A DNA stretch of 64,000 bases from Pelagibacterium nitratireducens. Its GTDB lineage: Bacteria > Pseudomonadota > Alphaproteobacteria > Rhizobiales > Devosiaceae. The stretch is from positions 1,592,501 to 1,656,500 of the forward strand of contig NZ_CP146275.1 of NCBI RefSeq assembly GCF_037044555.1. Direction: 5' to 3'. The notes beneath the pieces are model-generated. The model was not told the origin of the DNA. It was given only the letters and a program-made list of their open reading frames with translations, and did no database searches. Positions within the stretch are counted from its first letter, which is position 1, and each line of letters begins with the position of its first letter. Both the position numbers and the translations under genes were made by a program. This document shows positions 1 to 64,000 of this stretch, piece by piece.

Positions 1-36
1 GGTTAACCGGGAGTTAACCACGGTAGGGTTTCCTTA
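1..36. promoter_or_regulatory. CtrA-type box upstream of the transglycosylase gene
   Basis: Two TTAA half-sites at 3-6 and 14-17 are separated by exactly 7 bases, and the second continues as TTAACC. A further TTAAC lies at 34-38. TTAA-N7-TTAAC is the established binding consensus of CtrA, the alphaproteobacterial cell-cycle and flagellar regulator. The box sits about 50 bases before the ATG at 65. The assignment is by motif only. Confidence 0.45.
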
Positions 37-64
37 ACGTCCAAGCATACTTGAGTCGGATTTC

Positions 65-883
65 ATGGCCTCCCCGATTTCCAACGTGCCGCAGCCCATC
101 GCCTATGCCCTCGACAGGGCCGGGGCGCGCAATGGTGTGGATTTCGATTATCTTCTACAGACGGCAATGCGGGAAAGCAGCCTGAACCCCAGCGCCAAGG
201 CCCAGACATCGTCGGCGACGGGGCTGTTCCAGTTCATCGAGAGCACATGGCTCGAAGTGATGAAGGATGAGGGGCCAAGGCTGGGCTACCAGGATTTTGC
301 CGATCACATTCAGGAACATGAGGGCGAATTCTTCGTCTCTGATCCGGCGGTGCGCCAGCAGATTCTCGAATTGCGCAACGATCCGCAGGTGGCGTCCGAC
401 ATGGCAGCGGCATTCACCCGCCGCAATGGCGATTATCTGATGGGCAAGTTCGGACGCATGCCCAGCCCTGGCGAGCTCTACATTGCCCATTTTCTCGGGC
501 CGAGCGGGGCCGAGAGGTTTTTCGAGCTCGGATTGCAGAACCCGAACGCCGATGCGGCAGCGGCCTTTCCGCGTCCCGCCGCCGCCAACCCATCGATCTT
601 TTACGAAAATGGCCGCCCGCGCAGCGTGCGGGAGGTCTATGAAGCGCTGGTGGCCCGCCATTCGGGTACGACGGACAACGCGGCCTTTGCCGCCCAGCAG
701 CTGGCGAGCCAGCAGCCCTTGCCCTCGCGGGTGGAAATCGATTCGGCGCCGTTGATCCCGCCCGGCGTCTCCTTTACCTCGCTGTTTGCCACCGAAGCGC
801 AATCGTCGGTATCGGCTCCCGTCCAGACGCCAAACGTCGTGCCGGGCCGTGCGCTGTTCAGCGGGTTCTATTCGGGCGAATAG
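65..883 (+). CDS. Lytic transglycosylase (SLT domain) protein
   Basis: This 272-residue protein carries an SLT-type lysozyme-like domain in its N-terminal half. The catalytic glutamate is Glu37 in RESSLNP, followed by the ATGLFQFIESTW block (about 51-62) typical of lytic transglycosylases that cleave the MurNAc-GlcNAc bond of peptidoglycan. The C-terminal third is Pro/Ala/Ser-rich and probably disordered. No clear N-terminal signal peptide is visible, as in some flagellum-associated transglycosylases that leave the cell by another route. The ATG at 65 has only a weak ribosome site. The CtrA-type box upstream suggests cell-cycle or motility control, which is an inference. Confidence 0.85.
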   Translation: MASPISNVPQPIAYALDRAGARNGVDFDYLLQTAMRESSLNPSAKAQTSSATGLFQFIESTWLEVMKDEGPRLGYQDFADHIQEHEGEFFVSDPAVRQQILELRNDPQVASDMAAAFTRRNGDYLMGKFGRMPSPGELYIAHFLGPSGAERFFELGLQNPNADAAAAFPRPAAANPSIFYENGRPRSVREVYEALVARHSGTTDNAAFAAQQLASQQPLPSRVEIDSAPLIPPGVSFTSLFATEAQSSVSAPVQTPNVVPGRALFSGFYSGE

Positions 884-963
884 TCCTCGGGGCCAATTGG
901 CCGGTTATGGTGAACCAAAACTTAAACCTTGCGGGCTAGTTTGTCCCCAAGAGTGTTTTGGGG

Positions 964-2172
964 ATGCGTATGGTCGCCTATCAGCGTTACGTGCAACTTT
1001 GCCAATCGCGGGACAGCGAGGAGCGGGGGCAGGCAGCTCATCTGGCTGCCATGGCCTATCTTGCCCATCGCGGGCCGGCGGACGAGCAGGCAGCGCTTTA
1101 TGCGGCGCTGATGAATTTTCTCGACGATCCGTCGGTCAAGGTCCGCGCCGCGCTGGCCTATGGGTTGCTGCATTCCGAGAACGCGCCGCGCCCGATCATG
1201 CTCTCTCTGGCCCAGGACGCGCCGGTCATTTCCCGTGCCGTGGTCCAGTTTTCCCCGGTCCTGCTCGATGCCGATCTGATGGGCATTATCCGCTCGGGCG
1301 ATCCGGACATGCTGGCGGTAATGACCGCCCGTCCGACACTGAGCCAGCGTGTGGCGCTGGCGCTCACCCGTCTGGGCGATCCCGATCTGTGCCTTCGGGT
1401 TCTGGGCCGCTCCGACATCGCCTTGCCGGAAGACGATCTTACCCTGCTGTCGGAAAAATGGGGCGAGGACGCAAAGGTGCGCGGCGCGCTGCTCAAGCGC
1501 CGCGATCTGCCCGGTATTGCCCGATTGCATCTGGTCGAACGTGTCCGGCAGGCGCTTTTGGGATTGCGGGTCGTCAAGGGCGCAATCCAGCCGCGTCGCC
1601 TCGAGCGCCTGATGCGCGATGCCTGCGACAACGCAACCACGGCCATCGGTGAGCGCGAAGCGGGCAGGGGCGCGCGGGGCTATGTCGCGGCGATGTCGGA
1701 GGGTGAAAAGATCAACGCCCGGCTGATGCTGCATGCCATGGTGCACGGGCACGTGCTGTTTTTTGCCGACGCGCTTTCCCATCTCTCGGGCACACCGCGG
1801 GCCAAGATTTTCACCATTCTCGACAGCGGCAGCCGCGCGGCGCTGCATGCCGTATTCAGTCGCTGCGGGTTTACCCCTGCGGTGCGCAACTTGCTCGCGC
1901 GCCTGGTCGGTCATGCACGGCAGGCCGATCTGGCCGACGATGTGGCGGCGCGCCACTGCGTCGTTTCGCTCCTGATCGAGGAGTTGATTGTCGAGCACGA
2001 CGGGGTGCTTCCAGCTGCGCTCGAAGAATCGTTTGCCTATCTCAACGAGCAGAATATCGCGCTGGCCCGCAGCGCGGCGCGCGGCGTGATGCCTGCCTTT
2101 GCCGCCGAATCGCCCGATGAGATCATGGTACCCGATCTGCGCCAGCAGCGTCTGGCGCTTCCGGCGGCCTGA
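964..2172 (+). CDS. DUF2336 domain-containing protein
   Basis: This is a 402-residue soluble protein of helical repeats. The first 150 residues read like HEAT/ARM-style pairs (for example FLDDPSVKVRAALAYGLL, then AQDAPVISRAVVQFSP), which matches the alphaproteobacterial family DUF2336. The biochemical role of the family is unknown. I chose the ATG at 964; a TTG at 958 and an ATG at 970 are in frame. It follows the transglycosylase gene on the same strand after an 80-base gap and ends 7 bases before the convergent NAD kinase gene. Confidence 0.8.
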   Translation: MRMVAYQRYVQLCQSRDSEERGQAAHLAAMAYLAHRGPADEQAALYAALMNFLDDPSVKVRAALAYGLLHSENAPRPIMLSLAQDAPVISRAVVQFSPVLLDADLMGIIRSGDPDMLAVMTARPTLSQRVALALTRLGDPDLCLRVLGRSDIALPEDDLTLLSEKWGEDAKVRGALLKRRDLPGIARLHLVERVRQALLGLRVVKGAIQPRRLERLMRDACDNATTAIGEREAGRGARGYVAAMSEGEKINARLMLHAMVHGHVLFFADALSHLSGTPRAKIFTILDSGSRAALHAVFSRCGFTPAVRNLLARLVGHARQADLADDVAARHCVVSLLIEELIVEHDGVLPAALEESFAYLNEQNIALARSAARGVMPAFAAESPDEIMVPDLRQQRLALPAA

Positions 2173-2179
2173 TTTCGGG

Positions 2180-2956
2180 TCAGTAGCGAAACTGCTCGAT
2201 CAGCACCCGCTCGTCGAGGCTGTGACCGGGGTCGAACAGAAGCGTTGCCGAATGGCGGCGGCTTTCATGGACCTGCACTTCAACGACATTGTCGAACTGC
2301 ACGTTGTCTGCAACCGCACTGACGGGCCGCTTGCCGTTTTCCTGGGTCGTAAAGGTAATATTGGCCCGGTTCGACAGGATCGCCCCACGCCAGCGCCGCG
2401 GGCGAAATGGCGAGATCGGCGTCAGGGCCAGAAGCGGCGCGGTGATCGGCAGGATGGGACCGTGGGCCGACAGGTTGTAGGCGGTCGACCCGGCCGGGGT
2501 CGCCACGATGATGCCGTCGCAGATCAATTCCTCGAGGCGCGTTTCCCCGTCGATCGCGATTCTGATCTTGGCGGCCTGATAGGACGAGCGATAGAGCGAG
2601 ACTTCGTTGAGCGCGAGCGCTTCGGATACCTTGCCATCGGAATCGGTCACCCGCATCGCCAGCGGATGAATGCGGGTCGGAAGGGCAGCCCGCAGCCGAA
2701 CGTCCAGGGCGTCGGCGTTGTAGTCGTTCATCAGGAAACCGATGGTCCCGAAATTCATGCCATATACCGGCACGTTCCGGTCCATGACCCGATGCAGCGT
2801 TTCGAGCATCAGCCCGTCACCGCCCAGCGCAACGACGATCGAGGCGTTCTCGATCCCCGCATCGCCGTGATGTGATATCAGCGCCTCCCGGGCCGCATTG
2901 GCTTCGGGCGTATCAGAGGAGACAAAGGCAACCTTGCCATCAGTATAGAGCGCCAA
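2180..2956 (-). CDS. nadK: NAD kinase
   Basis: NAD kinase phosphorylates NAD to NADP in the cytosol. The 258-residue product has the three family signatures: GGDG at 45-48 (phosphate-binding loop), the NE pair at 117-118 (NAD binding) and GSTAYN at 156-161. Its length is normal for the short proteobacterial enzymes. The start is TTG at 2956: a strong GGAGG lies 5 bases upstream and no ATG is nearby. The gene is convergent with the DUF2336 gene and is followed upstream by an HdeD-like membrane protein gene on the same strand. Confidence 0.93.
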
Positions 2957-3016
2957 GGTATCCTCCGCAGAACCGCATTTGCCAAGCTGGCCAAGGCCTT
3001 ACCACGGCTTGCCAGG

Positions 3017-3613
3017 TCAGCCAATCGGTTTGGACTGTTCGGTGACCTGCCGGATCGACCAGGCGAGATAGCCGATGGCCGCCCCGATCGCGATCAATTG
3101 CAGGCCTACGAATATGGCGATCAGCCAGGGAGCGGTGGTTTCGAGGTTGATGATGAGAATGATCGAAAGGACCACCCCGAGCACCCCACTGAGCAAGACC
3201 CAGAGCCAGCCGACAATTGGCCGGATGGTCAGCGCCCAGACAACTTTGGAGAGCCCTTCGATCATGAAAAAAACCACAAGCAAGAGCCCGAAAGCCAAAA
3301 TCGATTGCCCGGGATTGCGCAGGATGAGAAACCCGATCAACAGCGCCAGCACCGCCGAAATCAGTTGCAACCAGACATAGGGCGTATGTCGGGCCGGAAT
3401 CAGCCCGATGCCCTGGAGAACTCCGCTGGCAACCAGTAGCCATCCGATGGCCCCGATAACGGCTTGGGCCGAAAATATTGGGGAAATGATCGAGAGCAGG
3501 CCGGCGAGCACCAGCAGCCCCGCCTGCGCAAGATAGAGCAGCGAAAACCGCCGAACCCCCTCCCGCATCGCCTGACGATAAAGTTCTGCCGCAGCGTCCA
3601 TCGAGATGGTCAT
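3017..3613 (-). CDS. HdeD/DUF308 family membrane protein
   Basis: This 198-residue integral membrane protein has about six hydrophobic helices in pairs, the pattern of the HdeD/DUF308 family (HdeD is an acid-resistance membrane protein in Escherichia coli). Characteristic pieces are PIFSAQAVIGAIGWLLVASG and LILRNPGQSILAFGLLL. The ATG at 3613 is preferred over one at 3685 because GGAGG lies 10 bases before it and the upstream stretch looks non-coding. Its function in this organism is not known. Confidence 0.75.
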   Translation of the reverse strand: MTISMDAAAELYRQAMREGVRRFSLLYLAQAGLLVLAGLLSIISPIFSAQAVIGAIGWLLVASGVLQGIGLIPARHTPYVWLQLISAVLALLIGFLILRNPGQSILAFGLLLVVFFMIEGLSKVVWALTIRPIVGWLWVLLSGVLGVVLSIILIINLETTAPWLIAIFVGLQLIAIGAAIGYLAWSIRQVTEQSKPIG

Positions 3614-3685
3614 GATGATCGAGCCTCCGCCTGTTGGCCGCGAGTCTAGCTCATTCGATGCAATAGGGAAATCGGTGGGGATCAC

Positions 3686-3761
3686 TGGTGCCGGCAGCAG
3701 GACTTGAACCCGCGACCCTCTGATTACAAATCAGATGCTCTACCAACTGAGCTATACCGGC
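3686..3761 (-). tRNA. tRNA-Thr (anticodon TGT)
   Basis: Read on the minus strand, the 76-base sequence folds as a cloverleaf. The acceptor arm is GCCGGTA with TGCCGGC, the anticodon stem is CTGAT/ATCAG around loop TTTGTAA, and the T arm carries GGTTCAA. Discriminator A and an encoded CCA end follow. Anticodon TGT reads ACA, so the charge is threonine. Confidence 0.95.
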
Positions 3762-3895
3762 AACGGCGTGGTTGCTAGCACCAGTCCCGCTCCGATGCAA
3801 GGATCATGGCGCTGTGTGGTTAGGAGATTTGTTGCCTTATCCTCGCCCCCGGCGCTACCCATTATCATTCCACCATAACAAGGACGCAACTGACC

Positions 3896-5002
3896 ATGGC
3901 ACAGCCAAAACTGTTCGAGCCGATCAGGATCGGAGACACCACTCTGGCCAACCGGATCGTCATTGCACCGATGTGCCAGTATTCGGCACAGGACGGGGAA
4001 ATGAACGACTGGCACCTGATCCATCTCGGGCACCTGGCACTGTCTGGCGCGGCGCTTCTAACCATTGAGGCGACCGCGGTAAAGCCGGAGGGCCGGATCA
4101 CCTATGGTGATGTCGGGCTTTACAACGATGCAACGGAAGCGGCCATGAAGCGTGTGCTGGATGGCATTCGCCGATGGTCCGATATGCCCATTTCGGTCCA
4201 ACTGGCCCATGCCGGCCGCAAGGCGAGTTGCGAGGTGCCTTGGAAGGGCGGAGCCCAGCTGCCTCCCGATCACGCGAATGGGTGGCAGACCGAGGCGCCG
4301 TCCGCGGTTGCCTTCCTCGATAGCGACAACGACCCGGTGGCGCTGGACGCAGATGGGCTTGCCCGTATCCGCGATTGTTTCGCCGAGGCGGCACGGCGGG
4401 CAGACCGGTTGGGGCTCGATGCCGTTCAGATTCACGCTGCGCATGGCTATCTGCTGCACGAATTTCTGTCCCCCATCTCGAACCGGCGCGATGATGAGTA
4501 TGGCGGGTCTCTTGAAAACCGCATGCGCTTTCCGCTCGAAATTTTCGACGCCGTTCGGGCGGCCTTCCCTTCCCAAAAGCCGGTTACCGTACGCGTATCG
4601 GGAACCGACTGGGTCGATGGTGGCTGGGATGGCGAACAGACAGTGGCATTCGCCAGGGCACTCGAGGCAAGAGGATGTTCTGCAATTCACGTTTCGAGCG
4701 GCGGCACCAGCCCTGCCCAGAAAATTCCCGTCGGGCCGAACTATCAGGTTCCTCTGGCCCGGCAAGTCAAACAGGCCGTCTCCATGCCGGTGGTTGCCGT
4801 GGGGCTGATTACCGAGGCCGAGCAGGCCGAGGCCATCGTTTCGACTGGTGATGCGGACATGATCGCGGTGGCACGCGCCGTACTCTATGATCCGCGTTGG
4901 CCTTGGCACGTGGCGGCGACGCTGGGCGGGCAGGTCAAGGCGCCGCCTCAATATCTGCGGTCTCAGCCGCGGCAGTATTCGCGCCTGTTTCTGACCGATT
5001 GA
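3896..5002 (+). CDS. Old Yellow Enzyme family NADPH:flavin oxidoreductase (YqjM/XenA type)
   Basis: This 368-residue FMN-dependent ene-reductase reduces activated C=C bonds or nitro groups with NADPH. The N-terminus has APMCQYSA, where Cys27 matches the redox-tuning cysteine of the YqjM/XenA class. HAAHGYLLHEFLSP carries substrate-binding histidines and residues of the TIM barrel, and the C-terminal segment has the phosphate-binding region (VAVARAVLYDPRWPW). Its length fits the family. It is alone on its strand and is convergent with the ROK regulator gene, with 2 bases between the stop codons. The physiological substrate cannot be read from sequence. Confidence 0.9.
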   Translation: MAQPKLFEPIRIGDTTLANRIVIAPMCQYSAQDGEMNDWHLIHLGHLALSGAALLTIEATAVKPEGRITYGDVGLYNDATEAAMKRVLDGIRRWSDMPISVQLAHAGRKASCEVPWKGGAQLPPDHANGWQTEAPSAVAFLDSDNDPVALDADGLARIRDCFAEAARRADRLGLDAVQIHAAHGYLLHEFLSPISNRRDDEYGGSLENRMRFPLEIFDAVRAAFPSQKPVTVRVSGTDWVDGGWDGEQTVAFARALEARGCSAIHVSSGGTSPAQKIPVGPNYQVPLARQVKQAVSMPVVAVGLITEAEQAEAIVSTGDADMIAVARAVLYDPRWPWHVAATLGGQVKAPPQYLRSQPRQYSRLFLTD

Positions 5003-5004
5003 GC

Positions 5005-6243
5005 CTATTCCGCGGAACGGCGTGCCGCAGGCAGGGATACGCGGTCGGCAAAAGTTCTGTCGATTTCGGTCAAGGTCTTCATCATGAGGCCTCGATAAAT
5101 CGGCTCGCCGGCGTCAGGCACAAGCTGAATCGGCGGCAACCCGCGCATCCGGCCCATGAGCGAAGCAGCAGCGCCTTCGGCGATTGCGGTTGCGACCAGG
5201 TCATGGGCGGCGGTGTTGGGGCCGAGCAGGATGAGCCTGTCGATCTTGACGATCGAAATCAGCCGGCTTATGCCGTGCCCGATGGCCGCTCCAGCTGCAG
5301 AAAAGGCCCGTTGGGCGGCCCGATCGCCCTGACGCGCTCGCGCCATGATGTGCTGGAAATCGGCGGGCGGGACGGCGCTGGCCGGCGTGGCATGCTCGGG
5401 CACCGAATAGGCGGCACGCAATATGGCGTAATCGGCGGCATAGGCCTCCACGCAACCGCGCGCGCCGCAGCGGCACAAGGCGCCGCCGGGGATATGGATC
5501 ATGTGCCCGAACTCGGTCGCCAGTCCCGCGTCGGGACTTGCGTCGGTGGGGAGCGTCAGCCCCATGCCGATTGTCGAGCCGAGATAGATCGTTGCGATGC
5601 CGGCCTTTGCGAGATCGGGATCGAGCCAGCGCATGCCATCCGCCATCAGCCGGCCGCGCTTGAACAGGTGGGCGGCCAATCCGAGCCGGTTGTTGATCGC
5701 CGTCACGATGTCGTGGCCGCTCAAATGGGGAATGGGCGACCAGGTCAGCCCATGGCCCAAGGCGTTCAATATTCCCTGCACCGAGATGGAAACGCCATGC
5801 AGCGTGTTGCCGATATCTGTGTTGCGGCCAATCATGTGGCCGATGCGCTCGATGAACCACGCTGCTGGTGCGACTTCGGAAAAGAGGGTAGGGCCAACGC
5901 CGGATTCGACCCTGTCGACGAGCACGCCGCCATAGTCGAGCAGCGACATACGGCAGCGGTTGACGTCGAGTTCGATGAGCAGAACGAAGCCGGCGCTTCG
6001 GTTGTGTACAAGTTGCACGGCGGGCCGCCCGCGCGCTTTTGCGCCGGCCTGCGGCTCGGCAAGTTCGGCAACGATGCCGTCGCCGACAAGATCTGCGGCA
6101 ATGGCCGTCAGGGTGGCATTGGAAAGTCCGGTCAGCGTAGCCACCTGCGAACGCGAGAGCGGACCGTGCCGGCGCAATGCGTCCAGCACCAGGAGCCGGT
6201 TCTGCCGCCGGATCATTTCCGTGTCCGCAACGCCCTGCGCCAA
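5005..6243 (-). CDS. ROK family transcriptional regulator (probable xylose-type repressor)
   Basis: The protein has an N-terminal winged helix (GPLSRSQVATLTGLSNATLTAIAADL) followed by a ROK sugar-kinase-like domain with the zinc motif CRCGARGCVEAY. In this family, sugar binding to the ROK domain releases DNA. I place the start at TTG 6243 (412 residues) because GGGAGG lies 5 bases upstream; ATG 6216 is also possible. The frame stays open to 6450, but that longer start would cover the promoter of the divergent transporter operon. Divergence from xylF-xylH-xylG suggests it controls that operon. This is inferred from context. Confidence 0.85.
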   Translation of the reverse strand: MAQGVADTEMIRRQNRLLVLDALRRHGPLSRSQVATLTGLSNATLTAIAADLVGDGIVAELAEPQAGAKARGRPAVQLVHNRSAGFVLLIELDVNRCRMSLLDYGGVLVDRVESGVGPTLFSEVAPAAWFIERIGHMIGRNTDIGNTLHGVSISVQGILNALGHGLTWSPIPHLSGHDIVTAINNRLGLAAHLFKRGRLMADGMRWLDPDLAKAGIATIYLGSTIGMGLTLPTDASPDAGLATEFGHMIHIPGGALCRCGARGCVEAYAADYAILRAAYSVPEHATPASAVPPADFQHIMARARQGDRAAQRAFSAAGAAIGHGISRLISIVKIDRLILLGPNTAAHDLVATAIAEGAAASLMGRMRGLPPIQLVPDAGEPIYRGLMMKTLTEIDRTFADRVSLPAARRSAE

Positions 6244-6329
6244 ACGGGCCTCCCACTCGTGCCGCCGTGGGTCTTCTATGGGCTGCTGTGCCAGGTTGCA
6301 CGCATTTTTCCACGCCGAACAAATGGACG

Positions 6330-6380
6330 TTGACACAGCAATGCGCCCGTGCCAATTATTTTTTCGGGTATTGAAAAATA
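6330..6380 (+). promoter_or_regulatory. Probable xylF promoter with overlapping inverted-repeat operator
   Basis: TTGACA at 6330-6335 and AATTAT at 6354-6359 are 18 bases apart, a good sigma70-type promoter facing xylF. Overlapping and following the -10 is an inverted repeat: TATTTTTTC at 6357-6365 and GAAAAATA at 6373-6380, 7 bases apart with one extra T in the left arm. A repressor bound there would block initiation, which fits a ROK regulator encoded divergently. Confidence 0.5.
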
Positions 6381-6440
6381 TCCGTTGCGGTGGCCCGAGG
6401 AGGCATGCCGCTGGAGGCATAACCCTTTTACTGTGGTTTG

Positions 6441-6464
6441 GCGGACGCAAATGTCCGCAGGAGG
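6441..6464 (+). promoter_or_regulatory. Stem-loop abutting the xylF Shine-Dalgarno
   Basis: GCGGAC (6441-6446) and GTCCGC (6453-6458) form a perfect 6-bp stem with a 6-base loop. The strong AGGAGG ribosome site follows directly at 6459-6464. The stem leaves the site exposed, so it may protect the 5' end of the xylF message or tune initiation. No riboswitch family is recognised. Confidence 0.4.
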
Positions 6465-6470
6465 AAAATC

Positions 6471-7511
6471 ATGAAAACTTTCGCAGCTGCCCTTCTGGGC
6501 ACGACTGTTCTTTTCGGTCTGGCCGGGGGCGCACTGGCTCAGGACATCACCGTTGGCGTTTCCTGGTCCAACTTCCAGGAAGAGCGCTGGAAGACCGACG
6601 AGGCAGCCATCCAGGCTCAGCTTGATGAAATGGGCGCCAGCTACATTTCCGCAGACGCGCAGTCTTCAGCATCCAAGCAGCTTACCGATATCGAAAGCCT
6701 TATCGCTCAGGGCGCCGATGCGCTCATCGTTCTGGCTCAGGATACCGATGCCATCCAGCCGGCAATCGCCGCCGCAGTGGCAGAGGGCATCCCGGTGATC
6801 GGCTATGACCGCCTCATCGAAAATGCCGATGCGTTCTACATCACCTTCGACAACCAGGGTGTTGGCCGCCTGCAGGCTGAATCGGTGTTTGCCGTGCAGC
6901 CGACCGGCAATTACGTCTTCATCAAGGGCTCGAGCACCGATCCCAACGCGGACTTCCTGCATGCGGGTCAGCTCGAAGTGCTTCAGGATGCGATCGACGC
7001 CGGCGATATCGTCAATGTCGGCGAAGCCTATACCGATGGCTGGCTCCCGGAAAACGCTCAGGCCAACATGGAACAGTTCCTGACCGCCAATAACAACGAG
7101 GTCGATGCGGTCGTTGCCTCGAACGACGGTACCGCTGGTGGCGCCATTGCCGCCCTTGCTGCTCAGGGGCTTGATGGTGCTGTGCCGGTCTCGGGCCAGG
7201 ATGGCGATCATGCCGCCCTCAACCGTATCGCTCTTGGCACCCAGACCGTGTCGGTCTGGAAAGACAGCCGTGAACTTGGCGCCAAGGCTGCCGAGATCGC
7301 AGTTGAATTGGCCGGCGGCGCTGCACTTGCCGATATCGAAGGCTCGGTGACGTTTGATGGTGGCCCGAATGGCGTCGAGATGAACTCGCTGTTCCTGGCT
7401 CCCGTTGCGATCACGCAGGACAATCTTGATGTGGTCATTGACGCTGGCTGGGTCAGCAAGGACGTTGTCTGTCAGGGCGTTGACGCCGGTTCGGTTGCCG
7501 CTTGCGACTGA
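6471..7511 (+). CDS. xylF: D-xylose-type ABC transporter, periplasmic binding protein
   Basis: This 346-residue periplasmic sugar-binding protein has a signal peptide ending near ALAQD. It resembles E. coli XylF along its length: ERW-KTD near the start of the mature protein, [49 protein letters not shown] and SGQDGD are shared landmarks of the ligand pocket. The ATG at 6471 has AGGAGG 6 bases upstream. It is the first gene of a three-gene transporter operon divergent from a ROK regulator. Xylose is the likeliest ligand, but related pentoses or glucose cannot be excluded. Confidence 0.88.
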
Positions 7512-7536
7512 TCTGCATCATCAATTTTTGATCAGT

Positions 7537-7565
7537 GGTCGCGGCGCTGTTGTGGCGCCGCGGCC
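7537..7565 (+). other. Intercistronic GC-rich stem-loop between xylF and xylH
   Basis: CGCGGCGC (7540-7547) pairs perfectly with GCGCCGCG (7555-7562) around a 7-base loop. Three more outer pairs (one G-U) give an 11-bp stem. No U-run follows, so it is unlikely to be a strong terminator. Such stems after binding-protein genes commonly stabilise the upstream mRNA so that the binding protein exceeds the permease; that role is inferred here. Confidence 0.6.
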
Positions 7566-7599
7566 CGTTCCATAAGGAACCAGCCCTTTGGGGGAGAGA

Positions 7600-8922
7600 A
7601 TGGCCGATCAGAACGCCATGTCATCATCATCGAACTCATCATCGTCCGGTCTGGTGATGGGCAACCCAATCCAGCGCTTCTTGAGCGCCACCGAGATCGA
7701 TACCCGTCTTCTGGGCATGCTCGGGGCGCTGCTCTTGATCTGGATTGGCTTCCATTTCATGTCGGGCGGCCTTTTCATGACCCCTCGAAACCTCTGGAAC
7801 CTCTCGGTTCAGACGGCTTCGATCTCGATCATGGCAACCGGCATGGTGCTGGTCATCGTCACCCGCAACATCGATCTGTCGGTGGGTTCGCTGCTTGGCG
7901 TGCTTGCGATGGTCATGGGCGTAACCCAGACCGAATATCTGCCTGCGCTGCTCGGCTTCGGCCATCCGCTGATCTGGGTCATTACGCTTGCCGTGGGCCT
8001 TGCGTTCGGCCTCGCGATCGGAGCTTTGCAGGGCTCGATCATCGCCTATCTCAAGGTGCCCGCCTTTATTGTCACGCTGGGCGGCTATCTCGTCTGGCGC
8101 GGTGCGGCCTGGTGGGTGACATCGGGGCGGACGGTCGCGCCGCTCGATACCAATTTCCGCTTGATGGGTGGCGGTCCGGAAGGTGCGGTTGGCTATTCGG
8201 TGAGCTGGATTTTGGCGCTCGTTGCCTGCCTGGCCATCGGCGCCTATCTCATCTATGCGCGCCAGCAGCGCCGGCGGTTCAACTTCCCGCAGCGCCCCGT
8301 CTGGGCGGAGGGCGTTCTCGCCATACTCGGCTGCGGTTCGGTCATCGGTGCGGTGGCGGTCTTCAATGCCTATCCCTGGCCCATCCGTATTGCGGAAAAC
8401 TATGCAAACGCCAACAACATCCCCGTTCCGGAAGGCGGGCTGTTCATTGCGCATGGCATTGCCATTCCTGTGCTGATCGCCGTGGGTGTCGGGGTCGTCA
8501 TGACCTTCATTGCGACGCGCACCCGGTTCGGGCGGTATGTCTTTGCCATGGGCGGCAGCCCTGAAGCGGCCGAACTGGCCGGTATCAATACCCGCTGGGT
8601 CACCGTCAAGATCTTCATGCTCATGGGCGCGCTGTGCGCCATCGCCGCGTCGATCTCTTCGGCTCGGCTTAACGCGGCAACCAATGCCATGGGCACGCTG
8701 GACGAGCTTTACGTCATCGCTGCGGCGGTGATTGGCGGCACCTCGCTTTCGGGCGGTGTGGGTACCATCGTCGGCGCCATGATCGGCGCGCTTGTGATGC
8801 AGTCACTCCAGTCCGGCATGGTGCTGATGGGGCTCGACAGCCCGCTTCAGTCGATCGTCGTGGGCATAGTCCTCGTGGTCGCGGTCTGGCTCGATACGCT
8901 CTACCGCAATCGCGGGCAGTAA
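7600..8922 (+). CDS. xylH: D-xylose-type ABC transporter permease
   Basis: This 440-residue inner-membrane permease belongs to the BPD_transp_2 (ribose/xylose) family. A Ser-rich cytosolic N-terminus precedes about ten or more membrane helices. Family landmarks include NIDLSVGSLLGV, VPAFIVTLGGYLVWRG, ELAGINTRWVTVKIFMLMG (the coupling region for the ATPase) and AAVIGGTSLSGGVGTIVGA near the C-terminus. The length matches XylH, which is longer than RbsC. The ATG at 7600 follows GGGGGAGAG; a TTG at 7588 is in frame but less likely. Confidence 0.9.
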   Translation: MADQNAMSSSSNSSSSGLVMGNPIQRFLSATEIDTRLLGMLGALLLIWIGFHFMSGGLFMTPRNLWNLSVQTASISIMATGMVLVIVTRNIDLSVGSLLGVLAMVMGVTQTEYLPALLGFGHPLIWVITLAVGLAFGLAIGALQGSIIAYLKVPAFIVTLGGYLVWRGAAWWVTSGRTVAPLDTNFRLMGGGPEGAVGYSVSWILALVACLAIGAYLIYARQQRRRFNFPQRPVWAEGVLAILGCGSVIGAVAVFNAYPWPIRIAENYANANNIPVPEGGLFIAHGIAIPVLIAVGVGVVMTFIATRTRFGRYVFAMGGSPEAAELAGINTRWVTVKIFMLMGALCAIAASISSARLNAATNAMGTLDELYVIAAAVIGGTSLSGGVGTIVGAMIGALVMQSLQSGMVLMGLDSPLQSIVVGIVLVVAVWLDTLYRNRGQ

Positions 8923-8934
8923 GGATTTGAATCG

Positions 8935-9720
8935 ATGAACCAACACGTGACAACTCCGCTCGTTGAACTCGAAGACATTTCCATCGCGTTCGGTGGCATT
9001 CGTGCCGTCGACAGCGCTTCCATCGATCTTTATCCCGGTGAGGTGGTCGGTCTGCTCGGGCATAATGGCGCGGGAAAATCGACGCTGATCAAGATACTGT
9101 CGGGTGCCTACAAGCGAGATTCGGGCGATATTCGGATCGATGGGCAGAGCGCAACGATCAACAATCCTCGCGATGCCAAGGCATATGGCATCGAGACGAT
9201 CTACCAGACCCTCGCGGTGGCCGACAATGTCGATGCTGCGGCCAATCTGTTCCTCGGGCGTGAATTGACCACGGCGATCGGCACGCTCGATGACGTCGCC
9301 ATGGAACACAAGGCACGCGAGGTCATGGGACGCCTCAACCCCAATTTCCGGCGTTTCAAGGAGCCGGTCAAAGCCCTTTCGGGCGGTCAGCGCCAGTCGG
9401 TGGCCATTGCACGGGCAATCCTGTTCAATGCGCGGATACTGATCATGGACGAACCTACAGCCGCGTTGGGACCGCAGGAGACCACGCAGGTCGGTGATCT
9501 CATCAAGCAGCTCAAGTCCGAAGGCATCGGTATCTTTCTCATCAGTCACGACATTCACGACGTGTTCGATCTCGCCGACAGGGTGTGCGTGATGAAGAAT
9601 GGCCAGGTGGTTGGCTCTGCCAAGACCGCCGACGTGACCAAGGACGAAGTGCTGGGCATGATCATTCTGGGCAAATGCCCACCGGGTGCCACGCCGGGGC
9701 CGGGGGCCATGAAAGAGTGA
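8935..9720 (+). CDS. xylG: Sugar ABC transporter ATP-binding protein (single-domain XylG/FrcA type)
   Basis: This is a 261-residue ATPase with one nucleotide-binding domain: Walker [10 protein letters not shown] (about 43-51), signature [14 protein letters not shown], Walker [13 protein letters not shown] and the His switch LISHD. E. coli XylG has two fused domains (about 510 residues), so this half-size protein must act as a homodimer, as in rhizobial FrcA-like systems. It starts 12 bases after the permease stop. A UUCG-loop terminator follows, closing the operon. Note GPQE replaces the common SxxE after the D-loop. Confidence 0.88.
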
Positions 9721-9727
9721 TCGACAG

Positions 9728-9755
9728 CGGGCGCTTCGGCGCCCGTTCTCGTTTT
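9728..9755 (+). terminator. Rho-independent terminator of the xylFHG operon
   Basis: CGGGCGC (9728-9734) and GCGCCCG (9739-9745) form a perfect 7-bp stem capped by a TTCG tetraloop. It is followed by TTCTCGTTTT. It begins 8 bases after the xylG stop. Confidence 0.8.
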
Positions 9756-9822
9756 CATCATTTGCCCTTTGTGTTCGGGCTGTGCCAACTTTGCTTTCCG
9801 AACAGAATCGAGGAGGCGGATC

Positions 9823-10950
9823 ATGAAGACGCGGGCTGCAGTTGCATTTGAGGCCGGCAGGCCGCTGGAAATCGTCGAGCTCGACCTCGATGGCCCCAAG
9901 GCGGGTGAAGTGCTTGTCGAAATCAAGGCGACCGGCATCTGCCACACCGACGATTTCACGCTTTCCGGTGCGGATCCCGAGGGATTGTTTCCCGCCGTAC
10001 TCGGCCATGAAGGGGCCGGGGTGGTCGTGGAGGTCGGCGCAGGTGTGACGTCGGTCAAACCCGGTGATCACGTCATTCCGCTCTACACGCCCGAGTGTCG
10101 GGAATGTCCGTCCTGCTTGTCGCGCAAGACCAATCTTTGTACCGCCATCCGCGCCACGCAGGGGCAGGGATTGATGCCCGACGGAACGTCCCGCTTTTCC
10201 TACAAGGGCAAGCCCGTGTTCCATTACATGGGCTGCTCGACCTTCTCGAACTATACCGTCATGCCCGAAATCGCGGTGGCCAAGATCGATGCCAGCGCGC
10301 CGTTCGACAAGGTCTGCTACGTCGGGTGTGGTGTAACGACGGGCGTTGGCGCAGTGCTCAACACCGCCAAGGTGGAGCAGGGGGCTACTGCCGTTGTGTT
10401 CGGGCTCGGCGGTATCGGGCTCAATGTCATTCAGGGCCTGCGCATGGCCGGTGCCGACATGATCATCGGCGTCGATCTCAACAATGACAAGCAAAGCTGG
10501 GGCACGCGCTTCGGGATGACCCATTTCGTCAACCCGCGTGAGATCGAAGGCGATATCGTCAGCCATATCGTCAACATGACCAAGCGAGGTGCCGATCAGA
10601 TTGGTGGTGCCGATTATACATTCGATTGCACGGGCAATGTGACGGTGATGCGTCAGGCTCTCGAAGCCAGCCATCGTGGCTGGGGCAAATCGGTCATCAT
10701 CGGCGTGGCCGGCGCCGGGCAGGAAATTTCCACGCGTCCTTTCCAGCTCGTCACGGGCCGCACCTGGATGGGCACGGCGTTTGGCGGCGCGCGCGGGCGC
10801 ACGGACGTGCCAAAAGTCGTCGACTGGTACATGAACGGCAAGATCGAGATCGATCCGATGATCACCCACACGCTGCGGCTCGAAGACATCAACAAGGGGT
10901 TCGAGCTGATGCATTCGGGCGAATCCATCCGGTCGGTGGTTCTTTACTGA
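9823..10950 (+). CDS. frmA: S-(hydroxymethyl)glutathione dehydrogenase / class III alcohol dehydrogenase
   Basis: The enzyme oxidises S-hydroxymethylglutathione, formed from formaldehyde and glutathione, to S-formylglutathione with NAD, and also reduces S-nitrosoglutathione. The 375-residue protein has the catalytic zinc region ([18 protein letters not shown]), the structural zinc cysteines in ECRECPSC through NLC, and the NAD fold GLGGIG. The sequence closely follows class III ADHs. The ATG at 9823 is preceded by GAGGAGG. No S-formylglutathione hydrolase gene is adjacent; instead a YaiI-family gene follows after 2 bases. Confidence 0.94.
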
Positions 10951-10952
10951 CC

Positions 10953-11414
10953 ATGCCTGAAATCTACGTCGACGCTGATTCGTGCCCGGTCAAGGCCGAA
11001 GTCACCCGCGTTGCCGAGCGGCATGGGCTCGTTGTGACCTTCGTTGCGAATTTCGGTCTGCGACCGTCGCGCGATCCCATGATCCGCCACGTCATGGTGC
11101 CCCAGGGTGCCGATGCCGCCGACGACTGGATCGTCGATCATGCCGGTGCCGGCGACATTGTTATCACCTCCGACATCCCGCTGGCGTCACGCGCGCTGGA
11201 AAAGGGTGCCCATGTTCTGGGCCCGTCCGGCAAGCCGTTTACGACAGCTTCGATCGGCATGGCGCTGGCCATGCGCGATCTCAACCAGCACTTGCGCGAA
11301 ACCGGCGAGAGCAAGGGCTACAACCGCGAGTTCACCGCGCGCGACAAGTCGAGTTTTCTCCAGGCCCTCGACGAACTTGCAGCTCGGCTCAAGCGGGAGC
11401 GCTCGGCCAAGTAA
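10953..11414 (+). CDS. YaiI/YqxD family protein (UPF0178)
   Basis: This 153-residue protein starts with EIYVDADSCPVKAEV, the hallmark of the UPF0178 (YaiI/YqxD) family, and has TSDIPLASRALEKGAHVLGP. The acidic residues and fold resemble PIN/NYN nucleases, but no activity is established for the family. The ATG lies 2 bases after the frmA stop, so the two genes are probably co-transcribed. Confidence 0.88.
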   Translation: MPEIYVDADSCPVKAEVTRVAERHGLVVTFVANFGLRPSRDPMIRHVMVPQGADAADDWIVDHAGAGDIVITSDIPLASRALEKGAHVLGPSGKPFTTASIGMALAMRDLNQHLRETGESKGYNREFTARDKSSFLQALDELAARLKRERSAK

Positions 11415-11454
11415 CTGTTCGTTAAGTATAAACTCCTGCATTCTGAACGCGTTG

Positions 11455-11462
11455 TTAACCAT
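11455..11462 (+). promoter_or_regulatory. CtrA-type half-site TTAACCAT
   Basis: TTAACCAT, a form often seen in alphaproteobacterial CtrA promoters, lies 30 bases before the polysaccharide deacetylase start. A second TTAA sits at 11422-11425 but not at the canonical spacing. Motif evidence only. Confidence 0.25.
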
Positions 11463-11491
11463 GTTGCACGCAGCTTGGGTGCCGATCAGGA

Positions 11492-12397
11492 TTGTTCGGC
11501 CGGGTGGTTGGTGTTGTGCGGACAGCATGTCTATTGGGGGTAGTGGCGGCGTTATTGGCAGGATGTGCCAAACCGCCAGAGATGAATCCGGATTTGATGG
11601 CCAGTGCGGGCGTCGATACGATGAGCACCAGCTCGATCAATCCGATGGCCATGAGTTTGAGGACGGCCTACCAGCCGATGCCCGTAATGCCTTCAATATT
11701 TTCCGGAAAGCTCGCCGGCCGAACGATGACGGTTTCGGAATCCGGGCCGTTGGGTCTGCAACCGGGCGAAATCATACTGACTTTCGATGACGGTCCCCGT
11801 GCTGGCATTACTGAGTCCATTCTCGATACGCTGGATCAGTATGGGGTCAAGGCGACCTTCCTCATGCTCGGATCGGCCGCTGAGCGCTATCCCTCGCTTG
11901 TGCGCGAGGTTGCGGCCCGCGGACACACGATCGGCACCCACACTTACAATCATGTCGATTTGTCCAATCTGAGCAATCAGGAGGCAGTCGCCGAAATCTA
12001 TGCGGGGCAACAGGCCGTCGCGGCGGCGCTGGCGCCAGACGATCTCGCGCCGTCGCGTTTTTTCCGGTTCCCCTATCTGGCGCAGAATGGTGTGATCCGC
12101 ACCAGCGCGGTCGAGAGCCGCTTCATCGTTCTCGATGTGGATATCGACTCCAAGGACTATTTCGCTGAAACTCCGCAACAGGTGCTCGACCGCACGCTTG
12201 CGCGGCTTGATGAACAGGGGGCGGGGGTAGTGCTGTTCCACGACATTCACTTGCGAACGGCCGCGGTACTCCCGGAATTTCTCAAGACCTTGCGAGAGCG
12301 AGGCTATCAGGTCGTTGCACTGAGATCGTCTGGTGGCGGGGTATTCGACGGCCCCGTCATAACCGCTGATGCATCAAGCGCTGACCCGGAAATCTAG
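11492..12397 (+). CDS. Polysaccharide deacetylase family lipoprotein
   Basis: The product is about 300 residues with a short signal sequence and lipobox LLAGC (mature Cys about 25), so it should be a membrane-anchored lipoprotein. The catalytic NodB/CE4 domain follows: ILTFDDGP (motif 1, metal Asp), GTHTYNHVDLS (motif 2, the HxxxH metal ligands), RFFRFPY (motif 3) and GVVLFHDIH (motif 5). These enzymes remove N-acetyl groups from peptidoglycan or chitin-like polymers. The start is uncertain: TTG 11492, GTG 11504 or GTG 11516 all keep the signal peptide. Confidence 0.85.
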   Translation: MFGRVVGVVRTACLLGVVAALLAGCAKPPEMNPDLMASAGVDTMSTSSINPMAMSLRTAYQPMPVMPSIFSGKLAGRTMTVSESGPLGLQPGEIILTFDDGPRAGITESILDTLDQYGVKATFLMLGSAAERYPSLVREVAARGHTIGTHTYNHVDLSNLSNQEAVAEIYAGQQAVAAALAPDDLAPSRFFRFPYLAQNGVIRTSAVESRFIVLDVDIDSKDYFAETPQQVLDRTLARLDEQGAGVVLFHDIHLRTAAVLPEFLKTLRERGYQVVALRSSGGGVFDGPVITADASSADPEI

Positions 12398-13146
12398 CCG
12401 GTTGTGGCGGCGAACAGGGCAATTGCCGCAGCATTGGAGACGTTGAGCGATTTGATCGGTCCGGGCATATCGAGCCGCACCATCTCGTCGCACAGCGACC
12501 GCGTTTTCTGCCGCAACCCCTTGCCTTCGGCGCCGAGCACGATGGCCAGCTTGCCGCCGGCGGGGCGGGGGCGTAGCAGTCCGGGCGCTTCGGAATCAAA
12601 CCCTAGACACACAAGGCCGTTGCTCTTGAGGGTTTCGAGCGCATCGCCGAGATTGCGCACCGACACCATGGGAATCAGATCCAGCGCTCCGGAGGCCGAT
12701 TTGGCCAGTACACCGGTTTCCCGGGGCGCGTAACGCGCCGTGGTAACCACTGCATCGGCGCCGAAGGCGCAGGCCGTTCGCAGGATGGCCCCGACATTGT
12801 GCGGATCGGTCACCTGATCGAGAACGATCACCAGGTCGAGCTTTTCGATATCGGTAAGGCCGAAGCGATCGACCGGATCGACTTCCAGTGCAACACCCTG
12901 ATGCACCGCATCTGCACCGAGCAGTTTGTCGAGGTCACGAGGCGTCGTTTCTTGTACTGCCAATTGGGGCAGGGCCGCGCCCTCGGTCAATCTGTTGAGA
13001 CCGTTCGGTGTTGCCAGGAGTCGCCGCTTGGCGCGACGCGGATTGTCGAGCGCGGCGCGCACGGTGTGCAGCCCGTAAAGATAGACCGGCCCATCGTCCG
13101 GCAGGATGGGTGGGCGCCTTTTGGGTGGGAACTTGTTCTTGCTCAT
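12394..13146 (-). CDS. rlmB: 23S rRNA (guanosine-2'-O)-methyltransferase RlmB / TrmH family
   Basis: This SpoU-family knotted methyltransferase modifies the 2'-O of G2251 in 23S rRNA. The 250-residue product has the N-terminal substrate-binding domain (VYLYGLHTVRAALDNP) and all three SpoU motifs: DPHNVGAILRTA, VLGAEGKGLR and LNVSNAAAIALF. The basic N-terminus (KNKFPPKRRPP) is usual. The ATG at 13146 is chosen because the upstream 36 in-frame residues look non-coding. It ends overlapping the stop region of the convergent deacetylase gene and lies head-away from tRNA-Tyr. Confidence 0.9.
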   Translation of the reverse strand: MSKNKFPPKRRPPILPDDGPVYLYGLHTVRAALDNPRRAKRRLLATPNGLNRLTEGAALPQLAVQETTPRDLDKLLGADAVHQGVALEVDPVDRFGLTDIEKLDLVIVLDQVTDPHNVGAILRTACAFGADAVVTTARYAPRETGVLAKSASGALDLIPMVSVRNLGDALETLKSNGLVCLGFDSEAPGLLRPRPAGGKLAIVLGAEGKGLRQKTRSLCDEMVRLDMPGPIKSLNVSNAAAIALFAATTG

Positions 13147-13325
13147 GGCAATGGCGTATCGCTTTGCCGCGAACTCGGCAAGCGGCAAGCACAGTGGTGA
13201 AACATATGAAATTTCCTTGCGATGGCAGTTGACAGGGAAGGTCGCTACCACCATAAACCGCCCCGTGATGGTGTTCGGAAACGGGTGCTATTGCAAATGC
13301 CTCGCTTCGCCGATGTCACGATTGG

Positions 13326-13410
13326 GGAGGGGTGGGAGAGTGGTTAAATCCATCAGACTGTAAATCTGACCGCTTAGCGTACGCTGGTTCGAATCCAGCC
13401 CCCTCCACCA
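13326..13410 (+). tRNA. tRNA-Tyr (anticodon GTA)
   Basis: This is an 85-base class II tRNA with a long variable arm. The acceptor is GGAGGGG with CCCCTCC, the anticodon stem is CAGA/TCTG around CTGTAAA, and the T arm has GCTGG-TTCGAAT-CCAGC. Discriminator A and an encoded CCA follow. Anticodon GTA with the class II variable arm identifies tyrosine. Confidence 0.96.
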
Positions 13411-13464
13411 AAATCGTGCTTGCCCACAGGGCATGAACCGGACACAGTGGCGAGACACCCTCGG

Positions 13465-13538
13465 GCGGGTGTAGCTCAATGGTAGAGCAGAAGCCTTCCA
13501 AGCTTACGACGAGGGTTCGATTCCCTTCACCCGCTCCA
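13465..13538 (+). tRNA. tRNA-Gly (anticodon TCC)
   Basis: This 74-base cloverleaf has acceptor GCGGGTG with CACCCGC, anticodon loop CTTCCAA (anticodon TCC), T loop TTCGATT and an encoded CCA. In many Hyphomicrobiales tRNA-Tyr and tRNA-Gly precede tuf. Here the accessory catabolic cluster follows instead. Confidence 0.96.
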
Positions 13539-13803
13539 TTTTTTCCCAGTCCTTCCATACTGCCTGATCTGATCGAACAGCCGCGCGAAGGTCGCTGGCG
13601 GTATGTTCGGTGTGCCGATCCATTTTGATCTGGCAGCGCAACAGGCATCCGCCTTCCGGCGCTATATGCGACATCACCGACTACCAGCCTGGCACCCGAT
13701 CAGGCGTTTCGACTGGCGAAAAGGTGGCCTGCTCACTTTGAAGCGATAACGGCTTTCTTCTAGCTTCGCCGGCAATCGAAACGCAAAAATGAAGTAGTCG
13801 AAA
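13539..13803. other. Intergenic region after tRNA-Gly
   Basis: These 265 bases have no convincing open frame. They contain the first copy of the shared cluster operator (13706-13722) and presumably the promoter of the DUF6282 gene. I looked for a duplicate of the tRNA-Gly 3' end here and near 24.8-25.3 kb as an attachment site and found none. Confidence 0.5.
13706..13722. promoter_or_regulatory. Shared cluster operator, copy 1 (candidate IclR site)
   Basis: GTTTCG-ACTGG-CGAAAA is an inverted repeat with a 5-base spacer, 81 bases before the DUF6282 start. It matches copies at 17692-17708 and 24738-24754, which precede the other two transcription units of the same cluster. Palindromes of this size are typical for IclR-family regulators, one of which (16765-17676) is encoded in this unit. 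Confidence 0.6.
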
Positions 13804-14739
13804 ATGGCCGGAAAACAATGGCGTAGCGAAGCGCGTGCGCTTATCGATTCAATTGCGCCCGAGCGTGTTGATGCTCTTTTGAAGGGGGCCGTGGACTTGC
13901 ACGTTCATTCCGGGCCGTCCACCATGCCACGCCAGCTCGACCACCTTGAAGAGGTCGACCAAGCGGCGGCTGCGGGCATGCGTGGGGTGTTGTTCAAGGA
14001 TCACCACTATTCCGTTTCACCAATGATGCCGATGCTCGAGCGTATCAGCGCCAGTTCGGGCGTCCACATGTTTGGCTCGCTGGTTCTCAACAATACCGTT
14101 GGTGGTCTGAATCCTCACGCGGTGGACTACAACGTGAAGATGGGTGCGAAGCTTGTCTTCATGCCGACAGCGCATGCGGCCAATCACATCCGCAACACGC
14201 ACCGCAACGCCAGGCTGGCCAGCAATGTGCAGTTGCGTAAGCCGTACGGGATCACCGTCATTGACGCGACAGGCGAGTTGCTCGACCCGGTCAAACAGAT
14301 CCTGGACATCATCGCCGAGCACGACGTGATCTTGTCGTCCGGCCACCTTCACATTGCAGAGGTCTGGGTCCTCTTCGAGGAAGCCAAGCGTCGCGGCGTG
14401 AAAAGGCTGCTGGTCAACCACCCCGCTTACGGCCTTCACTGCACGTATGAAGATGTTTCCGAGCTTGCGGCCATGGGCGCGATGATCGAGCAGTCCGCCT
14501 GCCTGTTTGTCGACTCGCGATTCAACGTCTTCCCTCCCGATGAACTCAAAGCCCAGGTCGATGCGGCCGGCGTCGCCAACTCATCAATGGGCTCGGACCT
14601 TGGTCAGGTTGATAATCCAAGCCCGGTGGAGGGGATGCGCCAGATCATTGCCATGCTGCTCGCACTGGGCTTTTCCGACGAGGATGTCGGAAAGATGGTT
14701 CGCGACAATCCTGCACGCCTCGTCGGCCTGGAAAGCTGA
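13804..14739 (+). CDS. DUF6282 family metal-dependent hydrolase-like protein
   Basis: This 311-residue protein has an amidohydrolase-like TIM-barrel pattern. DLHVHSGPS at 31-39 supplies a first HxH metal pair, SSGHLHIAE a second histidine cluster, VNHPAYGLH further histidines, and SSMGSDLGQ a late Asp as in amidohydrolases. I recognise it as DUF6282, whose substrates are not established. It opens the accessory catabolic cluster. Genes downstream encode an FAH-family hydrolase, a quinone oxidoreductase and an IclR regulator on the same strand, so a ring- or amide-opening step is plausible but unproven. The ribosome site is weak. Confidence 0.75.
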   Translation: MAGKQWRSEARALIDSIAPERVDALLKGAVDLHVHSGPSTMPRQLDHLEEVDQAAAAGMRGVLFKDHHYSVSPMMPMLERISASSGVHMFGSLVLNNTVGGLNPHAVDYNVKMGAKLVFMPTAHAANHIRNTHRNARLASNVQLRKPYGITVIDATGELLDPVKQILDIIAEHDVILSSGHLHIAEVWVLFEEAKRRGVKRLLVNHPAYGLHCTYEDVSELAAMGAMIEQSACLFVDSRFNVFPPDELKAQVDAAGVANSSMGSDLGQVDNPSPVEGMRQIIAMLLALGFSDEDVGKMVRDNPARLVGLES

Positions 14740-14780
14740 CTCCTCCCGCATTCCACTACTGTTGAAGAAAGTCTCAAACC

Positions 14781-15773
14781 ATGAAGCTGGGAACGGCCCT
14801 TATCGAGGGGCGCGATACGCTCATTGCCGCAATCGGCGACACCGGCGCCGTGACGCTGTCGGCCGCCTATCAGGCGGCCGGGCTCGGGGCTGTGCCCGCT
14901 AGCCTCAACGACCTGATCGAGGCAGGGCCCGATGAGTTGTCACGGGCGCGCGGCGCAGTCGAGACAGCTGCTGCCAACGGCGTAAGCATGCTCCGGGTGG
15001 CGGACATCGATTTCCGGCCGCCGCAGCCGCGTCCGACCAAATTCATGGGCGTAGCGATGAACAATCGCGGTATCCGCAAGGAGGCTCACAAGAGCCCAAC
15101 TGTTCCCAATTATTTTCTCAAAGCGCCCTCCTGCCTGACTGGACATAACCATCCGATCATCATGAAGGAGCACTATGGAGAGACCATTCCCGAACTCGAA
15201 CTTGCCGCTGTCATTGGCAAGCGGGCAAAGAACGTTTCGGTAGAGGAGGCGCGCGATGTCATCTTCGGCTATTCGATAGCCAACGACATTACTTCGCACG
15301 GCATCAAATTCGGCTATGACTCGATAGCCACGACCCGGGCACCCGAATTGACCCGCCCTCATCATTTCGCCTGGCGCAACCGGCATGGCGAGGACGACAA
15401 CGACATCTATTTCGTCTACCACACGCGATCGAAGGCGACCGATACGTTCGGGCCGATGGGGCCCTGGATAACTACGGCCGACGAGATAGCAAATCCCAAC
15501 ACCCTCGACGTGCGGGGCTATTTCAACGGTGAGCCTTTCGCCCAGGATAATACGTCAAACTACATGTTCACTGTCGAGCAGGTGATTGCTGACGCGAGCG
15601 AATGGTTTACTCTTGAACCCGGTGACATCATCATTTTCGGGACAACGGCCAAGGGTGTGGGCAAATATCCGCACGGCCACCGCGAGATCAACATGCACAA
15701 GATGAATGGGTTGATCGAGTGCGAGATCGAGGGCCTTGGAAAATTGGCCAACCGGGTGGTTCACGAAAAATGA
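14781..15773 (+). CDS. Fumarylacetoacetate hydrolase (FAH) family protein
   Basis: The product is 330 residues. Its C-terminal two thirds are an FAH catalytic domain: FMGVAMNN opening, metal-binding acidic residues ELE at 138-140 (from the ExxE..E site), IANDIT with Asp169, and GDIIIFGTTAKGVGKYP near the end. The family cleaves C-C bonds or hydrates and decarboxylates 2-oxo acids with a divalent metal. The N-terminal 80 residues form a separate small domain. It lies 41 bases after the DUF6282 gene, and its stop overlaps the next start by 4 bases, so an operon is likely. The exact reaction is not predictable. Confidence 0.85.
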   Translation: MKLGTALIEGRDTLIAAIGDTGAVTLSAAYQAAGLGAVPASLNDLIEAGPDELSRARGAVETAAANGVSMLRVADIDFRPPQPRPTKFMGVAMNNRGIRKEAHKSPTVPNYFLKAPSCLTGHNHPIIMKEHYGETIPELELAAVIGKRAKNVSVEEARDVIFGYSIANDITSHGIKFGYDSIATTRAPELTRPHHFAWRNRHGEDDNDIYFVYHTRSKATDTFGPMGPWITTADEIANPNTLDVRGYFNGEPFAQDNTSNYMFTVEQVIADASEWFTLEPGDIIIFGTTAKGVGKYPHGHREINMHKMNGLIECEIEGLGKLANRVVHEK

Positions 15774-16768
15774 CCGAGGCGATGCGCGTCATTGAAATCG
15801 CGGGTGCAGGCGGGCCCGAGGTCCTTCGGATGGCCGAACGGCCGCGTCCCGAGCCACGGCCCGACGAAGTGCGCATCAAGGTGGCTGCAATAGGCCTCAA
15901 CCGTCCGGATATCCAGCAAAGGCGCGGGCTCTATCCGCCTCCGCCAGACGCCAGTGATCTGCCCGGCCTCGATGTTGCCGGCACGGTCGACGCCGTGGGG
16001 CAGGGCGTCGATACTGCGATACTGGGAAGGCAAGTCTGTGCGCTCACCAACGGTGGAGGTTATGCGGAATTTTGCTGCGTTCCCGCAGTTCAAACCATGC
16101 CGGTCCCTCAAGGGTTCAGCATAGAGGAAGCCGCCTCTCTCCCCGAAGTCTTCTTTACGGCCTGGAACAATATTGTCCTGCTGGCCCGATTTGCCGACAA
16201 GGAAACGCTTTTGATTCAGGGCGGCTCGAGTGGCGTCGGGCTTGCGGCCACCCAGATCGCACGTCACTTGTTCGATGGCACAGTGATCGTAACGGCTTCA
16301 ACCCCGGAAAAGCGACAATTGTGTCTCGAGTTCGGTGCATCGCACGCCTTCGACTATCGCGATCCAGGTTGGACCGATCAGGTGCGTGCCGCAACGGGCG
16401 GGCAGGGGGTCGACGTTATCCTTGATGGACAGGCCGGGCCCTATACGCAGCCCGAACTCGACCTTCTGAGATCTGACGGTCGGCTCGTGCTGATCGCCAG
16501 CCATCTGGGAAAGACCGCAGCAATCAATCTCAACGGCATTGTTCGTCGGCGCCTTACGCTCACCGGTTCCACTTTGCGGCCCCGTTCGCCCGCCTATAAA
16601 GGGCAGATCGCCTCGCAACTGACCGACCGGGTATGGCCTCTGATCGAAACAGGACAGATCAGGACCCACATCCATGAGGTTTTCGCATTCGATGATATGC
16701 GGCGAGCTCATGCGCTGATGGACAGCAACGACCAGATGGGCAAGGTCGTGGTCAGGGTTGCACCATGA
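15770..16768 (+). CDS. NAD(P)H:quinone oxidoreductase, zinc-free MDR (PIG3/QOR type)
   Basis: This 332-residue medium-chain reductase starts at the ATG inside ATGA shared with the upstream stop. It has the QOR/PIG3 N-terminal pattern (LNRPDIQQRRGLYPPPP, LPGLDVAGTVDAVG), lacks the catalytic-zinc His and Cys set, and carries the NADPH fold QGGSSGVGLAATQIA. Members reduce quinones or enoyl-type double bonds. In this operon it could reduce an unsaturated intermediate. Its stop overlaps the IclR regulator start by 4 bases. Confidence 0.87.
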   Translation: MTEAMRVIEIAGAGGPEVLRMAERPRPEPRPDEVRIKVAAIGLNRPDIQQRRGLYPPPPDASDLPGLDVAGTVDAVGQGVDTAILGRQVCALTNGGGYAEFCCVPAVQTMPVPQGFSIEEAASLPEVFFTAWNNIVLLARFADKETLLIQGGSSGVGLAATQIARHLFDGTVIVTASTPEKRQLCLEFGASHAFDYRDPGWTDQVRAATGGQGVDVILDGQAGPYTQPELDLLRSDGRLVLIASHLGKTAAINLNGIVRRRLTLTGSTLRPRSPAYKGQIASQLTDRVWPLIETGQIRTHIHEVFAFDDMRRAHALMDSNDQMGKVVVRVAP

Positions 16769-17676
16769 GTGGCGCAACACCGGTGATGGCGCGGCCCCTT
16801 TCAAATCGTGAGCTGCGGGCCGATAGTGTCGACTCGACGGAATGGTTCGGGACGGCAGTGTTGGATTCGCCGGTGGTCGTTGGCAAGAGCAGTGAGATCA
16901 GATCTGCAAGCCGCATTTTGGCGGTGCTGCAAGCCATGAACCGCGAGCCCTACTCCACGATCCAGTCGCTTCATGAGGCGACTGGACTGCCCAAACCCAC
17001 TCTGGTGCGTATGCTCAAGACCCTGGAGGCAGGAGGGTTTGTCAGCAATGATCGTCGCCAGGCCGGCTATCAGATCACCTCACTTGTTACATCACTCAGC
17101 AATGGTTTTCACGGCGATCCACTGGTGGTTGAGGCCGGTCGTGCCTGGGCGATGAAACTCAATTCGGAATACAAATGGCCCGTTGCCATCGGAGTCTTTG
17201 ATGGTGAGGCAATGGTTGTGCGTTTTTCTACGGTGCATGACAGCCCTGTGTCGCCATTTCACGCCACAATCAACATGCGGTTGAGCTTGTTCACACGCGC
17301 GCTGGGCCGGGCCTATCTTGCGGCGATCAGCGACGATCAGATTGCCGAACTGATCGTCAATGCCCGAGGCTCCGACGAACTGGAGCCGCCTTCGGCGCGT
17401 GATCCGGCCTTTGTCGAGCGTATGGTTCGGACGGTGCGTGAGCGGGGCTATGCCATGCGCGACGCCCATGTGGAGCCGCGGTCATCCGATACCATCGCGG
17501 TGCCGATTTTTTCGCGTGGGACCGTGCAGGCCAGCATCGGGATCACCTATTTTCGCTCGGCAATGAACTCGTTCGGATCCCACACCAAGTTCGTTGCCGC
17601 CCTCAAACATGCGGCTGAGGGCATCGGCGCCGAAGTCGACCGGCTCCAGATCGCGCGCGGCTATCAAAACAGTTGA
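16765..17676 (+). CDS. IclR family transcriptional regulator
   Basis: This 303-residue regulator has a winged helix at about 50-110 (SASRILAVLQAMN, TIQSLHEATGLPKPTLVRMLKTLEAGGFV), followed by an IclR effector domain (GRAYLAAISDDQ, SDTIAVPIF, ASIGITYF). An unusual 45-residue N-terminal extension precedes the helix-turn-helix, so a later start is possible. It is the last gene of a translationally coupled operon. Three matching inverted repeats in front of the three cluster units are its most likely operators, including its own (autoregulation). Confidence 0.88.
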   Translation: MSGATPVMARPLSNRELRADSVDSTEWFGTAVLDSPVVVGKSSEIRSASRILAVLQAMNREPYSTIQSLHEATGLPKPTLVRMLKTLEAGGFVSNDRRQAGYQITSLVTSLSNGFHGDPLVVEAGRAWAMKLNSEYKWPVAIGVFDGEAMVVRFSTVHDSPVSPFHATINMRLSLFTRALGRAYLAAISDDQIAELIVNARGSDELEPPSARDPAFVERMVRTVRERGYAMRDAHVEPRSSDTIAVPIFSRGTVQASIGITYFRSAMNSFGSHTKFVAALKHAAEGIGAEVDRLQIARGYQNS

Positions 17677-17691
17677 GCGGTGACGCCCCTT

Positions 17692-17708
17692 GTTTCGCCA
17701 GACGAAAC
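17692..17708. promoter_or_regulatory. Shared cluster operator, copy 2
   Basis: GTTTCG-CCAGA-CGAAAC is a perfect 6-bp inverted repeat with a 5-base spacer, 109 bases before tctB. A half-site GTTTCGG follows at 17729-17735. It matches copies 1 and 3 in arm sequence and spacing. Confidence 0.65.
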
Positions 17709-17817
17709 GAGCAGGCGGTGCCGTTGTCGTTTCGGGGTCGAGCCGCGACCTTCGGGCAACTTTGTATCAAGAGGATATTTGCACCATGAGCACATCAACT
17801 TCTGTCGGTATCGCGCC

Positions 17818-18279
17818 ATGAAGGTGGGCTCGGACGCTTTGGCCGGAATCATTTTCATCGTCTTTGGCATCGGCACGGTGGCGCTGGGCTGGGGCTATGG
17901 TTTGGGTACCATGAACCAGCCCGGCAGTGGCGCAATGCCTGTCATGGCAGGCGCTGCGTTGGCGCTTCTCGGCATGGCGCAGATGCTCAAGGTCCGCATG
18001 GAAGCCGGCGATCCTGCGTCGTACAAACCTGCTTTCTCCGTGTCCGAAATTCGACCTTTGCTGGTGATTCTGGCAGCGGTGTTCGCCTTTGCCACCCTTA
18101 TTCTGCCCACGGGGCTTATCCCGGCCTTGATCGCGCTTATTGCGATTGCATGGTTTGCGCAAAAGGGTGGTGCCCGCTGGGAATTGTTCGGGGCCATGAT
18201 CCTGGTCGTTGTCGTGATAACCGCCATTTTCAAGTTCGGACTCGGGCTTCCCCTGCGCCTGTTTGCCTGGGGGTTTTGA
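17818..18279 (+). CDS. tctB: Tripartite tricarboxylate transporter TctB family protein
   Basis: This 153-residue protein with four membrane helices is the small subunit of a TTT-type secondary transporter. Features are the N-terminal helix (DALAGIIFIVFGIGTVALGW), the conserved PGSGAMPVMAG segment that follows helix 1 in TctB proteins, and two closely packed C-terminal helices. The frame is open back to 17680, but that start would overlie the operator; the ATG at 17818 also starts the recognisable family sequence. tctA follows after 1 base. Confidence 0.85.
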   Translation: MKVGSDALAGIIFIVFGIGTVALGWGYGLGTMNQPGSGAMPVMAGAALALLGMAQMLKVRMEAGDPASYKPAFSVSEIRPLLVILAAVFAFATLILPTGLIPALIALIAIAWFAQKGGARWELFGAMILVVVVITAIFKFGLGLPLRLFAWGF

Positions 18280-18280
18280 G

Positions 18281-19780
18281 ATGGATCTGCTTCCGCTTTT
18301 GACACTCGGCCTTCAGGTCGCCACCAATCCCGTCAATCTCCTTTATTGCCTTTTGGGTGTGACCTTGGGCACAGCCATTGGCGTCTTGCCCGGTGTGGGG
18401 CCAATCATCACCATTGCGCTTCTGCTACCGCTCAGTTTCGGGTTGCCCGCAGAGGCTTCGATCATCCTGTTGGCCGGCATCTATTATGGTGCCTCTTATG
18501 GCGGCTCGACGACCTCAATTCTGGTCAACCTGCCAGGTGAAGCGTCCTCCGCGGTTACCTGTATCGATGGGCATCAGATGGCCAAACAGGGACGGGCAGG
18601 GGCCGCGCTGGCCGTTGCCGCGCTGGGTTCGTTTTTTGCCGGCACGATCGGCACCTTGCTGATCGCACTAGCCGGGCCACCTCTTGCAGCCATCGCCATG
18701 CGCTTCGGCGCGGCGGAATATGCGGCACTGGTGTTTGCAGCGCTCCTCATGGTGGCCACCATGACACGCGGGGGTGCAATAAAGGGAATAGGCGTGGCCC
18801 TTCTGGGCGTTATTTTCGGGCTGGGTGGTTCCGATGTCATGACGGGCGTCTTCCGCTTCACCTTTGGCATTCCCGAATTGCGGGACGGTGTCGATTTCGC
18901 GGTGCTTGCCGTTGGGCTGTTCGCCATTGCCGAAATCGTCGGCAATACCTCCAAGCAGTCCGGGGAAACCATCACAACCAGCGCTATCGGGAAGCTCTGG
19001 CCAACGCGGCAGGACTTTCGAGACGCCTGGCCCGCCGTTCTGCGTGGCACAGGCATCGGCTCTCTGCTTGGGGTGTTGCCAGGAGCCGGCGTGGCGATGA
19101 GTTCCTTTTCGGCTTATATGGTCGAAAAGAGCGTGGCCAGGGAACCTGAGCGCTTCGGCGCCGGCGCCATCGAAGGGGTGGCCGCACCGGAATCGGCCAA
19201 CAATGCCGCCTCCCAGACCGGCTTTATTCCCACGCTGCTGCTCGGCATTCCCGGCAGTCCCGTGATGGCGCTGCTGCTGGGAGCCTTCATGATCCACGGC
19301 GTGGCACCGGGGCCGCGCATGATGACCGATCATGCGCCGCTGTTCTGGGGGCTGATCGCCTCTATGTGGATCGGCAATCTGTTTCTCGTTGTCCTCAATC
19401 TGCCGTTGATCGGGCTCTGGGTGCGATTGCTCAAGGTCCCCTATCACTGGCTCTACGTTTTCGTTTTGGCCTTTGCCTGTGTCGGGGTCTTCACGATGGG
19501 GTCGTCCTCCTTTCAGATCTATGCTCTCGTGTTCTTTGGGTTGCTTGGTTATCTGCTGCGCGCGGCAGGGCTGAGCCCGGCTCTTTTCATCCTGGGCTTC
19601 ATCCTGGGGCCGATGTTTGAGGAAAACTTCAGGCGCGCAATGGCGGTGTCTCATGGCGATCCCTTCGTTTTCTTCCAGCGCCCGATCAGCCTGATATTTG
19701 TATTGCTCGGCTTGTCCGTCCTCGTCCTGGCCACCACGGCCTTTGTTCGCCGGGGCCGCGAAGAGGCAGAGGAAGCCTAG
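18281..19780 (+). CDS. tctA: Tripartite tricarboxylate transporter permease TctA
   Basis: This 499-residue permease with about 11-12 membrane helices is the large subunit of the TTT transporter, which imports carboxylates with the TctC binding protein using an ion gradient. Family marks: GVLPGVGPIITIALLLPLSFGL, YYGASYGGSTTSILVNLPGE, GSFFAGTIGTLL, and in the second repeat GVLPGAGVAMSSFSAYMVEKS with PESANNAASQTGFIPTLLLGIPGSP. The start at 18281 is 1 base after the tctB stop. tctC is encoded on the opposite strand 4 kb away in the same cluster. Confidence 0.95.
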   Translation: MDLLPLLTLGLQVATNPVNLLYCLLGVTLGTAIGVLPGVGPIITIALLLPLSFGLPAEASIILLAGIYYGASYGGSTTSILVNLPGEASSAVTCIDGHQMAKQGRAGAALAVAALGSFFAGTIGTLLIALAGPPLAAIAMRFGAAEYAALVFAALLMVATMTRGGAIKGIGVALLGVIFGLGGSDVMTGVFRFTFGIPELRDGVDFAVLAVGLFAIAEIVGNTSKQSGETITTSAIGKLWPTRQDFRDAWPAVLRGTGIGSLLGVLPGAGVAMSSFSAYMVEKSVAREPERFGAGAIEGVAAPESANNAASQTGFIPTLLLGIPGSPVMALLLGAFMIHGVAPGPRMMTDHAPLFWGLIASMWIGNLFLVVLNLPLIGLWVRLLKVPYHWLYVFVLAFACVGVFTMGSSSFQIYALVFFGLLGYLLRAAGLSPALFILGFILGPMFEENFRRAMAVSHGDPFVFFQRPISLIFVLLGLSVLVLATTAFVRRGREEAEEA

Positions 19781-19783
19781 GCA

Positions 19784-20254
19784 ATGATCGACATCGAACA
19801 TGCCGGCGATCTCGCAGCTCATGCGGGCAAATGTCTTGGCCGTTCGCAATGGATGGTCGTCGACCAGTCCATGGTGGACGCCTTCGCGACACTGTCAGGG
19901 GATACCCACTGGATCCATGTCGATGTGGCTCGGGCCCGGGCCGAGATGCCAAACGGAGAGACGATCGTTCATGGTCTACTCCTGCTTTCGCTGATGCCCC
20001 GGCTTCAGCAGGATATTTACAGGATCGCCGAGCGAGGCATCGGTCTCAATTATGGTTATGACCGGGTCCGGTTTGTCGCGCCGGCGCCGGTTGGCGCAAA
20101 AATCAGGCTCGCGCTGACCCTTATCACTGCGGAGCCACATGCGCAGGGCACGCGGATCATAACCGATGCGGAGATCGAGGTGGAAGGGAGTGCAAAGCCA
20201 GCTCTGGTCGCGCGCCACCTTCTGCTGGTCAGGGACAAGTCCAATGAAGATTGA
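19784..20254 (+). CDS. MaoC family (R-specific) enoyl hydratase-like protein, first copy
   Basis: This 156-residue single hot-dog domain has the hydratase-2 active-site motif in FATLSGDTHWIHVD (Asp and His) and the HGLLLLSLMP helix. Enzymes of this family hydrate 2-enoyl-CoA thioesters. It starts 3 bases after tctA and overlaps the acyl-CoA ligase gene by 11 bases. The neighbouring ligase suggests it acts on the CoA ester that the ligase makes. A second, dissimilar MaoC protein is encoded at 21767-22225. Confidence 0.87.
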   Translation: MIDIEHAGDLAAHAGKCLGRSQWMVVDQSMVDAFATLSGDTHWIHVDVARARAEMPNGETIVHGLLLLSLMPRLQQDIYRIAERGIGLNYGYDRVRFVAPAPVGAKIRLALTLITAEPHAQGTRIITDAEIEVEGSAKPALVARHLLLVRDKSNED

Positions 20255-21779
20255 TCGATCGGTGGGTGCCGAAGGACAGTTGCTGCACACCATCATTGCC
20301 CACGCCCGCAAACGTCCGTATGCGCCTGCATTCAGTTGTGGCGGAGTCCATTTGACCTGGGAAGATTTTGCCGCAGCAATTCTGGATGTGGCTGGCACAA
20401 TCGCCGCCGAATTCGGGGAACGAAAACAGCAACCGGTGGCACTGGTCGGCGTAAATTCCGCCGAACTGGTGATTGCCTATCTTGCGATCGTGGCGGCGGG
20501 TCAGTGCGCCGTTCCCTTGCCGGTCTCTGCGAACGCGGAGACCCTGGCTGGAATGCTATCTGACTGTCGCCCAAACCTGGTCTTTACTGATCGCGTTGGG
20601 TTCGACCTCATAGGGAGCGAGGGTGCCGATCGGATTGTTGCAATCGGCTTCTCCCAAACCTCCACGAAGGATTGGGATGAGTTTGCAATTGAAAACGCGA
20701 AGCTGGAAACGCCGGTCGCTATGTCGGGGACCGATGACTTCAACATCATCTATAGTTCCGGCACTACGGCGCGTCCCAAAGGCATCGTGCAATCTCATGC
20801 CATGCGATATCGGCAGGCGGCGCGCGCAACATTCGGTCTGGGACCCGCCAGCACCATGCTGCTAGCGACCCCGCTTTATTCCAACACCACACTGATGCCC
20901 CTGCTGGCCACGCTCTGCCACGGCGGAAATGTGGTGCTCATGCAGAAGTTTTCGGCGGCTGGCTACCTTGATCTTGCCGAAGAAATCAGCGCGACACACA
21001 CGATGCTGGTACCAATACAGTACCAGCGCCTCCTTGGAGAGCCTGATTTTGTTCGCCGCGATCTTTCCGCGTTCGTCGTCAAACAATCAACTGGCGCGCC
21101 ACTTGCGAGCGCCATGAAGCGCGATCTGACCGCCTACTGGCCCGGCAAACTGCTGGAAGTCTACGGCCTGACAGAGGGAGGCTGTACGTCAATCCTTGAT
21201 GTGGGCGCCCATCCCGACTGCTATCACACCGTGGGTCGCCCGGCACCGGGCAACGATATCAGGATCATCGACGAAGCCGGCACCGAACTGCCGGCCGGCG
21301 AGGTGGGGGAGATCGTGGGACGCTCTCCAACCATGATGACGCGCTATTTCCGCAACCCCCAGGCCACCGAAGCTTTCTACTGGCGAGATGCGGAGGGCCA
21401 AAAGTTCCACCGGACCGGGGACATCGGTCTGATCGATGAGGCCGGTTTCCTCGTACTGCGTGACCGAAAGAAAGATGTCATCATATCTGGCGGCTTCAAC
21501 GTTTACGCCTCTGATCTGGAGCGCGTTCTGCTCGATCATCCAGATATCGAGGATGCCGCCGTGATCGCCGTTCCCAGTCAGAAATGGGGAGAGACCCCGC
21601 TAGGGCTGGTGGTGATGAAAGAGGGTGTCACGGCCGATCTGTCGGAGGTTTGCTCCTGGGCCAATGATCGCCTCGGCAGCATGCAGCGGCTCTCGAGGGT
21701 CGAGGTGCGTCCAACGCTCCCGCGCTCTCCGGCCGGCAAGGTGCTTAAGCAGGACCTGAAAAAACCCTACTGGGCCTGA
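20244..21779 (+). CDS. AMP-binding acyl-CoA synthetase (class I adenylate-forming)
   Basis: This 511-residue ligase activates a carboxylic acid through an acyl-AMP to the CoA thioester. Motifs appear in order: IIYSSGTTARPKGIVQSH (P-loop), YGLTEGG (A5), RTGDIG (A7), RDRKKDVIISGGFNVYASDLE (hinge) and PRSPAGKVLK with the catalytic lysine (A10). The ATG at 20244 overlaps the MaoC gene, implying translational coupling. It is closest in style to medium-chain or aromatic acid:CoA ligases, but the substrate is unknown. It should act on the acid imported by the TTT transporter. Confidence 0.9.
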   Translation: MKIDRSVGAEGQLLHTIIAHARKRPYAPAFSCGGVHLTWEDFAAAILDVAGTIAAEFGERKQQPVALVGVNSAELVIAYLAIVAAGQCAVPLPVSANAETLAGMLSDCRPNLVFTDRVGFDLIGSEGADRIVAIGFSQTSTKDWDEFAIENAKLETPVAMSGTDDFNIIYSSGTTARPKGIVQSHAMRYRQAARATFGLGPASTMLLATPLYSNTTLMPLLATLCHGGNVVLMQKFSAAGYLDLAEEISATHTMLVPIQYQRLLGEPDFVRRDLSAFVVKQSTGAPLASAMKRDLTAYWPGKLLEVYGLTEGGCTSILDVGAHPDCYHTVGRPAPGNDIRIIDEAGTELPAGEVGEIVGRSPTMMTRYFRNPQATEAFYWRDAEGQKFHRTGDIGLIDEAGFLVLRDRKKDVIISGGFNVYASDLERVLLDHPDIEDAAVIAVPSQKWGETPLGLVVMKEGVTADLSEVCSWANDRLGSMQRLSRVEVRPTLPRSPAGKVLKQDLKKPYWA

Positions 21780-22225
21780 GGCTGGCGCGTCGGGACCTGA
21801 CCGATCGAAATCATCGACATCACCACTTCAGTGTTATGATTGACGACGCTGATCCGCGTTCGGATGATGCCAAATTTGGGGTTGGATTTCGAGAGGTGCT
21901 TGTCGATCACTTCGCGTACGACGTGCACTCGGTCGCCGGGCCTCACGGGTTTTTTCCAGCGCAACTCATCGATGCCCATTCCGACAACCGGCGTTTCGCC
22001 GTAACCGCCGGATTCGATAAACAGTCGCATCGAGAGAGCAGCGATCTGCCATCCGCTGGCGATCAGGCCTTTGAAGCGTCCATTGGCCGCCGCTATGGGG
22101 TCGTAATGGATTGGTTGTGGGTCATTGGCACGGCCGAAATTCACGATCTCGGCTTCGGTTATTTCGAGCTCTTCGCTCTGCCATATCTCGCCAATGGAAA
22201 AATCCTCGAAGGTGCGAGCCGTCAT
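21767..22225 (-). CDS. MaoC family hydratase-like protein, second copy
   Basis: This 152-residue hot-dog protein has the catalytic motif in FGRANDPQPIHYDP and the GLIASGWQIAALSMRL helix. It is the last gene of the minus-strand unit tctC-prpD-maoC. Its start overlaps the MmgE/PrpD stop by 4 bases, and its 3' end overlaps that of the convergent acyl-CoA ligase by 13 bases. It differs clearly from the first MaoC copy, so the two probably act on different intermediates. Confidence 0.88.
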   Translation of the reverse strand: MTARTFEDFSIGEIWQSEELEITEAEIVNFGRANDPQPIHYDPIAAANGRFKGLIASGWQIAALSMRLFIESGGYGETPVVGMGIDELRWKKPVRPGDRVHVVREVIDKHLSKSNPKFGIIRTRISVVNHNTEVVMSMISIGQVPTRQPQAQ

Positions 22226-23610
22226 GTCGGCACACGTAGCGGTGCAAACGTGCCGGCGAGATCTGTTACGGTATCGAGCCCGGTCAACGCTGCGACCAGA
22301 TCTTCCGCCCGGTCTTGCGAAATGACGCCTGCCACATTGGCCATGAACTTTTCGATATAAACACTGGCCGGGGCGGGGTTTCTTGCGGTGCCCTGCATGT
22401 CTTCAACAGTATGGGAAATGGTTGTCCCGTCTGAAAATTCGATCGTCACCACGCCGCGTGAGCGGGACGTGTCCTGTGCCGCAATCGGATCGGCGATATG
22501 AATGACCTTGTCCGCCAGGGCGTTGATGCGAGGATCTATAAGGCTGCTTTGTGCGTAGGCGGACTTGTCGAAGCGGCCAAGCACCAAGGCTTCGGCCACT
22601 GTATGCTGCAGGCTGATGCGGCCGTGCCAAGAGGTGAGCGGGCGCCGTTTTTCGCTCAAGGGCTCGCAGACGGTGCGAAACGAGCGGGGCATGATCTCAC
22701 AGCGGATCTGGGCGATGGCACCGATGTCGATCTCGTTCGTGGCCCTGAGCGCCAGTGCTGCCGCGATAAAGGGCATCAATGTGTAGGCACACGGATAGAG
22801 CTTTGTTGCGATGTTGAGCACTTCCCAACGTTCGCCAAGGTCCTGGATGAGTTCGTTGAAGCGGAATTCGGGTTCTGACTGTATGTGGCTCTTGAACCAT
22901 CCGAACTTCCCTTCGAAAACGGCGGCGGGCCCCGAAACGCCTTGGGCCGCCAGAGCCATCGCACGCACGGCAGCGGCGGCGGCAAAGCCGACATGGAGGG
23001 TCTTGGTAGAGGTTCCGTCTTCAAACGAAGCAATCGATCCGGACGAGAGGCTGGCTGCCGTTCCGACCGCATCCACGGTTTGCCCGCGATCCAAACCACG
23101 CAGGCGAGCAGCGGCGTATGTTGCGCCAAACACCCCGTAAACGCTGGTCGGGTGCATTCCCACTTCGTGCATCCGCACTGGCGAGACGAGGCCGAGACGG
23201 CACAGAATTTCGGACCCAACGATTACGGCTTCCAGAAACTGGCGACCTGAGAGGCCCTGGGCTTGCACCATCGGCAGCGCTGCGGAAACAATAACGCCCG
23301 TCGTATGAATGTTGCTCGCGATGTGGGTATCATCGAATTCGAGAACAGCCGACGCCACGCCGTTTATGAACGCAGCACCGGCGAGAGAGGTTTCCGCTGC
23401 ACTCAAGAGCGCATGGGCGCCCTTGCCGCCACCGTCTGCATTGCCATACGCCCGCTCAGCGGCTGCAACGGTGGGATGTGCGCTGGACGCAATCATGACG
23501 CCAACTATGTCGAGTACTCGCAGCTTGGCGTTTTCGATAACCGACGAGGGGGCGTCATCCAGCGAAAACGCCAGACCCCATTCCGCCAGCCTTGCACTCA
23601 ATGTCGTCAT
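22222..23610 (-). CDS. MmgE/PrpD family protein
   Basis: This 462-residue protein belongs to the family of 2-methylcitrate dehydratase PrpD, cis-aconitate decarboxylase and iminodisuccinate epimerase. Landmarks are NAKLRVLDIVGVMIA, FINGVASAVLEFDDTH (the His/Asp-rich helix), MHEVGMHPTSVYGVFGA, FEGKFGW and the KLYPCAYTLMPFIAAAL region. The frame is open to 23742, but that would run through the tctC terminator; the ATG at 23610 begins the usual family start (LSARLAEWGLAF). Its presence suggests a polycarboxylate dehydration, isomerisation or decarboxylation step. Confidence 0.88.
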   Translation of the reverse strand: MTTLSARLAEWGLAFSLDDAPSSVIENAKLRVLDIVGVMIASSAHPTVAAAERAYGNADGGGKGAHALLSAAETSLAGAAFINGVASAVLEFDDTHIASNIHTTGVIVSAALPMVQAQGLSGRQFLEAVIVGSEILCRLGLVSPVRMHEVGMHPTSVYGVFGATYAAARLRGLDRGQTVDAVGTAASLSSGSIASFEDGTSTKTLHVGFAAAAAVRAMALAAQGVSGPAAVFEGKFGWFKSHIQSEPEFRFNELIQDLGERWEVLNIATKLYPCAYTLMPFIAAALALRATNEIDIGAIAQIRCEIMPRSFRTVCEPLSEKRRPLTSWHGRISLQHTVAEALVLGRFDKSAYAQSSLIDPRINALADKVIHIADPIAAQDTSRSRGVVTIEFSDGTTISHTVEDMQGTARNPAPASVYIEKFMANVAGVISQDRAEDLVAALTGLDTVTDLAGTFAPLRVPT

Positions 23611-23640
23611 CTCGCCCGATATCCCGATATGTCTGGAGGC

Positions 23641-23678
23641 AAACAAAAAGCCCGGCGGCGAACTGGCGCTGCCGGGCT
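23641..23678 (-). terminator. Rho-independent terminator/attenuator after tctC
   Basis: On the minus strand AGCCCGGC pairs with GCCGGGCT (8 bp, 23671-23678 with 23649-23656) around a 14-base loop, followed by TTTTGTTT. It lies between tctC and the MmgE/PrpD gene. It may reduce expression of the downstream enzymes relative to the abundant binding protein. Confidence 0.75.
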
Positions 23679-23695
23679 CATCAACTGGCAAATTA

Positions 23696-24664
23696 CTACT
23701 GTTTGAGACCCATTGTGGAGAGCAACTGGTCGTAGTTGTCATATTCTGCCTGCAGGGCGGCCTGAAGGTCGCTGCCGCTCATGTAGCGCGGCGTCACGCC
23801 CGCCCGGAGCAAAATGTCGGTGAACTCTGGCGAAGTGCTCGCATCCTGCAGCGCGCGCTCAAGAGCGGTGACCACTTCTTCCGGCATGCCCGAGGGCGCC
23901 AGGATCATCTGAAGTCCGGTGCCCCGGATGGATGGGTACCCGGCTTCGGCAAGCGTCGGCACTTCGGGGAAGTCATCCATTCGGTTATCGCCCGGAACAG
24001 CCAGCGGCGTCACTGCATCCTGGCGAGCCTGTGGAATGGCCGCTGCATCAAGCATGAACTGAACGTCGCCCGAGAGCACCGCCTGCACGACCTCTGCCGC
24101 ACCGGAATAGGGGATATGGTTTGCTTCGATGCCTATATTTGCCAGCATGTCGACGGTCGCGATATGCCCCGTCGATCCGACGCCGACCGATCCGAAATTC
24201 ATCTCGCCGGGATGATCGCGGCCATAGGCAGCGAACTCCTCGAAATTCGACACCGGCAGCCCCTTGGACGCAACCAGCATACGTGGCGCTTCACTGACGT
24301 TCGCGATGGTCATAAGGTCGGCGAGCGGGTCGAAGCCGACCGAGGCCAAATGCGGCGCCGTCGTGATGATGGCGTTGCCCGCCAACAGCAAGGTCGATCC
24401 GTCTGCCGGAGCGCGAGCCGCGCGCTCTGCGCCGATCGTGCCGCTCGCTCCGCCAATGTTTTCGACGATGAAATTGGCTTCGAAGCGCTGGCTGAGTTCG
24501 TCTGCCACGATCCGTCCAACGGTATCTCCAGCTCCGCCCGCTGCATAGGGCACGATGATGGTGACAGTGTCGACAGGGTACGGTTCGCGCTCCTGCGCTG
24601 CCGCGGCGGTGGAAAAGAGTGCGGATGCGGCAATGGCGGCGGCTAAGCAAGTTCTTATCGTCAT
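23696..24664 (-). CDS. tctC: Tripartite tricarboxylate transporter substrate-binding protein (TctC/Bug family)
   Basis: This 322-residue periplasmic protein has a clear signal peptide (TCLAAAIAASALFSTAAAAQ). It shows the Bug-family fold: PVDTVTIIVPYAAGGAGDTVGRIVA at the start of domain 1, NIGGASGTIGAE, and VPTLAEAGYP near the domain crossing. Bug proteins bind carboxylates through main-chain and water contacts, so the ligand is hard to predict. The ATG at 24664 begins the signal peptide, with GAGG close upstream. It is read divergently from tctBA but belongs to the same regulon by its operator. Confidence 0.92.
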   Translation of the reverse strand: MTIRTCLAAAIAASALFSTAAAAQEREPYPVDTVTIIVPYAAGGAGDTVGRIVADELSQRFEANFIVENIGGASGTIGAERAARAPADGSTLLLAGNAIITTAPHLASVGFDPLADLMTIANVSEAPRMLVASKGLPVSNFEEFAAYGRDHPGEMNFGSVGVGSTGHIATVDMLANIGIEANHIPYSGAAEVVQAVLSGDVQFMLDAAAIPQARQDAVTPLAVPGDNRMDDFPEVPTLAEAGYPSIRGTGLQMILAPSGMPEEVVTALERALQDASTSPEFTDILLRAGVTPRYMSGSDLQAALQAEYDNYDQLLSTMGLKQ

Positions 24665-24737
24665 GGACAATTCCTCCCAAATGATGGCGCAGAACTTGGC
24701 ATCTGGTCCGAGCCTCCGCCAGCTCACCGGTGCCTTC

Positions 24738-24754
24738 GTTCCGCAGTGCGAAAC
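24738..24754. promoter_or_regulatory. Shared cluster operator, copy 3
   Basis: GTTCCG-CAGTG-CGAAAC lies 73 bases upstream of the tctC start. Five of six arm pairs match, and the outermost flanking C and G also pair. It has the same arms and 5-base spacer as copies 1 and 2. Confidence 0.55.
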
Positions 24755-24972
24755 GTAGAATCAAATGCTCTCAGTTGAAATTTGTAGGACGGAGTCTCAG
24801 GCGGTAGCGGCTGGGGCACCTCTAAATTCACGTTATTGCAGCCAAGGATGCGATGCACCCCCAGCATACGATAATGCCGCCCTGCTTGCCCCGGTTTAGT
24901 GGTCGCGCCCGTCCGGCATATGCAATAGACTGGAGCGTGGAGCAGGGGGCAGTGGACCAACGTGACCTTCTC
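24755..24972. other. Intergenic region, no gene seen
   Basis: No frame here has coding character. This stretch marks the right-hand edge of the catabolic cluster, between the tctC promoter and the RIME-like repeat. Confidence 0.4.
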
Positions 24973-25075
24973 GAGCCATTCAGGATTTGATTCAATCAAA
25001 TCCTTGGCTCTAAGCCTTTGTTTTGTCGTGTGTCCGAACCGCAAAACCGTTCCCACTTTTGCTGGGCACGCTCTC
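24973..25075. repeat. RIME-like palindromic intergenic element
   Basis: There are two adjacent hairpins. The first has outer arms GAGCC/GGCTC and inner perfect arms AGGATTTGATT (24982-24992) and AATCAAATCCT (24994-25004) around one base. The second has GTGTCC (25030-25035) with GGGCAC (25064-25069, one G-U) and GCAAAA (25041-25046) with TTTTGC (25057-25062), containing CCGTTCCCACTTTTG. This layout and the conserved core resemble the RIME repeats of Rhizobiales as I remember them. No second copy was noticed in the window. Confidence 0.6.
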
Positions 25076-25279
25076 GAAGAACAGAACGAGTTCGATCTTC
25101 TCGCTGATCAGCCGTGTGCGGATAAACCCTGAACAACGCCAAGCAGCGTCACCCTCGAGGGGATAACCCAGGTTGGTTGGCGGCTGCCGCAAGAAACAAA
25201 CCTGGGTGGGACGACATTGGTCGTTGGAGCGCCGCACTTATCAGCGGGCAAATGACAACACGGACTCAAGGAGAGTGAG

Positions 25280-25915
25280 ATGTTTCGCACCTTCCTCACA
25301 GCCACTGCACTTTCGACCCTGATGCTCGGCTCTGCTGTCGCGCAGAGTCAGGATCAGGCGTCTCAGGATGAGGGGCTGGACTTGCAGTCAACTCAGACAA
25401 ATTCTGGTCAGCCGAGTGGTGAACCCTCAGTTACCGTTCGCAGCGGGGATACCATCTATATCGAACCCACCAGTGACGGCCAATTCACGCTCAACTTCCA
25501 GATCGGGCAAACGGGGGCGGGCATGGCCGGCGGGCAAATTTCCCAGACCGCGCCGGGTCAGACATTGATCGAGCGCAACCAGCTTCAGCAGGGAGATCCC
25601 GAGCAACTTTCCGTCGATAATCTGATGGGGTCGGATGTGTATGGCGCCAACGATGAAAATGTCGGCAATGTCGATGACGTCCTTCTGACGGCGGAAGGGG
25701 ATGTCGATGCCATGGTTGTTGATGTCGGTGGGTTCCTCGGGATCGGAAGCCGTCAGGTGGCTCTGGGCGTGGATAATCTCGAGTTCATGATCGATGCGGG
25801 TGGCAGTTGGTATGTCTTCACTCCCTTCACCAGGGACCAACTGGAAAGCCAGCCTGAATACGATCCCGAGACCTATCAGGACAATTATGAAAGTCAGCGC
25901 CTGACCGCCCAATAA
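25280..25915 (+). CDS. Exported PRC-barrel domain protein
   Basis: This 211-residue protein has a signal peptide ending near AVAQS. A Gln/Ser-rich linker follows, then a PRC-barrel at about 115-195 (LSVDNLMGSDVYGANDENVG, DVLLTAEGDVDAMVVDVGGFLGIG, VALGVDNLEF). Periplasmic PRC-barrel proteins of this type are common in Hyphomicrobiales and often stress-associated, but the molecular role is unknown. The ATG at 25280 has AAGGAGAG 5 bases upstream. It stands alone, with the RIME-like repeat 200 bases upstream. Confidence 0.82.
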   Translation: MFRTFLTATALSTLMLGSAVAQSQDQASQDEGLDLQSTQTNSGQPSGEPSVTVRSGDTIYIEPTSDGQFTLNFQIGQTGAGMAGGQISQTAPGQTLIERNQLQQGDPEQLSVDNLMGSDVYGANDENVGNVDDVLLTAEGDVDAMVVDVGGFLGIGSRQVALGVDNLEFMIDAGGSWYVFTPFTRDQLESQPEYDPETYQDNYESQRLTAQ

Positions 25916-26005
25916 TTCCGGGCGGCGCGGATGCCGCACTCTCGGCATCTGCAGTGGTGCCCTAGCTTTGTCCTCGAATGGAAACGAGCCATAAGGAGAT
26001 TTCTC

Positions 26006-26251
26006 ATGGCAAATGCCGGCAAGAAAATGGGAGCCCACCCCACGGGCCAGCAGGGGGCCAAACCGGCCGGAAAGGTCGAACCGGGCGCCTTGCCCGACGA
26101 GTTCGATTATGCAGACGACATCCACGGGCGCAACAGCCTGCAGGCCAACGATCAACGCAACGTGCGCAATGAGCGCCAGGCCCAGGCCGGCGCAACCGGC
26201 GAGACTGAGAGCGTCGTGGAAAGCTTCAAGAAGCGCAAAAAATCCGAATAG
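26006..26251 (+). CDS. Small hydrophilic protein, unknown function
   Basis: This 81-residue, highly charged, low-hydrophobicity protein is Gly/Ala/Lys-rich at the N-terminus (ANAGKKMGAHPTGQQGAK) and ends in KKRKKSE. It looks intrinsically disordered. The ATG at 26006 is preferred over 25931 because AAGGAG lies 8 bases upstream and the recognisable hydrophilic sequence starts there. I do not recognise a family. It is convergent with the oxidase operon at 26298. Confidence 0.55.
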   Translation: MANAGKKMGAHPTGQQGAKPAGKVEPGALPDEFDYADDIHGRNSLQANDQRNVRNERQAQAGATGETESVVESFKKRKKSE

Positions 26252-26297
26252 TGCCCCCGATCGCCTGGCAGCCCCACCGGAATGTCAGGCGGCCTTC

Positions 26298-26669
26298 CTA
26301 CCGGAGCCCGCCACAAGCGGGCAGCATGATGGCTCCAATAGCAGCGTAGGCAATCGCCAGCAGCGACAGCGCTGACAAGGCTCGCATCACAAAAGCCAGA
26401 AAACTCCACTGTTCACCGGCGGGAGAGCCGCCGGTGAACAAGGTATAGGTCTGTTTCGTCCAGACAATTCCGGCGCCGCAGGCCAGGCCAGCCAGGACAC
26501 TGACCGCGAGCACCCAGCCGCTCACAAGCGGCTGATCGACGCTGCCGAAGGCGCAAAGCGCCGATTGCCCACCATACACGGCGGTAAGCTGGAGTGCCCA
26601 GCAGATCGGGCCGAATATCAAAAACACCAACGTGGCGACCATGCGCCGGGATGACGATACCTCACTCAT
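26298..26669 (-). CDS. Small membrane protein of oxidase operon A
   Basis: This 123-residue protein with three or four membrane helices is the last gene of the oxidase operon, starting 4 bases after the subunit I+III stop. The first helix contains FGPICWALQLTAVYGGQSALCAFG. The protein at the same place in operon B has a similar W-x(5)-Y...CAFG pattern (LWSVAFVALYAVNAIGCAFG). It is probably a small accessory subunit or assembly partner of the oxidase; this is inference from position and pattern. No database family is recognised. Confidence 0.65.
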   Translation of the reverse strand: MSEVSSSRRMVATLVFLIFGPICWALQLTAVYGGQSALCAFGSVDQPLVSGWVLAVSVLAGLACGAGIVWTKQTYTLFTGGSPAGEQWSFLAFVMRALSALSLLAIAYAAIGAIMLPACGGLR

Positions 26670-26673
26670 GGCT

Positions 26674-29208
26674 CTATCCAATCAGACGTGGGAAGCCGTG
26701 GATGAGCAAGAGCCCCACGAGCCCCTGGCCCACAGTGTAATAGTAAAGAAGCGCGGCGTTATCGAACATTACGCGTCGGATGTTGTCGAGTTGGCTCGTG
26801 GCGTGCCGCGCGGCAGCGAACAGGCACATGATGATCGCCGCCGCTCCGGCCTGACCGGTCAGGACGGGCGCCATATAGACCATGGCTCCATAGGACGATG
26901 CAGTCGGGCCCAGCCCCGTCAGCGTATGCCCCCATATCTCGAGCCCCACCCCGGCTGCCATGGCAAGCGCTGCCATTGCCATTGCGGCGATGACCGCAAT
27001 GCTGCGCCGCCCTTCGGGAGGGATGATCCGACCGACCCAAAAGAGAATTGCTGCCCCGCCTACAAACAACAGAGCGCTGCCCAATGGGAAGAGCAGGGAG
27101 GGCGGCGCCGGAGAGCCGTTGGGTGCCCAGACGTCGGGTGAAACCGTCCAGAGATAGAGGTAGGAAAAAATGTAGGACACATAGAGCGAGGCGGAGACCA
27201 GCATCAGAACGACCATGGCCCACCAACTGTGCGATAGCGGTCCTGTGACATAGGTCGGCACGCTGATGCCGCCACCGATATCGACCTTGCCGATGCCGGG
27301 CTTGTCGAGTTGCCAGGTCCAGAAAATGCAGGCGGCAATGGCAAGCACGCCGCAGGCCAGCGCGATTTCGACCTGCTTGATGGTCAGGAGGAGGAAAAAC
27401 GCTGCGGTCATCGCCGCTGCCGCCAGTTGGGACCAGCCCGGCCCGGGCATCTGCAAAACGTATTGCGGCTCGGCATCGACGGCCGAGGTGACAAGCGTCT
27501 CGCGGCCTCCGGTCGGAGCGTTTGGGAGGTAATGGAGCCCCTCATCGACTTCTCTGGGTAAGTTGGGATTGTCCCAGACGGGCTCGCGGCTGGTGACGTG
27601 GGGAATCGAGCGCATGGCATAGACATCGTTGGGCAGAAATTCGAGTGTCCCGGCGCCCCAGGGGTTTTCCGGCCCGCCATTGCCAATACGGAAATTACGT
27701 ATGAGGTCGATGACGAACACCAGAACGCCCGCCGCGATCGTGAAGGCGCCGACCGTCGAGATCATGTTGAGTACGTCCCAGCCCAGATTGGAAGGATAGG
27801 TCCACACGCGCCGCGGCATTCCCGCAAGGCCGGTTATGTGCATGGGAAAGAAGGTGACGTTAAAGCCGATGAACATCAGCCAGAATGCCCATGTGCCCAG
27901 CCGTTCCGACAGCATGGTCCTGCTCACGATTGGTGCCCAGTAATAGAAGGTCGCAAACAGCGGGAAGACCATGCCGCCGACAAGTACGTAGTGGAAATGG
28001 GCGACCACGAAATAGCTGTCATGGGCCTGGAAATCGAAGGGGACGACGGCAACCATGACCCCGGTTAAGCCGCCCAGTGTGAAGATGAATAGAAAGCCCA
28101 GGATGAACAACGAGGGCACGTTCAGCCGGAACCGTTTGCGGCCGGCCGCCATGGTCGCGATCCAGGAAAAGACCTGAATGCCAGACGGAATGGCGACCGC
28201 CATGCTGGCCGCCGAAAAGAAGGCAAGGCTCAGTCCCGGAATTCCGGTCGTGAACATGTGGTGCACCCACAGACCGAACGAAAAGAAGCCGGTGGCGATC
28301 AGGGCCACGACGATGAGCCGGTAACCGACGAGCGGCGTCTGGGCCATCGTGGGAATCATCATGGAGACCAGCCCGGCAGCGGGCAGGAAGATGATATAGA
28401 CCTCGGGGTGCCCGAAAAACCAGAACAGGTGCTGCCAAAGCAGGGAATCGCCGCCCAGTTCAGCCGAAAAGAACGGCCAGCCAAAGGCGCGCTCGATCTC
28501 GAGCAGCATGGTGGCGAGAATGACGGCTGGGAAGGCAAAGACGATCATCGCCGCAAAGATCAGCATGGCCCAGCAAAAGATCGGCATCTTGGCCAGCGTC
28601 ATGCCTGGCGGCCGCGTCCGCAACACCCCGACGATGATCTCGATGGCCCCGGCGATGGCCGAAATTTCGATGAACCCGATGCCCAAAAGCCAGAAATCCT
28701 CGCTGTTGCCGGGCGAAAATTCGGGCAGGGTGTTTGGCGGATACATGAACCATCCGCCTCTGGGGGCGAGATCGTAGAAGATGGTCGAGAAAAACACCAA
28801 TCCGCCAATGACATAGGCCCAGATGGCAAAGGCCGACAGCCTGGGGAACGGCAGGTCTCGCGCTGCCAGCATTTGCGGCAACAACAGGACGCCGAGCGCT
28901 TCCACGGCCGGCACGGCGAAGAGGAACATCATCGTCGTGCCGTGTACGGTAAAGAGCTGATTGTAGAGGTCCTGGCTGACCAGCGTATTGTCACCGACCG
29001 CCAGCTGCGTGCGCATGACCAACGCCAGGATACCCGCCAGTATGAAGAACAGGAACGCTACTCCGATATAGAGCGTGCCGATCACGGTGTTGTTGACCGC
29101 CGTGGGTAGCCGCCAGCCAGTGGGAGTCGCCCAGATACGTTTGAGGTCTTCGAGCTCGCCTTCGGGGCGGGGGCCCTTGTTGGGCAATTGTTCTAATCTA
29201 TCGCTCAT
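26674..29208 (-). CDS. Cytochrome c oxidase subunit I-III fusion (operon A)
   Basis: This 844-residue membrane protein joins a heme-copper subunit I (about 1-560) to a subunit III-like part (about 610-844). Metal ligands are present: FTVHG (heme), FGHPEVY at 266-271 (CuB His, Glu269 and the crosslink Tyr271), WVHHMF (CuB) and AHFHYV (both hemes). Asp118 of the D-channel is kept. The two D-channel asparagines are Val107 and Ser125, and the K-channel lysine position is Gln345 (PSGIQVF). It follows the cation exchanger gene by 3 bases. Confidence 0.93.
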   Translation of the reverse strand: MSDRLEQLPNKGPRPEGELEDLKRIWATPTGWRLPTAVNNTVIGTLYIGVAFLFFILAGILALVMRTQLAVGDNTLVSQDLYNQLFTVHGTTMMFLFAVPAVEALGVLLLPQMLAARDLPFPRLSAFAIWAYVIGGLVFFSTIFYDLAPRGGWFMYPPNTLPEFSPGNSEDFWLLGIGFIEISAIAGAIEIIVGVLRTRPPGMTLAKMPIFCWAMLIFAAMIVFAFPAVILATMLLEIERAFGWPFFSAELGGDSLLWQHLFWFFGHPEVYIIFLPAAGLVSMMIPTMAQTPLVGYRLIVVALIATGFFSFGLWVHHMFTTGIPGLSLAFFSAASMAVAIPSGIQVFSWIATMAAGRKRFRLNVPSLFILGFLFIFTLGGLTGVMVAVVPFDFQAHDSYFVVAHFHYVLVGGMVFPLFATFYYWAPIVSRTMLSERLGTWAFWLMFIGFNVTFFPMHITGLAGMPRRVWTYPSNLGWDVLNMISTVGAFTIAAGVLVFVIDLIRNFRIGNGGPENPWGAGTLEFLPNDVYAMRSIPHVTSREPVWDNPNLPREVDEGLHYLPNAPTGGRETLVTSAVDAEPQYVLQMPGPGWSQLAAAAMTAAFFLLLTIKQVEIALACGVLAIAACIFWTWQLDKPGIGKVDIGGGISVPTYVTGPLSHSWWAMVVLMLVSASLYVSYIFSYLYLWTVSPDVWAPNGSPAPPSLLFPLGSALLFVGGAAILFWVGRIIPPEGRRSIAVIAAMAMAALAMAAGVGLEIWGHTLTGLGPTASSYGAMVYMAPVLTGQAGAAAIIMCLFAAARHATSQLDNIRRVMFDNAALLYYYTVGQGLVGLLLIHGFPRLIG

Positions 29209-29211
29209 GGG

Positions 29212-30276
29212 TCACCGCAGGAAAAACATGACGGCGAGGCCCGCCGCGTAACAGATAAAAACGGCGGCCGAATCCAGCCCCATACGCAGGACCGTCTTGT
29301 CCTCGCGCTCGGCCATTCCGATGACAAACAATGCTGTAACCGCTATGCCCAGCAGCGTGCCGAAGATCGTAAACTTATCGGCCTGAGAGAGCACCGGCTC
29401 GCCCTGCGCCACGAAATCGACAAGAAACACCAGCCCGACATTGATCAGATTGGTGCCCAGGATGTCGGACACGGCGAGTGTGTAAAGGCCCTCTCTCGCT
29501 GCGGTCACTGTTGTTGAGAGCTCGGGCAGCGAGGTCGCGAAGGCCAGCATTATGAAGCCGACAGCGCTGCCGCCCAACCCCGTCTGATTGGACAGTGCAT
29601 CACCGGTCCGTGCAAGCAGGTAGCCGGCTATCAGAATGACCAAAGCCAGACCGGCGGTTCGCCAGATAAGACCGCGCAGCGAATGCCGACCATGCCGCTT
29701 GCTCGCCGTTTTTTCCGCAGCGGCCTGTTGGTCCACCAGGCGGTCGTCGATTTGTCCGGCCTGTGCTGCCACCCACGATTTGCGTCCTTGGGAATGAGAA
29801 AGGATATAGACGGCAAAAGCATAGGCCGCCCCGCAGATCCAGGCCCAGGCGCCAATACCGAGAATGGGAAAGTCACCCACCACCATTCCGGCTGCAACGA
29901 TGGATATGAGCAGCACATTGAGCCCGCCTTGCAGGATCACCATGGGATCAGGGATGGCCGAAGTCAGCGCCTTGCGCCCGATAACCAGGTCGACGATAGC
30001 CAGGACAACCACTTGTGCCGCGATCGAGCCGAACAGATTGTTGATGGCCATCGCCGAGGCGCCTGTTGCGGCCGAGGTGACGGTCGCGCCGATTTCGGGG
30101 AGAGACGTGACGCCGGCCAACAACAACAGGCCGATGGTGGCCTGACCGATACCGGTCTTGTCGCTGATGGCGTTGGAATAGTGGGTTATCCTTGCGCCGG
30201 CCAGCCATACCGCAACGGCGGCAGCCGCAAAGATTGCAAGATTGATCCAGATAGAAAATGCCGAAAAATCGATCAT
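29212..30276 (-). CDS. Sodium/calcium exchanger family (CaCA) membrane protein
   Basis: The 354-residue protein has about ten membrane helices in two inverted halves, each with the CaCA alpha-repeat: LAGVTSLPEIGATVTSA with NNLFGSI near 50-85, and AFATSLPELSTTVTAA with SDILGTNLINVG near 250-285. A charged cytosolic loop (about 165-200) separates them. Members exchange Ca2+ or other cations for Na+ or H+. Its ATG overlaps the stop of the subunit II gene (TAATG) and it ends 3 bases before the subunit I-III gene, so it is embedded in an oxidase operon. Confidence 0.88.
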   Translation of the reverse strand: MIDFSAFSIWINLAIFAAAAVAVWLAGARITHYSNAISDKTGIGQATIGLLLLAGVTSLPEIGATVTSAATGASAMAINNLFGSIAAQVVVLAIVDLVIGRKALTSAIPDPMVILQGGLNVLLISIVAAGMVVGDFPILGIGAWAWICGAAYAFAVYILSHSQGRKSWVAAQAGQIDDRLVDQQAAAEKTASKRHGRHSLRGLIWRTAGLALVILIAGYLLARTGDALSNQTGLGGSAVGFIMLAFATSLPELSTTVTAAREGLYTLAVSDILGTNLINVGLVFLVDFVAQGEPVLSQADKFTIFGTLLGIAVTALFVIGMAEREDKTVLRMGLDSAAVFICYAAGLAVMFFLR

Positions 30277-31262
30277 TACTGAAGCCCCTCGAGATATGTG
30301 GCAAGAGCGTCGATCTGGCGTTCGGACAGGATTTCGTAACTGGGCATTTTGTTGTCCGGCTTGATATGCTGGTTGTCGTCAATCCATCGTGCAAAGGCCT
30401 GTGCAGTATTGGGAAGGGTCGCCGCGGCGAGGGAATGCCGACTGCCCACATGGGTGAGATCGGGGCCGATCGTTCCGCGCGCTCCGGTACCGCGCACGGT
30501 GTGACACGCCCCGCACCCGGTCTGGGCAAAAAGGGTCTGGCCCTCGCTGGCCAGATCGGTTTGCGGTTGTGCCGCTGCGCTCGCCTCGGCCTCGAGCCAG
30601 GCGCTGAAATCTTCGGGCGATTGCGCTACGAGGTGGAACGCCATCAGCGCATGGGCACCGCCGCAATATTCTGCACATTGTCCCCGGCTGATGCCTTCTT
30701 CTGTCGCGGTGACGGTCAAGGTGTTGGTGCGCCCGGGGATCATGTCGAGCTTGCCGGCCAGTTGAGGCGCCCAGAAGGAATGGATGACATTGGTGCTGGT
30801 GAGGGCGATTTCGACCGGCTGGCCGACCGGCAGGTGCAGCTCATTGGCTGCGTTTACCCTGCGTCCGTCGGCGGTAACATAGGTTACCCGCCACCACCAA
30901 AGTTCGCCGGCAATCTCGACGCGCAAACCGTCGGGATTGGTTTGCTGAGGTTCGCCGGCCCGCATCAGAGCGAAGCCGTAGATCAGGAGTGCGGTGAGAA
31001 CGACGACAGGGAAGGCCAGACCCATGGCCATTACGAACCGCTCGCTTGAAAGCGATGCGCGCAGCCGGCCGCCATAGATGGCCAGGGCGGCTGCCACGAT
31101 CACCAGAACCATAATCAGCGTGCCGCCGATGGTCATGATCCAGAACAGGGTCGCGACGCGCTCGGCTTCCACGCCGGTCGGGTGCAGGGCCGATTGTATG
31201 GACGAGCAGCCAGCCAGAAAAACCACAATCATGCAGGCTATTAGCGAGACGGTCCGATTCAC
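30276..31262 (-). CDS. Cytochrome c oxidase subunit II with fused cytochrome c domain (operon A)
   Basis: This 328-residue lipoprotein-type subunit II has lipobox FLAGC, two membrane helices, then the CuA cupredoxin domain: VIHSFWAP supplies one His, and CAEYCGGAHALM supplies two Cys, His and Met. A C-terminal class I cytochrome c follows (CGACH, with MPSY as the axial Met region). This is the caa3-type arrangement that accepts electrons directly. It starts with GTG and overlaps the triheme cytochrome gene by 4 bases. Confidence 0.92.
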   Translation of the reverse strand: MNRTVSLIACMIVVFLAGCSSIQSALHPTGVEAERVATLFWIMTIGGTLIMVLVIVAAALAIYGGRLRASLSSERFVMAMGLAFPVVVLTALLIYGFALMRAGEPQQTNPDGLRVEIAGELWWWRVTYVTADGRRVNAANELHLPVGQPVEIALTSTNVIHSFWAPQLAGKLDMIPGRTNTLTVTATEEGISRGQCAEYCGGAHALMAFHLVAQSPEDFSAWLEAEASAAAQPQTDLASEGQTLFAQTGCGACHTVRGTGARGTIGPDLTHVGSRHSLAAATLPNTAQAFARWIDDNQHIKPDNKMPSYEILSERQIDALATYLEGLQ

Positions 31263-32380
31263 TGGCCACCTCCAGGCGCTGCTTGCTCGAGGCTGGCGAA
31301 AAAGGCGCTGACGTCTTCGATCTGGCGCGGGCTCATGTTCCTGCCGATTACCGCCATGATCTGCCCGTAGGGCGTCGTATCGCGGCCGCCGTTGCGCCAG
31401 AGTTCGAGTTGTCCTTCGATATAGGTTTGGGATTGGCCCGCCAGGTTGGGAAACTGGGAGTTACCGTTTCCGTGGCAACTCGTACACGCCGGCACATCGT
31501 CTTCGGGCAGGCCGTTCATGGCGATTTCTGCGCCGCGTGCCACCTGCTCTGGATCAAATGCGGTTTCACCGGACTGGGGTGGATATTGGGAATAGAGCGT
31601 TGCGAATTGGGATATGTCCTGGTCGGTGAGGGCGAAAGCTGCCGGTTCCATGTAGCCGCTCTCGCGCAGGCCGACGCGGTACTCACGCAGGGCCCGTTCG
31701 AGATAATCGGATGGCTGTCCGGAAAGGGAGGGCACGCGGTCGCTGACCGGCCCGGTCTGAGCGTCGCCATGGCAACGGCTGCACTCGTCGAGCACGTGGA
31801 AGCCGTAGGAATCGATCGGCTCGCCATCTCCGCTCGTGTTGTCAACCACGGTGCCAGGGGGATTTTCCTCGTGCACTGATTTGAGGTAGGCCACCATCGG
31901 CCAGACTTCGTCCTGCCGACCTGTCCCCGGCCACGACGGCATGCCGGTGTATTTGATGCCGTTGTCGATCAGCCAGAACAGAGCGCTTGGATCGTACCGG
32001 TCGAAGGCATAAGCGAGGTCTGGAGGATCGGGCAGCATCTCACGCGCGATGGGATTGCGTTCCTCGCCAGGCATTCCATGACAACTCGCGCACCCGCCGC
32101 GGTAGTGCTCGCGGCCCAGAGCGACCATCCCGGGATTATCGAGATCGGGTACGGCAATGGAGCCGGCCCGGGCATGGATCGACTGGTCGCGCACTGTCTC
32201 GAGGATTTCGGTAGTGAAATCCCAGTGTTCGCTCTTTGCGCTGATATTGTAGTAGCCGGTCCAAACGAACACCGCCACGCCGACCAAGAAAACGCCTGCG
32301 AGGAAGAGCGCGGCCATGCCCAACCGCTCCCAGCGGGTCAGCCGGCGCACCATTACAACGTCGTCGTCCCGCTCAGGCAT
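31259..32380 (-). CDS. Membrane-anchored triheme c-type cytochrome
   Basis: This 373-residue protein has one N-terminal membrane helix and three CxxCH heme sites: CASCHG, CSRCHG and CTSCHG. The first domain resembles single-heme class I cytochromes; the last two form a tandem cytochrome c4-like pair (PSLSGQPSDYLERAL and PNLAGQSQTYIEGQL). It lies in the periplasm and probably passes electrons to the cytochrome c domain of subunit II. It overlaps the CtaG-like gene by 8 bases and the subunit II gene by 4, so the operon is tightly coupled. Confidence 0.9.
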   Translation of the reverse strand: MPERDDDVVMVRRLTRWERLGMAALFLAGVFLVGVAVFVWTGYYNISAKSEHWDFTTEILETVRDQSIHARAGSIAVPDLDNPGMVALGREHYRGGCASCHGMPGEERNPIAREMLPDPPDLAYAFDRYDPSALFWLIDNGIKYTGMPSWPGTGRQDEVWPMVAYLKSVHEENPPGTVVDNTSGDGEPIDSYGFHVLDECSRCHGDAQTGPVSDRVPSLSGQPSDYLERALREYRVGLRESGYMEPAAFALTDQDISQFATLYSQYPPQSGETAFDPEQVARGAEIAMNGLPEDDVPACTSCHGNGNSQFPNLAGQSQTYIEGQLELWRNGGRDTTPYGQIMAVIGRNMSPRQIEDVSAFFASLEQAAPGGGQ

Positions 32381-32921
32381 TCATGCGCCCTTGCTCTTCC
32401 AGGGCCAGAAACCAGCGCGCAGCAATCCAGATGCCGGCCAGAACATAGGTGAGGGGGCACGCGACCACCATGATCAGTCCGGCCAATTGCTGGTCTGCCA
32501 GCGGCGAGAGCATCGCGGCACCATCGCCATGGGCAGGCATGGCGCCATAAAGCGTGCGCGGCGCGAAGACAAGCAGCACGCCCAAAAGGCAAAACAGTTT
32601 GCCTGTGACCAGTAGCGCGAATATCGAGCGCCAGCGGCCGGTTGCGGGCATGTCGATGATCGCGGCCCAGAAGCCCGCCGCCGCCAGCGCGAGAGAAATA
32701 TGCATGGCGGCCATCAGCGCCAACGATCCCATGGCGGCATCAAGCACCGGCGGGCTATGCCAGCCCCAAAGCAGAACCAACTGCGCCACTGTCGCGTACG
32801 GCCAGTACCGCCATGTTTCCCGGATCCATCGTCTGGGAACGCTGAGCAGCACCCCCGGCACCAGAAGGTTCATGACGATGATGTGCGTCAGCATGTGGTG
32901 AGCCAAAGGTGTCAATGTCAC
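32373..32921 (-). CDS. Short CtaG (caa3-type) cytochrome oxidase assembly protein
   Basis: This 182-residue membrane protein aligns by eye with residues about 70-249 of the CtaG protein at 46394-47143: AHHMLTHIIVMNLLVPGVLL, LWGWHSPPVLDAA, and the shared PLADQQLAGLIM near the C-terminus. The N-terminal two helices of the longer protein are missing. Upstream DNA shows no continuation in another frame, so this may be a genuine short form or an N-terminally truncated gene. It is the first gene of oxidase operon A. Confidence 0.78.
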   Translation of the reverse strand: MTLTPLAHHMLTHIIVMNLLVPGVLLSVPRRWIRETWRYWPYATVAQLVLLWGWHSPPVLDAAMGSLALMAAMHISLALAAAGFWAAIIDMPATGRWRSIFALLVTGKLFCLLGVLLVFAPRTLYGAMPAHGDGAAMLSPLADQQLAGLIMVVACPLTYVLAGIWIAARWFLALEEQGRMNA

Positions 32922-33192
32922 CTCTCACGATCTTGTCTTGGCGTTCGCATGATCCAAGGTCCCCAACCCTAGCCCGTGACCATGTTCGTGGAGCGCAAAT
33001 GCAAATTGCATCTGAGGTCTCTGCGAAAAGATGAGCATGACTCCAATGCCTTTGGCGCCATGGCGTTCCCGACTTCTTCATGAAGCAATCATCGGTGGGG
33101 GATGGATCGACTGGATTGTCACAGGACAGGGTGGGGAACGAAGCGGGCTTCGGTGCATTTGTCGCGCAGGAATTTTCGCGGAGACATGCGAC
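32922..33192. other. Divergent intergenic region
   Basis: These 271 bases separate oxidase operon A from the SDR gene. A plus-strand frame is open from 33031 but lacks coding character. No clear operator or hairpin was found. Confidence 0.4.
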
Positions 33193-34038
33193 ATGGTCGG
33201 TCAACCAGCTCAGTACCAGGACAAACAGCCCGGCCATCAAAGTGCCATGCATCCCGAGCCTGAATACATGCCCTTCTATCCGGGTAGCGGGCGGCTCGCG
33301 GGCAAGGTGGCAATCGTCACCGGCGGCGATTCCGGCATCGGTCGGGCTGTGAGCTTACTGTTTGCGCGCGAGGGCGCGAAGGTCGTCATCGTCTATCTCG
33401 ACGAGGACAAGGACGCCGAAAAAACACGCGATCTCGTTGAAGCAGAGGGCAGCGAGGCGCTTGTGATTGCAGGCGATCTGGGCGACCCCGAGTTTTGCGG
33501 TGCGGTCGCCGAACGCACGCTGACAGCATTCGGGCGGATCGATATTCTCGTCAACAATGCCGCCGAACAGCATGTGCGCGAAGATATTGGTGAACTTGAC
33601 ACCGATGCAATGAAGGCCGTCTTCGAGACCAACATTTATGGCTATTTCCAAATGGTTCAGGCGGTGCTCGATCATCTGGAATCGGGGGCCCGTATCATCA
33701 ATACCGCCTCGATCGTCGCCTATCGCGGACATCCCCAACTTGTCGACTATGCGATGACCAAGGGCGCCATCGTCGCTCTCACGCGGTCATTGTCAGCCCG
33801 GTTTGCTCACAGGGGCATTCTGGTCAACGCGGTTGCACCCGGACCGATCTGGACGCCACTTATTCCCGCCAGCTTTCCACCCGAAAAAGTAGAGAAATTT
33901 GGAGCGGATACGCCGCTGGGGCGTGCGGGCCAACCTAACGAAGTGGCGCCTGCCTATCTCCTGCTGGCTTGCGAGGATGGGCGATTTATGACTGGCCAGG
34001 CCATCCATGTGGATGGTGGCGACTTTTCCAGCAGCTGA
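33193..34038 (+). CDS. SDR family oxidoreductase (YghA/YhdG type)
   Basis: This 281-residue short-chain dehydrogenase has an N-terminal tail rich in His, Pro and Met (QSAMHPEPEYMPFYPGSGRL) typical of the YghA/GsiB-associated SDR subgroup. It has the NAD(P) fold VTGGDSGIGRAV, LVNNAAEQ, and the catalytic residues Ser (NTASIVAYRG) and YAMTK. ATG 33193 is preceded by GGAG, and the longer frame from 33031 lacks coding features. Members are frequently stress-induced; the substrate is unknown. Confidence 0.9.
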   Translation: MVGQPAQYQDKQPGHQSAMHPEPEYMPFYPGSGRLAGKVAIVTGGDSGIGRAVSLLFAREGAKVVIVYLDEDKDAEKTRDLVEAEGSEALVIAGDLGDPEFCGAVAERTLTAFGRIDILVNNAAEQHVREDIGELDTDAMKAVFETNIYGYFQMVQAVLDHLESGARIINTASIVAYRGHPQLVDYAMTKGAIVALTRSLSARFAHRGILVNAVAPGPIWTPLIPASFPPEKVEKFGADTPLGRAGQPNEVAPAYLLLACEDGRFMTGQAIHVDGGDFSSS

Positions 34039-34187
34039 CCGCAATGGCAGCCATAGATCCCGGGCATTCGACCGGGCGCCTGCGCTACGTCAACGACAAC
34101 GAACCCGGCATTGCCCGACGACGAAGAGGGAAGGGATTTTCCTATATTCTGGCCAGCGTCGTTGTGGCTGGAAACGTTCGCTAAACA

Positions 34188-34373
34188 CTAGAGCTTGACG
34201 ACCGTCCGGGACGCCGCGCTCTGGCGAAGCAGGGCGAGGCGGATCAGGCCGTGGTTCGGACAGTTGTGCGTATTGGCTATCCGCACAGCGCTTTCTTCGA
34301 GCTTGAGCAATCGCCGCCTGTGCTGGGCGATTTCTTCGCGCACCGACTGCGCAACGGTTTTTTGAGGTTCCAT
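34188..34373 (-). CDS. Small protein, unknown function
   Basis: This possible 61-residue protein has an amphipathic, charged N-terminal half (SVREEIAQHRRRLLKLEESAVRIAN) that could form a coiled helix, and a basic C-terminus. The ATG at 34373 has GGAG 6 bases upstream; the frame continues to 34424. It is divergent from ku. No family is recognised and coding status is not certain. Confidence 0.4.
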   Translation of the reverse strand: MEPQKTVAQSVREEIAQHRRRLLKLEESAVRIANTHNCPNHGLIRLALLRQSAASRTVVKL

Positions 34374-34423
34374 AAAGGGCTCCATCACAAGCCATGATCT
34401 TATCGCACCCGCAGGGGGATGCA

Positions 34424-34437
34424 TTAACCTGGGTTAA
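34424..34437. promoter_or_regulatory. TTAACC-TG-GGTTAA palindrome upstream of ku
   Basis: This perfect 6-bp inverted repeat with a 2-base centre lies between the small minus-strand gene and ku. The TTAA spacing is 6 bases rather than the 7 expected for CtrA, so the binding factor is open. Confidence 0.35.
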
Positions 34438-34529
34438 CGCCGCGCCGGATGGGCGCCGTATCGCCTATGGAACCCGCCCCCGTCTTTGGAATTGAATCGG
34501 CAACGCCCCTCTTATTTCAGGACGGTCCC

Positions 34530-35387
34530 ATGCCCTCTGCACGTCCCATCTGGAAAGGTCAGATCAGGTTGTCTCTGGTGGCCATACCGGTCGAACTCTA
34601 TTCGGCCTCCAAGTCAGGTGCACGACTTTCCTTCCGCCAGATTCACGAGCCATCGGGCAAGCCGGTCAAGTACGAAAAAATCGTGCCCGGAGTTGGGCCA
34701 ATCGACTCCGACGAGATCCTCAAGGGATTCGAATACGAAAAGAATGACTTCGTTCTGCTCGAAGACGAGGAAATCGATGCCGTCAAACTCGAAACCCGCA
34801 AAACGCTCGAATTGGTTCAATTTGTGGGCGGATGCGAGATCGATCCGATCTATTTCGATAAATCCTATTATGTCGTGCCACAGGACGAGTTGGCAGAGGA
34901 TGCCTTCCGGGTGGTCCGGGACGCGCTGCGGACGACCGAAAAGGTTGGATTGGGCCAGATTGCCATGCGTGGGCGCGAATATATCTGCGCGCTAAAACCG
35001 TGCGGAACCGGGCTTTTGCTGGAGACTCTTCACTATGAAGATGAAATCCGAAAATCCGATCCGTTCTTCTCGGGAATATCGAAATCCAAGGCCGAAAAGG
35101 ACCTTCTCGACGTCGCCACGCAGCTCATCGAGCGTAAGACGGCGCCGTTCGAGGCGGGAAAGTTCAAGGATCATTATACCCAGGCTTTGCGCGCCCTTGT
35201 CGACAGGAAGCTCAAATCCAAAGGCAAGCGAAAAGTCTCTACCGATACCGAAGAGCCCACCACCGCCGAATCCAAGGGCAACGTGATCGACCTCATGGAT
35301 GCGCTGAAATCCAGCCTCGAAGGCACAGGAGGCCGCAAAAAGGCAGCATCGAAATCCACGAAAACAACGCGCAAGAAGGCAAGCTGA
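34530..35387 (+). CDS. ku: Non-homologous end-joining protein Ku
   Basis: This 285-residue bacterial Ku forms the DNA-end-binding ring of the two-component NHEJ system. The core is typical (PIWKGQIRLSLVAIPVELYSA, QIHEPSGKPVKYEKIVPG, FVGGCEIDPIYFDKSYYVVP). The C-terminus is a Lys-rich tail (KKAASKSTKTTRKKAS) like the extensions that recruit LigD and bind DNA. The ATG at 34530 begins the conserved N-terminus. The ligD gene follows after 2 bases. Confidence 0.95.
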   Translation: MPSARPIWKGQIRLSLVAIPVELYSASKSGARLSFRQIHEPSGKPVKYEKIVPGVGPIDSDEILKGFEYEKNDFVLLEDEEIDAVKLETRKTLELVQFVGGCEIDPIYFDKSYYVVPQDELAEDAFRVVRDALRTTEKVGLGQIAMRGREYICALKPCGTGLLLETLHYEDEIRKSDPFFSGISKSKAEKDLLDVATQLIERKTAPFEAGKFKDHYTQALRALVDRKLKSKGKRKVSTDTEEPTTAESKGNVIDLMDALKSSLEGTGGRKKAASKSTKTTRKKAS

Positions 35388-35389
35388 CA

Positions 35390-37852
35390 ATGGCCGTGGC
35401 TCGCGACCTGCTCGATGAATACCGCGCCAAGCGCGACTTTACCAAGACCAGCGAGCCCCAGGGCGGCAAGGGGGGTGCCAAGGGCAACGTTTTTGTTGTG
35501 CAGAAACACGATGCCACGCGGCTCCACTACGATTTCCGGCTTGAATATGAGGGGGTGCTCAAGAGCTGGGCGGTGACTCGCGGCCCCAGCACCGATCCGG
35601 CCGACAAGCGGCTTGCGGTCAGGACCGAGGATCATCCGCTCGACTATGCCACTTTCGAGGGCACCATTCCCGAAGGGCAATACGGTGGCGGCACGGTCAT
35701 GCTGTGGGACTTCGGGACCTGGGAGCCGATCGGGGACCCAAAAAAGGGGTTCAAATCCGGCAAGCTCAAGATACGTCTTGAGGGCGACCGAATGAAGGGC
35801 GATTGGGCTCTGATCCGCATGAAACCGAAATCGGGCGAGAAGCGTGAAAACTGGCTGCTCATAAAAGAGCACGATGATTTCGCCACCGATGGCGGCTCGG
35901 ACCTTCTCGATAGCGACACGAGTGTATCCACAGGTCGCGCGATGGGCGCAATAAAAAAGGGAAAGCCGCCGGCAATCAAGGCCGAGGGGAGAGACCGAGC
36001 CTTGCCGAAATTCGTCGAACCCCAGCTCGCAACGCTTGTCGACAGCGTGCCGGCGGGTAATGACTGGCTGTTCGAGATGAAATATGATGGCTACCGCTGT
36101 GTCGCTGCCATATCGGGCGAAAATGTCCGGCTCTACACACGCAATGGCCTTGATTGGACCGACAAGTTCGCTTCGCTTGTCGCTCCCATGTCGTTGCTCA
36201 CCGATTCCAGCGCACTTCTCGATGGCGAGATTTGTGCATTCGACGAGAGCGGCAAGACCAGCTTTTCCACGCTGAAAACCCGTTTGTCCGAAGGCGGTCC
36301 GCTCGTCTATTTTGCCTTCGATCTGCTTGAAATCGGCGGCAAATCGCTTCGATCCAAGCCACTTTCCGAGCGCAAGGCGGCGCTGGAAGATTTGTTGGGC
36401 CGCCGGACGCGTCACGATCCCGTCCAGTTTTCTCCTGATATTTCGGGCAAGGGCGAGGCGGTGCTTTCAGCCATCTGCAAGGCGGGGCATGAGGGCATTA
36501 TCGCCAAACACGCTCTTGCGCCTTATCGCTTCGGTCGCGGCAAATCCTGGCTCAAGGTCAAATGTACCCTGCGACAGGAGTTCATCATCGTCGGATGGTC
36601 GCCATCGGAAAAACGTCGGGGCATGTTCGCATCGCTGCTCCTTGCCACACAGGAGAACGGCAAGTTGGTCTATCGTGGCCGCGTCGGCACGGGATTTTCC
36701 GATGATCTGCGGTCCGATATCCAGGCCATGCTGGAGAAGGATGCCCGCAAGACTGCGCCCCTGAATGGCGTTCCGCGTGAAATGGCTCGGGGTGCACATT
36801 GGGTTTCGCCGCAACATCTTGCTGAAGTCGCTTACACCGAGCTCACCCCAGATGGGATGCTGCGGCACCCGTCCTTCCTGGGGCTGCGAGAGGATAAGCC
36901 GGCTAAAAGCATCGGTCTGGAACAGCCTGTCAGGGTCAAAGGAGGCCACACCATGTCGCTAGATGAAGACACCGGCATCGCCGCTGCCGAGAAGACCGGC
37001 GTCAAGCTCTCCAGCCCCGACAAGGTGCTTTATCCGGGGCAGGGGGTAACCAAGGGCAAACTCGCCGCATATTACGCCTCAGTGGCCGATGCGATGATGC
37101 CCTATATCGCCAATCGTCCATTGAGCCTTGTCCGATGTCCCGCGGGTCGCGCCAAACAGTGCTTTTTCCAAAAGCATGACACCGGCGGGTTTGCCCAGGG
37201 GATGGATACCGTCGAGGTTACGGAAAAGGACGGCACGTCCGATAGCTATTTCACACTCGACGGGCTCGATGGTCTGCTGGCGGGCGTGCAGATGGGGGTG
37301 CTGGAATTCCATATCTGGGGCTCGCGGCGCGACGCAATCGAAAAGCCCGACAGGATCGTGTTCGACATCGATCCCGATGAGGGCCTCGACTTCGGCGATG
37401 TCAAATCCGCCGCACTCGATATTCGCGACCGGCTAGCCGATCTGGGTCTTAAGACCTTTGCGATGGTGACCGGCGGTAAGGGCATTCATGTGATCGCGCC
37501 GATTGTCCGTCGCGCCGAGTGGCCGGACGTCAAGGCGTTCGCTTCGGAATTCGCAAAACAGATGGCTGAGGAGGAACCGGATCGATTTACGGCGACACTG
37601 TCCAAAAAGGCTCGCAAGGGAAAGTTGTTTATCGACTATCTTCGCAACGAGCGTGGATCTACGGCCATTGCGCCTTACTCCACGCGGGCCAGAGAGGGAG
37701 CACCAGTTGCCGTTCCCGTCACTTGGGAGGAGGTTGAAAGCTTGACCGCCGCTAACGGCTTCTCCCTTGAAGCGGCTGCGGAGCGTTCGCGGGACAATGC
37801 CTGGCCGAGCTATGGCAAGCTGCGCCAGTCATTGCCCAAATCAGTCAGATAG
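35390..37852 (+). CDS. ligD: Multifunctional ATP-dependent DNA ligase LigD
   Basis: This 820-residue NHEJ enzyme has its domains in the order phosphoesterase, ligase, polymerase, as in Pseudomonas LigD. The PE domain is at about 10-190 (HDATRLHYDFRLE, TEDHPLDYATFEGTIPEGQYG). The adenylating ligase has its nucleophile Lys in FEMKYDGYRC (about 230), LDGEIC and WLKVKC. The primase-polymerase part is at about 540-815 (VFDIDPDE metal aspartates, GGKGIHVIAPI). Together with Ku it repairs double-strand breaks without a template. A linker rich in Ala/Lys separates ligase and polymerase. Confidence 0.96.
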   Translation: MAVARDLLDEYRAKRDFTKTSEPQGGKGGAKGNVFVVQKHDATRLHYDFRLEYEGVLKSWAVTRGPSTDPADKRLAVRTEDHPLDYATFEGTIPEGQYGGGTVMLWDFGTWEPIGDPKKGFKSGKLKIRLEGDRMKGDWALIRMKPKSGEKRENWLLIKEHDDFATDGGSDLLDSDTSVSTGRAMGAIKKGKPPAIKAEGRDRALPKFVEPQLATLVDSVPAGNDWLFEMKYDGYRCVAAISGENVRLYTRNGLDWTDKFASLVAPMSLLTDSSALLDGEICAFDESGKTSFSTLKTRLSEGGPLVYFAFDLLEIGGKSLRSKPLSERKAALEDLLGRRTRHDPVQFSPDISGKGEAVLSAICKAGHEGIIAKHALAPYRFGRGKSWLKVKCTLRQEFIIVGWSPSEKRRGMFASLLLATQENGKLVYRGRVGTGFSDDLRSDIQAMLEKDARKTAPLNGVPREMARGAHWVSPQHLAEVAYTELTPDGMLRHPSFLGLREDKPAKSIGLEQPVRVKGGHTMSLDEDTGIAAAEKTGVKLSSPDKVLYPGQGVTKGKLAAYYASVADAMMPYIANRPLSLVRCPAGRAKQCFFQKHDTGGFAQGMDTVEVTEKDGTSDSYFTLDGLDGLLAGVQMGVLEFHIWGSRRDAIEKPDRIVFDIDPDEGLDFGDVKSAALDIRDRLADLGLKTFAMVTGGKGIHVIAPIVRRAEWPDVKAFASEFAKQMAEEEPDRFTATLSKKARKGKLFIDYLRNERGSTAIAPYSTRAREGAPVAVPVTWEEVESLTAANGFSLEAAAERSRDNAWPSYGKLRQSLPKSVR

Positions 37853-37853
37853 T

Positions 37854-38591
37854 TCAGGCCGGGACCGAGCCTGGCTTGCTCGGTCGACGCAAATGCAGAT
37901 AGGACGGTGAAAACAGGCCAAGTCTGGCCAAGGCGTCGAAATCGAACATTTCGACAATTCCCGATTGAAACGCGATCAGCTCTGACTTGCGCAGTTCCTG
38001 AAGCGTACGGTTGACGTGTACTGTGGACAATCCCAATACATCGGCCAATTCGCTTTGGGTCAGCGGCAGCGAAAAGCGCGGTCCCTCAATGCGTCCGACG
38101 GCTGCGAGCCGGAGGTAGATTTCGCACAGAAGATGGGCGACCCTTTCAAGCGCCGAGCGTTTGCCGATGCTGACCAGCCATTCGCGGCAAATCGATTCTT
38201 CAACCAGTGTCGTGCTCCAGAGAGCCCGCGTTGCGCGTGGCGAGGTCTCCAAGAGCTTGAGGAGGTTGGTGTTTGGAATCGCGCTCATCGACAGCGGAGA
38301 CAAGGCGGCCAACTGCGGCTGTGCCCCGCCCAGTACGAACTGGCGCAAGTCAATGATGTCCCCTGGGATTAAAAGCGAAAGAATTTGCCTGCGTCCGTCC
38401 GGCAAATCGCGGTAGCGGCAGGCAAAACCGTCCTCGAGAACATGGACGTGATTTTCTGTCAGTTTGCCGGAAAGGGATGAATTTCTGCCGGAAAACTGCC
38501 GCAGCTGAGCAGGAAGGGCCATGAGGCCGGCACGGTCTGCCGGGTCCAGTGACATGTGGCTCTCGAGCCGGGCAACAAACAGTTCGGTCAC
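37854..38591 (-). CDS. Crp/Fnr family transcriptional regulator
   Basis: The 245-residue protein has an N-terminal cyclic-nucleotide-binding-type beta-roll (VHVLEDGFACRYRDLPDGRRQILSLLIPGDIIDL) and a C-terminal winged helix (LTQSELADVLGLSTVHVNRTLQELR). No N-terminal Cys cluster is present, so it is not an iron-sulfur Fnr. The ligand is unknown. It is convergent with ligD, separated by 1 base, and is transcribed after the flavodoxin-like gene with a gap of 19 bases. Confidence 0.88.
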   Translation of the reverse strand: MTELFVARLESHMSLDPADRAGLMALPAQLRQFSGRNSSLSGKLTENHVHVLEDGFACRYRDLPDGRRQILSLLIPGDIIDLRQFVLGGAQPQLAALSPLSMSAIPNTNLLKLLETSPRATRALWSTTLVEESICREWLVSIGKRSALERVAHLLCEIYLRLAAVGRIEGPRFSLPLTQSELADVLGLSTVHVNRTLQELRKSELIAFQSGIVEMFDFDALARLGLFSPSYLHLRRPSKPGSVPA

Positions 38592-38610
38592 GCGGTGGAA
38601 TCCCCCGGGC

Positions 38611-39231
38611 TCATTTCACGCTCGGATACGGATTGACGGCCAGCAGGCCAGCCAGATGAGCCGTGGATTCCACTACCATTCTGGCCGCGCTCGTCACAGT
38701 GTCGGGGATTTCATCGAGATCGCGAAAGTCCGTAGAGCCCATGGCATGTCCAACCCAGTAAGAGACGGCGTTGGGCGCAATGGAGAACCCAACGTCGTTG
38801 AGCGCCTGAAACAATTCGGCGGATACATGATGTGCTCCATCCTCATTGCCGACAACGGCCACAGCGGCAACTTTTCCATATGTGGGCATTCGGCCCTCAC
38901 TGTCTTTTTCAGATATGAAGGCATCCATGCGTTCGAGCGCACGCTTGATGACGCTGGAAGGCTGCCCCATCCAGACCGGCGTGCCGGCAACCACGATGTC
39001 GGCGGCGAGAATTTTCTCTCGGATTTGCGGCCAGGCATCGCCGTCGCCTTCATCGGCGGTGACGCCGGGCAAAACCTGATGGTCGGCCAGCCTGACGGTT
39101 TCGGCAGTAATTCCATGCCTGGCGAAGCCTTCGATCAAAAGATCGATCATGCGATCGGTCGACGAGGTTTGGCCGGTTTTGGATGTCTTGAGTGTGCCGT
39201 TTAGGGCGAGAACCTTGAGTGGTGTGGTCAT
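38611..39231 (-). CDS. Flavodoxin-like / NADPH-dependent FMN reductase family protein
   Basis: This 206-residue flavoprotein of the flavodoxin fold has LALNGTLKTSKTGQTSSTDRM (the FMN phosphate loop region) and DIVVAGTPVWMGQPSSVIKRALERMDA, the WrbA/FMN-reductase signature. It probably reduces quinones or azo/nitro compounds with FMN. The ATG at 39231 is chosen over 39270 because an inverted repeat lies just upstream and the flavodoxin strand begins here. It may share a transcript with the Crp/Fnr gene. Confidence 0.85.
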   Translation of the reverse strand: MTTPLKVLALNGTLKTSKTGQTSSTDRMIDLLIEGFARHGITAETVRLADHQVLPGVTADEGDGDAWPQIREKILAADIVVAGTPVWMGQPSSVIKRALERMDAFISEKDSEGRMPTYGKVAAVAVVGNEDGAHHVSAELFQALNDVGFSIAPNAVSYWVGHAMGSTDFRDLDEIPDTVTSAARMVVESTAHLAGLLAVNPYPSVK

Positions 39232-39244
39232 GTGAGATCTTAAC

Positions 39245-39275
39245 TTAACATAGAGTGGGACATGATCCATGTTAA
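39245..39275. promoter_or_regulatory. Nested inverted repeats between divergent genes
   Basis: TTAACAT (39245-39251) and ATGTTAA (39269-39275) are perfect 7-bp arms 17 bases apart. Inside lies ACATG-ATC-CATGT (39260-39272). They sit 14 bases upstream of the flavodoxin-like start and are a candidate operator. The regulator is unknown. Confidence 0.4.
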
Positions 39276-39459
39276 TGTCAGCTTGGACAAATTCGGCCTC
39301 CGGTGCGGAACCGCATGGATATTCTCGCTGTTAACGGGTGGAGCTGCGAACGCGTTCCACTTGGGCGCGGGGCCGATCGCCTTAATATGTCCAATGTGTG
39401 CAACGAAGTTTGCTGTCGTTGCTTTTGCACTCGGAGCGACGGACGAGGCGGAGGAATCG

Positions 39460-39855
39460 ATGGACGCGGATCCAATATTGTCCGGGAAGGCCATAATGAT
39501 TGTGGAAGATGAGTATCTCATCGCCCTCAATATCGAGATGGCAATGGTGGAGTTGGGCGCGAGTGTGATCGGCCCATTTTCCCAGATCGATGATGCGCTT
39601 GTGGCGCTGAAAGGTTCTGGCCTTCCAGACGCCGCCATCCTCGACATCAATATCCGGGGGCGTCATGTGTTTCCCGTGGCCGACCGCCTTCAGGAACGCC
39701 AGATTCCCTTTGTTTTTGCCACTGGCTACGACAATTGGACGATTCCTGATCATCTTTCCCATGTGCCCCGCTTTGAAAAGCCGGTCGATCCGGTTAGGCT
39801 GGTGCGTGCATTGGTGGGGCAATTCGCCGAGAGCGATAAGTCGGGGGCTGCATGA
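39460..39855 (+). CDS. Single-domain response regulator, FATGUY type
   Basis: This 131-residue REC-only protein has acidic pocket residues in IVEDEYLIALNIE, phospho-acceptor Asp in AAILDINIRG, FVFATGYDNW matching the FATGUY motif, and Lys in RFEKPVD. FATGUY regulators work with HWE/HisKA_2 kinases, for example in the general stress response of alphaproteobacteria. The ATG at 39460 has GGAGG 5 bases upstream, so the longer frame from 39262 is rejected. Its stop overlaps the next regulator start by 4 bases. Confidence 0.87.
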   Translation: MDADPILSGKAIMIVEDEYLIALNIEMAMVELGASVIGPFSQIDDALVALKGSGLPDAAILDINIRGRHVFPVADRLQERQIPFVFATGYDNWTIPDHLSHVPRFEKPVDPVRLVRALVGQFAESDKSGAA

Positions 39856-40358
39856 GCGCGGTGGAACACACCGTTTCGGACGCGATGGCCGGAAAATGCG
39901 TTCTGGTCGTGGAGGACGACTATGTCCTCGCGCGCGAGGTCTGCAATGACCTCAAAAATCACGGGGTCAATGTTCTGGGACCTGCGCCCACCGTCCACTA
40001 TGCGAGCCTTATCATCGGAAGGCGCCGCCTGGATGGGGCGATTCTCGATATCAAGCTGTTCGGACAGGAGGTCTATGAACTCGTTGACGTGCTGATGGCG
40101 CGCGGTGTTCCGATCATCTTTGCCACAGCATATCAGCAGGACCGCATCGACGCGCGCTACCGATCGGTTGATACGCTCCACAAGCCGCTGGATTTGGGGC
40201 ACCTCAGGCGCAAGGTGGCCGCTTTTAGACCCCAGCAGCCCGCTGCACCTATCACCGCCCCCGAGCCTGCCACCGTGCCCGGACCCGTTCGAGCGCGGGA
40301 TTCGATTGAGGACCGATGGGCGCGTCTCATGTTCGATGCAATGCGGGACGGCGCTTGA
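39852..40358 (+). CDS. Single-domain response regulator, second copy
   Basis: This 168-residue REC protein has VVEDDYVLAREVCNDL, phospho-acceptor Asp in GAILDIKLFG, IIFATAYQQD (a variant of the FATGUY motif) and Lys in LHKPLD. A Pro-rich C-terminal tail of about 45 residues (QQPAAPITAPEPATVPGP) replaces any output domain. It is translationally coupled to the preceding regulator and followed 18 bases later by the HWE kinase, making a three-gene signalling operon. Confidence 0.87.
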   Translation: MSAVEHTVSDAMAGKCVLVVEDDYVLAREVCNDLKNHGVNVLGPAPTVHYASLIIGRRRLDGAILDIKLFGQEVYELVDVLMARGVPIIFATAYQQDRIDARYRSVDTLHKPLDLGHLRRKVAAFRPQQPAAPITAPEPATVPGPVRARDSIEDRWARLMFDAMRDGA

Positions 40359-40376
40359 GACGGCTTGGAGGCCGGC

Positions 40377-41795
40377 ATGATTGACGACAATGGCAAAAGC
40401 CATCGCCGAAGCGGGGAGATGCTCTCCACGGACGGTGAGGAGAGGTTTAGGCTAATTGTCGAGAACGCCCGCGACTATGCGATATTCACCACCGACAGCG
40501 AAGGCAACGTCGATAGCTGGCCGCCCGGTGCGGCCAACGTCTTTGGCTGGGCCACAGAAGAGATCATCGGCAAGCCGGCGGCTTTGCTGTTTACCCCCGA
40601 AGACAGGGAAAGCGGGGCGCCGCGACAGGAATTTGAAACCGCGCTTGCGAGAGGGCATGCCCCAGATGTCCGCTGGCACCAGCACCGCTCGGGGTCACGG
40701 GTTTATATCGAGGGAAGTGTCTGGCCCCTCAAGGATGCCGACGGGGCGCCCAAGGGGTTCCTGAAGATCGGCCAGGATATGACGCTGCGCCGTCAGCATG
40801 AAATTGCGCTGATGGAAAGCGAAGAGCGGTTCCGCCTGCTGGCCACAACGGTTCCCCATCTTGTCTTCCGGTCCACGACCGAGGGTCGCAGAACCTGGGC
40901 CAGTCCGCAGTGGACCGCCTATACCGGTATGAACGACGAGGAGTCGGAGGGCTATGGGTGGCTCGAAGCCATTCACCCCGACGATCGCGAAACAGCGCTG
41001 GTGAAATGGGACGAAGCCGGGGAAGAGGGTGAAAGCTATTACGGCGAACACCGCATTCGCCGCAAGCGGGACGGGATGTATCGCTGGCACCAGACGCGCG
41101 CCGTGCCGATCCGCTTTTCCATGGACGGCCCCAAGGAATGGGTCGGGTCAGCATCCGATATCCACGACATGCGTCAGATGCAGGAGCGTCAGGGGGTGCT
41201 TGTCGGCGAATTGCAACACCGGACCCGCAATCTGCTGGCCGTCGTTCGGTCCATAGCATCGCAAACGGCCGCCACGGTTGGCTCCCTTTCCGAATTCCAG
41301 GCAGCCTTCGACCACCGCCTCGGGGCATTGTCGCGCGTTCAGGGTTTGTTGTCACGAACGGAAGGTGAGGCCGTTACCGTCGAATCCCTGTTGCGTATGG
41401 AACTCGATGCAGTCACCGAGGACTGGACCCGCATAGAAATGGAAGGGCCGCGCGTTCTGGTCGATGATGGGAGCCTGCAGACGCTTACGCTGGTCATCCA
41501 TGAGTTGAGTACCAATGCAGCCCGACATGGGGCTCTTGCCGATCCCGAGGGCCGGATCGTCATTCAATGGTTCCGGCGCGACGATAGCGACAATGGGGCC
41601 GGTGGATATCTGGTCATCGAATGGCGGGAAAAATTTTCGCCGCGCAAACCGGACGTGGGCCGTCCGCGGGGATTTGGCCGCCAGTTGATCGAGGAAGCCA
41701 TCCCCTATCAGCTTGGTGCTTCAACCCGGTTCATTCTGGAGGATGCGGGCCTTCACTGTGTTCTCAGCCTTCCTCTTGATCCCCAAGATGAATAG
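40377..41795 (+). CDS. PAS domain HWE-family sensor histidine kinase
   Basis: This 472-residue cytosolic kinase has two PAS domains (about 20-140, 145-270; RFRLIVENARDYAIFTTDSEGNV and RFRLLATTVPHLVFRSTTEG), each with a PAC tail. The HWE kinase core follows: phospho-His in GELQHRTRNLLAVVRS, N-box HELSTNAARHGAL and the WRE tripeptide in VIEWREKF. No membrane segment is seen. The first PAS lacks an obvious Cys-based LOV motif. The ATG at 40377 has GGAGG. Likely partners are the two response regulators just upstream. Confidence 0.92.
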   Translation: MIDDNGKSHRRSGEMLSTDGEERFRLIVENARDYAIFTTDSEGNVDSWPPGAANVFGWATEEIIGKPAALLFTPEDRESGAPRQEFETALARGHAPDVRWHQHRSGSRVYIEGSVWPLKDADGAPKGFLKIGQDMTLRRQHEIALMESEERFRLLATTVPHLVFRSTTEGRRTWASPQWTAYTGMNDEESEGYGWLEAIHPDDRETALVKWDEAGEEGESYYGEHRIRRKRDGMYRWHQTRAVPIRFSMDGPKEWVGSASDIHDMRQMQERQGVLVGELQHRTRNLLAVVRSIASQTAATVGSLSEFQAAFDHRLGALSRVQGLLSRTEGEAVTVESLLRMELDAVTEDWTRIEMEGPRVLVDDGSLQTLTLVIHELSTNAARHGALADPEGRIVIQWFRRDDSDNGAGGYLVIEWREKFSPRKPDVGRPRGFGRQLIEEAIPYQLGASTRFILEDAGLHCVLSLPLDPQDE

Positions 41796-41850
41796 CGGAA
41801 CCGGCGCGGCTTGGGAGCATTGAGCTGTTGTAGCGGCAAAAGGGAGCATG

Positions 41851-42357
41851 ATGAGCGAAGACAGGTCAGCTTCATCGGACAGCCCGGTTATCGCAGATGT
41901 CATGGCGCAGGATGTGAAATCTGCCGTCGCAGTGGCAGGCCATCCGATTCACGCCATGATGGTCCATTTTCCAATCGCCTTGGTCTTTGCGACGCTGGGC
42001 GCCGATATTTTCTACTGGTGGACGGGTGATGACTTCTGGGTTCGCGCGGGCCTGTGGTCGGCCGGATTTGCCTTCTGGTTCGGGATAGCCGCAGGAATTG
42101 CTGGAACGGCTGAACTCGTTTTGGTCAGGGGCATTCGGGGCCGCGTCGGCAGTTGGACACATGCGATCGCTGCGATGACCTTGATCGCCATCGCCGGTAT
42201 GAACTGGGGCGTTCGGCTTTTTGATCCAGAGGCGGTGTTGCCCCTGGGCCTTGGACTTTCGGTGTTGGCCGGAATTTTCACGGGGCTGGCCGGCTGGCAT
42301 GGCGGCAAGCTGGTCTTTGACCACGGCGTCGGGATGATCGTCGGGCCGGACGAATAA
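41851..42357 (+). CDS. DUF2231 domain membrane protein
   Basis: This 168-residue protein has four membrane helices and the DUF2231 signature GHPIHAMMVHFPIALVFATLGADIFYWWTG near 32-60. The conserved histidines suggest heme or metal binding, but no function is established. ATG 41851 fits the AGGGAG better than ATG 41848. It ends at 42357, where the convergent oxidase operon B ends at 42358. Confidence 0.82.
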   Translation: MSEDRSASSDSPVIADVMAQDVKSAVAVAGHPIHAMMVHFPIALVFATLGADIFYWWTGDDFWVRAGLWSAGFAFWFGIAAGIAGTAELVLVRGIRGRVGSWTHAIAAMTLIAIAGMNWGVRLFDPEAVLPLGLGLSVLAGIFTGLAGWHGGKLVFDHGVGMIVGPDE

Positions 42358-42702
42358 TCATATGCACATCGAAACAAAAAGGCTCGGCGCCGAAACGAAG
42401 ACCGTGGCGGCGAGGGCCGCCGAACTCGCCAGCGCCCCGATCTTTGCAAGACTTGGCGCTGGGCGGTCCGCTCTGGCTGCGCGACGCCAATGGCCTATGC
42501 TCCACGCGGCGACACCCAGCGCCGCGCCCGAGCAAATAAGCGCCAGCCCGATCACTACCCAGCGCTGGACAGTCGTCGGCCACCCGAAAGCGCATCCTAT
42601 GGCGTTGACCGCGTAGAGGGCCACAAAGGCAACGCTCCAAAGAGCAAACCCGACTACGATAACCAGCATATGCCTTGGTGGCACTGGCGTGGTTTCCATC
42701 AC
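42358..42702 (-). CDS. Small membrane protein of oxidase operon B
   Basis: This 114-residue protein with three membrane helices is the last gene of oxidase operon B and overlaps the subunit I-III stop by 4 bases. Its first helix (VVGFALWSVAFVALYAVNAIGCAFG) resembles that of the 123-residue protein at the same position in operon A. The pair probably represents an unrecognised small oxidase subunit or assembly factor; this is inference. Confidence 0.65.
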   Translation of the reverse strand: MMETTPVPPRHMLVIVVGFALWSVAFVALYAVNAIGCAFGWPTTVQRWVVIGLALICSGAALGVAAWSIGHWRRAARADRPAPSLAKIGALASSAALAATVFVSAPSLFVSMCI

Positions 42703-45221
42703 CTCACCCCTTCGAGCATACCGATAAGCGAGGGCATGAGCAGGACCAGCGCCATGCCGAGGACGCCAGTGACTGCCGTATAGTCATGCCATAGCCTTGC
42801 GAGGCGAAGGTCCAGGCTGCGGCGTGGCGAGACATAGCCGTTGCGTGCCTTGAGCAGCCCATTGAGGCCGAACATAAGGCCCCCGAAAGCATGAAGCCAG
42901 CCATAGCCGATCAACGCCGCGACCGTCGCGGCATGCGCATGACTGGTTGGGTCCGGAAGCAAGAAGACCGCCATGGACAGCACACCCAGCACCGCCATAT
43001 CCACGATCAGCGTCATCGCCAGCATCGGGATGAAAGCCTTGCCCGCCCGGTTCAGCCCGTCGGTCATCCTCATCACCAGCGCGCCGGCGGTCAGCAGCAC
43101 TGCTGCCACGATCACCCAAAGATTGGGGGCAACGATTTCGGTCGGGGGCCAGGCGGGTGCCACGAGCCACAGATACAGCGCCCCGAAGACAAGCGAAGCG
43201 AACAGCGTGCCGTTGGCCGCCAGTGCAAACACCATTGCCCACCATTGTGTGGGCCCCTCGACCTCGGTGCCCGGCGGGGCCTTCTCGCCGCGTCCGACAT
43301 CGATGGGACCTTCGTCGACCCTTGAGCCTGATCGCGCAGACCAGAAGAAAAAGCTGACAAGCGTTGCCAGCGCAAAAACCGCGGCAACCGGATAAAGCTT
43401 GAACAGCAGACACAGCACCATCACGCCGGTCAGGCCCGCCGATATCAGGGGCAGATAGGTCGGATTGGGCAGGACGACGACGTGCTCAAGACGCCCGGTC
43501 GTCATATCCACACCGAGCGTTTCCATGCGGCCCTGGCGCACAAATCCGAGATAGCCTTGCCCTGCCGCCAGTTGGGGCCCCAGTCTATCGGGATCGATGG
43601 CGTCCGCCCGCGTGTCGATGCTCGGCAGTGATGCGAAAGCGTATGACGCGGGTCGTGTGGGCATCGCCCAATCAAGCGTTGAGGCCTTCCAGATGTTGCG
43701 CCGGAACCCGCGTCCAAACCTGAATTGTAGAATCATATCAACGGCAAACAGCGCAAACCCCATGGTCAGGATGAAGCCGCCAACGCTCGAAAGCAGGTTG
43801 AGCCAGTCCCAGCCGAAATTGGAGGGATAGGTATAAATGCGCCGCGGCATGCCCATCAGCCCTGTCAGGTGCATCATGAAAAATGTCAGGTTGAACCCGA
43901 TAAAGATGAGCCAGAATGCCGGCACCGAGATTCGGTGAACGGTTTCGCGGCCGGTGATGTGCGGCAGCCAATAATAGATGGCGGCCAGCATTGGGAACAC
44001 GAAACCGCCGACCAGCACGTAGTGAAGATGTGCCACCACGAAGTAGCTGTCATGGGCCTGCTGATCGAACGGCACCATCGCCAGCATCACGCCGGTCAGT
44101 CCGCCGATCACGAAAACGAGGAAAAACCCTGTCACATAGAGCATGGGAATGTCGAAGCGCGGCTTGCCATGAGCCAGCGTCGCCAGCCAGGCGAAGATCT
44201 GCACCGCCGTTGGTATTGCCACCAGGGCGCTTGCAGCTGAAAAGAACGCCAGCGCCAGGTGCGGGATGCCCACCGTGAACATATGGTGCACCCATAGCCC
44301 GAACGACAGGAAGGCTAGCGCCACGATTGCGGCGATTATGGCGTGATAACCCACGATCTGGCGTTGGGCGAAAACCGGAATGATTGTCGAAAGGGCGCCC
44401 GCGGCAGGCAAAAAGATGATGTAGACTTCCGGATGGCCGAACAGCCAGAAAAGGTGCTGCCAAAGCAGCGCATCGCCGCCCCGTGTCGGGTCGAAAAAGG
44501 GGAGATCGAATGCGCGCTCGAGTTCGAGCAGGATCGAACCCAAAATCAGCGGGGGAAACCCGAACACCATCATGAGCGCCGTGACCAGCATGTACCACGC
44601 AAATAGTGGCATACGATCGAGCGACATGCCGGGCGCCCGCAGCTTGAGGATAGATACCGTGATCTCCACCGCTGCAGAAACCGCAGATATTTCTACGAAG
44701 GTGACGCCGAGCAGCCAGATATCGGCATTGATTCCCGGCGTATAGGGTTGCGAGGAGAGCGGGGTATACATGAACCAGCCGCTGTTGGGCGCGACACCGA
44801 ACAACATGGAAACGACGATGATCGTGCCCCCGAAAAGGTAGCACCAATAGCCATAAGCCGTCAGGCGCGGGAAGGCGAGGTCGCGCGCGCCCAGCATTTT
44901 TGGCAGCAGATAGATGGCCAGCCCTTCCAGCATGGGGATGGCAAAGAGAAACATCATCACGGTGCCGTGCATGGAAAACAGCTGGTTGTAGATTTCAGGT
45001 CCGACAAATGCCGCGTCGGGGGTCGCCAACTGGGCTCGGATCAGCATGGCCAGCAGGCCACCGATGGTAAAGAATGCGAAGGCGGTGAGCATGAAGCGCT
45101 TGCCCAACACTGTGTGGTTGACCGCTGAAAGCCGCTGCCAGCCCGGTCCTGTCCTCCAGACGCGGTCAAGAGCCTTGTGCAGGCCGATGGGCGAGAGCTT
45201 TTCGGGGGACGTGTCAGCCAT
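42699..45221 (-). CDS. Cytochrome c oxidase subunit I-III fusion (operon B)
   Basis: This 840-residue fusion is paralogous to the operon A protein. Ligands are FSMHG, FGHPEVY (Glu265, Tyr267), WVHHMF and AHLHYV. Asp114 of the D-channel is kept; the asparagine positions are Ile103 and Thr121, and the K-channel lysine position is Gln341 (PTAVQIF). The subunit III part begins near 590. It overlaps the subunit II gene by 8 bases. Confidence 0.93.
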   Translation of the reverse strand: MADTSPEKLSPIGLHKALDRVWRTGPGWQRLSAVNHTVLGKRFMLTAFAFFTIGGLLAMLIRAQLATPDAAFVGPEIYNQLFSMHGTVMMFLFAIPMLEGLAIYLLPKMLGARDLAFPRLTAYGYWCYLFGGTIIVVSMLFGVAPNSGWFMYTPLSSQPYTPGINADIWLLGVTFVEISAVSAAVEITVSILKLRAPGMSLDRMPLFAWYMLVTALMMVFGFPPLILGSILLELERAFDLPFFDPTRGGDALLWQHLFWLFGHPEVYIIFLPAAGALSTIIPVFAQRQIVGYHAIIAAIVALAFLSFGLWVHHMFTVGIPHLALAFFSAASALVAIPTAVQIFAWLATLAHGKPRFDIPMLYVTGFFLVFVIGGLTGVMLAMVPFDQQAHDSYFVVAHLHYVLVGGFVFPMLAAIYYWLPHITGRETVHRISVPAFWLIFIGFNLTFFMMHLTGLMGMPRRIYTYPSNFGWDWLNLLSSVGGFILTMGFALFAVDMILQFRFGRGFRRNIWKASTLDWAMPTRPASYAFASLPSIDTRADAIDPDRLGPQLAAGQGYLGFVRQGRMETLGVDMTTGRLEHVVVLPNPTYLPLISAGLTGVMVLCLLFKLYPVAAVFALATLVSFFFWSARSGSRVDEGPIDVGRGEKAPPGTEVEGPTQWWAMVFALAANGTLFASLVFGALYLWLVAPAWPPTEIVAPNLWVIVAAVLLTAGALVMRMTDGLNRAGKAFIPMLAMTLIVDMAVLGVLSMAVFLLPDPTSHAHAATVAALIGYGWLHAFGGLMFGLNGLLKARNGYVSPRRSLDLRLARLWHDYTAVTGVLGMALVLLMPSLIGMLEGVR

Positions 45222-45909
45222 CGGAAAGCTCCCTCATGAGGGTGTCGAATGCCGCGCGGTCATGAGCCTCGATGGTGAACCGCATGTCTGTATGGGCTGA
45301 CCCGCAAAACTCCGCGCAGACGCCGCGATAGGTTCCGGGACGATCCGCCTGGATGCGGATCGTATTTTCATGGCCCGGTATCGCGTCGATCTTTCCGGCC
45401 AACCGGGGAACCCAGAACGAATGGATGACATCTCCGCTCGTGACAATCACATCGACGGGCTCACCGGCTGGAATGTGAAGGATGGGCGTGCCTTTCACAT
45501 CTGCCGCGTCGGGATAGGAGAACTGCCACTGCCACTGCACACCGTGCGCAACCACGCGCGTCGGGGTTTGGGCGAGACCGTGCGGCAAAAGCCGCTCGCC
45601 GATAAATAGGGCGTAGGAAACCAGCGCGGTCAGCAGGATGCCCGGCATGACAAGTCCGCCCCATATGATCCAGCGCATGGGCGTCATTGAAGCGCCAAAG
45701 CCGGGACGTTTCCATACAAACCATAACAGGCCGCCAACGAGCACGAACAACACTACGGCCGCCCAGAACATGACCCACCACAGCGTAGCAACGGCCGCCG
45801 CGGCAGGACCGGCGGGATCGAGCGCGGACAGCGATCCCGCACAGCCGCCCAGGGCCGGGATCGAGACCAGCATCGATAGGATCGACCGCACGTTCACTGG
45901 AAGTCCCAC
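45214..45909 (-). CDS. Cytochrome c oxidase subunit II (operon B)
   Basis: This 231-residue subunit II has a lipobox-like LGGC after the signal segment, two membrane helices and a complete CuA site: VIHSFWVP and CAEFCGSAHTDM. Unlike the operon A protein it has no cytochrome c domain, so it needs a soluble or membrane cytochrome c as donor. The CuA ligands exclude a quinol oxidase. GTG 45909 is the annotated start and GTG 45891 is an alternative. It overlaps the CopD-like gene. Confidence 0.92.
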   Translation of the reverse strand: MGLPVNVRSILSMLVSIPALGGCAGSLSALDPAGPAAAAVATLWWVMFWAAVVLFVLVGGLLWFVWKRPGFGASMTPMRWIIWGGLVMPGILLTALVSYALFIGERLLPHGLAQTPTRVVAHGVQWQWQFSYPDAADVKGTPILHIPAGEPVDVIVTSGDVIHSFWVPRLAGKIDAIPGHENTIRIQADRPGTYRGVCAEFCGSAHTDMRFTIEAHDRAAFDTLMRELSDG

Positions 45910-46397
45910 CCCAGCATATTGCCGGCGATTTCCGAGAGGCGGCCGGGAGCCAGCCAGTCCGGGGTCAGGCGGGACACGTCGATATCGGGCTTTGCGGAAA
46001 CGATGGCAAGGATGGCTGAAACCACGGCGAGTGTGCCTCCCGTAACGACGACAAACCGCAAGGTGGAATAGCGCGCGGTTTCATCGAAAAGTTTCAGGAT
46101 CAACAGGCCCGACAGGATGTGGATCATCACCATCACCCCTACGAAGACCAGCTTGAGGGCGAACCAGGGCTCAAATGTGGAGCGTAGAAAAATCAGACCC
46201 GTTCCGCTGCCCACGGCGACGAATGCCGCGGGGGACAGGATGACGACGTAAAAAAAACGCACCATGGCATGCAGCCGGTTCAGGGCATCTGTCTTTGCGA
46301 CATCCTTGCGTTGTGCAAACAGAAACGGCAGGCAAACCAGCCCGGCAGCCCAGACCGAAATCGTCGCGATATGGACGAGCTTCAATGCGGTGATCAT
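45894..46397 (-). CDS. CopD/HemJ-like membrane protein
   Basis: This 167-residue protein with four membrane helices has ALKLVHIATISVWAAGLVCLPFLF, with a histidine in helix 1 as in CopD and HemJ-type proteins, and LHAMVRFFYVVILSPAAFVAVGSG. Such proteins may handle copper or heme. Its place between CtaG and subunit II supports a role in oxidase assembly, but the exact family is uncertain. ATG 46397 overlaps the CtaG stop by 4 bases. Confidence 0.75.
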   Translation of the reverse strand: MITALKLVHIATISVWAAGLVCLPFLFAQRKDVAKTDALNRLHAMVRFFYVVILSPAAFVAVGSGTGLIFLRSTFEPWFALKLVFVGVMVMIHILSGLLILKLFDETARYSTLRFVVVTGGTLAVVSAILAIVSAKPDIDVSRLTPDWLAPGRLSEIAGNMLGWDFQ

Positions 46398-47143
46398 CGG
46401 GCGGAGCCCGAAGGACGATGGGCCACAAAGGCGTTTGTCAAACGCAGCACCAGCCAAACGCCGACCAGAAGGTACGGCACGATGGCCGGCACCCACATCA
46501 GCAGTCCCGCCAGTTGCTGGTCAGCCAGAGCCGACAGGCCAAACGGCGCAGTTGTTGCGAGGTGCGGTGCATAGACAGGGAAGGGGGTGAATACCAGAAG
46601 CGCGCCCAGCAGGCCCATCTGGGCGATGAAGGCGACAAGGGCAATCAGCGCTGCACCGACGCGGGCCAGTGGAGAAAACATCTCGCGCCAGAGCAACCAT
46701 GACGTCGCCAACAGCGACAGTTGCATCAGCCAGTAAGGACCAGCGCCAATTATCGCCCATTCATAGGCGCTTGGCGCGTGCCATAGCCAGACAGTCAGGC
46801 CATTGAGAAGGGCCAGTGCCGACAGAGGCAATAGGGGGCCGGTGCGCCATGGAAGGGCAATTGCAACAAGCGGTGCGATAACGCCGATAAGTATCACGTG
46901 GTGGGCCACGCGGGCGGAAAACAGCGCCGTTGTCAGATCACATAGGGGGGAGAAGAACGCCACGAAAATCAATGCCATTGCGGCCATCAGGGCGCTGCGG
47001 CCCACCGCGTCACGGCGACCCCACAACAACCAGGAGCCGAACAGCGTGATCATCAGCACAGCCGCAAATGGATCGAACGACCACCGAAACCACAAATCCT
47101 GCGGGAGCGGCGGTGGCCCGCAATAGACGTCGGAAAAGTCCAT
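46394..47143 (-). CDS. ctaG: Cytochrome c oxidase assembly protein CtaG (caa3 type)
   Basis: This 249-residue membrane protein has about seven helices of the caa3_CtaG family, needed for copper insertion or assembly of caa3-type oxidases. It opens with the family pattern VYCGPPPLPQDLWFRWSFDP and contains SARVAHHVILIGVIAPL (HH pair), VWLWHAP and PFGLSALADQQLAGLLMW. It is full length and is the first gene of operon B. Confidence 0.9.
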   Translation of the reverse strand: MDFSDVYCGPPPLPQDLWFRWSFDPFAAVLMITLFGSWLLWGRRDAVGRSALMAAMALIFVAFFSPLCDLTTALFSARVAHHVILIGVIAPLVAIALPWRTGPLLPLSALALLNGLTVWLWHAPSAYEWAIIGAGPYWLMQLSLLATSWLLWREMFSPLARVGAALIALVAFIAQMGLLGALLVFTPFPVYAPHLATTAPFGLSALADQQLAGLLMWVPAIVPYLLVGVWLVLRLTNAFVAHRPSGSAR

Positions 47144-47256
47144 TCAGTCGGTCCCCCGTAACCGAGGCGCGCAATATGCGCCATATGGATTTTCCAATGC
47201 CTCTCGCGAAAATTCGTTCCCTTCAATGATCCGTTGGACTTAAAACGCAAACGGCC

Positions 47257-49396
<2,140 letters not shown>

Positions 49397-49419
<23 letters not shown>

Positions 49420-50311
49420 CGGCGCGTATCGTGTGGCTCAGGATTTCGAGCGAGGCGTTGGAGGGCGAGCCCTCTCGGGTCGTCAAGCCCACCGCACCCT
49501 GAGTATCGGTGGTGTCGACGGGCAGTGCCTCAAGACGAGCCGCCGCAATTTCACGGATCACAACGCCTTCGGAAATCACCCAGACGGCATCGGTCTGCGC
49601 CACAAAGACATGCCCGAACGAATCCGAGACCGTTTCTATCGCATGGGGCAGCTCCGCCATGCCGTGCGCCAGAAGATATCGGTCGACATAGGGGCGGATG
49701 ACCGAACCCGTAGGTGGCATAAGAATAGTATAGTCGCGGATGCGCTCGAAATCGAATTGATCGCGAGTGAGCAACGGGTGCCCGGAGCGGACCACAAAGC
49801 GGACCTGTTCGGAATAAAGATATTCGAACGTCAGCCCGGCCATCTGTTCGGGTGCTGCGAGCCGTCCCACTACGAGATCAAGCGTTCCGGTGCGTAACTG
49901 GCCGAGCAGGACGTGGTTTTCGCCGGTCACAATCTTGACCGGGCTCTCGGTACCTTCGGCCAGAAAGCGCTCCATCACCTTCGGCATTATGCGTGCCGAG
50001 ACCGTTGGCAAAGCACCGATCCGTACCGGCGGCCCGGCATCGCCCCGGCTCAGACTGTCAATTCCGGTCTGGAGGGCAGCCACGGATGCGCCCGCGTGAC
50101 GCAAGAACACCTCTCCATAGCGCGTGACCCTGAGCCCGCGCCCGTCCTTTTCAAACAGCTTCTTGTCGAGAATCTCCTCGAGTTCGCGGATGGTCTTGGT
50201 CACCGCCGGCTGGCTGACGGAGAGCACCTGCGCCGCGCGTCCCACGGAATTCTGGCGGACCACTTCAATGAAGGTGCGCAAATGGCGGAAGCGGACACGA
50301 CTGTCGATCAT
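49397..50311 (-). CDS. pcaQ: LysR family regulator of the pca operon
   Basis: This 304-residue LysR protein has an N-terminal winged helix (RFRHLRTFIEVVRQNSVGRAAQVLSVSQPAVTKTIRELE) and an effector domain with the PcaQ-type sequence (TVSARIMPKVMERFL, LYSEQVRFVVRSGHPLL). It is divergent from pcaDCHGB and probably activates it with a beta-carboxymuconolactone-type signal, as PcaQ does in rhizobia and Agrobacterium. I choose ATG 50311, because the family starts at this point and an inverted repeat operator covers the alternative ATG at 50323. Confidence 0.9.
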
Positions 50312-50313
50312 CT

Positions 50314-50338
50314 GATAACCCATAATCTGAAGGTTATC
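50314..50338. promoter_or_regulatory. Candidate PcaQ binding site (LysR box)
   Basis: GATAACC (50314-50320) and GGTTATC (50332-50338) are perfect 7-bp arms 11 bases apart, a T-N11-A LysR box. It lies between pcaQ and pcaD. The ATAACC and GGTT elements agree with PcaQ sites as I remember them, although the spacing here is longer than the N4 form. Confidence 0.6.
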
Positions 50339-50407
50339 TATATCGCCGATAGTTTCATTTTACAAAACCAATCACGCGCTCCAATCTGACCTTGTCGGAG
50401 GAACCTC

Positions 50408-51213
50408 ATGGACTGCATCAAAGTCGGCGACATTGTCCTGCACTATCGCGCGCGCGCGGCCGCAAATGGCGCCGCCACGATCGTGTTCATCAATTCCCTT
50501 GGCACCGACTTCCGCATCTGGGACGCCGTGATTGCTGCGCTTGATGCCGATCTGGGCGTTGTCGTTTACGACAAGCGCGGCCACGGGCTCTCGTCATTGG
50601 GTCAAACGCCCTATTCGGTCGCCGATCACTCGGGCGACCTTGCAGGCCTTCTCGACGCTCTGGGGATATCGAAAGCCGTTATCTGCGGGCTTTCGGTCGG
50701 TGGTCAGGTCGCCCAGCAGCTCTATTTCGAGCGGCCCGACCTCGTGTCCGGGCTCGTCCTTTGTGATACGGCCGCGAAAATCGGTGAGCCCAATTTCTGG
50801 AACCAGCGCATCGAGACCATCGCCCGCGACGGGCTCGGATCGGTCACCGATGGCATCATGGAGCGCTGGTTCAGCATGGACTTCAGAGCCTCAGGTGATC
50901 CGCTTTACACCATCTCCCGCGCCATGTTCGAGCGGCAGCCTGTCGAGGGGTACCTGGCGACCTGCGCTGCGATTGCCGGTTTTGACAGGCGCGCGGACAC
51001 GGCATCCATTTCGGTTCCCACCTCGGTTCTGGTGGGGTCGGAGGATGGCGCGACGCCGCCCGAACTTGTGCGCGGTTTTGCCGATACCATCCCCGATAGC
51101 GATTTTCGGATCATAGAGGGTGCGGGCCATCTGCCCTGCATCGAAACGCCCGAACCGGTTGCCGCGGCCATTGCTGCGGTGGTCGAACGGGTTACAAAAA
51201 AGGAGCATGCGCA

Positions 51214-51217
<4 letters not shown>
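50408..51217 (+). CDS. pcaD: 3-oxoadipate enol-lactonase
   Basis: This 269-residue alpha/beta hydrolase hydrolyses 3-oxoadipate enol-lactone to 3-oxoadipate. The nucleophile Ser is in ICGLSVGGQVAQ, the catalytic Asp region is VLVGSEDGATPPE, and the His is in EGAGHLPCIETPEP. FINSLGTDFRIWD and YDKRGHGLS are standard. ATG 50408 follows CGGAGG. It is the first gene of the pca operon and overlaps pcaC by 4 bases. Confidence 0.94.
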
Positions 51218-52362
<1,145 letters not shown>

Positions 52363-52363
<1 letters not shown>

Positions 52364-52974
52364 TGTCAAAGCCGCTCGATTACCTCAAGGAAACGCCCTC
52401 CCAGACGGCTGGCCCTTACGTTCACATCGGGATGACTCCCAATGAATACGATATCGGAGGCGTGATCCCGGAAGACCTTGGTCTGAGGGTCGTGTCCGAC
52501 GGGGTCAAAGGCGAACGCATCAAGGTCACGGGCCGGGTCATCGATGGCGGTGGCAATCCGGTTGGCGACTGTGTCGTCGAAATCTGGCAGGCCGATGCCA
52601 ACGGCATCTACAACAGCCCCATGGAACACCGCTCTGGCGTTGATCCCAATTTTTCGGGCTGGGGGCGGCAACCTGCTGGGTCCAGTGGCGAATTCTCGTT
52701 CGACACCATCAAGCCTGGGCAAGTTCCCCTTGCAAGCGGCGGGTTCATGGCGCCGCACATTACCTTCTGGATCGTGGCGCGCGGCATTAATGTGGGGCTG
52801 CAGACGCGAATGTATTTCTCCGACGAGGAACAGGCGAACCAAAGCGACCCTGTTCTGGCCAAAGCCCGCATGATCGGTCGCGAAAAAACGCTGATCGGCC
52901 GGCGTGACGGCAATATTGTAACCTTCGACATCTATCTTCAGGGAGAAAACGAAACGGTCTTTCTGGACGTCTGA
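52363..52974 (+). CDS. pcaG: Protocatechuate 3,4-dioxygenase alpha subunit
   Basis: This 203-residue partner of PcaH shares the intradiol fold (GRVIDGGGNPVGDCVVEIWQADANGIYNSP) but, as usual for the alpha subunit, lacks the full iron ligand set: APHITFWIVARGIN replaces the beta-subunit His-x-His site. ATG 52363 overlaps the pcaH stop, and AAGGAGG precedes it. It is followed by pcaB at TGATG. Confidence 0.95.
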
Positions 52975-54035
52975 TGTCTATTTCCCCTTTCGATCATCCT
53001 TTCCTTTCCGGCTTATTCGGTGATCCCGAACTGGTTGGACTGCTCTCGGCCCAGGCTGACGTCGAGGCTATGGTGGCCTTCGAAATAGCGCTGGCCGCGG
53101 CGCAGGCCGAATGCGGGGTCATTGCGCAAGCCGATGCGGAGGTGATCGCCGGGCTGGAAACCAGATACAGAGCAGATTTCGAGGGGCTCAAATCGGGGTT
53201 GGGACGGGACGGCGTGGTTGCTCCTGAAATGGTCAGGCAGATGCGCAGCGCGCTGGGTGGCCAGACTGCTGGATCACTGCATTTCGGGGCGACCAGCCAA
53301 GATGTGATAGACACCAGCCTTGTCATGCGTCTCAAGTCGATAACGGCCATCCTCGCCGCCCGCATCGGTTCGGTTGAGACGTCCCTTGAACGTCTTTCGG
53401 ACCGGTTCGGCGGCCGCAAGCTCATGGCCCGGACGCGTATGCAGGATGCGCTCGAGATTACCGTTGCTGACCGGATTACCGACTGGAGTGCGCCGCTCGC
53501 CCGGCATCGTCAGCGGCTTAAAGAGATCGAAGGGCGTCTGCTTGTCGTCCAATATGGCGGCGCCGTCGGCATTCTTGAAAAGCTCGGAGAAGATGGCCCG
53601 CGCGTTACAAGGGCGTTGGCAGAGAGACTAGGTCTCGGCATCACCGAAAAGCCCTGGCACAATCAGCGCGACAGCATTGTCGAATTTTCCGGCTGGCTCG
53701 GCCTCGTCTCAGGCAGCCTGGGCAAGATGGGGCAGGATATTGCGCTAATGGCGCAGAATGCCATGGGCGATGTCGTTCTGGCCGGAGGCGGCGGTTCTTC
53801 CGCCATGCCTCACAAATCAAATCCGGTTTCCGCCGAAGTGCTCGTGACGCTCGCCCGCTATGTCGCGGGGAGCGGAGGCACGATGGCACAGTCTCTCGTT
53901 CACGAGCAGGAACGCTCCGGTGCGGCATGGACGTTGGAATGGCTTGTCCTCCCCCAGATGATCCTGGCAACCGGTAGCAGCCTTTTGATTGCTACCCGCC
54001 TGCTCGAATCCGTCGAAACTATCGGGCAGGACTAA
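52974..54035 (+). CDS. pcaB: 3-carboxy-cis,cis-muconate cycloisomerase
   Basis: This 353-residue fumarase/aspartase superfamily enzyme converts 3-carboxy-cis,cis-muconate to 4-carboxymuconolactone. It has LHFGATSQDVIDT (catalytic His/Thr/Ser region) and the signature GGGGSSAMPHKSNPV with the mobile catalytic Ser. It is shorter than the typical 450-residue enzyme, and the C-terminal domain is reduced, as in other alphaproteobacterial PcaB proteins. It closes the pca operon. The pcaIJF genes for the last steps are not in the window. Confidence 0.93.
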   Translation: MSISPFDHPFLSGLFGDPELVGLLSAQADVEAMVAFEIALAAAQAECGVIAQADAEVIAGLETRYRADFEGLKSGLGRDGVVAPEMVRQMRSALGGQTAGSLHFGATSQDVIDTSLVMRLKSITAILAARIGSVETSLERLSDRFGGRKLMARTRMQDALEITVADRITDWSAPLARHRQRLKEIEGRLLVVQYGGAVGILEKLGEDGPRVTRALAERLGLGITEKPWHNQRDSIVEFSGWLGLVSGSLGKMGQDIALMAQNAMGDVVLAGGGGSSAMPHKSNPVSAEVLVTLARYVAGSGGTMAQSLVHEQERSGAAWTLEWLVLPQMILATGSSLLIATRLLESVETIGQD

Positions 54036-54093
54036 CTGTGTGCGCAATTTCGGGGTCGTCCAGCCATATGTCTCTGCTCGGTTGGCTCCAATC

Positions 54094-54119
54094 AACCCAA
54101 GGTCTGGGTTTTAGCTTTA
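54094..54119 (+). terminator. Weak Rho-independent terminator after pcaB
   Basis: AACCCA (54094-54099) pairs with TGGGTT (54105-54110) around AGGTC, followed by TTAGCTTTA. The stem is short and partly A-T, so efficiency is doubtful. Confidence 0.35.
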
Positions 54120-54200
54120 CTTGAGATCGGATAAGAGAGCCGCCATATAGCTGGCATAGACGATCCGGATTTGAACCGGGGCGCATGCGGGAGAGCTCTT

Positions 54201-55043
54201 ATGACCTATGGCAAGGCACCCAAACCACCCCAGAGCCCGCCGGGCATTCTGGCACGGAAAGGCGGTGAGCCGATTGTGTGCCTCACGGCCTATACAACGC
54301 CTATCGCGCAACTCGTTGACAGCCATTGCGATCTCGTTTTGGTCGGCGACAGCGTGGGCATGGTGCTGCACGGTCTGCCCAATACGCTCGGGGTCGATCT
54401 CGACATGATGGTGATGCATGGCAAGGCCGTCCGCCGTGGCGTGAAATCGGCACTCATGGTGGTCGATCTGCCGTTTGGGACTTATGAGGAAAGTCCCGAA
54501 CAGGCATTCCGCAATGCCACACGGCTGATGCGCGAAACCGGATGCGACGCCGTCAAGCTCGAGGGTGGAGTGCATATGGCCGAAACCATCGCTTTTTTGA
54601 CGCGCCGTTCGATTCCGGTCATGGCCCATGTCGGGCTGACGCCGCAGGCGGTCCACACCATTGGTGGCTACAAGGTTCAGGGCAGGGGCGCCGATGCCCA
54701 TGCCATTCTGCGCGATGCGCAAGCCGTTTCAGAGGCCGGCGCCTTTGCCGTGGTCATCGAAAAGGTGCCCGATATCCTGGCCCGGCGTATCACCTCGGAC
54801 ATTGACATTCCGACTATCGGGATTGGCGCCTCGGCAGCATGCGACGGACAGATTTTGGTCGTTGACGACATGCTTGGCATTTTCGCCGATTTCAGGCCCA
54901 AATTCGTAAAACGCTACGCTCAATTGGCGGATGATGCAGACCGTGCCATCTCAGCCTATGCCGAAGATGTCCGGTCGCGCCGTTTTCCGGCCGCCGAGCA
55001 CGTATTCGGCGATGTGCCGGCCAGCGTTCCGGATGCTGGATGA
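54201..55043 (+). CDS. panB: 3-methyl-2-oxobutanoate hydroxymethyltransferase
   Basis: This 280-residue TIM-barrel enzyme makes ketopantoate from 2-oxoisovalerate and methylenetetrahydrofolate, the first committed step of pantothenate synthesis. It has [25 protein letters not shown] (Mg-binding Asp), [19 protein letters not shown] and [28 protein letters not shown] 54201 fits the family start. It overlaps panC by 4 bases. Confidence 0.96.
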
Positions 55044-55894
55044 GCATGCTGATCGTTCGTAGCGTTGCCGAGATTCGGGCGCAAATTGGCCATTGGCGCG
55101 CAGCCGGCGACAACATTGCCGTGGTGCCCACGATGGGCGCCTTGCACGAAGGACATCTCTCGCTCGTCCGGGCCGCCAAGGGCAGGGCCAAGCGCGTCAT
55201 CGTCACGCTTTTTGTAAATCCCAGCCAGTTCAACAATGCTGAGGATCTGGCCAGATATCCGCGTGATGAAGCCGCGGATAGCGCGCGGCTTGAAGCCGAG
55301 CATGTGGATATGCTTTTCGCGCCCGACATCGCGGAAATGTACCCAGAGGGCTTTGCCACCAAGGTTTCGGTTTCCCGGTTGAGCGAAGGTCTTTGCGGCG
55401 CGTACCGCCCCGGACATTTCGAGGGCGTTGCGACGGTGGTCACCAAGCTGTTGCTTCAGACCCAGGCTGATTCCGCATTTTTCGGCGAGAAGGACTATCA
55501 GCAACTCAGCGTCATTCGCCGTCTTGCGCGCGATCTCGATATTCCGGTCGAAATCGTCGGCGTGCCCACCGTCCGTGAGGCGGACGGCTTGGCCATGTCG
55601 TCGCGCAATGTCAGGTTGAGCGAAACGGCCCGCAAACAGGCACCGGCCATGGCGGAGGCGTTAAGGGCCGCAGGCGCTGCCATTGAGGCGGGACAGCCGG
55701 TTTCGTCCGCCGTGGACGCCGCTAAGACGACGCTTTTGACGGCGGGCTATTCCCAAGTCGAATATCTCGAACTGCGCGATGCCGAAACACTTGAGCCGGT
55801 TTCCAAACTCGATCGTCCCGCCCGGCTGCTCGCTGCCGGCTGGCTTGATGGTGTGCGTCTGATCGACAACATTGCCGTCTTGCCAGCACACTGA
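55040..55894 (+). CDS. panC: Pantothenate synthetase (pantoate-beta-alanine ligase)
   Basis: This 284-residue ligase joins pantoate and beta-alanine with ATP. It has [15 protein letters not shown] (the HxGH nucleotide motif), [30 protein letters not shown] and [16 protein letters not shown], with the KMSKS-like MSSRN at about 190. Its start overlaps the panB stop (ATGA). It is convergent with the symporter-kinase gene. Confidence 0.96.
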
Positions 55895-55899
55895 ACCGC

Positions 55900-58629
55900 C
55901 TATTGCGCGGCACCGGCCTCGCTTTGGGTTATCAGGGGCAGGGTGATCCGGAAACAGGCGCCCTCTTCGCGGGTGGAAACCAGTTCAAGCACACCGTCCA
56001 TCCTTGAGATGATTTCCCGGCTGATCGGTAACCCCAGCCCCGCACCGGCATATGGCCCCGTTTCGCCCAGCCGCCCGCGATAGAATTTGTCGAAGATTCG
56101 CGGCTGTTCTTCCTGGGCGATCCCGATGCCGTTGTCCTCGACTTCGATGATATAGGCGCCCCTCTTGAGCCTCGAGCGCACTTCGACAACCGGAGCGATG
56201 GCGCCGTTGTATTTTATTGCATTGGAAATGAGGTTGATGAGCACCTGACTTAAGCGGTCGGGATCGGATCGCACGTAGGCGGCCGAGGCCCTGGTTCCGA
56301 TCTTGACCTGCGTATTGCTCTGGCGCGCCAGTGCATCGCAGACCCGAAGCGCCTGATCGAGCGATTCTTCTGCATCAATGGGGCGGTTCTCCCAGGCCCG
56401 CTCACCGCGTTCCAGTGCTGAAAGATCGAGAATCTCATCGAGCAGGGAGGTCAGGCGCAGGCTTTCCTTGTGAATGGTCGACACGAATTTGGCCCTGGAG
56501 GCGTCGTCGAGTTCCTCGTCGTCGAGCAGGATCTCGGAAAAGGCCCGGATCGCGGTCATCGGCGTGCGCACCTCGTGGCTCACCTGGCTGAGAAATTCAT
56601 CCTTCTGCAGGTCCACTTTACGCAATTGCCGGTTGGCTTCCTCGAGCTTTTCTGCGGTTGCCCGCAACTGGGTGGAGGTCTTTTCCAGCTCCTGGGAATA
56701 TTCGATGGCCTGCTGGGTTTCGTCGGCCATCTGCATGACCTCCTCAAGCGAGATGGAATCGCCCGAGACCACTTTGGACAACATGACATGGGCCGATGCA
56801 GCGCCGATCGACCCGGCCATTTCGCGCTCCAGCCGCCGGATGAACGACGAACTTGGCTCCAGAGTCGTCCATGGCATCCGCGCCTGCTTTGCCTCTTCGG
56901 AGAACAGTGCCACGGCGCGCTCGTGGCCCAAAACGCGACGCGCGACAAGAAACAGGTCGTCCGCCGTCGCCGATCCACGGATCGGGCTCGCCTCGTTGCT
57001 GGTGCGCCGGAAAACATTGAGAAACAGTGCAGCCTGGACATGTTCGAGGGCCGACTGGTTCGTCATAAGTGAGCCCAGGATCAAAACCGTTGTGTTGAGG
57101 AACAGACTCCAGAATACCGCGTGGGTGAGAGGATCGAGATCGTCAAAGCCGAACAGGCCTTGTGGGCGCAGCCAGTCAATCCCCCATGGTCCATTGGCCA
57201 TCACCGAGGCAACAAGTGGACTTGAGGAGGCAAAGGACGGCATGAAGCTCGACCAGAGCCAGACCACAAAACCTACGGCTATCGCGCAGATGGCAGCTTT
57301 TGTTGAAGCATCACGCCAGAAAAGGCTCGCAAGTATGGCCGGAAGGAATTGCGCGACGCCGGTAAACGAGATCAATCCGATCGGCGCCAGCGCGTCTGAC
57401 CCGCGGGTGAGATAGAAATAAGCGAACCCCAGCAACAGGATAAGCATGATTGAAAGGCGCCGCGCATTGAGGATCAACCGCCTCACGCCCTGTCCATCGC
57501 CGATCCCGTCACCCGAGGTCAGTCGCAGCATGATGGGCACGACGATGTGGTTGGAGACCATGATCGAAAGCGCGATGGATTCAAGGATGATCATCGAGGT
57601 TGCCGAGGAAAACCCGCCGATGAACGCAAACAGTGCTAGCGCATCCTGACCCTGTGCAAGTGGGAGCGTGAGCACGAACATGTCGGGGTTCGAGCCGACC
57701 GGCATAAACGTAAGCCCGAACAATGCGATAGGGAGTGTAAACAGGCTCATTGCAAGCATATAGGCCGGAAACGCCCAACTCGCAGTGCGCAGGTGTTTTT
57801 CGTCCGAGTTTTCGACAACGGTGACCTGGAATTGTCGTGGCAGGCATATGATCGCCGCCGCGGCCAGAACCATCATGGAAATCCAGCGGTCGCCAAAGGT
57901 GTCGCCGGCATGGATACTCAGTCCCGCCGTCTCGGCATTGGCAAAGATGGTATCCATACCGCCGCCGACATAGACGACGAACACGCCGACGGCGAGCAGC
58001 GCCGTGAGTTTGACAACGGCCTCGAAGGCAATGGCGGCCACCACGCCGTGGTGTTGTTCCTTGGCATCCACATTGCGGGTGCCGAAAAGAATTGTGAATA
58101 TGGCCATGCCTGCGGCCACGCCAAATGCCAGCCCGACCTCATCCCAACCCGCCAGACTGCCGCGTCCAAATTCGGACGATCCGGCAATGGCCTCGATCGA
58201 TGAGGTTATGGCCTTGAGTTGCAGGGCGATATATGGCGCGATGGCAATTACGGCCAATACGGTTATGAGCACGGCCAGAGTGCTCGATTTTCCAAAGCGC
58301 GATGACAAAAGATCGGCAATCGAAGTGATGCGCTGGTCGTGGCTGATGCGGACCAGGCGCCTGAGAATAAACCACCATCCAATGAAGACGATAGTGGGTC
58401 CCAGATAAATTGTAAGATATTCCAAGCCGTTACGGGCTGCCGTGCCGACGGCGCCGTAGAAGGTCCAGCTCGTACAGTAGACCGAAATCGAAAGCGTATA
58501 GACGAAGGGTGAGCGCAAAAATCCGCCGCTTCGGCTCCGCGTGTGCCGGTCGCCAAGATAGGCGATAACGAACAAAAGTCCGACATAGGCCACGGCAGTC
58601 GCAATGACGAGATCGGCCGTCAGCGTCAT
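55900..58629 (-). CDS. Sodium/solute symporter-histidine kinase fusion (CrbS/CbrA type)
   Basis: This 909-residue protein has an N-terminal SSF symporter-like part of about 13 membrane helices (1-530), including FVYTLSISVYCTSWTFYGAVG and FIGGFSSATSMIILESIALSIM. A linker and coiled coil (about 640-680) follow, then a HisKA/HATPase kinase: phospho-His in QVSHEVRTPM, N-box NLISNAIKYN, DNGIGIAQEEQPRIFDKFYRG and GAGLGLPIS. Proteins of this design (CrbS, CbrA) sense carboxylates or amino acids. It overlaps the 77-residue membrane protein gene by 4 bases; a REC-only regulator is encoded just upstream. Confidence 0.93.
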   Translation of the reverse strand: MTLTADLVIATAVAYVGLLFVIAYLGDRHTRSRSGGFLRSPFVYTLSISVYCTSWTFYGAVGTAARNGLEYLTIYLGPTIVFIGWWFILRRLVRISHDQRITSIADLLSSRFGKSSTLAVLITVLAVIAIAPYIALQLKAITSSIEAIAGSSEFGRGSLAGWDEVGLAFGVAAGMAIFTILFGTRNVDAKEQHHGVVAAIAFEAVVKLTALLAVGVFVVYVGGGMDTIFANAETAGLSIHAGDTFGDRWISMMVLAAAAIICLPRQFQVTVVENSDEKHLRTASWAFPAYMLAMSLFTLPIALFGLTFMPVGSNPDMFVLTLPLAQGQDALALFAFIGGFSSATSMIILESIALSIMVSNHIVVPIMLRLTSGDGIGDGQGVRRLILNARRLSIMLILLLGFAYFYLTRGSDALAPIGLISFTGVAQFLPAILASLFWRDASTKAAICAIAVGFVVWLWSSFMPSFASSSPLVASVMANGPWGIDWLRPQGLFGFDDLDPLTHAVFWSLFLNTTVLILGSLMTNQSALEHVQAALFLNVFRRTSNEASPIRGSATADDLFLVARRVLGHERAVALFSEEAKQARMPWTTLEPSSSFIRRLEREMAGSIGAASAHVMLSKVVSGDSISLEEVMQMADETQQAIEYSQELEKTSTQLRATAEKLEEANRQLRKVDLQKDEFLSQVSHEVRTPMTAIRAFSEILLDDEELDDASRAKFVSTIHKESLRLTSLLDEILDLSALERGERAWENRPIDAEESLDQALRVCDALARQSNTQVKIGTRASAAYVRSDPDRLSQVLINLISNAIKYNGAIAPVVEVRSRLKRGAYIIEVEDNGIGIAQEEQPRIFDKFYRGRLGETGPYAGAGLGLPISREIISRMDGVLELVSTREEGACFRITLPLITQSEAGAAQ

Positions 58630-58859
58630 CGGCGCTCCTCGCCCGGCAATTGATGCGGTTCATCGCGCGGTAGCGCGTAGCCGAACCATGCGGCGCCGAT
58701 AACGAGAAACACCCACAGGCCGAACAGGAAAAGCGTTGCTACGGGGACCCCGGCGACAAATCCGTCGAACCTGAACAGCAAGATCAGTGGGGGCAGGGTC
58801 GCCATCGCTCCGAACAGCGTGAAAAACAGCGACGCGCCAATGATCTTACGCCGTGTCAT
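58626..58859 (-). CDS. Small two-helix membrane protein
   Basis: This 77-residue protein has two hydrophobic helices (ASLFFTLFGAMATLPPLILLF and VPVATLFLFGLWVFLVIGAAWFGYAL) and a charged C-terminal tail ending in PGEERR. It overlaps the symporter-kinase start by 4 bases and so is co-translated with it. Small membrane partners are common upstream of SSF transporters (the YjcH/DUF485 type), and this may be a degenerate analogue. The function is not known. Confidence 0.75.
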   Translation of the reverse strand: MTRRKIIGASLFFTLFGAMATLPPLILLFRFDGFVAGVPVATLFLFGLWVFLVIGAAWFGYALPRDEPHQLPGEERR

Positions 58860-58871
58860 GGCCCGTGATCT

Positions 58872-59264
58872 TCAACTGGGTTGCGGGTCGTTGGCGGGCG
58901 CGCCAAGCAAGCTGCGCACTGCATCGACGACATCGGCGTTGGAATAGGGCTTGGTGACGAATTTGTTGGCTCCAAGCTCCTCGGCAATGCGCCGGTCCTG
59001 CTGCTGGCCTTTGGCGGTCAGGACGAGAACGGGCAGATCAGCCGTGCTCCGGTCGGCCCGGATTTGCTTGAGAACCTCAAATCCGCTGCGTTTTGGCAGC
59101 ATGATATCGAGGACCAGTACACGCGGGCGCTCTCGCCGAACGGCGTCCATGACGGCTTGGCCATCCATGACAGCACTGATCGTCCATCCCGCTCTTTTCA
59201 GAACGAAATCAAGTGCTTCAAGGATGCTCGGCTCGTCTTCTGCAATGAGAATATCGATCGCCAA
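58872..59264 (-). CDS. Single-domain response regulator
   Basis: This 130-residue REC protein has acidic pair ED in LIAEDEPSILEAL, phospho-acceptor Asp in VLVLDIMLPKRSG, Thr in VLVLTAKGQ and Lys in FVTKPYS. No output domain is present. Position just upstream of the symporter-kinase gene suggests it is the kinase's phospho-acceptor. The transcriptional output could instead be the ScfR-type regulator encoded next. Confidence 0.92.
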   Translation of the reverse strand: MAIDILIAEDEPSILEALDFVLKRAGWTISAVMDGQAVMDAVRRERPRVLVLDIMLPKRSGFEVLKQIRADRSTADLPVLVLTAKGQQQDRRIAEELGANKFVTKPYSNADVVDAVRSLLGAPANDPQPS

Positions 59265-59352
59265 AACTCCCCCTCCGAGCCCCTTCCTCCTCGGGACTCA
59301 TATTCACATAACCGCAATTGCCGTCATTCGCCAAGCCCCCGCGCGTTGGGGG

Positions 59353-60933
59353 TTAGGCTTTGACTGTGCTCAGCGTGGGTTCGTCGCCTGGAGCGAAAGG
59401 GGCCTCCTCGCGGCTGACGCAGTCGGTTCGCGTACACAGGCGGCAGGTTGGTCCAACCGGCACGTCGGCATCGGCGTCGCCAAGGTCCAGCCCGTCGGCA
59501 TAGACAGTGCGGTCGGCATGCAGAATGTCGGTAACAAGCAGGATCGAATGGGGTAGGGCCTGGTCTGCAAAGCCGGAAGCGCGGCGCGAAACCGCTTTGG
59601 CCACGAAAAGAAATCGCGACCCGTCGGAAAAACGAACGACTTGCCGCACCAGTTGACCCGAAGACCTGAACGCACCGTACAGCGCCCAAAGGGGGCAAGC
59701 GTGCCCGGTATGGGGCAACAAAAGGCCGGGAAGAGGGAAATGTTTGGTCAGACGCCCGGCCGGATCGGAACGCAGGAAGCCAAAAGGCACGCCTTCCGCT
59801 CCCTCCGCGCGCAGTGTTACGAGCCGGTGGGCGATCTGCTCGAAGCTGGCATTGTAGCGTTCGCTCAGCGCCTCGACGTCATAGCGGAGCGTTTCCGCGT
59901 CATCGAGAAACCGCTCGTAGGGGAACAGCGCCGCACCGGCGATATAAGAAGCTAGATAGGAGCGGGCCAGGTGCCGGGCAGTCTGCGAGGAGAGGTGAGG
60001 GACCTTGACCGCTTCGGTCAATTCGTCGTCGCTGGTCAGTTCCGAGATTAGCCGAACCATTTGAAACTGGCGGGTTGATTGCGGCACGGTGTTTCGGAAC
60101 CACAAGACGCCCCGCTCAGCATCATGACCAAAGGCCCGCCCTGAATTCGGCCTGGCGTTTCGCTCGACATGGACACCATGGACGGCTGCGAGATGATGGG
60201 CGATCGCCGCTTCTCCCAATGCGCCTGACGACTGCATGTCCCGGGCTATTTCCGCCCCTCGGTGCTCAAGTGCCGGGAAATAATTGCGGGCCGCGAAAAT
60301 CATGTCATCGAGCTCGCGCCGCACAGATGCGGATTTGCTGACAGTGCTCGCGTGGTCGAACTGTCCGATCAGGTTCTGCGCCACAGCGGACAGTCCGCGG
60401 GTCTCCTTTGAGATCGAGGAGACAAATTGCGCACGCTCGGCGCTGCTGAGGTCATCCACATCTTCAAGAATTTCAGCTGAGGATCTGACGGCGGTTATGC
60501 CCGATAGAACCTGATGGAGGAGCTGGCTGAGCAGGGGATCTGCCCTCAGTCGGTTGGCATAAGCGTCAGCGCTCGCCGAGGCTGCCATATAGGCCCGATA
60601 GAGTTTTGCAATGATGCGAGCGATGTCGGGTTGCGTTGCAACCAGGCTGCGGGCCGTCTCCATGCCAAGGCCGACATCGGCAAGGGCCGGGTCGGCGAAG
60701 GTTTCGACAAGCTCATGGATAAGTCGGTGCTCGGATTCGCCCGTAAGCTCATCAATGGGAATGTCGAGCTCAGCCGCGATGCGTTGGAGCAGCGTGCCGC
60801 CAACCTGGCGCTTGTTGGCTTCGATGAGATTGAGATAGCTGGGCGAGACGTCGACGCTGCGTGCCAGTGCGGCCTGGGAAAGTCGCAAACCCTTGCGGCG
60901 TGTCCTTATTCGAAGCCCGATTGGCGCTCGCAT
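59353..60933 (-). CDS. Short-chain fatty acyl transcriptional regulator (XRE + DUF2083)
   Basis: This 526-residue regulator has an N-terminal XRE helix-turn-helix (LRLSQAALARSVDVSPSYLNLIEANKR), a central helical region, an ImmA/IrrE-like segment and a C-terminal DUF2083 domain with clustered cysteines (CRLCTRTDC, HTGHACPLWALY). Relatives (PrpR, RamB, ScfR) control propionate, acetate or glyoxylate metabolism in response to acyl-CoA. ATG 60933 with GAGGA is preferred to TTG 60951. It is divergent from a branched-chain-type ABC transporter, which is a plausible target. Confidence 0.9.
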   Translation of the reverse strand: MRAPIGLRIRTRRKGLRLSQAALARSVDVSPSYLNLIEANKRQVGGTLLQRIAAELDIPIDELTGESEHRLIHELVETFADPALADVGLGMETARSLVATQPDIARIIAKLYRAYMAASASADAYANRLRADPLLSQLLHQVLSGITAVRSSAEILEDVDDLSSAERAQFVSSISKETRGLSAVAQNLIGQFDHASTVSKSASVRRELDDMIFAARNYFPALEHRGAEIARDMQSSGALGEAAIAHHLAAVHGVHVERNARPNSGRAFGHDAERGVLWFRNTVPQSTRQFQMVRLISELTSDDELTEAVKVPHLSSQTARHLARSYLASYIAGAALFPYERFLDDAETLRYDVEALSERYNASFEQIAHRLVTLRAEGAEGVPFGFLRSDPAGRLTKHFPLPGLLLPHTGHACPLWALYGAFRSSGQLVRQVVRFSDGSRFLFVAKAVSRRASGFADQALPHSILLVTDILHADRTVYADGLDLGDADADVPVGPTCRLCTRTDCVSREEAPFAPGDEPTLSTVKA

Positions 60934-61107
60934 CCCGTCCTCGCTTGTCAACTGTTTGACATAATATGGGCGCTAATTGGTCAAAGCTTTACAAAATTTC
61001 TTATTAATTACAATAGTATATTGCTCTTGCATTAACGGCACTCGATACTCCGGCGGTGGATTTGGGACATATGGAGGTATGGCCCGCCGCACCAAAGGAG
61101 GAGATTA
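60934..61107. promoter_or_regulatory. AT-rich divergent promoter region
   Basis: This region is between the ScfR-type regulator and the ABC transporter and is distinctly AT-rich. It contains TTTACAAA at 60988-60995, close to the TTTGCAAA motif bound by RamB/PrpR-type regulators. The match is one base off and short, so the assignment is tentative. Confidence 0.35.
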
Positions 61108-62460
61108 ATGAGCGATTTGAAACGCGGAATCAGCCGTCGTCGCGTCGTCAAGACGGGCATGGCTGGCATCCTGGCGACGGGGGTTTCCCCCCTCATTTTG
61201 TCCAAGGGGGCTTGGGCGCAGGAATTTTGCAACGCGCCGACCGGTGATACCGTTACCTTGGGTTTCAACGTACCCCAGACCGGCGCTTATGCCGACGAAG
61301 GCGCCGATGAACTCAGGGCCTATCAGCTGGCGGTCGAACATCTAAACGGCGAGGGCGATGGCGGTCTGATCCCGCATTTTTCATCCAAGACCCTTACCGG
61401 AAGCGGAATTTTGGGCAAGCGCGTCGAGTACGTGACCGGCGACACCCAGACCCAGTCCGATCCCGCCCGTGAATCGGCCCGCCGCATGATCGAGCGCGAT
61501 GGTGCTGTTATGATTACCGGCGGTTCGTCGTCCGGCGTTGCCATCGCTGTGCAAAGTCTTTGCCAGGACATGGGCATCATCTTCATGGCGGCCTTGACCC
61601 ATTCCAACGACACGACGGGCAAAGACAAGCGCAAATACGGCTTCCGCCATTTCTTCAATGCCTATCAATCGGGTGTTGGTCTGGGGCCGCAACTGGGTGC
61701 TGCCTATGGCAATGATCGCCGCGCCTATCATCTGACCGCCGACTACACCTGGGGCTGGACGCAAGAAGAATCGATGATCGCCGCGACCGAAGCGCTTGGT
61801 TGGGAGACCGTCGAAACGGTCCGGACGCCGGTGGGCGCTGGTGACTTCAGCCAGTATATCACGCCAGTCCTCAACTCTGGCGCCGACGTTCTGATTCTCA
61901 ATCACTACGGGTTTGACGGCATCAACTCGTTGACCCAGGCGACCCAGTTCGGTCTTCGCGACCGTCAGGCCAACGGCAAGGATTTCCAGTTGGTCCTTCC
62001 GCTGGTTTCCGATCTCATGGCGGCTGGTGCCGGCTCGGCGATGCAGGGCGTTTACGGCACGTCGAACTGGTACTGGAGCATGCAGGATGAAGGCTCGAAA
62101 GCCTTTACCGCTTCATTCGGCGCCAAATTCGGGTCGCCCCCCAGTCAGGCGGCGCATACCGCATATGTCCAGACGCTGCTTTATGCGGATGCCGTGGAAC
62201 GGGCCGGTACATTCTATCCGCCCGAGGTCATTGCCGCGCTTGAAGATTTCGAGTTCGACGGCATGGGCAATGGTCCGACCCTTTATCGTGGGTCCGATCA
62301 CCAGTGCTTCAAGGACGTTCTGGTCGTTCAGGGCAAGGAGCAGCCATCCAACGAGTTCGACCTTCTCGAAGTGGTGAATACCGCCTCGCGTGACAGTGTC
62401 ACCTACGATCCGTCGATCTTCGGCGGGGAGTTGGGCTCGGCCGACCCGCAAATGTGCTGA
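61108..62460 (+). CDS. Branched-chain-amino-acid-type ABC transporter substrate-binding protein
   Basis: This 450-residue periplasmic protein has a Tat signal: SRRRVVKTGMAG followed by a hydrophobic stretch and cleavage near AWAQE. The mature part is a Peripla_BP_6/LivJ-like fold (VTLGFNVPQTGAYADEGADELRAYQLAVEHLN, VMITGGSSSGVAIAV, FRHFFNAYQ). LivH- and LivM-type permease genes follow. Neighbouring acyl-CoA-type regulation hints at a short-chain carboxylate or amide as ligand, which is inference. ATG 61108 has AAAGGAGGAG. Confidence 0.9.
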   Translation: MSDLKRGISRRRVVKTGMAGILATGVSPLILSKGAWAQEFCNAPTGDTVTLGFNVPQTGAYADEGADELRAYQLAVEHLNGEGDGGLIPHFSSKTLTGSGILGKRVEYVTGDTQTQSDPARESARRMIERDGAVMITGGSSSGVAIAVQSLCQDMGIIFMAALTHSNDTTGKDKRKYGFRHFFNAYQSGVGLGPQLGAAYGNDRRAYHLTADYTWGWTQEESMIAATEALGWETVETVRTPVGAGDFSQYITPVLNSGADVLILNHYGFDGINSLTQATQFGLRDRQANGKDFQLVLPLVSDLMAAGAGSAMQGVYGTSNWYWSMQDEGSKAFTASFGAKFGSPPSQAAHTAYVQTLLYADAVERAGTFYPPEVIAALEDFEFDGMGNGPTLYRGSDHQCFKDVLVVQGKEQPSNEFDLLEVVNTASRDSVTYDPSIFGGELGSADPQMC

Positions 62461-62532
62461 TGCCGCACTGACGGTGGTTTGCATGTCCGGCCGCCGCGGT
62501 GGCCGGACAAACCTACATCTGGAGCCAAATCG

Positions 62533-63561
62533 ATGGATGCGATTCTCGCGCAATTGCTCAACGGGCTGGACAAGGGCGGCGCTTACGCCCTGATCGCCTT
62601 GGGTCTCACTCTGGTTTTCGGCACTTTGGGTGTCGTTAATTTCGCTCACGGCGCGCTGTTCATGCTCGGCGCCTTCTGCGCGGTCACGTTCCGTGCCCTG
62701 ATTACGATGGAAAGCGTCACGATCGACGAAACCCAGCTTTCGCCCTGGGGGGCTCCTCTCGAAATTCGCACGCCGATGGCCGAAACCTGGTTCGGCGATT
62801 TCGGCGCGGTACTCGTTGATTATTCGGTGCCTTTTTCGATTCTTCTGGCCATTCCTGTCATGCTGATCATCGGCGTGGCGATGGAACGGGGGCTGATCAA
62901 GCATTTCTACAAACGCCCGCATGCCGAACAGATCCTGGTGACCTTTGGTTTGGCCATTGTCCTGCAGGAAGTGGTCAAGGCGTTTTTCGGTCCCAATCCA
63001 TGGCCGCAACCCATTCCGTCCGACCTGCGGGGCGCCACCGACGTGGGTGTCCTTTTCGGAATGCAGGCGGGCGCGGTCACATATCCGCTTTGGCGGCTGG
63101 TCTATCTTGGCTTTTCGCTCGCCGTTCTGGCTGCAGTGTTCGCATTCCTGCGCTTCACGACCTTCGGTATGGTGGTCCGTGCGGGCATGGCTGACCGCGA
63201 AACCGTCGGGTTACTCGGGATCAATATCGATCGCCGCTTTACGATCATGTTTGGATTGGCGGCGGTGGTGGCGGGGCTGGCAGGCGCCATGTATACGCCG
63301 CTGCTGCCGCCCAATTACAGCCTTGGCATGGATTTCCTGGTGCTTTCGTTCGTGGTCGTCGTGGTTGGTGGGATGGGCTCGCTGCCCGGCGCTGTCGCAG
63401 CCGGCTTCCTGCTCGGCATCCTGCAGTCCTTTGCATCAATGACGGCAATCAAGGCCATCATTCCCGGTATCGACCAGATCATCATCTATGCGGTGGCTGT
63501 GATCATTCTGCTTGTTCGTCCCCGTGGTCTGCTGGGCCGCCGTGGCGTGATGGAGGCCTGA
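62533..63561 (+). CDS. Branched-chain-amino-acid-type ABC transporter permease, LivH family
   Basis: This 342-residue inner-membrane permease has about eight helices and the LivH pattern [37 protein letters not shown]. The conserved late segment is [37 protein letters not shown] periplasmic insertion around 70-105 is longer than in E. coli LivH. ATG 62533 lies 72 bases after the binding protein gene. Confidence 0.93.
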
Positions 63562-63562
63562 G

Positions 63563-64000
63563 ATGGATTTCTTTCGACTCCCAAGGAACGAGTACGTCAC
63601 CCTTGCCGTCTTCTCGCTGGTGGTTCTCACCATGCCGATCTGGCTTCAGCCGTTAGGGGCGGCCTATCCCGGGCTCATGCAGCAATTCACGATCTTTGCG
63701 ATCTTTGCGGTGGGCTTCAATATTCTGTTTGGTCTCACTGGATATCTCAGCTTTGGCCATGCGGCCTTTCTGGGGGTCGGCTCCTATACGGCAGTCTGGT
63801 CTTTCAAGCTGCTGTCGATGGATGCCATTCCGGCGCTGATTTTCGCCATCGTCATGGCTGGCGTTTTTGCACTGGTCATCGGGTTTGTGTCGCTGCGCCG
63901 CTCGGGCATCTACTTTTCAATCCTGACCCTGGCGTTTGCCCAGATGAGCTATAACCTTGCCTATTCGGTGCTCACGCCCATCACCAACGGCGAAACGGCG
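63563..64000 (+). CDS. Branched-chain-amino-acid-type ABC transporter permease, LivM family (partial)
   Basis: The first 146 residues of the second permease run to the window edge with no stop. It has [32 protein letters not shown], the LivM signature, and [19 protein letters not shown]. It starts 1 base after the livH-type stop. ATPase genes would be expected beyond the window. Confidence 0.92.

Follow-up and report, generated by a model that had tools for sequence, protein, structure and literature searches.

Three palindromes in a DUF6282/tripartite tricarboxylate transporter gene cluster of Pelagibacterium nitratireducens are probable operators of the cluster's own IclR-family regulator

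Three palindromes in the 64,000-nucleotide stretch of Pelagibacterium nitratireducens DNA analysed here (the window) are, with a probability of about 0.8 as judged from sequence comparison, the operators through which the IclR-family protein encoded in the same cluster would control three operons, DUF6282-FAH-QOR-iclR, tctBA-maoC1-ligase and tctC-mmgE-maoC2. Relatives keep such sites, which makes them very probably binding places of the cluster's regulator, and there is good support for describing them as the IclR operators of a single regulon. The cluster and its sites comprise:

13706–13722, + strand, operator 1, GTTTCG-ACTGG-CGAAAA, before DUF6282-FAH-QOR-iclR; counterparts before DUF6282 in relatives
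13804–14739, + strand, gene of a DUF6282 protein (PF19799, E 1.5e-72)
14781–15773, + strand, fumarylacetoacetate-hydrolase-family (FAH) gene (PF01557)
15764–16768, + strand, PIG3-type quinone oxidoreductase (QOR) gene (TIGR02824 above cut-off; PF00107)
16765–17676, + strand, IclR-family regulator gene (PF09339 and PF01614 above cut-off)
17692–17708, + strand, operator 2, GTTTCG-CCAGA-CGAAAC, before tctB; counterparts in L017, L077 and L078
17818–18279, + strand, tctB (PF07331)
18278–19780, + strand, tctA (PF01970, E 2.5e-147)
19784–20254, + strand, MaoC-like gene 1 (PF01575)
20241–21779, + strand, AMP-dependent acyl-CoA ligase gene (PF00501, PF13193)
21767–22225, − strand, MaoC-like gene 2 (PF01575)
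22222–23613, − strand, MmgE/PrpD-family gene (PF03972, PF19305)
23696–24664, − strand, tctC, periplasmic binding protein (PF03401, E 2.1e-51)
24738–24754, − strand, operator 3, GTTCCG-CAGTG-CGAAAC (GTTTCG-N5-CGGAAC on the − strand), before tctC-mmgE-maoC2; counterparts in relatives

With TctA, TctB and TctC all present, the cluster encodes a tripartite tricarboxylate transporter (TTT); the best solved match of TctC is 8hka (E 3.4e-45), and its closest solved relatives are terephthalate-binding proteins. For DUF6282, no paper was found in the open-access collection searched. The IclR protein exceeds the cut-offs for both the IclR helix-turn-helix domain (PF09339, 43.2 bits against 22) and the C-terminal domain (PF01614, 42.5 bits against 24), and its gene is indeed part of the first unit, as had been predicted, being the last gene there with a start that overlaps the stop of the preceding gene. 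Profile searches found no second regulator among the eleven genes that tile the cluster. The operons would serve uptake and CoA-dependent breakdown of an organic acid, probably aromatic or related. We take COG3181, COG3333 and COG2030 to be TctC, TctA-type and MaoC proteins, respectively. These three COGs are tied to aromatic-metabolism genes in IclR regulogs (PMC8222616).

All three palindromes lie where the original prediction had placed them, before DUF6282, tctB and tctC, at distances of 81, 109 and 73 nt from the likely starts (ATG at 13804, 17818 and 24664, respectively). The evidence does not support their proposed status as a novel IclR operator, because they match the published consensus GTTYCRYW3RYGRAAC, which defines the GTT-11-AAC subgroup among the group 1 motifs of IclR proteins (Suvorova and Gelfand 2021, PMC8222616). 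We assign them to this subgroup as putative members on the strength of this match and because orthologues have such sites ahead of iclR and of the neighbouring operons. Like the sites of that subgroup, they are 17-bp palindromes, with the arms and the 11-base inner part of the subgroup; unlike them, they do not keep the W3 centre (CTG, CAG and ACT in the cluster's sites), and the available text on the subgroup gives no fixed distance from operator to −35. Operators 1, 2 and 3 differ from the consensus at 4, 2 and 1 of 17 positions; the mismatches of operators 2 and 3 are confined to W3, and operator 1 is the weakest of the three, since it also departs at one inner Y and at the final base. Any one site, chiefly the weaker copy at 13706, could lack function.

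Conservation was analysed mainly in 24 related loci (L017, L018, L024, L027 and L077–L096, with L077 and L079 from one genome, G439), a set that takes 4 of the 20 loci from one search and leaves out L016, which is nearly identical to the window. The core TTYC-N7-GRAA was picked after inspecting the relatives' sites; tests free of this bias are those with the original pattern and with the published one. With the window included, the core was found upstream of DUF6282 in 18 of 26 regions (0.40 expected), of iclR in 18 of 25 (0.37 expected; a site common to divergent iclR and DUF6282 was scored for both genes), of tctB in 7 of 7 (0.11 expected) and of tctC in 22 of 23 (0.49 expected), the last count comprising 7/7 at ≥60% identity and 15/16 among more distant TctC genes from other TTT systems. 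The iclR regions without a core site were those of the window, L089, L092, L094–L096 and L027. Before the other genes the core was found as follows: FAH 0/6, MaoC1 0/4, ligase 0/4, tctA 1/18, MmgE 1/8, MaoC2 1/5 and QOR 6/19. The original pattern, at ≤2 mismatches and with the window omitted, occurred before DUF6282 in 14/25, iclR in 13/24, tctB in 4/6 and tctC in 13/22 regions (0.06–0.30 expected by chance), and before operon-internal genes in 7/57 (0.8 expected); at ≤1 mismatch the counts were 11/25, 10/24, 0/6, 2/22 and 1/57, respectively. The expectation that the motif would recur in orthologous clusters is thus borne out before the same genes when ≤2 mismatches are allowed, though tctB drops out at ≤1, and the related loci back the view of the sites as conserved regulatory sites at all three transcription-unit starts. 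Core sites stay before the same genes even where gene blocks are inverted, e.g., in P. limicola (L017, IclR 81% identical), which has ATTTCG-N5-CGAAAC/T at all three starts and an inverted DUF6282 block; in G447 (L078), TTTCCG-N5-CGGAAA is found at all three starts.

The positions of promoter-like elements relative to the operators bear on how the regulator would act. In the window these are:

13738–13766, + strand, putative promoter (TTGAAG, 17 nt, TAGCTT), beginning 15 nt past operator 1
17724–17729, + strand, putative −35 element TTGTCG, 15 nt past operator 2

Among the flanks of the related sites, TTG stands exactly 15 nt past the operator in 22 of 51 (the top count at any offset in 2000 shuffles was 7), namely in 16/18 flanks of DUF6282, 6/9 of tctB and 0/24 of tctC; the idea that all three operons share one promoter geometry was therefore rejected. 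In the direction of iclR, 11/18 have TTGAC and a TAT element that begins exactly 13 nt ahead of the operator, the pattern being absent in the three nearest site-bearing relatives (L017, L077 and L078) and in four others. In the divergent regions the TTG overlaps the spacer of the iclR promoter, so that independent evidence for a −35 comes only from the DUF6282 promoters of the window and of L092 and from tctB (6 of 7 loci). The fixed spacing of 15 nt suggests activation at DUF6282 and tctB, and the position of the operator just after the −10-like TAT toward iclR fits autorepression. Through the same operators the protein might instead simply repress the three catabolic operons until the substrate releases it, since the family holds repressors, activators and dual regulators (PMC8222616), the operator at tctC is followed by no −35-like TTG, and toward iclR the operator lies just past a −10-like element in 11/18; we regard this as unlikely, because an activator fits the fixed spacing at DUF6282 and tctB better.

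The iclR gene of the window could be read from ATG 16765 or from a later in-frame start. No TTYC-N7-GRAA was found within 250 nt before 16870 (iclR of the window). For the comparison of iclR starts and recognition helices, which also took in remote or short loci that did not enter the 24-locus counts, rows with identical N-termini and sites were removed, leaving 49; the core lies within −130 to +45 of the iclR start in 32 of the 39 de-duplicated relatives of ≥45% identity and in 34 of all 49 rows. The Y of TTYC covaries with the third residue of the PKxTLVR stretch in the recognition helix, P going with T in 20 and with C in 8 cases, S with C in 34 and with T in 4, and A with C (2) (P versus S, Fisher 4e-7, without control for relatedness). 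L077 is an exception, with P in the helix yet arms that are mainly C. Aligned by eye, this residue corresponds to Ser48 of TtgV, which contacts DNA directly (PMC8222616). Half-sites agree better within than between genomes (mean mismatches 0.88 vs 1.25 for 24 sites of 7 related clusters, permutation p 0.001, kinship ignored). That the sites belong to another regulator, e.g., one of the seven further IclR-family proteins encoded in the genome, which could have this motif class in common, is improbable given this agreement, its variation with the recognition helix of the cluster's IclR protein and the same-class sites adjoining iclR in relatives, even if in this species the iclR start has none of the three sites next to it and the motif class is common to many IclR proteins (PMC8222616).

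The motif by itself is not rare. In the window, the original pattern has 7 matches at ≤2 mismatches against 3.39 expected, a count reached in 7 of 100 shuffles, which marks the loose motif as not rare, and in the 3.85-Mb genome it has 26 places at ≤1 mismatch, where the reversed control has 18. The sole perfect copy is that at 17692. Exact NTTYCGN5CGRAAN occurs at 35 places, as does its reversed control. With no clear excess over the control for these two patterns, genome-wide rarity was rejected as proof of operators. When W3 and the R/Y ends are left free, the published consensus occurs at 6 places against 2 in the control. The three sites cluster in 11,049 bp against 0.066 expected from the 23 others as background (Poisson 4.5e-5), a value that is post hoc because the pattern was derived from these very sites. 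Random occurrence across the genome, named in advance as grounds for refutation, is literally what the motif alone displays; we judge this the wrong test and hold that conservation and promoter geometry, not the genome-wide motif count, carry the case for operators. Chance likeness, to which the commonness of short near-palindromes with CG-rich arms in this genome would lend itself, is very improbable, since the 24 related loci have sites ahead of the same genes and, depending on the pattern, these are 17 to 32 times as dense there as in the remainder of the loci.

The claim of a complete regulon is unproven, as a gene of the tannase/MHETase family, 76 kb away, is preceded by a further intergenic site that also has TTG at this spacing. 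With 32 background places and two directions, about 1 TTG at +15 is expected by chance; the count was 2, and one of these two lies within a long open frame. The tannase-family site is also present in the same-species assembly G505; in G447, none was found in a stretch of about 1.5 kb upstream of the 71% orthologue, nor was one found around the six further hits (32–43%). In G447 the orthologue follows tctC, tctB and tctA genes; some 380 nt upstream of the first of the three there is a poor match to the core, GTTCCTCGCTGGGAAAG, without TTG at +15. The gene, which encodes an esterase of this family that is probably secreted, is a candidate member of the regulon.

Among known systems, GenR of Corynebacterium glutamicum has the operator ATTCC-N7(5)-GGAAT (Table 1, PMC8222616), with like TTCC-N7-GGAA arms and spacing; it differs in its gentisate genes, its actinobacterial host and the outer letter A/T, and the GenR paper is cited among those on dual regulators (PMC8222616). 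The NCBIfam model nearest to the cluster's IclR protein is PRK09834.1-4, a label that presumably denotes MhpR, and the protein scores 232.8 bits against the cut-off of 251 for this MhpR-type equivalog (NF007342), i.e., below membership. MhpR of E. coli is an activator with an operator near −58. Its site, GGTGCACCTGGTGCACA, is another sequence (PMC8222616). TphR, of the terephthalate cluster of Comamonas sp. E6, likewise belongs to the IclR regulators and controls genes for an aromatic acid; unlike that cluster, the present one has no dioxygenase among its eleven genes. A TTT uptake system is used by the Comamonas cluster. The TphR operator, TTTTTGCGCATAGCGCAAAAA, differs from the present ones (PMC8222616).

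We infer that the IclR protein (16765–17676), as a dimer or a pair of dimers, would bind the palindromes and, in the presence of the substrate or one of its derivatives, activate the catabolic promoters from a position whose centre is near −59, and that in relatives it would repress its own divergent promoter. A more detailed scheme is possible, if tentative: one operator would work in two ways, with one edge 15 nt from the catabolic −35 for activation and the other abutting the iclR −10 for autorepression; inversion of the DUF6282 block in this species would have put iclR under the activated promoter and so turned negative feedback into positive, perhaps with all-or-none switching; and the esterase gene 76 kb away would have joined the regulon. 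Because iclR closes the DUF6282 operon and has no operator of its own, feedback in this species is predicted to be positive, not negative, and its sign may have changed. The analysis yields a firm prediction of the regulon of the DUF6282/TTT pathway, in which operators and promoters have named positions; the regulator's ligand would offer a fast route to the pathway substrate, and the inverted arrangement would be a natural test of a change of feedback sign through rearrangement.

The original prediction had placed one palindrome before each of three transcription units of a TTT catabolic cluster, and all three palindromes are present where it had put them. The first unit encodes DUF6282, a FAH-family hydrolase, a PIG3-type quinone oxidoreductase (QOR) and iclR, the second tctB, tctA, MaoC and an acyl-CoA ligase, and the third, on the opposite strand, tctC, MmgE/PrpD and MaoC.

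Operators and regulator gene in the window
13706-13722, operator 1, ending 81 nt before the likely DUF6282 start (ATG 13804)
16765-17676, iclR, its start overlapping the QOR end as ATGA
17692-17708, operator 2, ending 109 nt before the likely tctB start (ATG 17818)
24738-24754, operator 3, ending 73 nt before the likely tctC start (ATG 24664, opposite strand)

iclR is the sole regulator gene among the eleven genes of the cluster, which recurs nearly identical and in unchanged order in a Pelagibacterium sp. MAG (L016). The iclR frame carries about 35 codons (16765-16870) upstream of the start position matching relatives like Pelagibacterium limicola (L017), either an N-terminal extension or a sign that an internal start is used. 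The tctB start is joined by an ATGA overlap to an 11-codon open frame (17786-17821), and an 11-codon frame of different sequence occupies the equivalent place in P. limicola (L017:10929-10964); translational coupling is possible.

In the whole genome (3.85 Mb, two contigs) the consensus by itself is not rare: 26 places match with at most one mismatch versus 18 for the reversed control, and NTTYCGN5CGRAAN matches exactly at 35 versus 35 (25 of the 32 places outside the cluster fall within open frames of at least 200 codons). Three sites within 11 kb are improbable by chance (4.5e-5), a post hoc figure, and the pattern was therefore tested on genomes that had not entered the prediction.

The claim of a new IclR operator sequence was not upheld. 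The accessible part of Suvorova and Gelfand 2021 (PMC8222616) describes, among group 1 IclR motifs, a GTT-11-AAC subgroup (GTTYCRYW3RYGRAAC; 54 orthologous groups, 427 regulators, 1364 sites), from which operators 1, 2 and 3 differ at 4, 2 and 1 of 17 positions, and associates COG3181, COG3333 and COG2030 with aromatic-metabolism genes. Searches of the open literature found no paper on IclR with tannase and TTT, on Pelagibacterium with IclR, or on DUF6282. The operator type is thus known and, as far as that part of the survey extends, the regulon is a new member of it.

In 24 loci of relatives, the window left out, the motif recurred before DUF6282, iclR, tctB and tctC.

Genes preceded by a site in the 24 loci, and site density relative to the remainder of the loci
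Consensus of the window sites, at most 2 mismatches: DUF6282 14/25, iclR 13/24, tctB 4/6, tctC 13/22, other cluster genes 7/57; 17-fold
Same, at most 1 mismatch: 11/25, 10/24, 0/6, 2/22, 1/57; 22-fold
Published consensus, at most 2 mismatches: 9/25, 9/24, 1/6, 7/22, 2/57; 32-fold

The core TTYC-N7-GRAA, chosen after inspection of these sites and counted with the window included, precedes DUF6282 in 18/26, iclR in 18/25, tctB in 7/7 and tctC in 22/23 cases (tctC: 7/7 near, 15/16 distant genes). P. limicola has an inverted DUF6282 block that diverges from iclR, with ATTTCGTCAGGCGAAAC between the two, ATTTCGTCAGGCGAAAT ahead of tctB and ATTTCGCCTGCCGAAAT ahead of tctC. Arms vary between genomes: TTTCC-N7-GGAAA at all three sites in G447 (L078), and GTTCC/GGAAC, GTTCC/GGAAT and ATTTC/GGAAT in G439 (L077). 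Seven loci (L079-L083, L086, L088) carry paired operator-like sites 26-31 bases apart near 5400-6570, about 2-3 kb past DUF6282, which suggests tandem binding at one more promoter in those relatives.

Of 39 relatives sharing 45% identity or more, 32 have a site adjoining iclR (34/49 over all kept rows), and half-sites from one genome differ less among themselves than from those of other genomes (0.88 versus 1.25 mismatches; p 0.001, 24 sites, 7 loci). The residue after PK in the recognition-helix stretch PKxTLVR, by eye the counterpart of TtgV Ser48, which contacts DNA directly (PMC8222616, accessible part), varies with base Y of the core: P with T 20 and C 8, S with T 4 and C 34, A with C 2. 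Many of these rows come from Bradyrhizobium and they share ancestry, so the Fisher value (4e-7) overstates the case. L077 breaks the pattern, having P in the helix and mainly C in the arms.

In 22 of 51 flanks a TTG starts exactly 15 nt past the operator (maximum at any offset in 2000 shuffles, 7): 16/18 for DUF6282, 6/9 for tctB and 0/24 for tctC. In the window, the putative DUF6282 promoter is TTGAAG-17-TAGCTT, its TTG at this distance from operator 1, and the putative tctB -35 is TTGTCG, 15 nt past operator 2; the hexamer at the same offset from operator 3 is CTGGCG. The 24 tctC flanks have no clear -35 and show TA at offset 38 in 6, a pattern that would weakly suit an activator-dependent promoter. 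In the iclR direction, 11/18 cases have TTGAC together with a TAT element that starts 13 nt before the operator, at a single constant spacing (missing in L017, L077, L078, L084, L093, L018 and L024). Where iclR and DUF6282 diverge, the spacer of the iclR promoter contains the DUF6282 TTG, which leaves as independent cases the DUF6282 promoters of the window and L092 and the tctB promoters (6/7 loci). The two geometries suggest that the regulator would activate the catabolic operons and repress its own promoter. Since the window iclR stands behind QOR and lacks a separate operator, feedback there would be positive under such activation.

The regulon may extend further. RTTYCRYN3RYGRAAY matches the genome exactly six times (reversed control, 2), two being operators 2 and 3 and a third lying at C1:1530372. 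A separate site, TTTTCGTATAGCGAAAC at C1:3247388 (L135:6888), lies outside long frames and before an open frame of more than 300 codons; a further IclR gene (C1:3243024) is located some 4 kb away, and the site may be the operator of that regulator. At C1:1530372 (stretch L134:5373-7165), the intergenic, operator-like GTTCCGCCTTGCGGAAT, with TTG at +15, ends 180 nt before a tannase/feruloyl esterase-family gene, and is also found in a same-species assembly. The product, whose best solved matches are MHETases, begins with a signal-like stretch (by eye). The G447 orthologue has no such site directly before it and is located after tctC, tctB and tctA, a place that hints that the esterase works with TTT uptake. 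This tannase/MHETase-family esterase is a candidate additional member of the regulon.
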